41,732 bases of DNA from Actinomycetales bacterium (GTDB lineage Bacteria > Actinomycetota > Actinomycetes > Actinomycetales > Actinomycetaceae), in assembly GCA_017882885.1 (NCBI GenBank), contig JADGOQ010000089.1, forward strand, positions 1 to 41,732, given 5' to 3'. Positions 1 to 41,732 of this stretch are shown piece by piece (positions within the stretch are counted from its first letter, which is position 1; each line of letters opens with the position of its first letter). The notes under the pieces are model-generated. The model did no database searches. It was not told where the DNA came from and worked only from the letters and a program-made list of their open reading frames with translations. Position numbers and translations under genes: made by a program.

Positions 1-1
1 C

Positions 2-868
2 GACATCCTGGGAGCTGAGGACGCGTTCGGTGATATGGACTTCAAGGTCGCCGGCACACGCGAGTTCATCACCGCCATCCAGCTGGACACCAAACTGGAC
101 GGCATCCCGGCGTCCGTGCTGGCCGCGGCGCTCACCCAGGCCCGCGAGGCCCGGCTGTACATCCTCGACGTCATGACCGAGGCGATCGACTCGCCGGACG
201 AGATGGCCCCCACCGCCCCGCGCGTGATCACGGTCCAGGTGCCGATCGACAAGATCGGCGAGGTCATCGGGCCGAAGGGCAAGATGATCAACCAGATCCA
301 GGAGGAGACCGGCGCCGACATCACGATCGAGGACGACGGCACCGTGTACATCGGCGCCATCGACGGGCCCTCCGCCGAGGCTGCCCGCGCCATGGTCAAC
401 GCGATCGCGAACCCGCAGATGCCGGAGATCGGCGAGCGTTTCATCGGCACGGTGGTCAAGACCACCACGTTCGGTGCGTTCGTCTCGCTGAGCCCCGGGA
501 AGGACGGCCTGCTGCACATCTCGCAGGTCCGCCGCCTGGTCGGGGGCAAGCGCGTCGAGGACGTCGAGGAGGTGCTCCCTGTCGGCTCGAAGGTCGAGGT
601 GGAGCTCGCCGAGATCGACTCGCGCGGCAAGCTCTCCCTGCACGCCGTCGTCGACGGCGAGGCGGGGCCGGCCGAGCCGGCCGAGCGTGAGGACCGCCGT
701 GGCGGCGGCGACCGTCCCTCCGGCGCCCGCCCGGAGCGTGGCGAGCGTCGTCCGCGCCAGCGGACCCGCCGCTACAACGAGGACGGGACGGAAGCCGGCG
801 GCGAGACGTCCGCGGTGGAGTCCCTCGGCTCCGACGCGGCCTTCGACGACGGCCAGCCGGCCTCCTAG
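2..868 (+). CDS. pnp: Polynucleotide phosphorylase, C-terminal part (5' end outside window)
   Basis: Phosphorolytic 3'-5' exoribonuclease of mRNA decay; the window holds the last 288 residues. The reading frame is open from base 2 ([19 protein letters not shown], a PNPase hallmark at the end of the second RNase PH domain). A KH domain follows with its GPKG loop at about fragment residues 90-93, then an S1 domain at about 144-216 ([13 protein letters not shown] ... GLLHISQV). The last 70 or so residues are a low-complexity Arg/Gly/Glu-rich tail, common in actinobacterial PNPases and probably disordered RNA-binding sequence. A strong hairpin terminator follows the stop codon. Identification is secure; only the true start is not visible. 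Confidence 0.97.
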
Positions 869-878
869 CCACCCGCAC

Positions 879-917
879 CCGAAGGGCCCCGACGCCATTG
901 GCGCCGGGGCCCTTCGG
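879..917 (+). terminator. Rho-independent-type terminator after pnp
   Basis: The arms 881-896 and 900-915 are complementary over 16 bp with a single mismatch, enclose a 3-nt loop (897-899), and extend two more pairs outward. It begins about 10 nt after the pnp stop codon. No clear U-tract follows, which is common in GC-rich actinobacteria. Confidence 0.85.
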
Positions 918-972
918 CGTCCGGGGCGAGGCCCCCGGCAGGCGGTGGCAATCCCTGCCCGTGCCTCCCCGG

Positions 973-978
973 TAGGAT
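973..978 (+). promoter_or_regulatory. -10 element (leaderless promoter) of the M16 peptidase gene
   Basis: TAGGAT is followed by 7 nt and then the ATG at 986, with no Shine-Dalgarno sequence. Transcription should start at or next to the A of the start codon. Confidence 0.6.
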
Positions 979-985
979 TTGGACG

Positions 986-2350
986 ATGCCCGCGCAACCC
1001 ACCTGGTCCGTCGTGCCCCTCGTCAGCGGCACCTCCACCGACACCGCCGCCTCCTTCAGCCTCTCGCAGGACGGCGCCCTGATCCGGCGCTCGATCCTGC
1101 CCGGCGGGATCCGGGTCCTCACCGAGGACATCCCGGCCACCCGGTCCGCGGCGATCGGCGCCTGGGTCGCGGTCGGCTCGCGCGACGAGGCGGAGGAGCA
1201 CGCCGGTTCCACGCACTTCCTCGAGCACCTGCTGTTCAAGGGCACCTCCCGGCGCAGCGCCTACGACATCGCGGCCGCGTTCGACGCCGTCGGCGGGGAG
1301 GCCAACGCCGCCACCGCGAAGAACTACACCTGCTACTACGCCCGCGTCCTCGATGCGGACCTACCGCTGGCCAGCGCGATCATCATGGACATGGTCACCT
1401 CCTCGGTCCTGGACCCCGGGGAGTTCGAGACCGAGCGCGCAGTGATCCTCGAGGAGCTCTCGATGGCGCTGGACGACCCGTCCGACCTGGTGCACGAGCG
1501 CTTCACCGAGACGGTGCTGGCCGGCCACCCGCTGGGCCGCCCGATCGGGGGCACGCCGGAGACCATCGCGGCGCTGTCCCGCGACGCCGTGGCGGAACAT
1601 TACCGCACCACCTACGTGCCCGGCGAGCTGGTGATCACGGCAGCGGGCAACATCAACCACGACGACGTCTGCGAGGCGGTGCTGGCCGGCGCCCGGGCCG
1701 CCGGGTGGGCGCTCGACGCCGCCGCCGTCCCCGCGGAACGCCACGATGCCACCTCGGCCGCCTACGCCCCCGCGACGAAGCTGGCGATCGCCCGTCCGAT
1801 CGAGCAGGCGCACGTCATCCTGGGCGGGCGGGGCGTCGCCAACGGGGACCCGCGGCGTTTCGCGCTCGCGGTCGCCTCCACGATCCTGGGCGGCGGCATG
1901 AGCTCACGCCTCTTCCAGGAGATCCGCGAGAAGCGGGGGCTGGCCTACAGCACCTACTCCTTCACCTCGGGCTATGCCGAGGGGGGCCTGTTCGGCGCCT
2001 ACGCCGCGTGCGCGCCCGCCAAGGTGGGCGCCGTCGTCGAACTGCTGCGCGCCGAGGTGGCGAAGCTGACCGGCGAGCCGGCGGACGACGAGGAGCTGGG
2101 CCGGGCGATCGGGCAGATCTGCGGGAGTTTCGTGCTCGGGTCCGAGGACACGGGGGCACGGATGAGCCGCCTCGGGCTCGCCGAGATCGTGACGGGCCGG
2201 CTGCTCAGCTTCGAGGAGACCCTCGAGCGCTACCGGTCGGTCACCGCCGCGGACGTGCAGGCGGTGGCCGCCGACATCCTCGCCGCCGACCTCTCGCTGG
2301 TGCTGGTGGGGCCGCAGCAGGCCTGCGACGCGCTTCTCGCACTACCCTGA
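986..2350 (+). CDS. M16 family zinc metallopeptidase (pitrilysin/processing-protease type)
   Basis: 454 residues. The zinc-binding inverted motif HxxEH is H77-F-L-E80-H81, and the third ligand is probably a Glu of the EE pair at 156-157, about 75 residues on, as in M16 enzymes. Residues around 320-335 (FQEIREKRGLAYS) form the second-domain signature of the family. The length matches single-chain bacterial M16B proteins related to mitochondrial processing peptidase, which usually act as dimers. Its place directly after pnp and before dapB is conserved in actinobacteria (compare mycobacterial pepR). The natural substrate is not known from sequence. Its stop lies 4 nt before dapB. Confidence 0.93.
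   Translation: MPAQPTWSVVPLVSGTSTDTAASFSLSQDGALIRRSILPGGIRVLTEDIPATRSAAIGAWVAVGSRDEAEEHAGSTHFLEHLLFKGTSRRSAYDIAAAFDAVGGEANAATAKNYTCYYARVLDADLPLASAIIMDMVTSSVLDPGEFETERAVILEELSMALDDPSDLVHERFTETVLAGHPLGRPIGGTPETIAALSRDAVAEHYRTTYVPGELVITAAGNINHDDVCEAVLAGARAAGWALDAAAVPAERHDATSAAYAPATKLAIARPIEQAHVILGGRGVANGDPRRFALAVASTILGGGMSSRLFQEIREKRGLAYSTYSFTSGYAEGGLFGAYAACAPAKVGAVVELLRAEVAKLTGEPADDEELGRAIGQICGSFVLGSEDTGARMSRLGLAEIVTGRLLSFEETLERYRSVTAADVQAVAADILAADLSLVLVGPQQACDALLALP
2343..2348 (+). promoter_or_regulatory. Possible -10 element of dapB
   Basis: TACCCT lies 6 nt before the dapB ATG and overlaps the end of the M16 peptidase gene. It may give a leaderless dapB transcript in addition to read-through from upstream. 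Confidence 0.4.
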
Positions 2351-2354
2351 TCCC

Positions 2355-3095
2355 ATGACCATTCGTGTTGCGGTGATCGGTGCGCTGGGGCGCATGGGGC
2401 AGGCAGTGTGCGCGGCGGTCTCCGCCGCCCCGGATATGGAGCTCGTGGCGCGCCTCGACGTGGGCGACGACGTCGCCTCCCTCGCGGGCCGGGCGGACGT
2501 GGCCGTGGACTTCACCGTGCCCGCCGCGACCGAGTCCAACGTGCTCGCCCTCATCGACGCGGGGGTGCACGCGGTCGTGGGGACCACCGGGTGGACCGCG
2601 GAGGCACTGGAACGGGTACGCGCGCGCCTCGACGGCTCCGCCACCTCGGTGCTGATCGCCCCGAACTTCGCGCTCTCGGCGGTCCTCGCGATGGTGTTCG
2701 CCTCCAGGGCAGCGCCCCTGTTCGAGTCCGCCGAGGTGATCGAGCTGCACCACCCGGAGAAGGTGGACGCGCCCTCGGGGACCGCGGTCCACACCGCCCG
2801 GGCGATCGCGGCCGCACGGCGCGAGGCGGGGCTGGGGGACATGCCCGATGCCACCACGAAGCAGCTGGACGGCGCCCGCGGCGCGGTGGTGGACGGCGTG
2901 CACGTCCACTCGATTCGGCTGCGCGGCCTCGTGGCGCACGAGGAGGTCGTGTTCGGCAACCCGGGGGAGCAGCTCACCATCCGCACGGACTCGTTCGACC
3001 GCTCCAGTTTCATGCCGGGTGTCCTGCTCGCCGTCCGGCGCGTGCCGGGGATCCCGGGCCTCACGGTCGGGCTGGACGCCCTGATCGAGCTGTAG
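2355..3095 (+). CDS. dapB: 4-hydroxy-tetrahydrodipicolinate reductase
   Basis: Reduces the product of DapA to tetrahydrodipicolinate with NAD(P)H, the second dedicated step of lysine/diaminopimelate synthesis in the cytoplasm. 246 residues, the usual length. The N-terminal dinucleotide-binding loop is GALGRMG (residues 9-15). The DapB signature ELHHPEKVDAPSGTA, carrying the catalytic His and Lys, follows in the substrate domain. The gene starts 4 nt after the upstream M16 peptidase gene with no good Shine-Dalgarno, so it is either translationally coupled or leaderless. dapA lies 0.6 kb downstream, separated by a gene on the other strand, and dapF is also in the window. Confidence 0.97.
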   Translation: MTIRVAVIGALGRMGQAVCAAVSAAPDMELVARLDVGDDVASLAGRADVAVDFTVPAATESNVLALIDAGVHAVVGTTGWTAEALERVRARLDGSATSVLIAPNFALSAVLAMVFASRAAPLFESAEVIELHHPEKVDAPSGTAVHTARAIAAARREAGLGDMPDATTKQLDGARGAVVDGVHVHSIRLRGLVAHEEVVFGNPGEQLTIRTDSFDRSSFMPGVLLAVRRVPGIPGLTVGLDALIEL

Positions 3096-3105
3096 ACCCG
3101 GCGGC

Positions 3106-3651
3106 TCAGCCCAGCGTGGTGTGCCACGCGATCTGGGTGATCTCCCCGTCGCCGACCGCGAACCGGCGGCGCACCCCCAGCGGCGCGAACCCAGCCGAGG
3201 TGAGGAACCGCGTGCGTACCTGGTCGCCCTGGACGCACCACGTCAGCACGGCGACGGCGTTCTGCTGGCGCAGGATTTCCGCGCACGCGGCCAGCAGGCG
3301 GGAGCCGTGGCCGGCGCGGACCCGGTCGGGCGCCACCTCCAGCGCCACGATCTCCGCCTGTAGGGCGGCGCCGGCATGGGGCAGGTCCCCGTCCGCCGGG
3401 GCGAGCGCGGCGAATCCCACGATCACCTGGCCGTCCAGAGCGGTGAGCACGCGGTGGAAGGGTGTGGGCGGGGCGTCGATCGCGGCGAGCCACTGCGCGG
3501 CGAAGGCCGCGGGCCCGAGGCCGTCCGCGGCCTCGTCCGGGAGATCTCGGCCGAGCCCGGCCTCCGCGGCCAGCCGAAGAGTCTCGGCATGGATCGCGCC
3601 GATCCGCTCGGAGTCGGCGGGCAGGGCGGGTCGCACGGAAACATCAGCCAC
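3106..3651 (-). CDS. GNAT family N-acetyltransferase
   Basis: 181 residues with a GNAT fold. The central IVALEVAPDRVRAGHGSRLL segment is motif A, with the R-x-x-G-x-G/A acetyl-CoA pyrophosphate loop as RAGHGS. The N-terminus (VSVRPALPADSERIGAIH) is the usual GNAT entry strand. The acceptor substrate cannot be read from sequence. The GTG start at 3651 is preceded by TAGGGT 6 nt upstream, so the mRNA is probably leaderless. The gene is convergent with dapB (10 nt between stops) and divergent from dapA (76 nt between starts). Confidence 0.85.
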   Translation of the reverse strand: MADVSVRPALPADSERIGAIHAETLRLAAEAGLGRDLPDEAADGLGPAAFAAQWLAAIDAPPTPFHRVLTALDGQVIVGFAALAPADGDLPHAGAALQAEIVALEVAPDRVRAGHGSRLLAACAEILRQQNAVAVLTWCVQGDQVRTRFLTSAGFAPLGVRRRFAVGDGEITQIAWHTTLG

Positions 3652-3657
3652 CCCGCC

Positions 3658-3663
3658 ACCCTA
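3658..3663 (-). promoter_or_regulatory. -10 element (leaderless promoter) of the GNAT gene
   Basis: TAGGGT on the minus strand lies 6 nt from the GTG start at 3651, and there is no Shine-Dalgarno sequence. Confidence 0.5.
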
Positions 3664-3714
3664 ACCGGTGTCCCACCCACCGGCCCGGCGGCCCCGTCGG
3701 CCACCCGGAGGCAC

Positions 3715-3720
3715 TACCGT
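3715..3720 (+). promoter_or_regulatory. -10 element (leaderless promoter) of dapA
   Basis: TACCGT is followed by 7 nt and then the dapA ATG at 3728. No Shine-Dalgarno is present, which supports this start over an upstream in-frame ATG at 3668. Confidence 0.55.
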
Positions 3721-3727
3721 GGGCCGC

Positions 3728-4618
3728 ATGGACGCACGCACCGCCTTCGGGACCGTCATCCCCGCCATGGTCACGCCCTTCCACGCGGACGGGTCGCTGG
3801 ACCTGGCGTCCGCCCAGCGACTCGCGGACCACTTGGTCACCGAGGGCTGCGACGGCATCGTCGTCTCCGGCACCACGGGCGAGTCGCCCACCACGCACGG
3901 CCCCGAGAAGGCGGACCTGGTCCGCGCCGTCGTCGAGGCGGTCGGCGGCCGGGCGCGGGTAATCGCCGGCGCGGGCTCGAACGACACCGCGCATGCCGTT
4001 TGCATGGCCGAGGCGGCCGCCCAAGCCGGCGCGCAGGCCCTCCTGGTGGTCTCCCCCTACTACAACCGCCCCTCGCAGGACGGTGTGGCCGCGCACATCG
4101 AGACGATCGCATCGGCCACCGACCTGCCGGTCATGGTGTACGACATCCCCGGCCGCACCGGCGTGGCGATCGGGCCCGAGTGCTCCGCCCGCATCGCGCG
4201 CCACCCGAACGTGGTCGCGTTCAAGGACGCCACGGGCAATCCGGTGGCCGGCTGCCGCCGCGGCCGCGAGACCGGTATGGCCGTGTTCTCCGGCGACGAT
4301 GCCCTGAACCTCACCTTCCTCACGCACGGTGCCGTGGGAGTGGTGTCCGTCGTCGCGCACGCGGGAGCGCGCCAGTACCGCCGCATGGTCGACGCCGTCG
4401 CGGCCTCCGATCTGGCCGCCGCGCTGGACGCCCACAACGCGGTCATGCCGCTGGTGGACGCCATCATGGGCGCGGGGCAGGGTGCCGTGCTCGCCAAGCT
4501 GGCGGCCTTCGAGCAGGGGCTGATCTCCACGCCCACCCTGCGGCTCCCGCTCGTCCCGGCAACCGCCGCCCAGCGCGAGGCGCTGCTGCGCGCGATGGAG
4601 GCCGTGCGGGCACTGTAG
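3728..4618 (+). CDS. dapA: 4-hydroxy-tetrahydrodipicolinate synthase
   Basis: Condenses pyruvate with aspartate semialdehyde, the first committed step to diaminopimelate and lysine. 296 residues from the ATG at 3728; the frame stays open further upstream, but the extra residues are Pro/Arg-rich and unlike the family. The Schiff-base lysine is K166 in VVAFKDATG. The proton-relay tyrosine is Y138 with R143 in the following YDIPGRT segment. The TTGES segment at 49-53 binds pyruvate. The gene stands between a divergent GNAT gene and rnj in the usual actinobacterial order. Confidence 0.96.
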   Translation: MDARTAFGTVIPAMVTPFHADGSLDLASAQRLADHLVTEGCDGIVVSGTTGESPTTHGPEKADLVRAVVEAVGGRARVIAGAGSNDTAHAVCMAEAAAQAGAQALLVVSPYYNRPSQDGVAAHIETIASATDLPVMVYDIPGRTGVAIGPECSARIARHPNVVAFKDATGNPVAGCRRGRETGMAVFSGDDALNLTFLTHGAVGVVSVVAHAGARQYRRMVDAVAASDLAAALDAHNAVMPLVDAIMGAGQGAVLAKLAAFEQGLISTPTLRLPLVPATAAQREALLRAMEAVRAL

Positions 4619-4639
4619 GAGCACCGCTCCGGTCAATGG

Positions 4640-4645
4640 CAGGAT
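4640..4645 (+). promoter_or_regulatory. Possible -10 element of rnj
   Basis: CAGGAT lies 6 nt before the GTG start of rnj. It keeps the conserved A at position 2 and T at position 6 but lacks the first T, so it is a weaker match than the others in this window. Confidence 0.35.
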
Positions 4646-4651
4646 GGACCC

Positions 4652-6334
4652 GTGAGTCATCCCCATCCTGAACTTTCGCTCCCCGCCCGCCTGCGAGACG
4701 GAACCCTGCGCATCACGCCGCTCGGTGGCCTCGGCGAGGTCGGCCGCAACATGAGCGTCCTCGAGCTCAACCGCAAGCTGCTGATCGTCGACTGTGGGGT
4801 CCTCTTCCCGGAGGACAACCACCCCGGCGTGGACCTGATCCTCCCCGACTTCACCTCGATCCGCGACCGGCTCGACGACGTCGTCGGCCTCATCCTCACG
4901 CACGGGCACGAGGACCACATCGGCGCGGTGCCCTACCTGCTGCGGCAGCGGGGCGACATCCCGATCATCGGCTCGGAGCTGACGCTGGCGTTCATCGAGG
5001 CGAAGCTCAAGGAGCACCGCATCACCCCTTACACGCTGCGGGTGGCGGAGGGCCAGATCGAGGACTTCGGCCCCTTCGAGTGCGAGTTCGTGGCTGTCAA
5101 CCACTCGATCCCGGACGGCCTCGCGGTGATGATCCGCACCGTTGCCGGCAACGTGCTCCACACCGGCGACTTCAAGATGGACCAACTGCCGCTCGACGGC
5201 CGGATCACGGACCTGCGGTCCTTTGCCCGGTTCGGCGAGGAGGGCGTGGACCTGTTCATGGTGGACTCCACCAACGCGGAGGTGCCCGGATTCACGGCCC
5301 ACGAGCGCGAGATCGGCCCGGTCCTCGACTCCCTCTTCGCCCAGTCCACGGGCAAGATCGTGGTGGCCTCATTCGCGTCCCACGTGCACCGCGTCCAGCA
5401 GGTGCTCAACGCGGCCGCCCGTCACGACCGCAAGGTGTGCATGGTGGGACGCTCGATGGTGCGCAACATGGGGATCGCGGCGGACCTCGGGTTCCTCAAC
5501 GTGCCCGAGGGCGTGTTGGTGGACCTGAAGGAGATCGAGCACCTCCCGGACGACAAACTGGTCCTCATGGCCACCGGCTCGCAGGGCGAGCCCATGGCCG
5601 TCCTCGCCCGCATCGCCAACAAGGACCACAAGGTGTCCGTGGGCCCGGGCGACACCGTGATCTTCGCCTCCTCCCTGATCCCCGGCAACGAGAACTCGGT
5701 GTACCGCGTGATCAACGGCCTGATGCGCCTGGGTGCCCGCGTCGTGCACCAGGCCAACGCGAAGGTCCACGTCTCCGGGCACGCGTCCGCGGGCGAGCTG
5801 TTGTACTGCTACAACCTCGTCCAGCCGCGCAACGTCATGCCGATCCACGGCGAGATCCGCCACCTCGTGGCGAACGGCGCCCTGGCGGTCCAGACCGGCG
5901 TGCCGCCGGAGCGCGTGATGCTCGCCGAGGACGGCGTGGTCGTGGACCTGGTCGACGGCGTCGCCCGGATCGCGGGGGCCGTCCCGTGCGGGTACATCTA
6001 CGTGGACGGGTCCTCGGTGGGGGAGATCACCGATGCCGAACTCAAGGACCGCCGGATCCTGGGGGAGGAGGGCTTCATCTCGATCTTCGCGGCGGTGGAC
6101 TCGTCGACCGGGGAGATCGTGGTGGGCCCGCACATCCAGGCTCGTGGCATGGCGGAGGGCGAAGAAGTCTTCGACCCGATCCGGAGCGAGCTCCGCATCG
6201 CGCTCGAGAAGGCCGCACAGGACTCGACGGACCCGCGCCAGCTGCAACAGGTGATGCGGCGCGTGGTGGGCCGGTTCGCCTCCCAGAAGCTGCGCCGCAG
6301 GCCGCTGATCATCCCGGTGGTCATCGAGACGTGA
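4652..6334 (+). CDS. rnj: Ribonuclease J (metallo-beta-lactamase/beta-CASP RNase)
   Basis: Dual 5'-3' exonuclease and endonuclease of RNA maturation and decay, acting beside PNPase. 560 residues, the usual size. The zinc-binding signature HGHEDH spans residues 84-89, the beta-CASP domain follows the metallo-beta-lactamase core, and the C-terminal region ([10 protein letters not shown], then [10 protein letters not shown]) carries the conserved RNase J motifs. The start is GTG at 4652, 33 nt after dapA. The dapA-rnj-ftsK order is conserved in actinobacteria. Confidence 0.96.
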
Positions 6335-6404
6335 CGGCGGCAGCGCACGGCACCGATCGGGCAACCCACCGGCGCGCCCCCTCGGGGTGTGCGCCCCGGC
6401 GGGA

Positions 6405-6410
6405 TACCGT
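6405..6410 (+). promoter_or_regulatory. -10 element of ftsK
   Basis: TACCGT is followed by 9 nt and then the ATG at 6420. The leader would be absent or 1-3 nt long. It also argues against the in-frame GTG at 6387, which lies upstream of this element. Confidence 0.45.
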
Positions 6411-6419
6411 CGACCCAGT

Positions 6420-8897
6420 ATGGCCACCCGAACGCCCTCCCCGGCACGGCAGGCCGCGATGAGACGACGCCCGGCCACCGGGACGTCCACGCGGGCCCGT
6501 CGCGCACCGGCGCGCCGTCGGCGCGCATTCCCGGTCCGCGTGGTCCGGGGGATCTGGATGGGAGGAGCGCACCTCGTGGGCGGAACGACTCGGAAGGTGA
6601 CGAACGCCGCGCGGGGGGCCGACCCGGCGCTGCGTCGCGACGGGATCGCGTTCCTGTTCCTGGCGCTCGCGATCGTGATCGCGATCAGGGAGTGGTTCGG
6701 CCTCTCGGGGCTGGCCGGCGACGTGATCCACCACGGCGCCGCGGGGCTCATCGGCATCCTCGGCGTGCTGCTGCCGGTCCTGTTCGCGGCGCTGGCGTTC
6801 CGGCTCTTCCGCCACCCGGAGGCCTCCCGCGCAAACGGCCGGGTCTCGATCGGTGTGGTCCTGCTGGTGGCCGCCGTGGCCGGCCTGGTCCACATCGGCG
6901 GTGGCGTGCCGTCCCCGTTCGAGGACATCGCGGCCGTGGAGGCGGCCGGTGGTGTGGTGGGCTGGGTGTTCGCCGCGCCGCTCGTCATCCTCTTCACCGC
7001 GTATGCCGCGGTGCCCATCCTTGTCCTCCTGATCGCGTTGTCCCTGTGCATCATCACGGCGACGCCGGTCGGTGCCGTCCCCGGCCGCATCGCCGGCGTG
7101 TTCCGCCGCCCGCCCGCCGTCGACGCCGTCGACGCCCTCGCCGACGAGCGCCCTGCCGCGCCGCGCACCCGCGTGCGCCGCGGGGCGGCGATCGCCGACA
7201 GCACCGACGTCGTGGAGCCGGCCCCGGAACCGGAGGCGCCCGCGCCGCGGAGCCGGAAACGCAAGCAGGAGCCGGACGAGCATGCGGAGCTCCAGGCCCC
7301 GCCCACGCAGGTGCTCCCCGCGCGCGCCGAGCAGCTGGAGCTCTCGCCGCACATCGTCTACACGCTGCCCGGCGACGCGTTGCTGGTGAAGGGCGGTCCC
7401 CACAAGGTCCGCTCCGCCGCGAACGACCACGTGGTGGAGCGTCTCACGAACGTCTTCGAGGAGTTCGAGATCCCCGCCACCGTGACCGGCTTCTCCCGTG
7501 GGCCGACGGTCACCCGGTACGAGGTGGAGCTCGGACCCGGGACCAAGGTGGAGCGCGTGACCGCGCTCTCGAAGAACATCGCCTATGCCGTGGCGAGCGC
7601 GGACGTCCGTATCCTCTCGCCGATCCCGGGCAAGTCGGCCATCGGCATCGAAATCCCCAACGCGGACCGGGAGACCGTCGCGCTCGGGGACGTGCTGCGG
7701 TCCAGCAACGCCCTGCGGACCGAGCACCCGCTCGTCGTCGGCGTCGGGAAGGACGTCGAGGGCGGGTACGTGGTGGCCAACCTCGCCAGGATGCCGCACC
7801 TGCTCGTCGCGGGTGCCACCGGTTCCGGGAAGTCCTCCTTCATCAACTCGATGATCACGTCGATCCTGATGCGGGCCACGCCGGAGCAGGTCCGCATGGT
7901 GCTTGTGGACCCGAAACGGGTGGAGCTCACGATCTACGAGGGCATCCCGCACCTGATCACGCCCATCATCACGAACCCGAAGAAGGCCGCCGAGGCCCTC
8001 GAGTGGGTGGTGCGCGAGATGGACATGCGTTACGACGACCTTGCCGCGTGGGGATTCAAGCACATCGACAACTTCAACGCCGCGGTGCGTTCGGGCAAGG
8101 TGGTGCCGCTGCCCGGCTCCGAACGCGTCATCGCGCCCTATCCGTACCTGCTGGTGATCGTCGACGAACTCGCGGACCTCATGATGGTGGCCCCCCGCGA
8201 CGTGGAGTCGTCCATCCAGCGCATCACCCAGCTCGCCCGGGCGGCCGGTATCCACCTCGTCCTCGCGACGCAGCGGCCGTCGGTCGACGTCGTCACGGGG
8301 CTGATCAAGGCCAACGTGCCGTCGCGGCTCGCGTTCGCGACGTCCTCGGTCACCGATTCCCGGGTGATCCTCGACTCTCCGGGCGCCGAGAAGCTGATCG
8401 GGCAGGGGGACGCACTGTTCCACCCCTCGGGCAAGGCGAAGCCCATGCGCGTGCAGGGCGCGTGGGTGTCCGAGGCCGAGGTCCACGCCGTCGTCGAGCA
8501 TGTGAAGGCCCAGATGAAGCCCACGTACCGTGAGGACGTCGCGGTGCTGGTGCCGAAGAAGCAGGTGGACGAGGACATCGGCAACGACCTCGACCTGCTG
8601 CTCCAGGCGGCCGAACTGGTGATCACGACCAATTTCGGATCCACCTCGATGCTGCAGCGCAAGCTTCGGGTAGGCTTCGCGAAAGCCGGACGGCTGATGG
8701 ACCTGCTGGAGTCCCGCGAGATCGTGGGGCCTTCGGAGGGCTCGAAGGCCCGGGACGTGCTGGTGCACCCGGACGACCTGCCGGGCGCGCTGGCCATGTT
8801 GCGGGGCGAGCCGCCGGCCGACGTCGCGGACCAGGAATACACGGACACCTATGAGGACGACGGAGATGAGGACGCGTGGCAGCTGACCGGCAGGTGA
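6420..8897 (+). CDS. ftsK: DNA translocase FtsK/SpoIIIE
   Basis: Septal ATP-driven pump that moves chromosome termini through the closing septum. 825 residues. After a very basic N-terminus there are four membrane segments (about 74-92, 104-130, 142-160, 180-212), then a Pro/Arg-rich linker (about 215-300), the alpha/beta motor with Walker A GATGSGKS (465-472) and Walker [11 protein letters not shown] (577-586), and a C-terminal gamma winged helix (about 730-795) that reads polar DNA signals. The ATG at 6420 is chosen for its -10 spacing. The end overlaps pgsA by 22 nt. Confidence 0.95.
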
Positions 8898-9463
8898 CGG
8901 TCTCGCCGTGGAACATCGCCAACGCGATCACGGTTCTCCGGATCCTGATGGTCCCGCTGTTCGCCTGGATCTTCCTGATGGACGGCACCGCTGCCCGGCT
9001 GTGGGCCGCGGTGATCTTCGTAGTCGCGGCGCTCACCGACCGCCTCGACGGCTACCTCGCGCGCTCCCGCGGCCTGATCACGAACCTCGGCAAGATCCTC
9101 GATCCGATCGCCGACAAGTCCCTGGTGGTGGCGGCGCTGGTCCTGCTCTCGATGGACGGCCTCGTCCCGTGGTGGGTGACGATCCTGATAATCGTGCGCG
9201 AACTCGGGATCACCATCCTGCGGTTCTTCATGATCCGCCGCGCCGTGATGGCCGCGTCCAAGGGCGGGAAGATCAAGACGACCCTCCAGATGGTGTTCAT
9301 CGTGGGCATGCTCGTGCCGTGGACCGCCATCCTCCCCGGAGCGCTCGCCGCGTTCTTCGTCTACACCACCATCGTGGTGATGTACCTCGCCGTGGCGGTC
9401 ACCGTGGTGACTGGCCTCCAGTACGTCCTCGACGCGCAACGGATCGCGCGCGGGGCGTCGTGA
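8876..9463 (+). CDS. pgsA: CDP-diacylglycerol--glycerol-3-phosphate 3-phosphatidyltransferase
   Basis: Membrane enzyme that makes phosphatidylglycerol phosphate from CDP-diacylglycerol and glycerol-3-phosphate. 195 residues with several hydrophobic helices. The CDP-alcohol phosphotransferase signature D-x2-D-G-x2-A-R-x8-G-x3-D-x3-D is complete (D55, D58, G59, A62, R63, G72, D76, D80). The GTG at 8876 is preferred because GGAGATGAGG lies just upstream. A second in-frame GTG at 8894 overlaps the ftsK stop as GTGA but has no good ribosome site. The stop overlaps pncC by 4 nt. Confidence 0.93.
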
Positions 9464-9981
9464 CCCCCTGGGACGTGCGAGGACCACAGGACCGGGCACA
9501 CGAGGCGGCCCTGCGCGTGGTCGCGGCCCTTGATGGGCGCACGGTCGCCACCGCGGAGTCGCTCACCGCGGGACTCGTCTGCGCCACGCTGGGGACGATC
9601 CCGGGCGTCTCTGCGATCCTGCGGGGCGGCGTCGTCGCCTACTGCCAGGACGTGAAGGTGGGGGTCCTCGGGGTGGAGCGGGCCCTGCTCGAGGGCGGCG
9701 GAGCGGTGCAGGAGGAGGTGGCGCGCGCGATGGCGGCGGGGGCGTGCCGGCTGCTCGGGGCGCGCTTCGCCGTCGCGACGACGGGGGTTGCCGGCCCGGG
9801 TCCGGCGGAGGGCCACCCTCCGGGGACGGTGTGGCTCTGTGCCGTGGACTCCGCCGGTGCCACCAGCACGAGGCGGCTGGCCCTCCCCGGCGCACGCGAC
9901 GACGTGCGGTGGGGTGCCACCGCGGCGGCGCTGGGACTGCTCGCCGAACTGGCGGAACAAATCAACGGGGCAGGTCGTTGA
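9460..9981 (+). CDS. pncC: Nicotinamide-nucleotide amidohydrolase (CinA C-terminal domain protein)
   Basis: Deamidates NMN to nicotinate mononucleotide in NAD salvage. 173 residues containing only the CinA C-terminal domain: the TAESLTAGL segment near residues 28-36 carries the catalytic serine, and [13 protein letters not shown] is the second family motif. The N-terminal molybdopterin-binding-like domain of full-length CinA is absent, as is common in actinobacteria. The GTG start overlaps the pgsA stop as GTGA, so translation is coupled. Its position between pgsA and clgR/recA is typical of the cinA locus. Confidence 0.9.
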
Positions 9982-10076
9982 ACCGGTTGATGGAAACTAC
10001 CCGAGCCACAGCAAGCGCCACGCGCATGCGCCCCGAGCCCGCGCGGCCCGGCTGGCGCTCCGCCGCGCGCCCGAAC

Positions 10077-10082
10077 TACGCT
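10077..10082 (+). promoter_or_regulatory. -10 element for clgR
   Basis: TACGCT sits 42 nt before the clgR start, leaving room for a leader of about 35 nt with a GAAGGAGG ribosome site (10112-10119). I see no convincing -35 hexamer. Confidence 0.4.
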
Positions 10083-10124
10083 GGACGGTACGTGGTCGCC
10101 ACGCCCACGACGAAGGAGGTGCCC

Positions 10125-10424
10125 GTGATCGTCCTGCGTCGTGAGATCGGTGACGTCCTGCGCGGCGTCCGCCAGCACCAGGGCCGCACCCTGCGGGAGG
10201 TCTCCTCCGCCGCCCAGGTCTCGCTCGGCTACCTCTCCGAGGTGGAGCGTGGTCAGAAGGAGGCGTCCTCGGAGCTCCTCGCGTCGATCTGCACCGCCCT
10301 TGACGTGCCGATGTCCGTGGTGCTCCGCGAGGTCTCGGACCGGATCGCCGAAAGCGAGGGTGTTGCCATCCCGGATACGGTCCCGCCCGAACTGTTCGAG
10401 CGCGCCATGGCACCCCTCCGCTGA
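10125..10424 (+). CDS. clgR: Helix-turn-helix transcriptional regulator ClgR
   Basis: Xre-family activator of clp protease and other stress genes in actinobacteria. 99 residues; the HTH lies in about residues 8-65 with the very conserved [18 protein letters not shown] recognition region, which is close to diagnostic for ClgR. The GTG at 10125 is preceded by GAAGGAGG at 5-nt spacing. ClgR proteins in several genera are Clp substrates, some through C-terminal alanines; this one ends MAPLR. The next gene (DUF3046) starts 1 nt after its stop, so the two are probably co-translated. Confidence 0.93.
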
Positions 10425-10425
10425 T

Positions 10426-10653
10426 GTGAAGCGGTCTGAACTGCTGACCAGCCTCGACGAGATCTTCACCCCTCGGTTCGCGAGCACCCTCATCCGGGAC
10501 CTCGCGTTGCCGGGAGCCGGGTCGCGGACCGTGCACCAGGCGCTCGAGGACGGCCTGGACCCCCAGCTGATCTGGGACGCCGTGTGCGCCGAGATGGACC
10601 TCCCCGAGGACACCCGCTTCCACCACCGCAGCGACGTGAAGCTGCGCCGCTAG
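10426..10653 (+). CDS. DUF3046 family protein
   Basis: 75-residue acidic protein. It matches the DUF3046 family, small actinobacterial proteins typically found between clgR and recA. The start is GTG at 10426, 1 nt after the clgR stop, giving a sequence beginning MKRSELLTSLDEIF. No catalytic motif or membrane segment is visible, and its function is unknown. Co-translation with clgR and proximity to recA suggest a stress-linked role, but that is only inference. Confidence 0.85.
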   Translation: MKRSELLTSLDEIFTPRFASTLIRDLALPGAGSRTVHQALEDGLDPQLIWDAVCAEMDLPEDTRFHHRSDVKLRR

Positions 10654-10677
10654 CGACACGCCGGGCGGGTGCTGGAT

Positions 10678-10693
10678 TCGAACAGGTGTTCGT
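10678..10693 (+). promoter_or_regulatory. LexA (SOS) box of recA
   Basis: TCGAACAGGTGTTCGT matches the actinobacterial/Gram-positive SOS box TCGAAC-N4-GTTCGA except for the last base. It sits directly upstream of the -10 candidate TACTGT (10696-10701), so bound LexA would cover the -35/-10 spacer. Confidence 0.88.
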
Positions 10694-10759
10694 CATACTG
10701 TATCCACAGGTGGCGACTGGTCGCGTTGTCCACACCCAGGGGACAACGCGAAACCGGGG

Positions 10760-10781
10760 TGTCAGTGGTCGGGCATAGTGT
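10760..10781 (+). promoter_or_regulatory. Second recA promoter, RecA-NDp (PafBC) type
   Basis: TGTCAGTG (10760-10767), 8 nt, then TAGTGT (10776-10781) matches the mycobacterial LexA-independent DNA-damage promoter consensus tTGTCRgtg-N8-TAnnnT, which is activated by PafBC. It lies 70 nt downstream of the SOS promoter. Transcription from it should begin at about 10788, which is itself an in-frame ATG. Confidence 0.8.
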
Positions 10782-10868
10782 CACCTCATGCCGTCCGGAG
10801 AGGGCGGGATGCCCACAGACCAGCGTTGTTGGAGGCGGATCAACCGCCAGACCGGAGAGGTGACGTTC

Positions 10869-11915
10869 ATGGCCGCACCAGTGGCAGACCGCGCAAAGGC
10901 GCTTGAGGCCGCGCTCGCGCAGATCGACAAGAATTTCGGCCGGGGATCGGTGATGCGGCTGGGGGATGAGTCCCGGCCGCCCGTGGCCGTCATCCCGACA
11001 GGATCAATCGCCCTGGACATCGCACTTGGCATCGGCGGGCTCCCGCGTGGCCGCGTTGTCGAGATCTACGGCCCGGAGGCTTCGGGCAAGACGACCGTCG
11101 CCCTCCACGCGGTCGCCAGCGCCCAGCGTGCCGGCGGCATCGCGGCGTTCATCGACGCGGAGCACGCGCTCGACCCCGAGTACGCCAAGAGGCTGGGCGT
11201 GGACACGGACGCCCTCCTGGTGTCCCAACCGGACACCGGCGAGCAGGCACTCGAGATCGCGGACATGCTCATCCGTTCCGGTGCGCTCGACGTCATCGTG
11301 ATCGACTCTGTCGCGGCACTCGTTCCCAAGGCGGAGATCGAGGGGGACATGGGGGACTCCCACGTCGGGCTGCAGGCGCGCCTCATGTCCCAGGCGCTGC
11401 GGAAGATCACCGGGGCGCTGTCCAACTCCGGAACCACGGCGATCTTCATCAACCAGTTGCGCGAGAAGATCGGCGTGTTCTTCGGATCCCCGGAGACCAC
11501 CACGGGCGGGAAGGCACTGAAGTTCTACGCCTCGATCCGCCTCGACGTCCGCCGCATCGAAACCCTGAAGGAGGGCGCGGAAGCGGTTGGCAACCGCACC
11601 CGGGTCAAGGTGGTCAAGAACAAGATGGCGCCGCCCTTCAAGCAGGCCGAGTTCGACATCATCTACGGCGAGGGCATCTCCCGCGAGGGCGGCCTGATCG
11701 ACCTCGGGGTGGAGCACGGGATCGTGCGCAAGTCGGGCTCCTGGTACACCTATGAGGGCGACCAACTCGGGCAGGGCAAGGAGAACTCCCGCGGATTCCT
11801 GAAGGACAACCCGGACCTCGCCAACGAGATCGAGAAGAAGATCCTCACGAAGCTGGGGATCGGCGTGGTGGCGGCCGCACCCGAGGCGGTGCCCCCGGTT
11901 CCCGAAGGGTTCTAG
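10869..11915 (+). CDS. recA: Recombinase RecA
   Basis: ATP-dependent strand-exchange protein and co-protease that triggers LexA self-cleavage. 348 residues from the ATG at 10869, which has GGAGAGG about 8 nt upstream and gives the standard N-terminus [20 protein letters not shown]. Walker A is GPEASGKTT (68-76); the [14 protein letters not shown] segment is the DNA-binding loop region. No intein is present, unlike in some mycobacteria. An in-frame ATG at 10788 would add 27 residues and could be used on a leaderless transcript. The stop overlaps the recX start by one base. Control by LexA and probably by PafBC. Confidence 0.98.
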
Positions 11916-12496
11916 TGGGGGCGGGGCGCGATCGGCGGGGTGCCGGTCCGACCGTGCCGGGCGCCGGCGGGCCCGCCGGCGCGGCGGAGCCGGGGGACCA
12001 GGTCGATGCGGCGGAGGAGGTCGATGTCGCCGAGGAGGTGGCAGCCGCCCGCGCGATCGTGTTGCGGCAGCTCACCGTCATGGCGCGCTCCCGCGAGCAA
12101 CTCCGCGTGAAGCTCCGGTCCGCGGGCGTCGCGGCTGATATCGCGGAGGGCGTCCTGGACCGCTTCGAGGCGGTTGGCCTGGTCGACGACGCCGCGTACG
12201 CGGAGTCGCTGGTGCGAACGAGGCGTGAGCAGCGCGGACTGTCCAGGCGCGGCCTCGCCCGCGAGTTGCGCGCGAAGGGGGTGGACGACGAGACGGCGGC
12301 GGGTGCACTCGAGGGCGTGAGTGACGAGGAGGAGGTGGCCACCGCACTCGCGCTCGCCCGGAGGAAGGCGGAGTCGACGCGGGGGCTCGGGCGTGACGTG
12401 CGGCAGCGGCGGATCGCCGGCATGCTCGGCCGGAAGGGCTACCCATCCGACGTGGTCATGAAGGTGACGAGGCTGGTGCTCGCCGGCGACGCGTGA
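11915..12496 (+). CDS. recX: Regulatory protein RecX
   Basis: Binds RecA filaments and limits their extension and activity. 193 residues; the last 140 or so hold the tandem three-helix repeats (ARAIVLRQLTVMARSREQLRVKL ... VDDAAYAESLVRTRREQRGLSRRGLARELRAKGV). The first 45 residues are Gly/Pro/Ala-rich and probably disordered. Its GTG start shares one base with the recA stop (TAGTG), so expression follows recA. It converges with the minus-strand ABC ATPase gene 42 nt downstream. Confidence 0.93.
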   Translation: MGAGRDRRGAGPTVPGAGGPAGAAEPGDQVDAAEEVDVAEEVAAARAIVLRQLTVMARSREQLRVKLRSAGVAADIAEGVLDRFEAVGLVDDAAYAESLVRTRREQRGLSRRGLARELRAKGVDDETAAGALEGVSDEEEVATALALARRKAESTRGLGRDVRQRRIAGMLGRKGYPSDVVMKVTRLVLAGDA

Positions 12497-12538
12497 TCAT
12501 CGGTCGGTCGCACAGACCCTGGACGTAGCCGCCGCGTG

Positions 12539-13294
12539 TCAGTGGGTGAGGATCCTGGACAGGAATTCCTTCGCCCTGTCGGAAGCGGGGGTGGTGAAGA
12601 ACACGTCCGGGGTGGCCTCCTCGACGATCTGCCCGTCGGTCATGAAGACGACACGATCCGCCGCCCTCCGGGCGAATCCCATCTCGTGGGTGACGACGAT
12701 CATCGTCATGCCGTCCCTGGCCAATGACGTCATCACGTCGAGGACCTCGTTGATCATCTCGGGGTCGAGCGCCGAGGTGGGCTCGTCGAAGAGCATCACC
12801 TTCGGCTCCATCGCCAGCGACCTGGCGATGGCGACCCGCTGCTGCTGACCGCCCGAGAGCTGGGCGGGGTACTTGGAGGCCTGGTCGGCCACCCCGACGC
12901 GTTCCAGCAGCAGCATCGCCAGGTCTCGGGCGTCCGCCGCCGCCATCCTCCGCACCTTGAGGGGGCCGAGGCTGACGTTGTCGAGGATCGTCCGGTGGGC
13001 GAAGAGGTTGAAGGACTGGAACACCATCCCCACCTCGGCGCGCAGCGCGGCAAGGGCCCGGCCATCCTCGGGGAGCTTCCGGCCGGCGACGAAGATCTCG
13101 CCCGAATCGATCGGCTCGAGCCGGTTGATCGTCCGGCAGAGCGTTGACTTCCCGGACCCGGAGGGCCCGATCACCACGACGACCTCGCCCTGGATCACCT
13201 CAAGGTTGATGTCCCGCAGCACGTGGAGGTCGCCGAAGTACTTGTTGACACCGCGCAGCCGCACGAGCGGCTCGCGCGCGGGCGTGGTTGACAT
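12539..13294 (-). CDS. Amino-acid ABC transporter ATP-binding protein (GluA/GlnQ type)
   Basis: 251-residue ATPase of the polar amino acid uptake subfamily. Walker A is GPSGSGKST, the Q-loop region is [11 protein letters not shown], the signature is LSGGQQQR, and Walker B with D-loop is [14 protein letters not shown], followed by the switch His in VVTHEMGF. It closely resembles GluA of gluABCD glutamate uptake systems, which lie next to recX in corynebacteria. Here no permease or binding-protein gene is adjacent: recX lies on one side and fhs on the other. It must pair with membrane subunits encoded elsewhere, or be a leftover of a lost operon. TAGGTT lies 6 nt before the ATG, so the mRNA is probably leaderless. 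Confidence 0.92.
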
Positions 13295-13300
13295 GACTGA

Positions 13301-13306
13301 AACCTA
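13301..13306 (-). promoter_or_regulatory. -10 element (leaderless promoter) of the orphan ABC ATPase
   Basis: TAGGTT on the minus strand, with 6 nt to the ATG at 13294 and no Shine-Dalgarno sequence. Confidence 0.5.
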
Positions 13307-13406
13307 CCCCGTGGTCATTTCGCGGCGCGCGGGTCCCCGACGTGCACAGTCGATCCACCGCCCGAAAGGCCTGACGTGGGTGGCGGTGGCGCGATATGAA
13401 ACGTGG

Positions 13407-15071
13407 GTGGACACCCCCCAACCCCTGCCGATCGACGACGTTGCCACCGCAGCCGGGATCGACACCAGCACCCTCCTCCACTATGGGCGCCACGTGGCGA
13501 AACTGCCGCTCGACGCGGGCGCGGACAACCCGCGGGGCGCCGTCGTCCTCATCACGGCCCTCACGCCCACGCCGCTCGGGGAGGGCAAGACGACGACGGC
13601 GATCGGACTGGCCCAAGGCCTGGCGCGCCTGGGTCGGCGCCCTGTGCTGACCCTGCGGCAGCCATCCCTGGGTCCGACGTTCGGGATCAAGGGCGGGGCG
13701 GCGGGCGCCGGCCGGAGCCAGGTGGTGCCGCCGGACCTCCTCAACATGCACTTGACCGGGGACTTCCATGCCGTGACGAGCGCGCACAACCTGCTGGCGG
13801 CGATGGTCGACAACCACCTCCACCACGGCAACGCGACCGGGCTCGACCCGCGGACGATCACCTGGCCGCGTGTGCTGGACATGAACGACCGGGCGCTGCG
13901 GCACATCGTGATCGGCCTCGGCGCACGGGCGGACGGCGTGACGCGCGAGTCGTCGTTCGAGATCACGGCGGCCTCGGAGGTCATGGCGGTCCTTGCGCTC
14001 GCTCATGACCGGGCGGACCTCCGGGACAGGCTCGGGCGGATCGTGGTCGGGTACCGGGTGGACGGCTCGCCCGTGACCGCCGAGGACCTCGGCGCCGCCG
14101 GCGCGATGGCCGCGATCCTGCGGGACGCCCTGCTGCCCAACCTCATGCAGACCACGGAGGGGATGCCGGTGCTCGTCCACACCGGCCCGTTCGGCAACAT
14201 CTCGATCGGGAACTCCTCGGTGGTGGCGGATCAGGTGGGAGCGCGCCTCGGGGACTTCCTCATCACGGAGGCGGGCTTCGGCTCGGACCTCGGCGCCGAG
14301 CGGTACGTGAACATCAAGAGCCGCGTGACGGGGCTGGTGCCGCATGTGGCGGTGGTGGTGGTGACCGTCCGGGCCTTGAAGACCCACAGCGGGAACTTCC
14401 GCATCGTCGCCGGCCGCGCCCTGCCCGCGGGGCTCCTCGAGGAGGACACGGCCGCCGTGGCCGCGGGGCTCCACAACCTGGCCCACCACGTGCGCACCGT
14501 GCGGCACTGGGGCATCGCCCCGGTCATCGCGATCAACGTGTTCCCGGAGGACCACCCGAGCGAGCACGCCGTCATCGAGCAGTTCGCCGCGCGCCTCGGG
14601 GTGCCCGCCGTGCGGACCACGCACGTGACCGACGGCGGGGCGGGTGCCGTGGAGCTGGCCCGCGCCGTGGCGGACGCCGTCGACGGTCGGCCCGCACCGG
14701 CTTTGCACCGCGACTACGAGCTGGACATGCCGGTCGCGGAGAAACTCCTGGCGGTCGCGCGCGGGGTCCACGGCGCCGCGGGCATCGACGTATCGCCCGA
14801 GGCCGCTCGCGAGCTGGGACGCCTGACGGCCCTCGGCTTCGGGGGGCTGCCCGTGGTGGTGGCCAAGACGCACCTGTCCCTCACCCACGTGCCCGGTCTC
14901 GAGCCCGACGGCGCGTGGGTGCTTCCGGTCCGGGAGGTCCGCCTGGCGGCCGGCGCCGGGTACGTCTACGCGCTGTGCGGCACCATCTCCACCATGCCGG
15001 GGCTGCCCGCCCACCCGAACGCGGAGCGCGTGGACGTGGACGCCGTCGGGAGCATCACCGGGTTGCTGTAG
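13407..15071 (+). CDS. fhs: Formate--tetrahydrofolate ligase
   Basis: Makes 10-formyl-THF from formate, THF and ATP, feeding one-carbon metabolism; in fermentative bacteria it uses formate from pyruvate cleavage. 554 residues from the GTG at 13407, the family length. The ATP loop PTPLGEGKTTT spans 54-64, and GGAAGAGRSQVVPPDLLNMHLTGDFHA is the conserved folate-site region. The exact start is uncertain: in-frame GTGs at 13380 and 13386 follow GAAAGG (13364-13369), and an ATG at 13293 overlaps the divergent ABC gene. It lies upstream of miaB with a 40-nt gap. Confidence 0.94.
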   Translation: MDTPQPLPIDDVATAAGIDTSTLLHYGRHVAKLPLDAGADNPRGAVVLITALTPTPLGEGKTTTAIGLAQGLARLGRRPVLTLRQPSLGPTFGIKGGAAGAGRSQVVPPDLLNMHLTGDFHAVTSAHNLLAAMVDNHLHHGNATGLDPRTITWPRVLDMNDRALRHIVIGLGARADGVTRESSFEITAASEVMAVLALAHDRADLRDRLGRIVVGYRVDGSPVTAEDLGAAGAMAAILRDALLPNLMQTTEGMPVLVHTGPFGNISIGNSSVVADQVGARLGDFLITEAGFGSDLGAERYVNIKSRVTGLVPHVAVVVVTVRALKTHSGNFRIVAGRALPAGLLEEDTAAVAAGLHNLAHHVRTVRHWGIAPVIAINVFPEDHPSEHAVIEQFAARLGVPAVRTTHVTDGGAGAVELARAVADAVDGRPAPALHRDYELDMPVAEKLLAVARGVHGAAGIDVSPEAARELGRLTALGFGGLPVVVAKTHLSLTHVPGLEPDGAWVLPVREVRLAAGAGYVYALCGTISTMPGLPAHPNAERVDVDAVGSITGLL

Positions 15072-15096
15072 GGCGGGGTCGCCGTTGAATCTCGCC

Positions 15097-15102
15097 TAGG
15101 AT
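15097..15102 (+). promoter_or_regulatory. -10 element of miaB
   Basis: TAGGAT is followed by 9 nt and the ATG at 15112. No Shine-Dalgarno sequence is present. Confidence 0.5.
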
Positions 15103-15111
15103 TGGGCAGCA

Positions 15112-16611
15112 ATGCGCACCTACCATGTCCGCACCCTCGGGTGCCAGATGAACGTCCACGACTCCGAGCGGCTCGCGGGCCTGCTCGATCAGGCCGGGTA
15201 CGTGCCCGTCGACCTCGTCCCGGAGCACGCACTGCGCGCCACGGACGCCGGTGACGGTGGGGCCGACGTCGTCGTCGTCAACACCTGCTCGGTGCGCGAG
15301 AACGCCGCCACCCGGCTGTTCGGCAACCTGGGCCAACTCGCCGCCGTGAAGCGGGAGCGGCCGGGCATGCAGATCGCCGTGGGCGGCTGCCTCGCCCAGC
15401 AGATGCGGGAGGGCATCGTGGCGAAGGCGCCGTGGGTGGACGTGGTGCTCGGGACCCACAACCTCGATGTGCTCCCCGCCCTCCTCGATCGCGCGCGCCA
15501 CAACGCGGCCGCCCAGGTGGAGATCGAGGAGTCCCTCAAGGTGTTCCCCTCCACCCTCCCCACCCACCGCGAGAGCGTGTACGCGGCCTGGGTCTCGATC
15601 TCGGTGGGCTGCAACAACACCTGTACCTTCTGCATCGTGCCGCAGCTGCGCGGGCGGGAGCGCGACCGGCGGCCCGGTGACGTCCTGGCCGAGGTCGCGG
15701 CGGTGGTCTCCGAGGGCGCCATCGAGGTCACGCTGCTCGGCCAGAACGTCAACTCGTACGGGGTGGGCTTCGGCGATCGCGGCGCCTTCGCGAAGCTGCT
15801 GCGGGCGTGCGGCGCCATCGAGGGGCTGGAACGCGTGCGGTTCACCTCCCCGCACCCGGCCGCGTTCACCGACGATGTCATCGACGCGATGGCACAGACC
15901 CCCGCGGTCATGCCCTCCCTGCACATGCCGCTCCAGTCCGGGTCCGACGCCGTGTTGCGCGCGATGCGCCGCTCGTACCGGTCCGACCGTTTCCTCGGCA
16001 TCATCGAACGGGTGCGCCGGGCGATCCCTGACGCCGCCATCACCACCGACGTGATCGTCGGCTTCCCCGGCGAGACGGAGGACGACTTCCGGGCCACGCT
16101 CGACGTGGTGGGGGCCGCCCGGTTCGCCTCCGCGTTCACCTTCCAGTACTCGCCACGGCCCGGCACCCCGGCGGCGGACCGCGAGGACCAGGTTCCCGCC
16201 GACGTCGTCGCCGACCGCTACCGGCGACTCGTCGCGCTGCAGGAGCGAATCTCAACAGCGGAGAACGAGGCGCAGGTGGGTCGCGAGGTAGAGGTGATCG
16301 TCTCCGAGGGTGAGGGCCGAAAGGACGGCCGCACCGCCCGCATCACCGGGCGCGCCCGCGACAACCGCCTGGTGCACGTCGCCCTGCCCGTCGGCCCCCT
16401 CGCGAGCGGGGCGCCCCGGCCCGGCGACGTCGTGCGCGCTACCGTCACCCACGGGGCGCCGCACCACCTCGTCGCCGACTCGCCGCTCGCCACCGGGGCG
16501 CTGCACGTGCGCCGCACGCGTGCGGGTGACGTGTGGGAGGCGCGCCGGGCGGAGCCGGCACCGGTGACCACGGTGGGCCTCGGCCTGCCCGGACTGCGCC
16601 CGGCCGGGTGA
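15112..16611 (+). CDS. miaB: tRNA-2-methylthio-N6-dimethylallyladenosine synthase
   Basis: Radical-SAM methylthiotransferase that adds a methylthio group to isopentenyl-A37 of tRNAs reading codons that start with U. 499 residues. The N-terminal UPF0004 domain supplies cluster cysteines C11, C59 and C93; the radical-SAM CxxxCxxC is C167, C171, C174 (CNNTCTFC). A TRAM domain follows at about 380-450, and a roughly 40-residue extension ends the protein. miaA, which makes the substrate modification, is 1 kb downstream, separated by two minus-strand YbjN genes. Confidence 0.96.
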
Positions 16612-16654
16612 GGCCGGCTCCCGGCTCGCTCCGGGGCCCGAACCGGGCCGCCGG

Positions 16655-17107
16655 TCAGGCCACGTCCTCGTTCGAGGGTGGCGGCCCGAGCGCCTGGAAG
16701 AAGCCGACCCCGGCGCGCAGCGCGCAGTCGAGGTGGGCGATGAGCTGCTCGTTCGACAGCCCGGCACCTGCGGGCACGACGAACCGCGTCCCGATCGTCA
16801 CGCGGCCCTCGGGAGCGGGGCACGTGAAGCAGACGGGCCACAGGTGGTCCCGGTTCCAGTCGTTGACCGCCAGCAGCATGGCCGGCTGGTGCGAATCCTC
16901 GAGTTCGTGGCCCCAGGCACCCGTCACGACCAGCGTGTCCCCCTCGAGTGCGAATCCGAAGGCGAAGCCGTCCCACATCCCGCTCACGCGGTCCGCGGCC
17001 GATCTGGTGGTGTAGCCCCGGGCGGCCAGCGCGGCGGCCACCCGCCCGAGGGTGAGCTCGGTTGCCGTCTCGGGCGGGTCCTCCGCGTGCCGGCGGGTGA
17101 ACGTCAT
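16655..17107 (-). CDS. YbjN domain-containing protein (second of a pair)
   Basis: 150 residues with the YbjN-type fold, an alpha/beta domain resembling type III secretion chaperones. Characteristic segments are the central SHQPAMLLAVNDWNRDHLWPVCF and the late GVGFFQAL. No catalytic residues are evident. The ATG at 17107 overlaps the stop of the other YbjN gene by 4 nt, so the two are translationally coupled and may form a heterodimer. YbjN-family genes between miaB and miaA are common in actinobacteria, where their role is undefined. Confidence 0.82.
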   Translation of the reverse strand: MTFTRRHAEDPPETATELTLGRVAAALAARGYTTRSAADRVSGMWDGFAFGFALEGDTLVVTGAWGHELEDSHQPAMLLAVNDWNRDHLWPVCFTCPAPEGRVTIGTRFVVPAGAGLSNEQLIAHLDCALRAGVGFFQALGPPPSNEDVA

Positions 17108-17550
17108 GCGGGTGTCCCGTACGGGTCCGGGAACGCCGCGTCGAGCCGGCGCAGCGCGAGCGGGAGCGCGGTCATCGCGCGTGTGGCAAGGTGCTCCAAC
17201 TGCCCGTCGCTCGCGCCCGCGGGAAGCCAGTGCGCGCACTCCGCGACGACGGCGAGGTGCCCGCGGTCCGTGATGGTGAGGGCGAGCCGGGGCCCGTCGG
17301 TGGTGCGGTTGGCGGCGTCGAGGAGCTCGCGGACCCGCGCCTGGTGGTCCACGGAGAGTCGCCGGCCCCACCGGCACCGGAACACGAGCGCGGCGGGCCG
17401 CGCGGGATCGAGGTGGGCGTGGACCACCCCCTGGTCCGTTTCCGCCATGAAGCGGCCGGCGCCGTCGGCGTACCATTCGGCGCCACCGGCGGCGGCGAGC
17501 GCCGCCCGCACCCGTCCGCCGTCAACCGGCAGGACGGGCTGTGCGAGCAT
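17104..17550 (-). CDS. YbjN domain-containing protein (first of a pair)
   Basis: 148 residues, a distant paralogue of the downstream gene and of the same YbjN-like class (GRFMAETDQGVVHAHL, LLDAANRTTDGPRLALTI). The ATG at 17550 has no Shine-Dalgarno but has TACCAT 6 nt upstream, indicating a leaderless mRNA. That -10 hexamer is the complement of the first six bases of miaA, and only 6 bp separate the two divergent start codons. Its function is unknown. Confidence 0.75.
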   Translation of the reverse strand: MLAQPVLPVDGGRVRAALAAAGGAEWYADGAGRFMAETDQGVVHAHLDPARPAALVFRCRWGRRLSVDHQARVRELLDAANRTTDGPRLALTITDRGHLAVVAECAHWLPAGASDGQLEHLATRAMTALPLALRRLDAAFPDPYGTPA

Positions 17551-17562
17551 GGTGCCATGGTA
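17545..17562. promoter_or_regulatory. Overlapping divergent promoters/starts of miaA and the YbjN pair
   Basis: The inverted repeat CATGG-TG-CCATG (17548-17559) contains both start codons. On the minus strand TACCAT (17557-17562) lies 6 nt before the YbjN ATG. On the plus strand GAGCAT (17545-17550), which keeps only the A2 and T6 of a -10, lies 6 nt before the miaA ATG. Each start codon is thus part of the other gene's putative -10 element. Confidence 0.5.
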
Positions 17563-18462
17563 CGTCCGGTGATCGCGGTGGTGGGGGCGACGGCGACCGG
17601 CAAGTCCCGCCTCGCCCTTGGGCTGGCGGCGGCGCTCGGGGACGCCGAGATCGTGAACGCCGACGCGATGCAGCTCTACCGCGGCATGGACATCGGCACC
17701 GCGAAGGTTCCGCCCACCGAGCGGCGGGGCGTCCCGCACCACCAACTGGACGTCCTGGACCCCTCCGAGGACGCCTCGGTGGCCGCTTACCAGCGCCACG
17801 CGCGCCGGGACATCGCCGGGATCGTGGCGGCCGGACGCTGGGTGATCGTCGTGGGCGGATCGGGCCTGTACGTGCGCGCCGTGCTCGACGAGCTCCGGTT
17901 CCCGGGGACCGACGCGGTGGTGCGGGCGCACCTCGAGGAACGCGCCCGCCGTGAGGGGTCGCCGGTGCTGCACGCGGAGCTCGCGGCGAAGGACCCGGTG
18001 GCGGCGGCGGTGATCGATGCGCGCAACGTCCGGCGTGTGGTCCGGGCCTTGGAGGTGATCGAGCTGACCGGCGCGCCGTTCTCGGCCACGCTGCCGAGCG
18101 GGGAGTACCACCGGCCGACCGTGCAGGTCGGGCTCCGGCTCCCGGTGCCCGAACTGGACGGACGCATCGCGCTCCGGTCCGCAACCATGATCACGGACGG
18201 CCTGGTGGACGAGGTGGTGGGCCTGGGCCCGCTGTCCCGCACGGCCGCGCGCGCCACCGGGTACGCCCAGGTGCTCGACCACCTCGCCGGGAGCGCCACG
18301 CTCGGCGAGACGGTGGAGGCGATAGCCCTGGCCACGCGGCAGCTGGCCCGGCGCCAGGTCAAGTGGTTCCGCCGGGACGCGCGCATCCACTGGCTGGACG
18401 CCGCCGACCCCGACGCCGCGCTCGGTGCCGCGCTCGCTACTCTGGAGCCATGGCTGGACTGA
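17557..18462 (+). CDS. miaA: tRNA dimethylallyltransferase
   Basis: Transfers an isopentenyl group to A37 of tRNA; MiaB later methylthiolates the product. 301 residues, the usual length. The P-loop is GATATGKS (10-17); DAMQLYRGMDIGTAK and HHQLDV are MiaA signatures, and GSGLYVRAVL is the substrate region. The ATG at 17557 starts the conserved core at once; the open frame upstream is antisense to YbjN and unlike MiaA. The stop lies inside dapF, which starts 13 nt earlier. Confidence 0.95.
   Translation: MVRPVIAVVGATATGKSRLALGLAAALGDAEIVNADAMQLYRGMDIGTAKVPPTERRGVPHHQLDVLDPSEDASVAAYQRHARRDIAGIVAAGRWVIVVGGSGLYVRAVLDELRFPGTDAVVRAHLEERARREGSPVLHAELAAKDPVAAAVIDARNVRRVVRALEVIELTGAPFSATLPSGEYHRPTVQVGLRLPVPELDGRIALRSATMITDGLVDEVVGLGPLSRTAARATGYAQVLDHLAGSATLGETVEAIALATRQLARRQVKWFRRDARIHWLDAADPDAALGAALATLEPWLD
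18438..18443 (+). promoter_or_regulatory. Possible -10 element of dapF
   Basis: TACTCT lies inside the end of miaA, 6 nt before the dapF ATG. GGAG in the spacer could instead act as a weak ribosome site on the miaA transcript. Confidence 0.35.
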
Positions 18463-19325
18463 CCGCCCTCGTGAAGGGCCACGGCACGGAGAACGACTTC
18501 CTGTTGGCCGTCGACCCCACCGGCGAGCTCGACGTGGACGCCGCGACGGTGGCGTTCTGGTGCGACCGGCGGCGGGGTCTGGGTGCCGACGGGTTCATCA
18601 TCGCGGCCCCGGCGGGCCGTGCCGGGTACCCGTCGGCGGCGGACTGGTTCATGGACTACCGCAACGCGGACGGGTCCGTGGCCGAGATGTGCGGCAACGG
18701 CATCCGGGTCCTCGTCGCGCTGCTGCGGCGCACCGGTCTCGTCGAACTCGCGGACGGTCAGTCGGTGGTTGTCGCCACCCGCGGGGGCGACAGGGAGGTG
18801 TGGGTGCGGGGCGCCGACTACACCGTGGACATGGGGGACTTCACGCTGCCGGGTGGCGCGGCCGCGGCGGCCCGGGGGTTCGACGTCGCCGTCAAGCTGC
18901 CCGGGATGGACCAGCGTCCGGGGCTGCGGGTCGCGATGCCGAACCCGCACACCGTTGTCGCCCTCGACTCGGTGGCGGCGCTCGAGGCGCTCGCCCTGGA
19001 GGGTGTCAACTACGATCCCTCCCCGCCGGACGGGACGAACCTCGAGGTGGTGGTCCCCCTCGGCGAGACGGCCGACGGGCGCGGCGCACTTCGCATGCGG
19101 GTGCTGGAGCGGGGGGTGGGGGAGACCAGGTCCTGCGGCAGCGGGTGCTGCGCCGCCGCCGTCGCGGTGCGCGAGTGGGCGGGCGCCGGCGCCCCCGACG
19201 ACTGGCGGGTGGAGGTGCCGGGCGGCACCCTCGGGGTCCGGATCGACGGCACGCGGGTGTACCTGACGGGGCCGGCCGTGCTCCTCGCCGAGGTCAGCCT
19301 GCTGGGCGGACCCGCAGCACCCTGA
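18450..19325 (+). CDS. dapF: Diaminopimelate epimerase
   Basis: Interconverts LL- and meso-diaminopimelate, the last step before lysine and DAP-type peptidoglycan. 291 residues. The two catalytic cysteines are C81 in EMCGNGIR and C229 in TRSCGSGC. The ATG at 18450 is chosen because MAGLTALVKGHGTENDFLL is the normal N-terminus. The gene overlaps the end of miaA by 13 nt. Its 3' end overlaps the convergent methyltransferase gene by 32 nt. Together with dapA and dapB it gives three lysine/DAP genes in the window, dispersed rather than in one operon. Confidence 0.95.
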   Translation: MAGLTALVKGHGTENDFLLAVDPTGELDVDAATVAFWCDRRRGLGADGFIIAAPAGRAGYPSAADWFMDYRNADGSVAEMCGNGIRVLVALLRRTGLVELADGQSVVVATRGGDREVWVRGADYTVDMGDFTLPGGAAAAARGFDVAVKLPGMDQRPGLRVAMPNPHTVVALDSVAALEALALEGVNYDPSPPDGTNLEVVVPLGETADGRGALRMRVLERGVGETRSCGSGCCAAAVAVREWAGAGAPDDWRVEVPGGTLGVRIDGTRVYLTGPAVLLAEVSLLGGPAAP

Positions 19326-19905
19326 ACCCGCGCGACGACGCCGCTCGCGAGCAATCCATGCCCAGCTCGCCGGCGATCCAGCGCTGCAGGGTGTCGGCGC
19401 CCAGGTTCTTCGCCACGACGAGCTCGGCCAGCCCCGTGGGCGCGAGGCGGCCGAGCCACGTGGCCAGGAGCTCGTGGAGGGCCTCCTTACCGACCCGGAT
19501 GGGCGGGTTGGAGCGGAGCAGGTCGATGGGCCGGTCGCCCACGAGTTCCAGCGCCGCGCCGGGGTCGACGGCGGTGACGCCCGCCGCGCCCAGGCGGGCG
19601 GCGTTGCGGCGAGTGAGGTCCAGCGCCCGCTCGTTGACGTCGACGGCGATCACCTCGGCGCCGGGGGAGCGCAGCGCCAGGTCCAGCGCGATCGCACCCC
19701 ACCCGCACCCGACGTCCACGAACAGCCCCGTGGCGGGCGGTTCCTCCCCGTGGCCCAGCAGGACCGCCGTCCCCGGGTCCAACCGCTCGGCGCTGAAGAC
19801 GCCGGAGGCGGTCTCGACCCGCACCCGGCGGCCCGCCAGCGTGACGGTGATCTCCCGGCGCTGGTCCGCGGATGCCGGCGCGGCGGTGAAGTAGTGCTCG
19901 GACAT
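19294..19905 (-). CDS. Class I SAM-dependent methyltransferase (small-domain, RsmC/RlmG-like)
   Basis: 203 residues. Motif I is LFVDVGCGWGAIAL, the acidic motif II is VIAVDVNERAL, and the catalytic motif IV is SNPPIRVG, typical of N2-guanine or N6-adenine RNA methyltransferases of the methyltransferase-small family. It corresponds to the second half of E. coli RsmC and stands alone as in many actinobacteria, so an rRNA guanine N2 target is likely but not provable here. TAGTGT lies 7 nt before the ATG. It diverges from hflX with 72 nt between starts. Confidence 0.85.
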   Translation of the reverse strand: MSEHYFTAAPASADQRREITVTLAGRRVRVETASGVFSAERLDPGTAVLLGHGEEPPATGLFVDVGCGWGAIALDLALRSPGAEVIAVDVNERALDLTRRNAARLGAAGVTAVDPGAALELVGDRPIDLLRSNPPIRVGKEALHELLATWLGRLAPTGLAELVVAKNLGADTLQRWIAGELGMDCSRAASSRGFRVLRVRPAG

Positions 19906-19912
19906 GCCCCCA

Positions 19913-19918
19913 ACACTA
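19913..19918 (-). promoter_or_regulatory. -10 element (leaderless promoter) of the methyltransferase gene
   Basis: TAGTGT on the minus strand, with 7 nt to the ATG at 19905 and no Shine-Dalgarno sequence. Confidence 0.5.
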
Positions 19919-19977
19919 AATGAGGTGGAGGGTCCCGCCGCGCGCGTGAGAAAATGGGAGGACCACGGAAGGAACTT

Positions 19978-21417
19978 ATGCCTGAAACCCCAGCGGACGA
20001 CGTCGTCGCCCGAATCCTCTCCCGCGCCGGGACCGCGATCCAGCAGGACACGGCCGACGCGAACCAGCTCGAAGTCGATGAGCGCACCGCGCTGCGGCGC
20101 GTCGGGATGTCCACCGAACTGCAGGACGTCACCGAGGTCGAGTACCGGCAGCTCCGGCTCGAGAAGGTCGTCCTCGTGGGCGTGTACAGCGGTAACGCCG
20201 AGCAGGCCGAGGTGTCCCTGCGGGAGCTCGCCGCGCTTGCCGAGACCGCCGGCTCCGAGGTCCTCGACGGCGTGCTGCAGCGCCGCGCGAACCCGGACCC
20301 GTCCACCTACCTGGGCAGCGGGAAGGCGGAGGAGCTGCGTGACCTCGTCGCCGCGGTTGGCGCGGACACCGTCGTCGTCGACGGCGAGTTGGCGCCCTCG
20401 CAGCGGCGTGCGCTGGAGGACGTGGTGAAGGTCAAGGTGGTGGACCGCACGGCCGTGATCCTCGACATCTTCGCCCAGCATGCCAAGTCGCGGGAGGGCC
20501 GGGCGCAGGTGGAGCTCGCCCAGCTCGAGTACCTCCTTCCCCGGCTGCGCGGCTGGGGCGAGTCCATGTCCCGGCAGGCCGGCGGCCGCGTCGCGGGCGG
20601 TGAGGGCATCGGGTCGCGCGGACCGGGCGAGACCAAGATCGAGCTGGACCGCCGCAGGATCCGCAACCGCATGTCCCGCCTCCGCCGGCAGATCCGCGAC
20701 ATGGCCCCCACCCGGGAGACCAAGCGGTCCGCGCGCCACCGCAACGCGGTGCCCGCCGTCGCCATCGCCGGCTACACCAACGCCGGCAAGTCCTCACTGC
20801 TCAACCAGCTCACCGGCTCGGACGCGATGGTGCAGAACCAACTGTTCGCCACCCTGGACCCGACGGTGCGGCGCGCGCAGACCCCGGACGGGCGGGAGTA
20901 CACCCTCGCGGACACGGTTGGTTTCGTCCGGAACCTGCCCCACGAACTCGTGGAGGCGTTCCGTTCCACCCTGGAGGAGGTGGGCCAGGCGGACGTCATC
21001 GTCCACGTGGTTGACGCCGCGCACCCGGACCCCGAGGGCCAGGTCGAAGCCGTGCGCCGGGTGCTCCGGGACATCGAGGGTGCGGACGACATCCCTGAGC
21101 TCATCGTGCTGAACAAGTCCGACATCGCCCCACTGGACGCCCTGATCCGCCTGCGTCACGAACACCCGAGCGCCCTGGCGGTCTCCGCGCACACCGGGGC
21201 GGGGATGGACGAGCTGCGGCAGGCCATCGCCGCGCTGCTCCCGCAGCCGGGGGTGGAGGTCGACGTCGTCGTGCCCTACTCGCGGGGGGACCTCGTGGCC
21301 CGCATGCACACCTCCGGCGAGATCGACGTCGAGGAGCACCTCCCGGAGGGCACGCACCTGCAGGGGCGGGTCGACGAGGGGCTGGCCGCGGAGCTGGACC
21401 GTGTCGACGCCGGCTGA
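19978..21417 (+). CDS. hflX: GTPase HflX
   Basis: Ribosome-associated GTPase that splits stalled or stress-damaged 70S ribosomes. 479 residues. The N-terminal HflX domain contains GSGKAEELRDLV and the Gly-rich GGRVAGGEGIGSRGPGETKIE. The G domain has G1 GYTNAGKSS, the DTVGFVRNLPHELVEAF switch II region, and NKSD. The ATG at 19978 follows CGGAAGGAAC, a good ribosome site; an ATG 24 nt earlier has none. The last 17 nt overlap the DinG-type helicase gene. Confidence 0.96.
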   Translation: MPETPADDVVARILSRAGTAIQQDTADANQLEVDERTALRRVGMSTELQDVTEVEYRQLRLEKVVLVGVYSGNAEQAEVSLRELAALAETAGSEVLDGVLQRRANPDPSTYLGSGKAEELRDLVAAVGADTVVVDGELAPSQRRALEDVVKVKVVDRTAVILDIFAQHAKSREGRAQVELAQLEYLLPRLRGWGESMSRQAGGRVAGGEGIGSRGPGETKIELDRRRIRNRMSRLRRQIRDMAPTRETKRSARHRNAVPAVAIAGYTNAGKSSLLNQLTGSDAMVQNQLFATLDPTVRRAQTPDGREYTLADTVGFVRNLPHELVEAFRSTLEEVGQADVIVHVVDAAHPDPEGQVEAVRRVLRDIEGADDIPELIVLNKSDIAPLDALIRLRHEHPSALAVSAHTGAGMDELRQAIAALLPQPGVEVDVVVPYSRGDLVARMHTSGEIDVEEHLPEGTHLQGRVDEGLAAELDRVDAG

Positions 21418-23407
21418 GGCCGACACCACCACAACCCCCGACGCCGTGACGTCCGCTGCCAGCGTGGACGTGCTGCGCCACGCCGTCGCGGCCATCGGGG
21501 GCGTGGAACGCGAGGGGCAGCACCGCATGGCTCTCGCAGCGTCACGGACGATCGAGGCCGGTGGCGTGCTGCTGGCGCAGGCCGGGACCGGCACCGGGAA
21601 GTCGCTGGCCTACCTCGCGGCGTGCATGACGGATGCCGTACTGGCCGGCCGGACCGTCGTGATCTCCACCGCCACCCTCGCGCTGCAACGCCAGATCATG
21701 CTGAAGGACGCCCCCACCGTGGCGGCGTCGCTCGCGGCGCTGCACGGGCAGGAGCCGAGGGTCGCACTCCTGAAGGGCTGGCACAACTACGTGTGCAAGC
21801 ACAAGGTGGCGGGTGGGTACCCGGACGAGGACGAGCCCACGCTCTTCTCCGTGGACGCGTCCAGCACACGGCCGGCCGAGTCGCCGCGCTCCGCGCTTGG
21901 CGTGCAGGTCACCCAGGTGCGCGCGTGGGCGGGCGAGACGGAGACAGGCGACCGGGACGACATGGTCCCCGGCGTCGGTGACCGCGCGTGGCGGCAGGTG
22001 TCCGTCACCAAACTCGAGTGCCTCGGCGCCGCGTGCCCGGTGCGGGACGAGTGCTTCGCGGAGGCGGCGCGCGCGCGGTCCCGCGAGGCGGACGTGGTGG
22101 TGACCAACCACGCGATGCTGGGCATCGCCGCCGGCGGATCGCCCGGCGTCCTCCCGGAACACGACGTGCTCGTGATCGACGAGGCCCACGACCTCGTGTC
22201 GCGGGTGACGTCCGCGGCGACGGTCGAGCTATCGGCCACCGCCGTCGAGCGCTCCGGCCGCGCTGCCGGGCGGCACGCGAAGTCCGCGGTCGCCGGGCTC
22301 CAGCGGGCGGCGATCGCCCTGCGCGGAGCCCTCGACGCCGCGCCGGACGGCCGCCTGACGGCCACGACGCCCGCGCTGCACGACGCCGTCATCCTCCTGC
22401 AGGCGGCGGTCAAGGACGCACTCGGTTCGGTCTCGGGGCGCGCCTCGGACGCGGACGAGGCGGGCGGCCGGGCCGTGCTGAAGTCCCAGCTCGTGGTGCT
22501 CACCGAGATCTGCGAGCGGCTGCTGTCCGACTCGCTGTCCGCGCGGCGCGACGTCGCCTGGGTGAGCCGCGGCTGGGACGGCGCCCAGGCGCCGCGACTG
22601 TACCTCGCCCCGCTCGAGGTGGACCACGCCATTGCCGAACAGCTGCTGGAGGGCCGGGCAACGATCGCCACGTCGGCGACGCTGGCCCTCGGCGGATCCT
22701 TCGATCCCGTCGCGCACTCCTGGGGGCTCCGCGAGGGCGAGCGGGAGTGGGAGGCGACCGACTTCGGCTCCCCCTTCGACCACGGGAGCCAGGGGATCCT
22801 GTACGTGGCCGCCCACCTGCCGCGGCCGGGGCGTGACGGGATTTCGGAGGCCGCACTCGTGGAGCTCGGGGACCTCGTCGCGGCCTCCGACGGCGGCGCA
22901 CTCGGGCTCTTCTCGTCCATGCGGGGAGCGCAGCGGGCCGCGGAGTATCTCCGTGGCCGCCTCGACACCCCCATCCTCTGCCAGGGCGAGGACCAGGTGC
23001 CGAACCTGGTGGCCCGCTTCGCGGCCGACCACCGCGCGTCGCTGCTCGGCACGCTCTCGCTGTGGCAGGGCGTGGACGTGCCGGGGGACACCTGCCGCCT
23101 GGTGGTCATCGACCGCATCCCCTTCCCGCGGCCGGACGACCCGATCTCCTCCGCGCGCACCGAGGTGGCGCAGGCCCGGGGCGCGAACGGCTTCCTCGAG
23201 GTCTCGGTGGCGCACGCGGCGCTCCTCCTCGCCCAGGGCAGCGGGCGGCTGATCCGCTCGGGCGAGGACCGGGGCGTGGTGGCGATCCTCGACTCGCGCA
23301 TCGCGACCGCCGGGTACGGCAGCTTCCTGCTGCGTTCCCTCCCGCCGTTCTGGCCGACGCGCGACGGCGCGGTCGTCCGCAGATCACTGGCCAACCTGCG
23401 CCGGTGA
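21401..23407 (+). CDS. ATP-dependent DNA helicase, DinG/XPD family
   Basis: 668-residue superfamily 2 helicase that unwinds DNA 5' to 3'. Walker A is AGTGTGKS (61-68) and the DEAH box is D260-E-A-H263. Four cysteines (C132, C207, C212, C218) are placed as the ligands of the Fe-S cluster found in XPD/DinG proteins. The end contains QGSGRLIRSGEDRGVVAILDSR (motif VI). The GTG start overlaps hflX by 17 nt, so the two are translationally coupled. The family acts on R-loops and damaged DNA. I see no SOS box in front of it, unlike E. coli dinG. Confidence 0.92.
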   Translation: MSTPAEADTTTTPDAVTSAASVDVLRHAVAAIGGVEREGQHRMALAASRTIEAGGVLLAQAGTGTGKSLAYLAACMTDAVLAGRTVVISTATLALQRQIMLKDAPTVAASLAALHGQEPRVALLKGWHNYVCKHKVAGGYPDEDEPTLFSVDASSTRPAESPRSALGVQVTQVRAWAGETETGDRDDMVPGVGDRAWRQVSVTKLECLGAACPVRDECFAEAARARSREADVVVTNHAMLGIAAGGSPGVLPEHDVLVIDEAHDLVSRVTSAATVELSATAVERSGRAAGRHAKSAVAGLQRAAIALRGALDAAPDGRLTATTPALHDAVILLQAAVKDALGSVSGRASDADEAGGRAVLKSQLVVLTEICERLLSDSLSARRDVAWVSRGWDGAQAPRLYLAPLEVDHAIAEQLLEGRATIATSATLALGGSFDPVAHSWGLREGEREWEATDFGSPFDHGSQGILYVAAHLPRPGRDGISEAALVELGDLVAASDGGALGLFSSMRGAQRAAEYLRGRLDTPILCQGEDQVPNLVARFAADHRASLLGTLSLWQGVDVPGDTCRLVVIDRIPFPRPDDPISSARTEVAQARGANGFLEVSVAHAALLLAQGSGRLIRSGEDRGVVAILDSRIATAGYGSFLLRSLPPFWPTRDGAVVRRSLANLRR

Positions 23408-23421
23408 CACGCCGGCACCGG

Positions 23422-23427
23422 TAGTAT
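23422..23427 (+). promoter_or_regulatory. -10 element of ldh
   Basis: TAGTAT lies 30 nt before the ldh ATG, leaving a short leader that carries the ribosome site GGAAAGGG (23443-23450) at 7-nt spacing. Confidence 0.5.
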
Positions 23428-23457
23428 CTGGGCAACCACCACGGAAAGGGCAACACC

Positions 23458-24417
23458 ATGAGCGACGCTGAACGCCGTCCCACCAAGCTGGCCATCATCG
23501 GGGCGGGTGCCGTGGGCGCCACCCTCGCCTACGCCTGCCTCATCAAGGGGGTCGCGCGCGAGGTCGTGCTGTACGACATCAACCAGGCGAAGGTCGAGGC
23601 AGAGGCACTCGACCTGGCGCACGGGATCCAGTTCATGCCGATGGGCAGCATCAAGGGCTCCAACGACATCGAGCTCTGCCGGGGATCCGACGTCGTCGTG
23701 GTCACCGCCGGGGCGAAGCAAAACCCCGGACAGTCCCGGATGGACCTGGCTGGCGCCACGATCGCACTGATGGAGAAGATCATTCCCCAGGTGCAGCGGG
23801 TCGCGCCCGACGCGGTTGTCATCATGGTGACCAACCCCGTGGACGTGGTGACCTACGCGTCGCTGAAGATCTCCGGGTTGCCGTCCCGCCAGCTCTTCGG
23901 CTCCGGCACGGTGCTGGACACCTCGCGCCTGCGCTACCTCGTGGCGCGCGAATGCGGCGTCGCGGTGCACAACGTGCACGCGTACATCGCCGGCGAGCAC
24001 GGCGACTCCGAGATCCCGCTGTGGAGCTCGGCCATCATCGGGGCGGCCCCCCTGATTGACTGGCACAACGCCTCAGGCCGTGGCATGAACGACATCGAGC
24101 GCGAGCGAATCACGGATGAGGTCAAGAACGCCGCCTACCGGATCATCGAGGGCAAGGGGGCAACCAACTATGCGATCGGCGTCGCCGGGGCGCGGATCAT
24201 CGAGGCGGTGCTCCGCGACGAGAACGCCGTGTTGCCCGTGTCGTCGCACGTCACCGAGTTCCCCGAGTTCGGGGACGTCTGCATGGCGCTGCCCACCATC
24301 GTGAATCGTCACGGCGCCGTGAGCCGGATCCTGCCCCCCTTGTCATACGGTGAGCGCACGGGGCTGATCGCCTCGGCGAATTCGATCCGGGAGACAGCGG
24401 CCAGGTTCGGGTACTGA
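23458..24417 (+). CDS. ldh: L-lactate dehydrogenase
   Basis: NADH-dependent reduction of pyruvate to L-lactate, regenerating NAD+ during fermentation. 319 residues. The NAD loop is GAGAVGA, and the active-site loop AGAKQNPGQSR carries the Gln that selects pyruvate/lactate over oxaloacetate/malate, which argues against malate dehydrogenase. Substrate and catalytic elements are DTSRLR (Arg) and GEHGDSE (catalytic His). It has its own promoter and a good ribosome site. The sequence around its stop codon is duplicated just downstream. Confidence 0.97.
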   Translation: MSDAERRPTKLAIIGAGAVGATLAYACLIKGVAREVVLYDINQAKVEAEALDLAHGIQFMPMGSIKGSNDIELCRGSDVVVVTAGAKQNPGQSRMDLAGATIALMEKIIPQVQRVAPDAVVIMVTNPVDVVTYASLKISGLPSRQLFGSGTVLDTSRLRYLVARECGVAVHNVHAYIAGEHGDSEIPLWSSAIIGAAPLIDWHNASGRGMNDIERERITDEVKNAAYRIIEGKGATNYAIGVAGARIIEAVLRDENAVLPVSSHVTEFPEFGDVCMALPTIVNRHGAVSRILPPLSYGERTGLIASANSIRETAARFGY

Positions 24418-24441
24418 CTCCCGGCCGGTTCGGGTACTGAC
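24404..24441. repeat. Tandem duplication of the ldh 3' end
   Basis: The 15-bp sequence GGTTCGGGTACTGAC occurs at 24404-24418, where it encodes the last residues and stop of ldh, and again at 24427-24441. The repeat unit is about 23 bp. The second copy fills the gap to the convergent lexA gene. Confidence 0.9.
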
Positions 24442-24443
24442 AC

Positions 24444-25145
24444 TCAGAGCGCGCGGAGGACCGATACGACCTTGCCGAGGATCGTGGCCTCATCCCCGAG
24501 GATCGGTGAGTAGGCGGGGTTGGCGGGCATGAGCCACACGTGGCCGTCCCTGCGCTGCAGGGTCTTGACCGTCGCCTCGTCGTCGAGGAGTGCAGCGACG
24601 ATCTCGCCGTTCTCCGCCACGGGCTGGCGGCGCACGACCACCCAGTCACCATCGCAGATCGCCGCGTCGACCATTGAGTCCCCAGCGACGTGCAGCATGA
24701 ACAGCTCGCCGTCCCCGACGAGCTGGCGGGGGAGGGTGAAGACGTCCTCCACCGCCTGGTCGGCGAGGATCGGGCCGCCCGCGGCGATGCGGCCGACGAG
24801 CGGGACGAGCGCGCCCTCCGCCACCTCGTGGCCGAGGAGCGTGACCGGTGCGGGGAGGCCGACGGCGGCGGCGTCCGCAGCCGTGCTGCCGGCGGTGGAC
24901 GGGGGCGCGGCCTCCTGGCCGGGCTCCATGAGTTCGAGCGCGCGTGGCAGGTGCGGGTCCCGCCGGATGTAGCCCTTCCGCTCGAGCACGTCGAGCTGGT
25001 GCTTCACGGAGGACGGGCTCAGGAGCCCCACCGCCTCCCCGATCTCGCGCATGGTCGGCGGGTAGCCCCGCGCGGAGAGCGCGCTCCTGATGGTCTCCAT
25101 CACCAATGCCTGGCGGTCGGTGAGTCCCGTGGCCGGCTGTCCCAT
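24444..25145 (-). CDS. lexA: SOS repressor LexA
   Basis: Represses DNA-damage genes until RecA filaments provoke its self-cleavage. 233 residues. The N-terminal winged helix (about 1-70) contains the recognition helix [10 protein letters not shown] flexible linker (75-98) is rich in Ala/Pro. The peptidase domain has the Ala-Gly scissile bond at A122-G123 (IAAGGPI), nucleophile S157 in GDSM and K194 in ATVK. The ATG at 25145 is preceded by GAGAGGAG. Its promoter carries a LexA box over the -35, so it is autoregulated. Confidence 0.98.
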
Positions 25146-25202
25146 CGCTGGCTCCTCTCGATCAGGTTCGTGTCAGTGGTCCCTGATGTGCTTGTGAACA
25201 GC

Positions 25203-25231
25203 AGCCTATGGCCGGCACGGCAGGTAATCAA
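25203..25231 (-). promoter_or_regulatory. lexA promoter
   Basis: On the minus strand, -35 TTGATT (25226-25231), a 17-nt spacer, and -10 TAGGCT (25203-25208). The -35 overlaps the SOS box at 25228-25243. The leader is about 50 nt. Confidence 0.65.
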
Positions 25232-25243
25232 ACATTTGTTCGA
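25228..25243. promoter_or_regulatory. LexA (SOS) box 1, lexA-proximal
   Basis: TCAAACATTTGTTCGA matches TCGAAC-N4-GTTCGA with one change. It covers the lexA -35 and lies upstream of the LysM gene promoter. Confidence 0.85.
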
Positions 25244-25250
25244 GGGCGTG

Positions 25251-25279
25251 TCGACATTGCCGAACCACAACGCTACATT
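25251..25279 (+). promoter_or_regulatory. Promoter of the LysM membrane protein gene
   Basis: TCGACA (25251-25256), a 17-nt spacer, then TACATT (25274-25279). The start site should fall near 25286, so SOS box 2 would lie about +10 to +24 in the leader. Confidence 0.45.
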
Positions 25280-25295
25280 TGGAACAGCCGTTCGA

Positions 25296-25309
25296 CGAAC
25301 ACATGTTCG
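25296..25309. promoter_or_regulatory. LexA (SOS) box 2, proximal to the LysM gene
   Basis: CGAACACATGTTCG is a perfect palindrome forming the core of the SOS box. It ends 11 nt before the ATG of the LysM gene and abuts its ribosome site GAGGAGG. Confidence 0.8.
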
Positions 25310-25320
25310 AGGAGGACATC

Positions 25321-25758
25321 ATGAGTGCAGTGCTGGCCGACCAGGTCATCGCCCCGTCCCGCCCCGTCGGGCCGCATGCCACACCGGGGCGTCCCGGGGA
25401 GCCCGGAACCCGGGCGCACCTGCGCCTCGTCCACGACGCCGACGCCGCACCGGCCCCGTCCGGCCGGCTGGCGCTCACCCCCCGCGGGCGGATGGTGGTG
25501 CGCGCGCTCGCCGGCGCCGCCAGCGTCGTCCTCGCCGTGTTCCTCGGGGCGCTGATCGGCCTCCTGCTGCGGCCCGCCGCGGGAGTTGACACGCGCTCCG
25601 TCACGGTGGACACGGGCGAGTCGCTGTGGTCGCTCGCGGTCGCGGCAGCCGCGCCGGGCCAGGACGTGCGCGACGTCGTCTCCGAGATCGTCGCGCTGAA
25701 CGCATTGGAGACGGACACGATCGTGCCCGGGCAGGAACTGCTGGTCCCGGTGCGCTGA
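25321..25758 (+). CDS. LysM membrane protein, probable SOS cell-division inhibitor (DivS/ChiZ/YneA-like)
   Basis: 145 residues: a disordered Pro/Ala-rich cytoplasmic part (1-55), one membrane helix (about 60-83), and an outside LysM domain (about 92-143, [10 protein letters not shown] ... [12 protein letters not shown]) that should bind peptidoglycan. This architecture, its divergence from lexA, and nrdR downstream match Rv2719c/ChiZ of mycobacteria, DivS of corynebacteria and YneA of Bacillus, which halt division during DNA damage. The ATG at 25321 follows GAGGAGGAC. Two SOS boxes upstream support LexA control. Sequence conservation in this group is low, so the function rests on architecture and context. 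Confidence 0.85.
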
Positions 25759-25792
25759 GTCCCGCATCCGCCGGAGGGGGCAGCGCCATGGT

Positions 25793-25821
25793 TTGCGATA
25801 TGCCGGCCCGCACAATAACGT
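25793..25821 (+). promoter_or_regulatory. Promoter of nrdR
   Basis: TTGCGA (25793-25798), a 17-nt spacer, then TAACGT (25816-25821). The leader is about 35-40 nt and carries GAGAGGGG before the ATG at 25866. Confidence 0.6.
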
Positions 25822-25865
25822 TCGCTTCATCCGACCAACGAGACGCGCGAGAGGGGCCGCTCCAA

Positions 25866-26381
25866 ATGCACTGCCCGTTCTGCCGTCACCCGGACTCGCG
25901 CGTGATCGATTCGCGCACCCTGGACGACGGCTCGGCGATTCGCCGCCGTCGCGAGTGCCCGAACTGCCACCGGCGTTTCACCACGCTCGAGACCTCGACG
26001 CTGACGGTCCTCAAGCGCTCCGGCGTGACCGAACCCTTCTCCCGGGAGAAGATCACCGCCGGGGTTCGCAAAGCCAGCCAGTCGCGGCCCGTCACCGACG
26101 ACCAGATCGCGCTCCTCGCGCAGGGCGTCGAGGAGCAGATCCGGTCGATGGGCTCCTCCATCATTGACGCGAACGACATCGGGACCGCGATCCTCGGCCC
26201 TCTCCGGGAGTTGGACACGGTGGCCTACCTGCGGTTCGCCTCGGTCTACTCCGCCTTCAACTCCCTCGAGGACTTCGAGGACGCGATCGCGGGCCTGAAG
26301 GGGCTGGAGGGCACGGCCGGGTCCCCATCCGGGGCCGGGGGAGGGGAAGCCCCTGGCCCCGGAGTGGATCCGGTCGACTGA
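25866..26381 (+). CDS. nrdR: Transcriptional repressor NrdR
   Basis: Zinc-ribbon, ATP-cone repressor of ribonucleotide reductase operons that senses dATP/ATP. 171 residues. The zinc ribbon is C3, C6, C31, C34 (CPFC ... CPNC) and the ATP-cone covers about 46-136 ([16 protein letters not shown] ... [12 protein letters not shown]). The last 25 residues are a Gly/Pro tail not conserved in the family. The ATG at 25866 gives the exact family N-terminus MHCPFC. The ribonucleotide reductase genes it should control are not in this window. Confidence 0.97.
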
Positions 26382-26404
26382 TCCGCCCGGTCAGGGGCGG
26401 GTCA
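26379..26404. terminator. Bidirectional hairpin terminator between nrdR and the aldo-keto reductase
   Basis: TGATCCGCCC (26379-26388) pairs with GGGCGGGTCA (26395-26404) with one mismatch and a 6-nt loop. The arms include the stop codons of both convergent genes. Confidence 0.6.
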
Positions 26405-27433
26405 CTGCCGTCCCCGGGCCGCCCAGATGTTGATCCCCGCATCGATGGCATAGCGGTCGATCTCGGCGAGTTCGTCCTGACTGAACTGCAGGTGGACGAG
26501 TGCACCCAGGGAGTCATGGAGCTGCCCCACGCTCGAGGCGCCTATCAGGGCGGAGGTGACGCGCTCGTCGCGCAGTACCCACGCGATTGCCATCTGCGCG
26601 AGGGTCTGGCCGCGTCGCCTGGCGATGGCGTCCAGGGCGCGAATGCGCTTCACCACCTCGTCCGTGATGAAGGACTGCCGGAACGAACCGTCGAGCGCGG
26701 CGCGCGAGTCCGCTGGGATGCCACCGAGGTACTTGTCGGTGAGCATCCCCTGGGCAAGCGGTGAGAACACGATGGCGCCCATTCGCTGCTCGCCCAGGAC
26801 GTCGAGGAGGCTGGGGTCGCCACCCTCGATCCAGCGGTTGAACATGGAGTAGGACGGCTGGTGGATCAGGAGGTCGACGCCGAGCTGGGCGGCGACGTCG
26901 AGGGCCTCCGCCGTCTCACGTGCCGGGTAGGAGGAGATCCCGACGTACAGGGCCTTGCCGCTGTCCACCGCGTACTTCAGCGTCCCAATGGTCTCGCGCA
27001 GCGGCGTGACGGCGTCGTAGCGGTGCGAGTAGAAGATGTCCACGTAGTCGGTGCCGAGCCGCGCGAGGGACTGGTCCAGCGAGGCGCGCAGGTACTTCCG
27101 TGAACCCCACTCGCCGTAGGGCCCGGGCCACATGTGGTAGCCGGCCTTGCTGGAAATGATCAACTCGTCGCGATAGGGCGCGAGGTCCGAGCGGAGGACA
27201 TCGCCGAATGCCCGCTCCGCCGAGCCCGGGGGCGGACCGTAGTTGTTGGCGAGGTCGATGTGGGTGATCCCCGCGTCGAAGGCGGCGAGGATGATCTCCC
27301 GCTGTGTGGCCGCGGGCGTCGTCTGTCCGAAGTTCTGCCAGAGGCCCAGCGAGATGATGGGGAGTTCGAGTCCGCTGGCTCCGCAGCGGCGGTAGGTCAT
27401 GCGGGCGTAGCGTTCGTCGTCGGCGATGTACAT
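26402..27433 (-). CDS. Aldo/keto reductase, YghZ/L-glyceraldehyde-3-phosphate reductase type
   Basis: 343-residue TIM-barrel NADPH oxidoreductase. The catalytic tetrad is D60, Y65, K96 and H137 (THIDLANNYGPPPGSAE, ISSKAGY, FYSHRYD). The NNYGPPPGSAE segment, the GYHMWPGPYGEWGS insert and overall length match YghZ, which reduces L-glyceraldehyde-3-phosphate and methylglyoxal, and the related Kv-beta-like AKRs. The physiological substrate here is an inference. It lies 17 nt downstream of serA but has its own leaderless-type -10 (TAGCGT), so it can be expressed separately. Confidence 0.9.
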   Translation of the reverse strand: MYIADDERYARMTYRRCGASGLELPIISLGLWQNFGQTTPAATQREIILAAFDAGITHIDLANNYGPPPGSAERAFGDVLRSDLAPYRDELIISSKAGYHMWPGPYGEWGSRKYLRASLDQSLARLGTDYVDIFYSHRYDAVTPLRETIGTLKYAVDSGKALYVGISSYPARETAEALDVAAQLGVDLLIHQPSYSMFNRWIEGGDPSLLDVLGEQRMGAIVFSPLAQGMLTDKYLGGIPADSRAALDGSFRQSFITDEVVKRIRALDAIARRRGQTLAQMAIAWVLRDERVTSALIGASSVGQLHDSLGALVHLQFSQDELAEIDRYAIDAGINIWAARGRQ

Positions 27434-27440
27434 GACGACG

Positions 27441-27446
27441 ACGCTA
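27441..27446 (-). promoter_or_regulatory. -10 element (leaderless promoter) of the aldo/keto reductase
   Basis: TAGCGT on the minus strand, with 7 nt to the ATG at 27433, lying in the 17-nt gap after the serA stop. Confidence 0.5.
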
Positions 27447-27450
27447 CCCC

Positions 27451-28689
27451 TTACTGTGCCGTTGGCACCCGTTCGAGCACGCGCAGCCGGATGGTGTCCT
27501 CCATCCCGCGCAGCGCTTCGAGCGCTTCAGCCGGGAGCGCGGAACTGAGGTCGGTGATCATGTAGCCGAACTCCCCGGACGTCCCGAGGATCTGACCCTC
27601 GATGTTCGCCCCGTGCTCGGCGAAGGTCTGGTTGACGAGGGCGAGCACACCGGGGGTGTTGCGGTGGACGTACGCGAGGCGGAACCGCGTCGACGGGGAC
27701 GGCTCCAGCGTGAGGCGCGGCAGGTTGACGCTCAGGTCGGTGGACGCGGTCCGGAGGTACGTGGCCAGCTTGTTGCCGACGAACTGGGCGATCGCGACCT
27801 GGGCCTCCTGGGTGGATCCGCCGATGTGGGGGGTGAGGATCACGTTGGGCAGCCCCCGCAACTCGGATTCGAATGGGTCGCCGTTCTTGTTGGGCTCGTC
27901 CGGGAAGACGTCCACTCCTGCGCCCCCGATGTGGCCGTCGATGATGTTCGCGCGCAGGGCGCCGGTGTCCACCACGAACCCGCGGGAGAGGTTGAGGAAC
28001 AGTGCCCCCGGCTTCATTTGCGCGAACTCCTTCGCGCCGAACAGGCCGGCATTGCGTGGCGTGCCGTCCACGTGGAGCGTGACGACGTCGGAGTTCCGGA
28101 GCACCTCGGACATCGAACGGCAACGCTTCGCGTTGCCGAGCGAGAGTCGCTCGGCCGTGTCGAAGAACAGCACCCGCATGCCGAGCGCCTCCGCGACGAC
28201 GGACAGCTGGGTCCCGATGTTCCCGTAGCCGATGATGCCGAGCGTTCGGCCGCGCACCTCGTGCGCGCCGGACGCCGACTTCTCCCAGACACCGAAGTGC
28301 AGGGCGCGATCGCGTTCCGTGAGGCGGCGCATGAGGGCGATGATCTCGGCCACCGCGAGTTCCACGACCGACCGCGTGTTGGAGAACGGTGCGTTGAAGA
28401 CGGCCACGCCGTGGCGCGCGGCCGCCTTCAGGTCGACCTGGTTGGTCCCGATGCAGAACGCTCCGATGGCCTCGAGCTGGGGGTGTTCGGCGAACACGCG
28501 GGCGGAGACGGTGGTCTTGGACCGGATGCCCAGGACGCGCACGCCGTCGAGGGCCGCGATGAGCTCGTCCTCCTCGAGCGCGCCGGGATGGCGCACGACC
28601 GTGAGGCCCACCGCCTGGAGCAGGGGATCAGTCTCAGGGTGCGGGTTCTCGAGCAGGAGTGCCTTCGCCACGGGCCCATCGTCCCTCAC
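27451..28689 (-). CDS. serA: D-3-phosphoglycerate dehydrogenase
   Basis: Oxidizes 3-phosphoglycerate, the entry step to serine. 412 residues, the short SerA form with one C-terminal ACT domain (about 335-412), as in E. coli, rather than the 520-residue form usual in mycobacteria. The NAD loop is GIIGYGNIG, the catalytic Arg is in LNLSRGFVVD, and the catalytic His is in LTPHIGGSTQEA. The GTG at 28689 overlaps the stop of helD as GTGA; a second GTG at 28671 (MAKALLLENPH) is an alternative. The ACT domain suggests feedback by serine. Confidence 0.95.
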   Translation of the reverse strand: MRDDGPVAKALLLENPHPETDPLLQAVGLTVVRHPGALEEDELIAALDGVRVLGIRSKTTVSARVFAEHPQLEAIGAFCIGTNQVDLKAAARHGVAVFNAPFSNTRSVVELAVAEIIALMRRLTERDRALHFGVWEKSASGAHEVRGRTLGIIGYGNIGTQLSVVAEALGMRVLFFDTAERLSLGNAKRCRSMSEVLRNSDVVTLHVDGTPRNAGLFGAKEFAQMKPGALFLNLSRGFVVDTGALRANIIDGHIGGAGVDVFPDEPNKNGDPFESELRGLPNVILTPHIGGSTQEAQVAIAQFVGNKLATYLRTASTDLSVNLPRLTLEPSPSTRFRLAYVHRNTPGVLALVNQTFAEHGANIEGQILGTSGEFGYMITDLSSALPAEALEALRGMEDTIRLRVLERVPTAQ

Positions 28690-30947
28690 AGGGTGTGGCC
28701 ACCGGTCGGGGAGTTCACATCATGGGCGTCGGGCCAGCCCTCGGGCAGCTCATCACGGAACACGGCGTGCAGCCGGCGGGTCGGCCGGGTCATGGCCACG
28801 TAGATGTCCCCGACCGACACCGCGGCGATCTGAGCCGGCTCCACCACCACGACGACGTCGAACTCGAGGCCCTTCGAACCGGGCGCATCCATCACCACGA
28901 GCGGAGCCCGCAGCGGGTGGCCGTCCGGGGACACGAGCGCCTCCCCGACGGTCTCCGCGAGCTCCCCTCGCACCCCGGAAACCTGGTCCGACGGCGCGAT
29001 CACGGCCATCTTCCCCCGTCCCAGGCCACGCAACTCGCCCTTCACGACGTCGGCGAGGACCTCACGCCAGTGGCCGCGCGTCATCACGAGGGCGTCCGGG
29101 ACGTTCCGCGCGGCGGTGAGCGGCAGGTAGTCACCGGGCGCGGCCGCCCGCAACACGGCGCCGGCCGCCTCGAGGACGGTCGCGGGGGTGCGGTAGCTGA
29201 TGGTCAGCGCGGCCTGACGCACGTGCTCACGCCCGGCCTTGCCCATGAGGGAACGCCACGATGTGGCGGGCACGGAGGAGGAGCGCTGTGCCAGGTCGCC
29301 GACCACGGTCATCGACCGGAGCGGGCACCGCCGCAGCAGGGCGCGCCACGCCATGGGGGACAGTTCCTGTGCCTCGTCCACCACGATGTGCCCGAACGTC
29401 CACGTGCGGTCGCCCCCGGCCTTCTCGGCCAGGGAGAGGCGCGGCCCGCGCTGCGAGAACCGGGCGGCCAGCATCGAGGCGTTCACCATGCCGTCACCGA
29501 GATCCTGGGCGTCGATCGCCGTCTGCGCGAACTCGAGCTGCTCCCGTGCGTTGGCCTGCTCCTCCATGCGGGCGCGCCGGGATTCCGCCTCCTCGTGCGG
29601 TCCGAGGAGCTCAGCCAGCTCGTCCAGGATCGGCACGTCCGAGACCGTCCACGCGGATCCCGGCTCGCGGTACAGCAGCTCGCGCTCCGCCTGGGTGAAC
29701 TTGGGGGCGAACCGCTCGAGCAGGTCCGGGCGCGCGTACACCTTCTCGAGGAGCCCGTGGGGCGTCGTCGGCATCCAGCACAGGTTGAGCGCGACCCGAA
29801 CCTCGCGGTTGGCGCGGACGTCCTCGTACAGGTAGGAGTAGTCCTCCTCGTCGTCGAGGCCGCGACCGCGCGCGTACTGCCGGACGAGGTCCTCGAGCAT
29901 GGCGAGCACGAACGGCGTGCGCGACTCGTTGTGGGTCTGCGCGGCCCGCCTGGCGCGGGACATCGCCTTGGTCACCCCGGCCGGGGTGATCGCGATGGTG
30001 ATGCCCTCGATGGTGATCTCCCGCGCCTCGGCCGGGACACGCTGGAGTGCCTGGACGGCGCGCTCGACGACGTTCGCCATCTCCAGGTTGCCCTTGACCT
30101 GCGCCACCGGCTCCTCCTCCCGCAGGCGCGTGGAGGTGCCGGGGAGCAGGTCGCCCATGGTGGTGGAGACGACGTCCGTCTCGCCCAGCGAGGGGAGCAC
30201 CTGGTCGATGTAGTCCAGGAAGACCCGGGTTGGCCCCACCACGAGGACGCCGGAGCGTTGCAGGCGCTCGCGGTGCGCGTAGAGCAGGTAGGCAGCCCGG
30301 TGGAGCGCGACGGCGGTCTTGCCGGTCCCCGGCCCGCCCTGGACCACCAGGATCCCCTCGACGTCGTCGCGGATGATCGCGTCCTGCTCGGCCTGGATCG
30401 TGGCGACGATGTCCCCCATGCGTCCCTCGCGGGCAGCAGAGAGGGCCGCGAACAGCGCGCCCTCGCCCGTCAGGGAGGACGCGACCTCCTCGGTGAGTTC
30501 ATGGGCGTTGAGGAGCTCGTCCTCGATGCCGACGACGGTGCGGCGGTCCGTGGTGATGTGGCGACGGCGGACCACGTTTCCCGGGTGGGCCGCGGTGGCC
30601 TGGTAGAACGGCCGAGCCGACGGCGCGCGCCAGTCCACCAGCAGCTGGTCCTGGTCCTCGCTGAGGATGCCGATCCGGCCCACGTACCGCGACTCGCCGT
30701 CGGAGAAGTCGAGGCGGCCGAAGATGAGTCGGTTCTCGACCTGGTCGAGCCGCGCGATCATGTCCTCGTAGTGGGCGGCGAACGCGTCACGCTCGGAGCG
30801 GTTCTGCGGCGAGCCCGAGGGGCCGGTGCGCCGCACGCCGTCGAGGCTCTGGCGATAGTTGCGCCGCATCGTGTCGACACGGCGGTAGACCCGCTCCACA
30901 TAACGCTGCTCCAGCGCGATTTCGCGGGCTTCGGCGTCGTTGTCCAC
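28686..30947 (-). CDS. helD: HelD-type UvrD-like ATPase (RNA polymerase recycling factor)
   Basis: 753-residue superfamily 1 protein. An N-terminal charged coiled-coil arm (about 1-75) precedes the motor with Walker A GPGTGKTA (205-212). Other motifs are IVVDEAQELSP (DEAQ Walker B), SYRTP, and the late GSKGLEFDVVVVV and IYVAMTRPTRRLH. The arrangement fits actinobacterial HelD/HelR, which pries stalled RNA polymerase from DNA and in some species protects against rifamycins. The GTG at 30947 has AGGAGGGA at 5-nt spacing; the open frame upstream is unlike the family. I see no rifamycin-associated inverted repeat upstream. It is co-translated with serA. Confidence 0.9.
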   Translation of the reverse strand: MDNDAEAREIALEQRYVERVYRRVDTMRRNYRQSLDGVRRTGPSGSPQNRSERDAFAAHYEDMIARLDQVENRLIFGRLDFSDGESRYVGRIGILSEDQDQLLVDWRAPSARPFYQATAAHPGNVVRRRHITTDRRTVVGIEDELLNAHELTEEVASSLTGEGALFAALSAAREGRMGDIVATIQAEQDAIIRDDVEGILVVQGGPGTGKTAVALHRAAYLLYAHRERLQRSGVLVVGPTRVFLDYIDQVLPSLGETDVVSTTMGDLLPGTSTRLREEEPVAQVKGNLEMANVVERAVQALQRVPAEAREITIEGITIAITPAGVTKAMSRARRAAQTHNESRTPFVLAMLEDLVRQYARGRGLDDEEDYSYLYEDVRANREVRVALNLCWMPTTPHGLLEKVYARPDLLERFAPKFTQAERELLYREPGSAWTVSDVPILDELAELLGPHEEAESRRARMEEQANAREQLEFAQTAIDAQDLGDGMVNASMLAARFSQRGPRLSLAEKAGGDRTWTFGHIVVDEAQELSPMAWRALLRRCPLRSMTVVGDLAQRSSSVPATSWRSLMGKAGREHVRQAALTISYRTPATVLEAAGAVLRAAAPGDYLPLTAARNVPDALVMTRGHWREVLADVVKGELRGLGRGKMAVIAPSDQVSGVRGELAETVGEALVSPDGHPLRAPLVVMDAPGSKGLEFDVVVVVEPAQIAAVSVGDIYVAMTRPTRRLHAVFRDELPEGWPDAHDVNSPTGGHTL

Positions 30948-31125
30948 GCAAGTCCCTCCTGTGGGCCATCGATCCGTGCGGGTACGGCCAACCATTATCC
31001 GCCACGGCGGCGGCGGCGCGCCACCTGTCGGGTCCGCGCCCGACACCGCCGGGCGCCGGGGCGGGAACACCGGCGGGAATGATCGGCACAAGGCGCGCGT
31101 TGGACCTTGCAGGAGAGGAGATCAC
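30948..31125. promoter_or_regulatory. Divergent intergenic region helD / PAC2 gene
   Basis: 178 nt with ribosome sites at both ends: AGGAGGGA for helD on the minus strand and GGAGAGGAG for the PAC2 gene. GGATAATGG on the minus strand (around 30995) is a possible helD -10. I find no convincing -35 or operator. Confidence 0.35.
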
Positions 31126-32100
31126 ATGGACGACCGCAGGGAATTCGTGAGCCTGACGCCCGCGGCGAAGAGCCTGGGCGTCGTGCCGGTGCTCATCCAC
31201 GCCACCTACTCGCCCATGGACGCGGGTCAGGCGGCCATGCTCTTCTCCGAGCACCTGGTGGACTCGCTCCAGCACGAGCGCATAGCGACATTCGATCCGG
31301 ACCAGCTGATCAACTACCGCCAGCACCGCCCGCACATGGTGTTCGAGGACTGGCGATTCACCGACTACGCCGAGCCGGAGATCGTCCTCGACCTCCTGCG
31401 CGACGACGAGGGCAAGGCCCTCCTGCTGCTCCACGGTCCTGAGCCGGATCTGCAGTGGAACCGGTTCACGGACACGGTGATCGAACTTGCCGAGCGCTTC
31501 GGCGTCGAGACCACGATCGGCGTGCAGGGCATCCCGATGGGGGTGCCGCACACGCGCCCGATCCAGCTGACCATGCACGCCACGGAGCGTCACCTGATCG
31601 GTGACCAGCCCGAGCTGTTCGGCACGATCCAGGTGCCGGGGCACGTCTCCGCACTCCTCGAGTACCGCATGGGCCAACGCGGCCACCACGCCGTCGGTAT
31701 CACGGCGGCAGTGCCCCACTACCTCGCGAGCAGCCCGTACCCGCCGGCCGCTTCCGCACTTGTCCGCCGCGTCGCCCAGCAGGCCGACCTCGCGCTGCCG
31801 GTCGGGGAGCTCGAGGCCGCCGCGGCTCGCATGGGCGCGGACATCGCGGAGCAGGTGAAGGACCAACCGGAGGTGCTGGCGCTGGTCACCGCCCTCGAGG
31901 CACAGTACGACTCCTTCATGAGGAGCCAGCCCCAGATGGTCGCCGCCCAGGCGGCCCAGGACGACGCCGGCGCCGTCCCCACCGCCGACGAGATCGGTGC
32001 GGCCGCCGAGGCGTTCCTCGCCGACCTGATGGGGGAGGGCCCCTCGGTGCGGGACCACGTGAGCGACAACGACGCCGCGGGCCCGCCCGCGGGTGCCTGA
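31126..32100 (+). CDS. PAC2 family protein (proteasome-assembly-chaperone-like)
   Basis: 324 residues. The PAC2 domain covers about 15-250 (PVLIHATYSPMDAGQAA ... TIGVQGIPMGVPHTRP ... ITAAVPHYL), and a helical acidic C-terminal part follows. Actinobacterial members such as Rv2714, found near lexA/nrdR in mycobacteria, resemble archaeal and eukaryotic proteasome assembly chaperones, but their role is not established and no proteasome gene is in this window. The ATG at 31126 follows GGAGAGGAG. It is divergent from helD, with 178 nt between starts. Confidence 0.87.
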   Translation: MDDRREFVSLTPAAKSLGVVPVLIHATYSPMDAGQAAMLFSEHLVDSLQHERIATFDPDQLINYRQHRPHMVFEDWRFTDYAEPEIVLDLLRDDEGKALLLLHGPEPDLQWNRFTDTVIELAERFGVETTIGVQGIPMGVPHTRPIQLTMHATERHLIGDQPELFGTIQVPGHVSALLEYRMGQRGHHAVGITAAVPHYLASSPYPPAASALVRRVAQQADLALPVGELEAAAARMGADIAEQVKDQPEVLALVTALEAQYDSFMRSQPQMVAAQAAQDDAGAVPTADEIGAAAEAFLADLMGEGPSVRDHVSDNDAAGPPAGA

Positions 32101-32108
32101 GCGCGCCG

Positions 32109-32909
32109 TCAGCCTGACGAACCCGCGAACCTCGCCAGTGCCGAGCCGGCGACCACCCGCGCCGGCAGCGGGAGCGTCCGTACGCGGCGCGCGAGGTCGA
32201 CGTCGTCGATCGGTCGGCGGGACGCCCCCAGCACCACGTTGCCGTAGCGCCGTCCGCGGATGATGGCCGGGTCCACCACCATCACCACGTGCTCGAAGAC
32301 GGACGCCAGCACCCGGGCCTCGGCCCGCGCCTCGACGAGCGGCGGGGAATCCGCGAGGTTGACCGCGTAGATACCGTCCTCGCGCAGGGCGTGGAGCGCG
32401 GACCGGGCCGCGCCCTGGTCGCACAGGTGGGCGGGCACCTGCGCCCGGACGAAGACGTCGCGCACGATCACGTCCCAGCGACCCTGCGGGAACGAGTCCA
32501 GCGCCGCCCGGGCGTCGCCGTTGCGGATGCGCAACCGGGGGGAGCGTGGCAGGGGGAACCACTCGCGCGCCAGGCGGGCGAGTTCGCCGTCCCACTCCAC
32601 GGCCAGCTGCATGCTCCCCGGCCGCAGCGCGTCCCACGCCGTCGCCAGCGAGCACCCCGCGCCCCCGAGGTGGAGCGCCCGGATCGGGGTACGGTCGCCG
32701 CGGGTGGCGCCCACGAGGGCGTCGATGTGCTGCATGTACTCGAACTCGAGATGCGCCGGGTCGTCGAGGTCGTGGAAGGAGGACTCCATGCCGTCGATCA
32801 GCAGGATCACCTGACGCGGCCCGACGACGCGGAGCGCGACCTCGGCCTCCCCGGTGCGGACCGGGTCCGCGGGCCAGCGGGCGGCGAGGCCGGCCGGGCT
32901 TCGTGACAT
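32109..32909 (-). CDS. Spermidine-synthase-like SAM-binding protein
   Basis: 266 residues with a Rossmann methyltransferase core related to polyamine aminopropyltransferases: motif I LHLGGAGCSLATA, the acidic end of beta 2 in LAVEWDGEL, RIRNGDARAAL, and WDVIVRDVF at the position of the catalytic-loop Asp. The early LIDGMESSFHDLDDPAHLEFEYMQHI resembles the substrate-entry strand of spermidine synthases. Actinobacteria carry many such proteins with no proven polyamine activity. TAGCCT lies 6 nt before the ATG. It is convergent with the PAC2 gene, with 8 nt between stops. Confidence 0.8.
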   Translation of the reverse strand: MSRSPAGLAARWPADPVRTGEAEVALRVVGPRQVILLIDGMESSFHDLDDPAHLEFEYMQHIDALVGATRGDRTPIRALHLGGAGCSLATAWDALRPGSMQLAVEWDGELARLAREWFPLPRSPRLRIRNGDARAALDSFPQGRWDVIVRDVFVRAQVPAHLCDQGAARSALHALREDGIYAVNLADSPPLVEARAEARVLASVFEHVVMVVDPAIIRGRRYGNVVLGASRRPIDDVDLARRVRTLPLPARVVAGSALARFAGSSG

Positions 32910-32915
32910 GACCCA

Positions 32916-32921
32916 AGGCTA
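32916..32921 (-). promoter_or_regulatory. -10 element (leaderless promoter) of the spermidine-synthase-like gene
   Basis: TAGCCT on the minus strand, with 6 nt to the ATG at 32909 and no Shine-Dalgarno sequence. Confidence 0.5.
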
Positions 32922-33021
32922 GCCTTGACCCAGGAGGGCGAGGACACGTGCCGGTCGCCCCGCCGGGCGGGCCGGTGGCAGGGGGATGGCGTGCCCACGA
33001 GATCTTCACGATCGTCCGCTT

Positions 33022-33049
33022 TTGCATCGCGGGCTGGTGGAACTATCCT
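33022..33049 (+). promoter_or_regulatory. Promoter of the DUF3040 gene
   Basis: TTGCAT (33022-33027), a 16-nt spacer, then TATCCT (33044-33049). The leader is about 30 nt and holds the ribosome site GAGGAGG before the ATG at 33088. Confidence 0.6.
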
Positions 33050-33087
33050 TGTTCCACACCATTGAGTTGGGGCGTGAGGAGGCGCGA

Positions 33088-33441
33088 ATGCCGTTGTCAG
33101 AATACGAGCAGCGCGTGCTTGCCCAGATGGAACAGCATCTCCGGGACGCCGATCCGGCGCTCGAGAAGTCGATGACCTCGAAGGGCCGGATCGACGTGCG
33201 GAAGCTGTCGATCGGCGTCGTCCTCGCGATCGTCGGACTCGGTGTCCTCGTGGCCGGAGTGGCCACTTCCCAGGTCTGGCTCGGCATCCTGGGGTTCGTC
33301 GCCATGCTGGGCGGTGTCATGCTCGCCACCACCCTCTCGACCACCAAGAATAACTCCGCCAGGGCGGCATCCGCCCGCGCGGCGTCCGGCTTCATGACCC
33401 GGCAGCAGGAGCGTTGGCAGAAGCGGCAGGACAGGCGCTAG
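33088..33441 (+). CDS. DUF3040 domain membrane protein
   Basis: 117 residues. The N-terminal MPLSEYEQRVLAQMEQHLRDADP is the diagnostic DUF3040 segment. Two membrane helices follow (about 40-59 and 63-82), and then a basic cytoplasmic tail. DUF3040 genes commonly lie just upstream of mraZ in actinobacteria, suggesting a link with the envelope, but the function is unknown. It has its own promoter, a strong ribosome site, and a terminator that separates it from the dcw cluster. Confidence 0.9.
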   Translation: MPLSEYEQRVLAQMEQHLRDADPALEKSMTSKGRIDVRKLSIGVVLAIVGLGVLVAGVATSQVWLGILGFVAMLGGVMLATTLSTTKNNSARAASARAASGFMTRQQERWQKRQDRR

Positions 33442-33477
33442 CCCTCCACTCCACTCCGCTCCACCGCGACCGCATCC

Positions 33478-33504
33478 AACCCCGTCACCACCGGTGACGG
33501 GGTT
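33478..33504 (+). terminator. Intrinsic terminator after the DUF3040 gene
   Basis: A perfect 12-bp stem (AACCCCGTCACC with GGTGACGGGGTT), a 3-nt loop, and a short pyrimidine run CTTCT after it. It isolates the DUF3040 gene from mraZ. Confidence 0.9.
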
Positions 33505-33635
33505 CTTCTGTCTCCTCGATGACCGGCGCGGTGGCCACGAGGGCATCCTCGGCCGCAGTTTTCCCTCCACTCCCTCACGAGCGCTCTGGCCTGCGGAAAC
33601 GCCCGAATCTGACCGCAAAACGCCCTCAGGATGGG

Positions 33636-33663
33636 TTGACGGTGGGGGAATGTGGAGTAAGGT
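33636..33663 (+). promoter_or_regulatory. mraZ (dcw cluster) promoter
   Basis: TTGACG (33636-33641), a 16-nt spacer, then TAAGGT (33658-33663). It is the best sigma-70-type match in the window and is overlaid by the GTGG repeats of the probable MraZ operator. Confidence 0.75.
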
Positions 33664-33667
33664 GGAG
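33642..33667 (+). promoter_or_regulatory. MraZ-binding repeat array
   Basis: Three direct repeats GTGG(G/A)G begin at 33642, 33652 and 33662, exactly 10 bp apart. This equals the spacing of the TGGGN-N5 boxes bound by MraZ in E. coli. They overlap the spacer and -10 of the mraZ promoter, predicting autorepression. Confidence 0.7.
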
Positions 33668-33698
33668 GCAATGTCAGCAGGAGTGGGGAGGTGACCGG

Positions 33699-34130
33699 AT
33701 GTTCCTCGGAACCTACGAGCCTCGCCTCGACGAGAAGGGCCGGCTCATCCTGCCGGCGAAGTACCGTGACGAGCTCTCCGGCGGACTAGTCCTCACCCGC
33801 GGGCAGGAGCGCTGCATCTACGCGTTCCCGATGCGCGAGTTCGAGCGCCTCCACGAGCAGCTGCGCACCGCCCCCGTGAGCTCGAAGGGCTCCCGCGACT
33901 ACCTGCGCCTCTTCCTCTCCGGCGCCACCGACGAGGTGCCGGACAAGCAGGGCCGCGTGACGATCCCCGTCGGCCTGCGCCAGTACGCGGGCCTCCAGCG
34001 CGACGTCGCCGTGATCGGCGCCGGCTCGCGCGTCGAGATCTGGGATGCCGCCGCCTGGCACGTGTACGTCACCGAGCAGGAGGGCGCTTACTCCGAGACT
34101 GCGGAGGAGGTGATCCCCGGCATCCTCTGA
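33699..34130 (+). CDS. mraZ: Transcriptional regulator MraZ
   Basis: DNA-binding ring protein that controls the dcw cluster. 143 residues with two SpoVT-AbrB-like domains (about 5-47 and 76-119), each marked by a DEKGR or DKQGR motif ([35 protein letters not shown]). The ATG at 33699 follows GGGGAGGTGACC and gives the invariant start [11 protein letters not shown]. It is the first gene of the cluster and has its own operator array just upstream. Confidence 0.97.
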
Positions 34131-34204
34131 ATCCCGCCTCGCCCGATGAGGTCTCTCGCCATGGTCTGACGCACTTCCCCGGCGCCAGAACAAGGGGGGA
34201 GTCC

Positions 34205-34233
34205 TGGTCGGGGGGAGGAGGGCCTCCTGACCA
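34205..34233 (+). other. Hairpin in the mraZ-rsmH leader
   Basis: TGGTC (34205-34209) pairs with GACCA (34229-34233) and AGGAG (34216-34220) with CTCCT (34224-34228), leaving a six-G bulge on the 5' side and a 3-nt loop. It ends 24 nt before the rsmH start. It could be an attenuator, a processing site or a chance fold. The rest of the 127-nt gap holds only the rsmH ribosome site. Confidence 0.4.
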
Positions 34234-34257
34234 CTCGCACCAACGACAAGGAGCACG

Positions 34258-35220
34258 GTGAACAGCTCGAGCCCGACGGCCCGGCGGCACATCCCGGTGC
34301 TCGCCGACCGTTGCGTCGAATTGCTGGCCCCCGCGCTCGACGGCGGCGGGCTGCTGGTCGATGCCACGCTCGGAATGGGCGGGCACAGCGAACTCGTGCT
34401 CGAACGGATTCCGGGCGCGCGGGTCATCGGCATCGACCGCGACCCCGAGGCCATCGCGCTCGCGAGCGAGCGCCTCGCGCGCTTCGGGGACCGGTTCCGC
34501 GCCGTCCGCACCACCTACGACCGTATCGGCGCCGTCGCCGCCACCGAAGGGGCACTCGACGGTGTCCTGATGGACCTCGGCGTCTCCTCCCTCCAGCTGG
34601 ACGAGGTGGGGCGCGGGTTCTCGTACGCCAAGGACGCGCCCCTCGACATGCGCATGGACCCCACCTCGGGCGAGAGTGCGGCCGAACTGCTCGCGCGCGC
34701 ACCCGAGGGGGAGATCCGCACGATCCTGTACCGCTACGGCGAGGAACGGTTCGCGCCGCGCATCGCGCGGGAGATCGTCCGGCGGCGGGCGCGCACGCCC
34801 CTGGTGGGCACCGCCCAGCTGGCGGAGATCGTCCGGGAATCGGTCCCGGCCGCCGCCCGCCGCCAGGGTGGCAACCCCGCCAAGCGCACGTTCCAGGCCC
34901 TGCGGATCGCCGTCAACCACGAACTCGAGATCCTCGCCGATGCAGTCCCGGCCGCGCTGGCCGCGCTGCGGCCGGGCGGAAGGATCGTCGTGATGTCCTA
35001 CCACTCGCTCGAGGACCGGATCGTCAAGCAGGAACTGGCGCGGCGCTCGACGTCCTCGGCCCCGGCAGGCCTTCCGGAACTCCCTGAGCATCGTCCATCG
35101 ATCCGGCTCCTGACCAAGGGCGCGGAGAAGGCGGACGAGGCCGAGATCTCCCTCAACCCCCGCGCGGCCTCAGTGAGGTTGCGCGCCGCCGAACGCCTGA
35201 ACCCGAGGAGCACCCCATGA
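34258..35220 (+). CDS. rsmH: 16S rRNA (cytosine1402-N4)-methyltransferase
   Basis: Methylates N4 of C1402 in the ribosomal P site. 320 residues. The SAM motif is VDATLGMGGHSE, followed by IGIDRDPEA, the MDLGVSSLQLDEVGRGFSY signature, RTFQALRIAVNHEL and the late SYHSLEDRIVKQ. The GTG at 34258 is preceded by AAGGAGC. Its stop overlaps the ftsL-like start as ATGA, so translation is coupled. Confidence 0.97.
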   Translation: MNSSSPTARRHIPVLADRCVELLAPALDGGGLLVDATLGMGGHSELVLERIPGARVIGIDRDPEAIALASERLARFGDRFRAVRTTYDRIGAVAATEGALDGVLMDLGVSSLQLDEVGRGFSYAKDAPLDMRMDPTSGESAAELLARAPEGEIRTILYRYGEERFAPRIAREIVRRRARTPLVGTAQLAEIVRESVPAAARRQGGNPAKRTFQALRIAVNHELEILADAVPAALAALRPGGRIVVMSYHSLEDRIVKQELARRSTSSAPAGLPELPEHRPSIRLLTKGAEKADEAEISLNPRAASVRLRAAERLNPRSTP

Positions 35221-35600
35221 GCATGCCCGCACGCGCCGCCTCACCGCGCGCCTCGTGGAGGCCACGGCTGCAGGTGGTGCGCTCGCCGGAGCGGTCGCGC
35301 TCGATCGTGCCGTTCCTGTCGCTGTGCGCCATCATCCTGGTGGCATCCCTCGTGGCGGCACTGCTCCTCAACACCGCGATGGCGGTGTCGTCCTACCGTG
35401 TCCACGACCAGCAGATCCGGCTCTCCGAGCTCCGCGAGACCGAGGCGGAGCTCGAAACACGGCTCGAATCCCTCGGCTCGCCGTCCACCATCCGCCACCA
35501 GGCGGAGTCACTGGGTATGGTTCCCGCTGAGGCCACCGTGTACATCAGCGTCGGCTCTCGGTCGATCCTTGGCACGGCTGCGGCGGGAGAGGGGAATTGA
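35217..35600 (+). CDS. ftsL: FtsL-like division protein
   Basis: 127-residue bitopic membrane protein: a basic cytoplasmic N-terminus (1-29), one membrane helix (about 31-55), then a periplasmic heptad region (about 58-87, VHDQQIRLSELRETEAELETRLESL). Size, topology and position between rsmH and ftsI match FtsL, which with FtsB and FtsQ activates FtsWI at the septum. Primary sequence conservation is poor in this family, so the call rests on architecture and position. It overlaps both neighbours by 4 nt. Confidence 0.85.
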   Translation: MSMPARAASPRASWRPRLQVVRSPERSRSIVPFLSLCAIILVASLVAALLLNTAMAVSSYRVHDQQIRLSELRETEAELETRLESLGSPSTIRHQAESLGMVPAEATVYISVGSRSILGTAAAGEGN

Positions 35601-37414
35601 AGCCACGAACCACGTCGTCGAGCACCTGGACCTCGCGGCAGCTGAGGCAGGGCCTGCGCCGCCGCAACGTGATCGCCGCCCTCTTCCTCTCCGTCTTCCT
35701 GGTGTTCTCGGGAAGGCTCGTCTACGTCCAGGCGGTGGAGGGTCCGCGGCTGGCTGACGAGGCGTTGCAGGGGCGGTTGCGCAGCTACACCATCCCCTCA
35801 CCGCGCGGCGAGATCGTGGACACGGACGGGGAGATCCTCGCGACCTCCGCCCAGCGGTACAACATCGGTGTCAACCAGGTGAAGGTGGCCACGTTCGTCC
35901 ACGAGGTCGCCAAGGATGGCAAGGATGGCAAGGACGAGAAGGAGGTGGTGGGCACGGGCGCCGAGGAGGCCGCGGACCTGCTCGCCCCCCTCCTCGGACG
36001 GGACCCCGCCGAGTTGGGCGGCCAGATGGTCGGCTCCTCCTCGTTCGTGTACCTTGCCAAGGGGCTGACGCCCACCCAGTGGCGCGAGATCCGCGACCTC
36101 GACATCCCGGGGATCGAGCCGGAGCCGGTCACCGAGCGGATCTACCCGAACGGCAGCACCGCAGGGAACATCCTCGGCTTCGTGGGACGCGACGGGGGCG
36201 GTCTCGCCGGGCTCGAACTCGCCTACAACGACGACCTGGTGGGCGCCGACGGATCGGAGACCGTGGAGATCGGCGCCGGCGGCCAGGTGATTCCCACGGG
36301 CACCTACAGGGTGACGGAGCCGGAACCGGGGGACACCCTCCACCTGACCATCGATCGCGACGTCCAGTTCGTGGCCCAGGAGGCGCTCGACGCGACGGTG
36401 GCGAAGTACGGGGCACAGTGGGCCGGCATCGCCGTGATGGAGATCGGCACCGGCCGGCTCCTCGTGCTCGCGGACTCCGGCGCCGTGGACCCGGGCAACG
36501 TGCAGGCAACCCCGGAGAGGGAGAGGGGCGCGCGCACCGTCTCCGCACCGTACGAACCCGGTTCCACCGGGAAGCTGCTGACCTTGTCCGCGGCCGTGGA
36601 CCAGGGGCTCGTCGACGCGTCCACCGTGTTCACCGTGCCCGAGCGGATCACGATCGACGGACAGACCTTCAAGGACGCGGAGCCGCACCCCACCTACCAG
36701 ATGACCGTCGCGGGCATCCTGGCGATGTCCTCCAACGTCGGGACGGTCCAGGTGGGCAACCTCATGTCCGACGACGCCCGCTACCAGTACATGCTCAACT
36801 ACGGCTTCGGGGCGAAGACCGGCATCGAACTGCCCGGGGAGAGCGCCGGAATCCTGTACGAGCCCGGCGACTGGGACGGCCGCACCCGCATGACGACGAT
36901 GTTCGGCCAAGGCTACGCCGTCACCCTGGTGCAGAACGTCGCGGTTGCGGCCACCCTGGGCAACGGCGGCACCTGGGTCGCGCCCTACCTCGTCGACTCG
37001 ATCGAGCACGGGGACGGGTCCGTGACGGTCCACGAGCCGGCCGAGACCCGCGACGTCGTCTCGCCCGCGACCGCCGACCTGATGGTCGCCATGATGGAGG
37101 GCGTGGTCCAGGAGGGCGGCACGGCCCCACGGGCCGCCATCGACGGCTACCGGGTCGCGGGCAAGACCGGGACCGCGCAGACGGCGGACGCGAACGGCCA
37201 GCTGACGTCCGTGGTGGCCAACTTCGTCGGGATCGTGCCTGCCGACAACCCGCGTTTCGCGGTCGCGGTCGCGGTGTACCGGCCCACGTCGGGGTTCTAC
37301 GGCGGCACGATCGCCGCCCCGATCTTCAAGGAGGTCGCGGAGTTCGCACTCCACAACGCCGGGGTGGAGCCGTCCTCCGGCACCCCCGCCGAATTCCCGT
37401 GGATCATCGAGTGA
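35597..37414 (+). CDS. ftsI: Septal peptidoglycan transpeptidase FtsI (PBP3)
   Basis: Class B penicillin-binding protein that cross-links septal peptidoglycan with FtsW. 605 residues. A membrane anchor lies at about 24-45, the pedestal domain begins at IPSPRGEIVD, and the transpeptidase has S323-T-G-K326 (SxxK), S378-S-N380 (SxN) and K523-T-G525. The start is TTG at 35597, overlapping the ftsL stop as TTGA after GGAGAGGGG. A low-complexity KDGKDGKDEK insert at about 106-115 comes from a 9-bp repeat. The next dcw gene is murF, not murE, after 121 nt. Confidence 0.96.
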   Translation: MKPRTTSSSTWTSRQLRQGLRRRNVIAALFLSVFLVFSGRLVYVQAVEGPRLADEALQGRLRSYTIPSPRGEIVDTDGEILATSAQRYNIGVNQVKVATFVHEVAKDGKDGKDEKEVVGTGAEEAADLLAPLLGRDPAELGGQMVGSSSFVYLAKGLTPTQWREIRDLDIPGIEPEPVTERIYPNGSTAGNILGFVGRDGGGLAGLELAYNDDLVGADGSETVEIGAGGQVIPTGTYRVTEPEPGDTLHLTIDRDVQFVAQEALDATVAKYGAQWAGIAVMEIGTGRLLVLADSGAVDPGNVQATPERERGARTVSAPYEPGSTGKLLTLSAAVDQGLVDASTVFTVPERITIDGQTFKDAEPHPTYQMTVAGILAMSSNVGTVQVGNLMSDDARYQYMLNYGFGAKTGIELPGESAGILYEPGDWDGRTRMTTMFGQGYAVTLVQNVAVAATLGNGGTWVAPYLVDSIEHGDGSVTVHEPAETRDVVSPATADLMVAMMEGVVQEGGTAPRAAIDGYRVAGKTGTAQTADANGQLTSVVANFVGIVPADNPRFAVAVAVYRPTSGFYGGTIAAPIFKEVAEFALHNAGVEPSSGTPAEFPWIIE

Positions 37415-37535
37415 CCGGTCCGGTTCGCGACCACGTGGGTCGCGCCTCCAGGTCCGATTGCATGCTGATTGCCGCAGGGAGGCATGAGACGATTCATGCC
37501 GGGCGTGACGGTGGGGCGCGGAGGGAAGGACGAGG
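37415..37535 (+). other. ftsI-murF intergenic gap with hairpin (expected site of murE)
   Basis: 121 nt in an otherwise overlapping gene train. CGCGACC (37426-37432) and GGTCGCG (37438-37444) form a 7-bp stem with a 5-nt loop containing most of CACGTG. GGAGGGAAGG near the end is the murF ribosome site. No remnant of murE is readable. A promoter for murF is plausible, but I cannot point to convincing hexamers. Confidence 0.5.
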
Positions 37536-38912
37536 ATGATCCGTCTGAGCGAGATTGCCGGTATCTGCGGGGGCACCCTCCGCGGCCCGGACGTCGCCAT
37601 CGGCGAGGAGGCGTTCATCGACTCGCGGGCGGTCGTGCGAGGCGGGCTGTTCTGTGCCTTCCACGGCGAGACCTCCGACGGGCACGAGCACGTCGCCGCC
37701 GCCCTCGCGGCGGGCGCGGGCGCCGCACTCGTGGACGACCCCGGCGCCGTCGGCGACGCGTCCCCCCTCGTCATCGTTCCTGATGTCCGGGACGCCATGG
37801 GTGCGCTCGCCGCCGACCACATCCGGCGGCTGCGCGAGAACCTGGCTGTCATCGGCGTCACGGGCTCCGTGGGCAAGACCACCACGAAGGACCTCATCGC
37901 GGCCGTGCTCCCCGGGCCCACGGTCGCCACGCGCGGCTCGCTGAACAACGAGATCGGGCTCCCACTGACCGCGCTGCGGGCCACCCCGGAGACGCGGTTC
38001 CTCGTGCTTGAGATGGGCGCGGACAAGCTCGGGGACATCGACTACCTCACCTCGCTCGTGCCGCCCGACATCGCCGTGGTGCTTGCCGTGGCGCGCGCCC
38101 ACCTCGGGGTATTCGGCGGTATCGAGCAGATTGCTCGCGCGAAGAGCGAGATCGTCCGCGGCCTCCGCCCGGGCGGCATCGCTGTGCTGAACGCCGACGA
38201 CGCGCGCGCTTCTGCCATGGCAACCCTCCCCCCCGGGCCGGTGGTGCGCTTCGGGCGCGAGCCGCGCGATCCCGACGACGCCGTCACGGTCTCGGCCTCG
38301 GACGTCGAACTCGACAGCCTCGGCCACGCGTCGTTCACGCTCGGGGATCCCGGCGGCACCGCCCGCGTCCACCTCGGCCTCGTGGGCGAACACCACGTGA
38401 CCAATGCGCTGGCCGCCGCCGCGGTGGCCTTCGCGCTGCACGTGCCGCGCGACGACGTCGCCCGCGCCCTCTCCGGCCGCGCGGCCTCCAGCCCCCACCG
38501 CATGGCGGTCTCCACCCGCGACGACGGCATCACGGTGATCGACGACGCCTACAACGCCAACCCCGATTCCATGGCCGCCGCCCTGCGGGCACTGCAGGTC
38601 CTCGGGCGGGGGCGTCGCACGGTGGCCGTCATCGGCGCGATGCTCGAACTCGGAGTGGCGGAGGAGGAGGAGCACGTCGCGGTGGGCACCCTCGCGAACG
38701 AACTCGGGGTCGACCTGCTCATCGCCATCGGCGGCCTCGCGGCGCGGGCCGGCAGGCAACTCCCCGCGGACCGGGTCCGCTTCTGCGCGGACCTCGACGA
38801 GGCCCGCGCAGCGGCGCACGAGAACCTCCGGAGTGGCGACGTGGTCCTCTTCAAGGCCTCCAACGGTTCCCGGGTGTGGAAGCTCGCCGACGAATGGGCG
38901 GGGAACCGATGA
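37536..38912 (+). CDS. murF: UDP-N-acetylmuramoyl-tripeptide--D-alanyl-D-alanine ligase
   Basis: Adds D-Ala-D-Ala to the UDP-MurNAc-tripeptide in the cytoplasm. 458 residues. The P-loop is GSVGKTTT (110-117), the Mur-ligase [13 protein letters not shown] segment follows, and [11 protein letters not shown] is typical of MurF and absent from MurE. The N-terminal domain ([23 protein letters not shown]) also fits MurF. It opens a new translational unit after a 121-nt gap and ends as ATGA overlapping mraY. Confidence 0.96.
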
Positions 38913-39991
38913 TCTCCATCCTGGTCGCCGCCGCGGTGGCGCTGGCGATCTCCCTGCTGGGGACGCCGCTGTTCATCCGGCTCCTCGTGAAGAAGAACTA
39001 CGGTCAGTTCATCCGCCAGGACGGCCCGACCGCACACTTCACCAAGCGCGGCACCCCCACGATGGGCGGGGTGGTGATCATCGCCGCCGCCCTGGTGGGG
39101 TACTTCGCGGGCAATCTCTCCACCGGGAGGATACCCAACGTCTCAGGGCTGCTCCTGCTGTTCCTGGTCGTCGGGCTCGGGCTGATCGGGTTCCTGGACG
39201 ACTACATCAAGATCTCGCGCCAGCGCTCCCTCGGCCTGAACCCGTTGGGGAAGATGATCGGCCAGACGGCCATCGGGATCACCTTCTCCGTGCTGGTGAC
39301 GATGTTCCCCAACGACAACCTCCGCCGGCCCGCCTCGTTGCGCATCTCGTTCCTCCGGGACACGGACCTCGACCTCGCCACGTGGGGCATCGGCGTCGGG
39401 ATCCTGCTGTTCATCCTCTGGGCGAACTTCCTCATCACGGCCTGGTCCAACGCGGTCAACCTCACCGACGGCCTCGACGGCCTGGCCACCGGCGCTTCCA
39501 TCTTCATGTTCGTGGCGTACACGGTCATCGCGATGTGGCAGTCCAACCAGTCCTGCCAGTACCTCGCGGAGCCCGGCGCCGGGTGCTACGAGGTGCGCGA
39601 CCCCCGCGACCTCGCCATCGTCGCCGCCGCACTCGTTGGCGCATGCTTCGGGTTCCTGTGGTGGAATGCCTCGCCCGCGCAGATCTTCATGGGGGACACC
39701 GGCTCGCTGGCGCTTGGCGGCGCGGTCGCGGGCCTCTCCATCCTCACCCGGACCGAGTTCCTCGCCGTCATCCTCGGCGGCCTCTTCGTGATCATCGTGA
39801 TGAGCGACGTCATCCAGATCGGCTTCTTCAAGATGACCCGCCGGCGCGTGTTCCGAATGGCACCGCTGCACCACCACTTCGAGCTCAAGGGCTGGGCCGA
39901 GGTCACGATCGTGATCCGGTTCTGGCTCATCGCGGGGCTCTGCGTCGCCGTGGGGATCGGGCTCTTCTACGCCGAGTGGGTGGCGGCGTGA
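38909..39991 (+). CDS. mraY: Phospho-N-acetylmuramoyl-pentapeptide transferase
   Basis: Membrane enzyme that makes lipid I from UDP-MurNAc-pentapeptide and undecaprenyl phosphate. 360 residues and about ten membrane helices. The early [16 protein letters not shown], the FLDDYIK aspartates, the [10 protein letters not shown] motif and the late [11 protein letters not shown] are all present. The ATG at 38909 overlaps the murF stop, and the stop overlaps murD as GTGA. Confidence 0.97.
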
Positions 39992-41451
39992 CGCGCCTCG
40001 GTGTCGGCGGGGCGCGTGTCGCCGTCGTGGGACTGGGGACGTCGGGACGCGCGGCCGTCGACGTCGTCGCCACCCTGGGGGCCACCCCGCTCGGCTTCGA
40101 CGCGAGCGAGGAGGCGGCCGAGTCCGCCAACCGGGGGACGCCGGGCCTCGGCGCCCGTGCCTACGCCGAACCGCGGACGCTCGCCGACGCCGTCGTCGCG
40201 GCGCATCCTGACGTGGTGGTGGTCTCGCCCGGCATCCCGTCCCACGCCCCCCTGTTCGCTGCGGCGCGCGCCGCGGGCATCCCGGTGTGGAGCGAGGTGG
40301 AACTCGCCTGGCAGGTGCAGGCGCCCCGGGCGGACGGATCGTTCGCGCCCTGGCTCACGCTCACGGGGACGAACGGGAAGACCACCACCGTCACCATGAC
40401 CTCGGTGATCCTGGAGACCGCTGGGTACGTGGCGCCCGCCGTCGGCAACGTGGGCAACCCCATCGTGAGCGTGGCGGCACGCGGCGGCGTGGACGCGCTC
40501 GCGGTTGAACTCTCGTCCTTCCAGCTGCACTCCACGCACAGCGTCGAGGCGCTGGTGAGTGCCTGCCTGAACGTTGCCCCCGACCACATCGACTGGCACG
40601 GCAGCTATGAGGCGTACGTGGCGGACAAGGCCCGGGTGTTCGCGCGCACCCGGCGCGCCTGCCTCTACAACGTGGCGGACGCCACCACCCGTCGAATGGT
40701 CGAGGATGCGGACGTGCTCGACGGCGCCCGCGCGGTCGGAATCGGCCTGGGGGTGCCGGCGCCCGGCGACCTCGGCGTCGTCGACGGCGTGCTGTGCGAC
40801 CGCGCGTTCGTGCCTGACCGCCACGGCACGGCCGCCGAGTTGGCCACCCTCGCGGACCTCGGGCACCTCGCCCCCGGAGTGGGCGGCCAGGTTCCCGGGC
40901 ACATCGTGCTCGACGCGCTGTTCGCGGCGGCCCTGGCCCGGGCGTTCGGCGTGGAGGCCGCCCAGGTGCGCGACGGCCTGCGCGCCCACCGGCCCGGCGC
41001 CCACCGCATCGAGCTCGTGGGCACGGTGGGCGGCGTGAGCTACGTCGACGACTCGAAGGCCACGAATGCACACGCGGCCCTCGCCTCGCTGGCCGCGCTC
41101 CCCGAGGGCACCGGGGTGTGGATCGCCGGTGGCCTCGCCAAGGGCGCCCGGTTCGACGAGCTCGTCCGCGCCGTGCGCGACCGGCTGCGCGCCGTCGTCA
41201 TCATCGGGGTGGATCGTGAGCCAATGCGTGACGCACTCGAGCGACACGCGCCCCAGATCCCGCGATTCGAAGTGGACGTCCCGGACCATGGTGGTGTGAT
41301 GCGGTCGGCTGTGTCGATCGCAGCTCGCCTCGCCCGGCCAGGGGACACCGTGCTCATGGCTCCGGCCTGCGCCTCGATGGACCAGTTCATCAGCTACGCG
41401 GACCGGGGTGAGGCCTTTGCTCGGGCGGTGGAGGAGTTGGGGAACGGATGA
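39988..41451 (+). CDS. murD: UDP-N-acetylmuramoylalanine--D-glutamate ligase
   Basis: Adds D-glutamate to UDP-MurNAc-L-Ala. 487 residues. An N-terminal Rossmann-like domain ([14 protein letters not shown]) binds the UDP substrate. The ATP loop is TGTNGKTTT (126-134), followed by ELSSFQL and [10 protein letters not shown], and the C-terminal domain contains [12 protein letters not shown] and [10 protein letters not shown]. The GTG start overlaps the mraY stop, and the stop overlaps the ftsW ATG by 4 nt. Confidence 0.97.
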
Positions 41452-41732
41452 CAACGCTTCAGGAGGCACGCCGGCGTCTCCGGCTTCGCACTCCCGAGGC
41501 CCGCATCGCCACCACCGCTGACCCCGGCGCGCTCAGCTACTACCTGATCGGCGGGGCAAGCCTGCTGCTCCTCCTGATCGGGGTGGTCATGGTGCTCTCG
41601 GCCTCCACGATCGCCTCGATCCGCCTGCACCACGGGAACCCGTACGCGGGCTTCGCCGCGCAGGGCATGTTCGTCATGATCGGGCTGCCGCTCATGGTGA
41701 TCGCGTCCCGGATCCCGGTGCGGTGGTACAAG
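41448..41732 (+). CDS. ftsW: Lipid II polymerase FtsW, N-terminal part (cut by window end)
   Basis: SEDS-family septal glycosyltransferase that polymerizes glycan strands with FtsI. The first 95 codons are visible. A basic cytoplasmic N-terminus precedes a first membrane helix (about 30-51, containing GGASLLLLLIGVVMVLSAS) with the characteristic VMVLSAS end. A second helix begins near residue 70 (GMFVMIGLPLMVIAS). The ATG overlaps the murD stop as ATGA. murG and murC would be expected beyond the window. Confidence 0.93.
   Translation, partial: MTTLQEARRRLRLRTPEARIATTADPGALSYYLIGGASLLLLLIGVVMVLSASTIASIRLHHGNPYAGFAAQGMFVMIGLPLMVIASRIPVRWYK

Follow-up and report, generated by a model that had tools for sequence, protein, structure and literature searches.

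The closest described systems are of two kinds. In the bidirectional promoters studied by Warman and Grainger, the two directions share a -10 element, and the divergent transcription start sites (TSSs) are commonly 18, 10 or 23 bp apart (PMC10268837, PMC12825309). In Mycobacterium tuberculosis, leaderless genes make up 26% of those with a primary TSS, and divergent promoters in close juxtaposition are described as common (PMC3898074, PMC5741613); for one divergent pair of this species, prpD and Rv1129c, both 5′ ends were mapped to the start codons (PMC3898074). Here we describe a pair of divergent genes, miaA and a ybjN-like gene, in which the -10 hexamer predicted for each gene would reach into the start codon of the other.

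The window, i.e. the whole stretch of 41,732 nucleotides that was analysed, belongs to an actinobacterial assembly (G000) of 2.54 Mb in 203 contigs. The genes around the junction are, in order, miaB (+), two ybjN genes (-), miaA (+) and dapF (+), with hflX (+) at a greater distance. The features of the junction are collected in Table 1. The original prediction had placed the start codons of miaA and of the YbjN-like gene 6 bp apart and in opposite directions, and it was right on this point, as well as on the positions and motifs: nucleotides 17545-17562 read GAGCATGGTGCCATGGTA.

Table 1. Features at the miaA/ybjN junction (positions in the window).
Feature	Position	Strand	Basis or remark
Second YbjN gene, 150 aa	16655..17107	-	translation; PF10722 62.6 bits
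YbjN-like CDS, 148 aa	17104..17550	-	ATG at 17550 (CAT 17548-17550); translation and orthologs
Predicted TGN extension of miaA -10	17542..17544	+	T pairs with the third base of ybjN codon 3 (GCA)
Predicted weak -10 GAGCAT of leaderless miaA	17545..17550	+	complement of ybjN codons 1-2
Inverted repeat CATGG-TG-CCATG	17548..17559	.	present by sequence; judged a by-product
Predicted ybjN TSS (+1A), first base of ATG	17550	-	from leaderless geometry
6-bp spacer GGTGCC between the start codons	17551..17556	.	sequence
Predicted miaA TSS (+1A), first base of ATG	17557	+	from leaderless geometry
Predicted -10 TACCAT of leaderless ybjN	17562-17557	-	complement of miaA codons 1-2 (ATG GTA)
miaA CDS, 301 aa	17557..18462	+	ATG 17557-17559; translation, IPPT PF01715, TIGR00174

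MiaA scores 234.4 bits against the TIGR00174 equivalog cut-off of 148.65, and its start was set by homology and by its being common to four genomes of the genus, the window genome and G001, G002 and G003. Both starts are kept in all four, with gaps of 6 (G000), 6 (G003), 7 (G002) and 6 bp (G001), the spacer reading GGTGCA in G003, GGACACC in G002 and GGGACC in G001. The YbjN-like protein has orthologs 55-65% identical in the three other genomes, with an identical start. Relative to the PF10722 gathering cut-off of 22 bits, it scores 14.1, its G003 ortholog 22.6 (above the cut-off) and the two remaining orthologs 17.0 and 14.9; the putative YbjN label of this 148-residue protein holds by orthology. 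The ATG of the second ybjN gene overlaps the stop of the first (ATGA, 17104-17107), which suggests a translationally coupled pair, and the two genes probably form one operon. Several loci in other genera likewise have two divergent ybjN-like matches upstream of miaA. In G002, a second in-frame miaA ATG overlaps the ybjN start codon (CATG, 1491-1494 of locus L003), and miaA and ybjN could both start on these same four bases.

On the ybjN side, TACCAT lies at the place where the -10 (TANNNT) of a leaderless actinobacterial gene would be expected, ending 6 nt before the ATG. The corresponding hexamers are TACCAT, TACCAT, TAGCAT and TAGCAT in G000, G003, G002 and G001, at 6, 6, 7 and 6 nt respectively, i.e. 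TANCAT in each of the four. TA is supplied by miaA codon 2 (GTA, GTA, CTA and CTA), and TANNNT is kept throughout because this codon is always a rare NTA codon. In a genome sample of 256 kb (the window plus 20 contig stretches, with crudely called starts), GTA makes up 1.43% of the Val codons and CTA 0.59% of the Leu codons, and NTA is codon 2 in none of 225 called genes. In post hoc tests of codon conservation, of the 165 fourfold-degenerate positions of miaA, codon 2 alone had a third-base A in all four genomes. A single further codon among the 301 of miaA, codon 298, ends in A in all four; in every genome this A is also the first base of the overlapping dapF ATG, again a neighbour's signal. 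The proposal that the miaA start codon lies inside the -10 of the divergent gene is therefore supported by comparison, TANCAT being maintained across Val and Leu codons.

Could the two genes simply abut by chance, the TA codons reflecting a general A-richness at gene starts and playing no role in a promoter? Codons near the start of genes do end in A somewhat more often (10% at codon 2), and the comparison covers four genomes only. Such a bias sits poorly, however, with the absence of NTA from codon 2 of the called genes, and with the same TA being common to GTA and CTA. In addition, no other tested in-frame ybjN start in the window genome carries TANNNT, and this signal marks other starts in the window. 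We consider chance abutment very improbable.

The last point can be put in figures. The window contains 6 occurrences of TANNNTN6ATG where 0.95 would be expected, and none of 100 shuffles reaches 6, so that a -10 of the ybjN type is not due to chance. The six starts open ORFs of at least 148 aa, recA, dapB and dapF among them. The 7-nt form, TANNNTN7RTG, is mildly enriched (6 versus 2.58, with 5 of 100 shuffles reaching 6). Of the 223 starts called in the 256 kb sample, 22 have a TANNNT 5-8 nt upstream, where shifted positions give 3.9 on average, and 84 have a Shine-Dalgarno-like run. Given these 84 starts and the mild enrichment of the 7-nt form, leaderless starts are not the general rule; they are a real minority in this genome, as in mycobacteria.

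Two other starts of the window deserve mention. The dapF ATG (18450) lies inside the 3′ end of miaA, with TACTCT six bases upstream, within the miaA coding sequence (18438-18462); a TANNNT hexamer is found six bases before the same ATG in the three other genomes of the genus (TAGTCT, TACGCT and TATGCT). TACTCT looks like a leaderless-type -10 of dapF. On the - strand, an ORF of 251 aa (12539-13294) has a leaderless-type TAGGTTTCAGTCATG start and overlaps the 5′ part of the formate-tetrahydrofolate ligase open frame. Because of this overlap, and because the homology of the ligase begins only at residue 185, its start is probably set too far upstream at 12873.

At the scale of the G000 assembly, the one-sided patterns TANCATN6ATG and TANCATN7ATG have 8 sites each, versus 2 and 1 for the reversed controls. 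The 16 sites were checked for coding ORFs in both directions, and miaA/ybjN appears to be the only interlocked case among them. Only one other site, L258, has long ORFs and positive coding scores both ways, and it was dropped because its opposite frame, as judged by eye, is acetyltransferase-like only far downstream of the start concerned. With the crude gene caller, 38 head-to-head pairs were found, the smallest gap being 53 bp; this spacing is a rough backdrop, since the caller misplaces starts (miaA at 17230) and missed the miaA/ybjN pair.

The hexamer on the miaA side is of lower quality than that of ybjN. A degenerate GAGCAT had been pointed out opposite the ybjN element, and it ends 6 nt before the miaA ATG. 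In the four genomes it reads GAGCAT, GAGCAT, GACCAT and GACCAT: -11A and -7T are kept, and -12T is absent from all four, so it is not a TANNNT hexamer. We regard this half as the weaker one because -12T is absent although a synonymous change in ybjN codon 2 could supply the T. The hexamer is nevertheless preceded by TGN in all four genomes, which gives the extended -10 TGNGANCAT, placed as required for a leaderless miaA. In M. tuberculosis, TGN is named as the extended -10 motif; there it is described before TANNNT hexamers, and before only 7% of them (PMC3898074). The ybjN codon concerned, codon 3, is GCA, GCA, CCA and CCA, its final A being common to Ala and Pro codons; among 141 ungapped columns of ybjN, in the same kind of post hoc test, this is the sole third-base A present in all four genomes. 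The degenerate element is thus conserved, as a weaker GA(G/C)CAT with its TGN extension. Taking both sides together, the comparison shows that the head-to-head starts and the letters of the predicted -10s are conserved, as well as rare codons, common to the four genomes, at the complements of putative promoter bases.

No Shine-Dalgarno-like run (GGAG, AGGA or GAGG) is present within 16 nt of either ATG in the four genomes, and no + strand TANNNT was found within 160 bp upstream of miaA in the three other genomes of the genus; miaA is therefore thought to be leaderless. By eye only, no conserved -35 was noticed. An alternative is that ybjN alone is leaderless, from TACCAT, while miaA is transcribed with a leader from a promoter located deeper in ybjN, the overlap being one-way. 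The difference in strength between the two hexamers would fit this scheme, and the window genome does have one + strand TANNNT, 86 nt upstream of miaA. Moreover, about a quarter of the TSSs mapped in M. tuberculosis are without TANNNT (PMC3898074), so an upstream promoter could go unrecognised. This scheme, however, accounts neither for the missing upstream TANNNT in the three other genomes, nor for the lack of a Shine-Dalgarno-like run before miaA, nor for the conservation of TGNGANCAT in all four. TANNNT starts of miaA are also widespread in relatives, at 32 of 176 loci, and at 19 of 19 divergent loci outside the genus, where the starts were chosen by this signal. We consider a leader on miaA unlikely, though it is the alternative that we take most seriously. 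We think instead that miaA is leaderless and uses its weaker extended -10, a view that we hold less firmly than the corresponding one on ybjN, and we argue that it works like a leaderless extended -10 promoter, without being classed as a TANNNT promoter.

Both start codons are part of the inverted repeat CATGG-TG-CCATG, which had been put forward together with them. Two divergent ATGs force the CAT...ATG part, so only GG/CC is extra and the repeat by itself is weak evidence. When the junction is aligned across the genus, the left arm CATGG is kept in the four genomes and the right arm CCATG in three; it is broken in G003 (CAATG), where the symmetry is lost. Both arms are thus intact in three genomes of four, one of which, G002, has a spacer of 7 bp. 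As a functional unit, the repeat is not well supported.

Counts of related motifs were also made. The 2.54 Mb assembly contains a single copy of CATGGTGCCATG. When up to 2 mismatches are allowed, 4 matches are found in the window and 3.66 in shuffles; two of the four are the miaA/ybjN site itself, on its two strands. CAYN6RTG is not enriched in the window (26 versus 37.9). Neither is TANCATN6ATGNTA, the wider element in fully symmetric form, across 297 genomes of the order: it has 25 sites, in 24 of these genomes, and the reversed control is found in 25 genomes (hand count).

A regulator binding CATGG-TG-CCATG as an operator, and controlling both genes, was entertained and thought unlikely, to the point that we give it next to no credence. 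The symmetry of the repeat in the window genome, its uniqueness in the assembly, the invariance of CATGG and the three genomes with intact arms would agree with an operator, but the start codons dictate three bases of each five-base arm, the right arm is broken in G003 and the spacing altered in G002, and the conserved letters extend past the repeat into both predicted -10s. The repeat is probably a by-product, since three of its five arm bases are start codons and one genome of the four breaks an arm. In M. tuberculosis, a C just before the TSS is preferred (PMC3898074). Such a preference would favour arms of this kind beside two leaderless starts and, together with the start codons, may account for most of the repeat.

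To place the locus in a broader context, 176 miaA loci were examined (96 from a set of relatives and 80 from genome contigs; two pairs look identical, leaving 174 distinct). A divergent ybjN was scored when a tblastn match with E ≤ 0.01 was found on the other strand, starting within 420 bp upstream of miaA. Such matches were detected at 24 of the 176 loci, and short flanks may hide more. Five are in the genus (one being a duplicate) and 19 outside. At 13 of these 19, miaA as well as ybjN has an in-frame start preceded by TANNNT at 5-8 nt, the two starts being 32-157 bp apart; at the other six, only miaA has a TANNNT start. The 13 are not an independent count, because starts in the outgroups were picked by the presence of TANNNT, and the least certain of these pairs are L015 and L044, for which the starts used are 108 and 120 bases further upstream than the alignment would place them. 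Two loci from another genus of the family, L013 (G045) and L116 (G013), have leaderless-type -10s back to back upstream of miaA, both reading TAGGCT, 10 and 7 bp apart, and start codons 34 and 32 bp apart. Their arrangement may represent an intermediate form of compaction.

A maximum-likelihood tree was built with 33 MiaA proteins, hand-picked from the 176; its root is arbitrary and many of its deeper forks are unsupported. The four genomes with the interlocked arrangement form one group (100/100) containing two sister pairs, and these four are the only carriers of the feature. The simplest account is that the spacer of a divergent leaderless pair shrank once, in the genus, until the -10s entered the first codons of the opposing gene.

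Our preferred reading, which we hold to be probable, is therefore an ordinary divergent leaderless pair, compacted in the genus until its promoters would interlock. The first base of each mRNA would be the A of the gene's ATG. Codons 1-2 of miaA would be complementary to the ybjN -10 (TANCAT), and codons 1-3 of ybjN to the weaker extended -10 of miaA; the AT with which each -10 ends would thus come from the start codon of the opposing gene. A distance of 7 nt (8 in G002) is predicted between the TSSs, and therefore, in the genomes with a 6-bp gap, each +1A would pair with the opposing -7T: in the window, 17557 with the -7T of the predicted ybjN -10, and 17550 with that of the predicted miaA -10. 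Both polymerase footprints would then cover the same DNA, and RNA polymerase would load in one direction at a time. From this geometry alone, simultaneous occupancy by two RNA polymerases is sterically implausible. The exact TSSs, leaderless translation and the steric exclusion are what we infer from the sequences compared.

One-at-a-time binding does not entail mutually exclusive expression. Five bidirectional promoters of E. coli were described as showing little competition between directions, their basal activity being too low for it, and competition appeared once one side was strengthened (PMC12825309). Exclusion as a regulatory switch is accordingly outside what we claim. A further step would be to see here a separate geometric class of bidirectional promoter, accessible to leaderless genes only. 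In this class, with 6 bp separating the divergent ATGs and each +1A paired with the opposing -7T, each start codon would serve as TSS, as translation start and as the AT end of the opposing -10, the choice of codons 2-3 would set the strength of the opposing promoter, and loading in one direction would exclude the other. We advance this class tentatively, as a possibility that we doubt somewhat more than we believe.

In the miaA/ybjN pair, a compact natural system, the promoter of a neighbour seemingly constrains the choice among synonymous codons, and the pair offers a test bed for the choice of direction by RNA polymerase when two leaderless promoters cannot be occupied together. For annotation, it suggests that where leaderless genes occur in a GC-rich genome, two divergent genes can lie nearly in contact without losing their independent transcription; start calls there should therefore not be shifted to make room for a promoter.

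How does this locus compare with known systems? Among the titles and openings of abstracts listed by literature searches, no interlocked pair was found, and one may exist in print. As in the leaderless genes of M. tuberculosis and M. smegmatis, TANNNT stands just before the ybjN start and no Shine-Dalgarno run is seen; unlike these genes as they are described, both predicted -10s of miaA/ybjN overlap the opposing start codon (PMC3898074, PMC5741613). prpD and Rv1129c resemble our pair in being divergent and both leaderless, which for miaA/ybjN is a prediction, but no sharing of start codons is described in the passage on this pair (PMC3898074). As in the bidirectional promoters of Warman and Grainger, the divergent elements would be too close for two RNA polymerases, and key promoter bases would pair across the strands (PMC10268837, PMC12825309). 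The differences are that the predicted TSSs are spaced by 7 nt, or 8 in G002, that the predicted -10s are separate hexamers 6 bp apart, outside both TSSs and partly in coding sequence, instead of one shared element, and that both mRNAs are predicted to be leaderless, a word absent from the main text of PMC12825309. Because it would work in the same way, yet misses the spacing and the shared -10, we view the miaA/ybjN junction as a variant of the bidirectional promoter.
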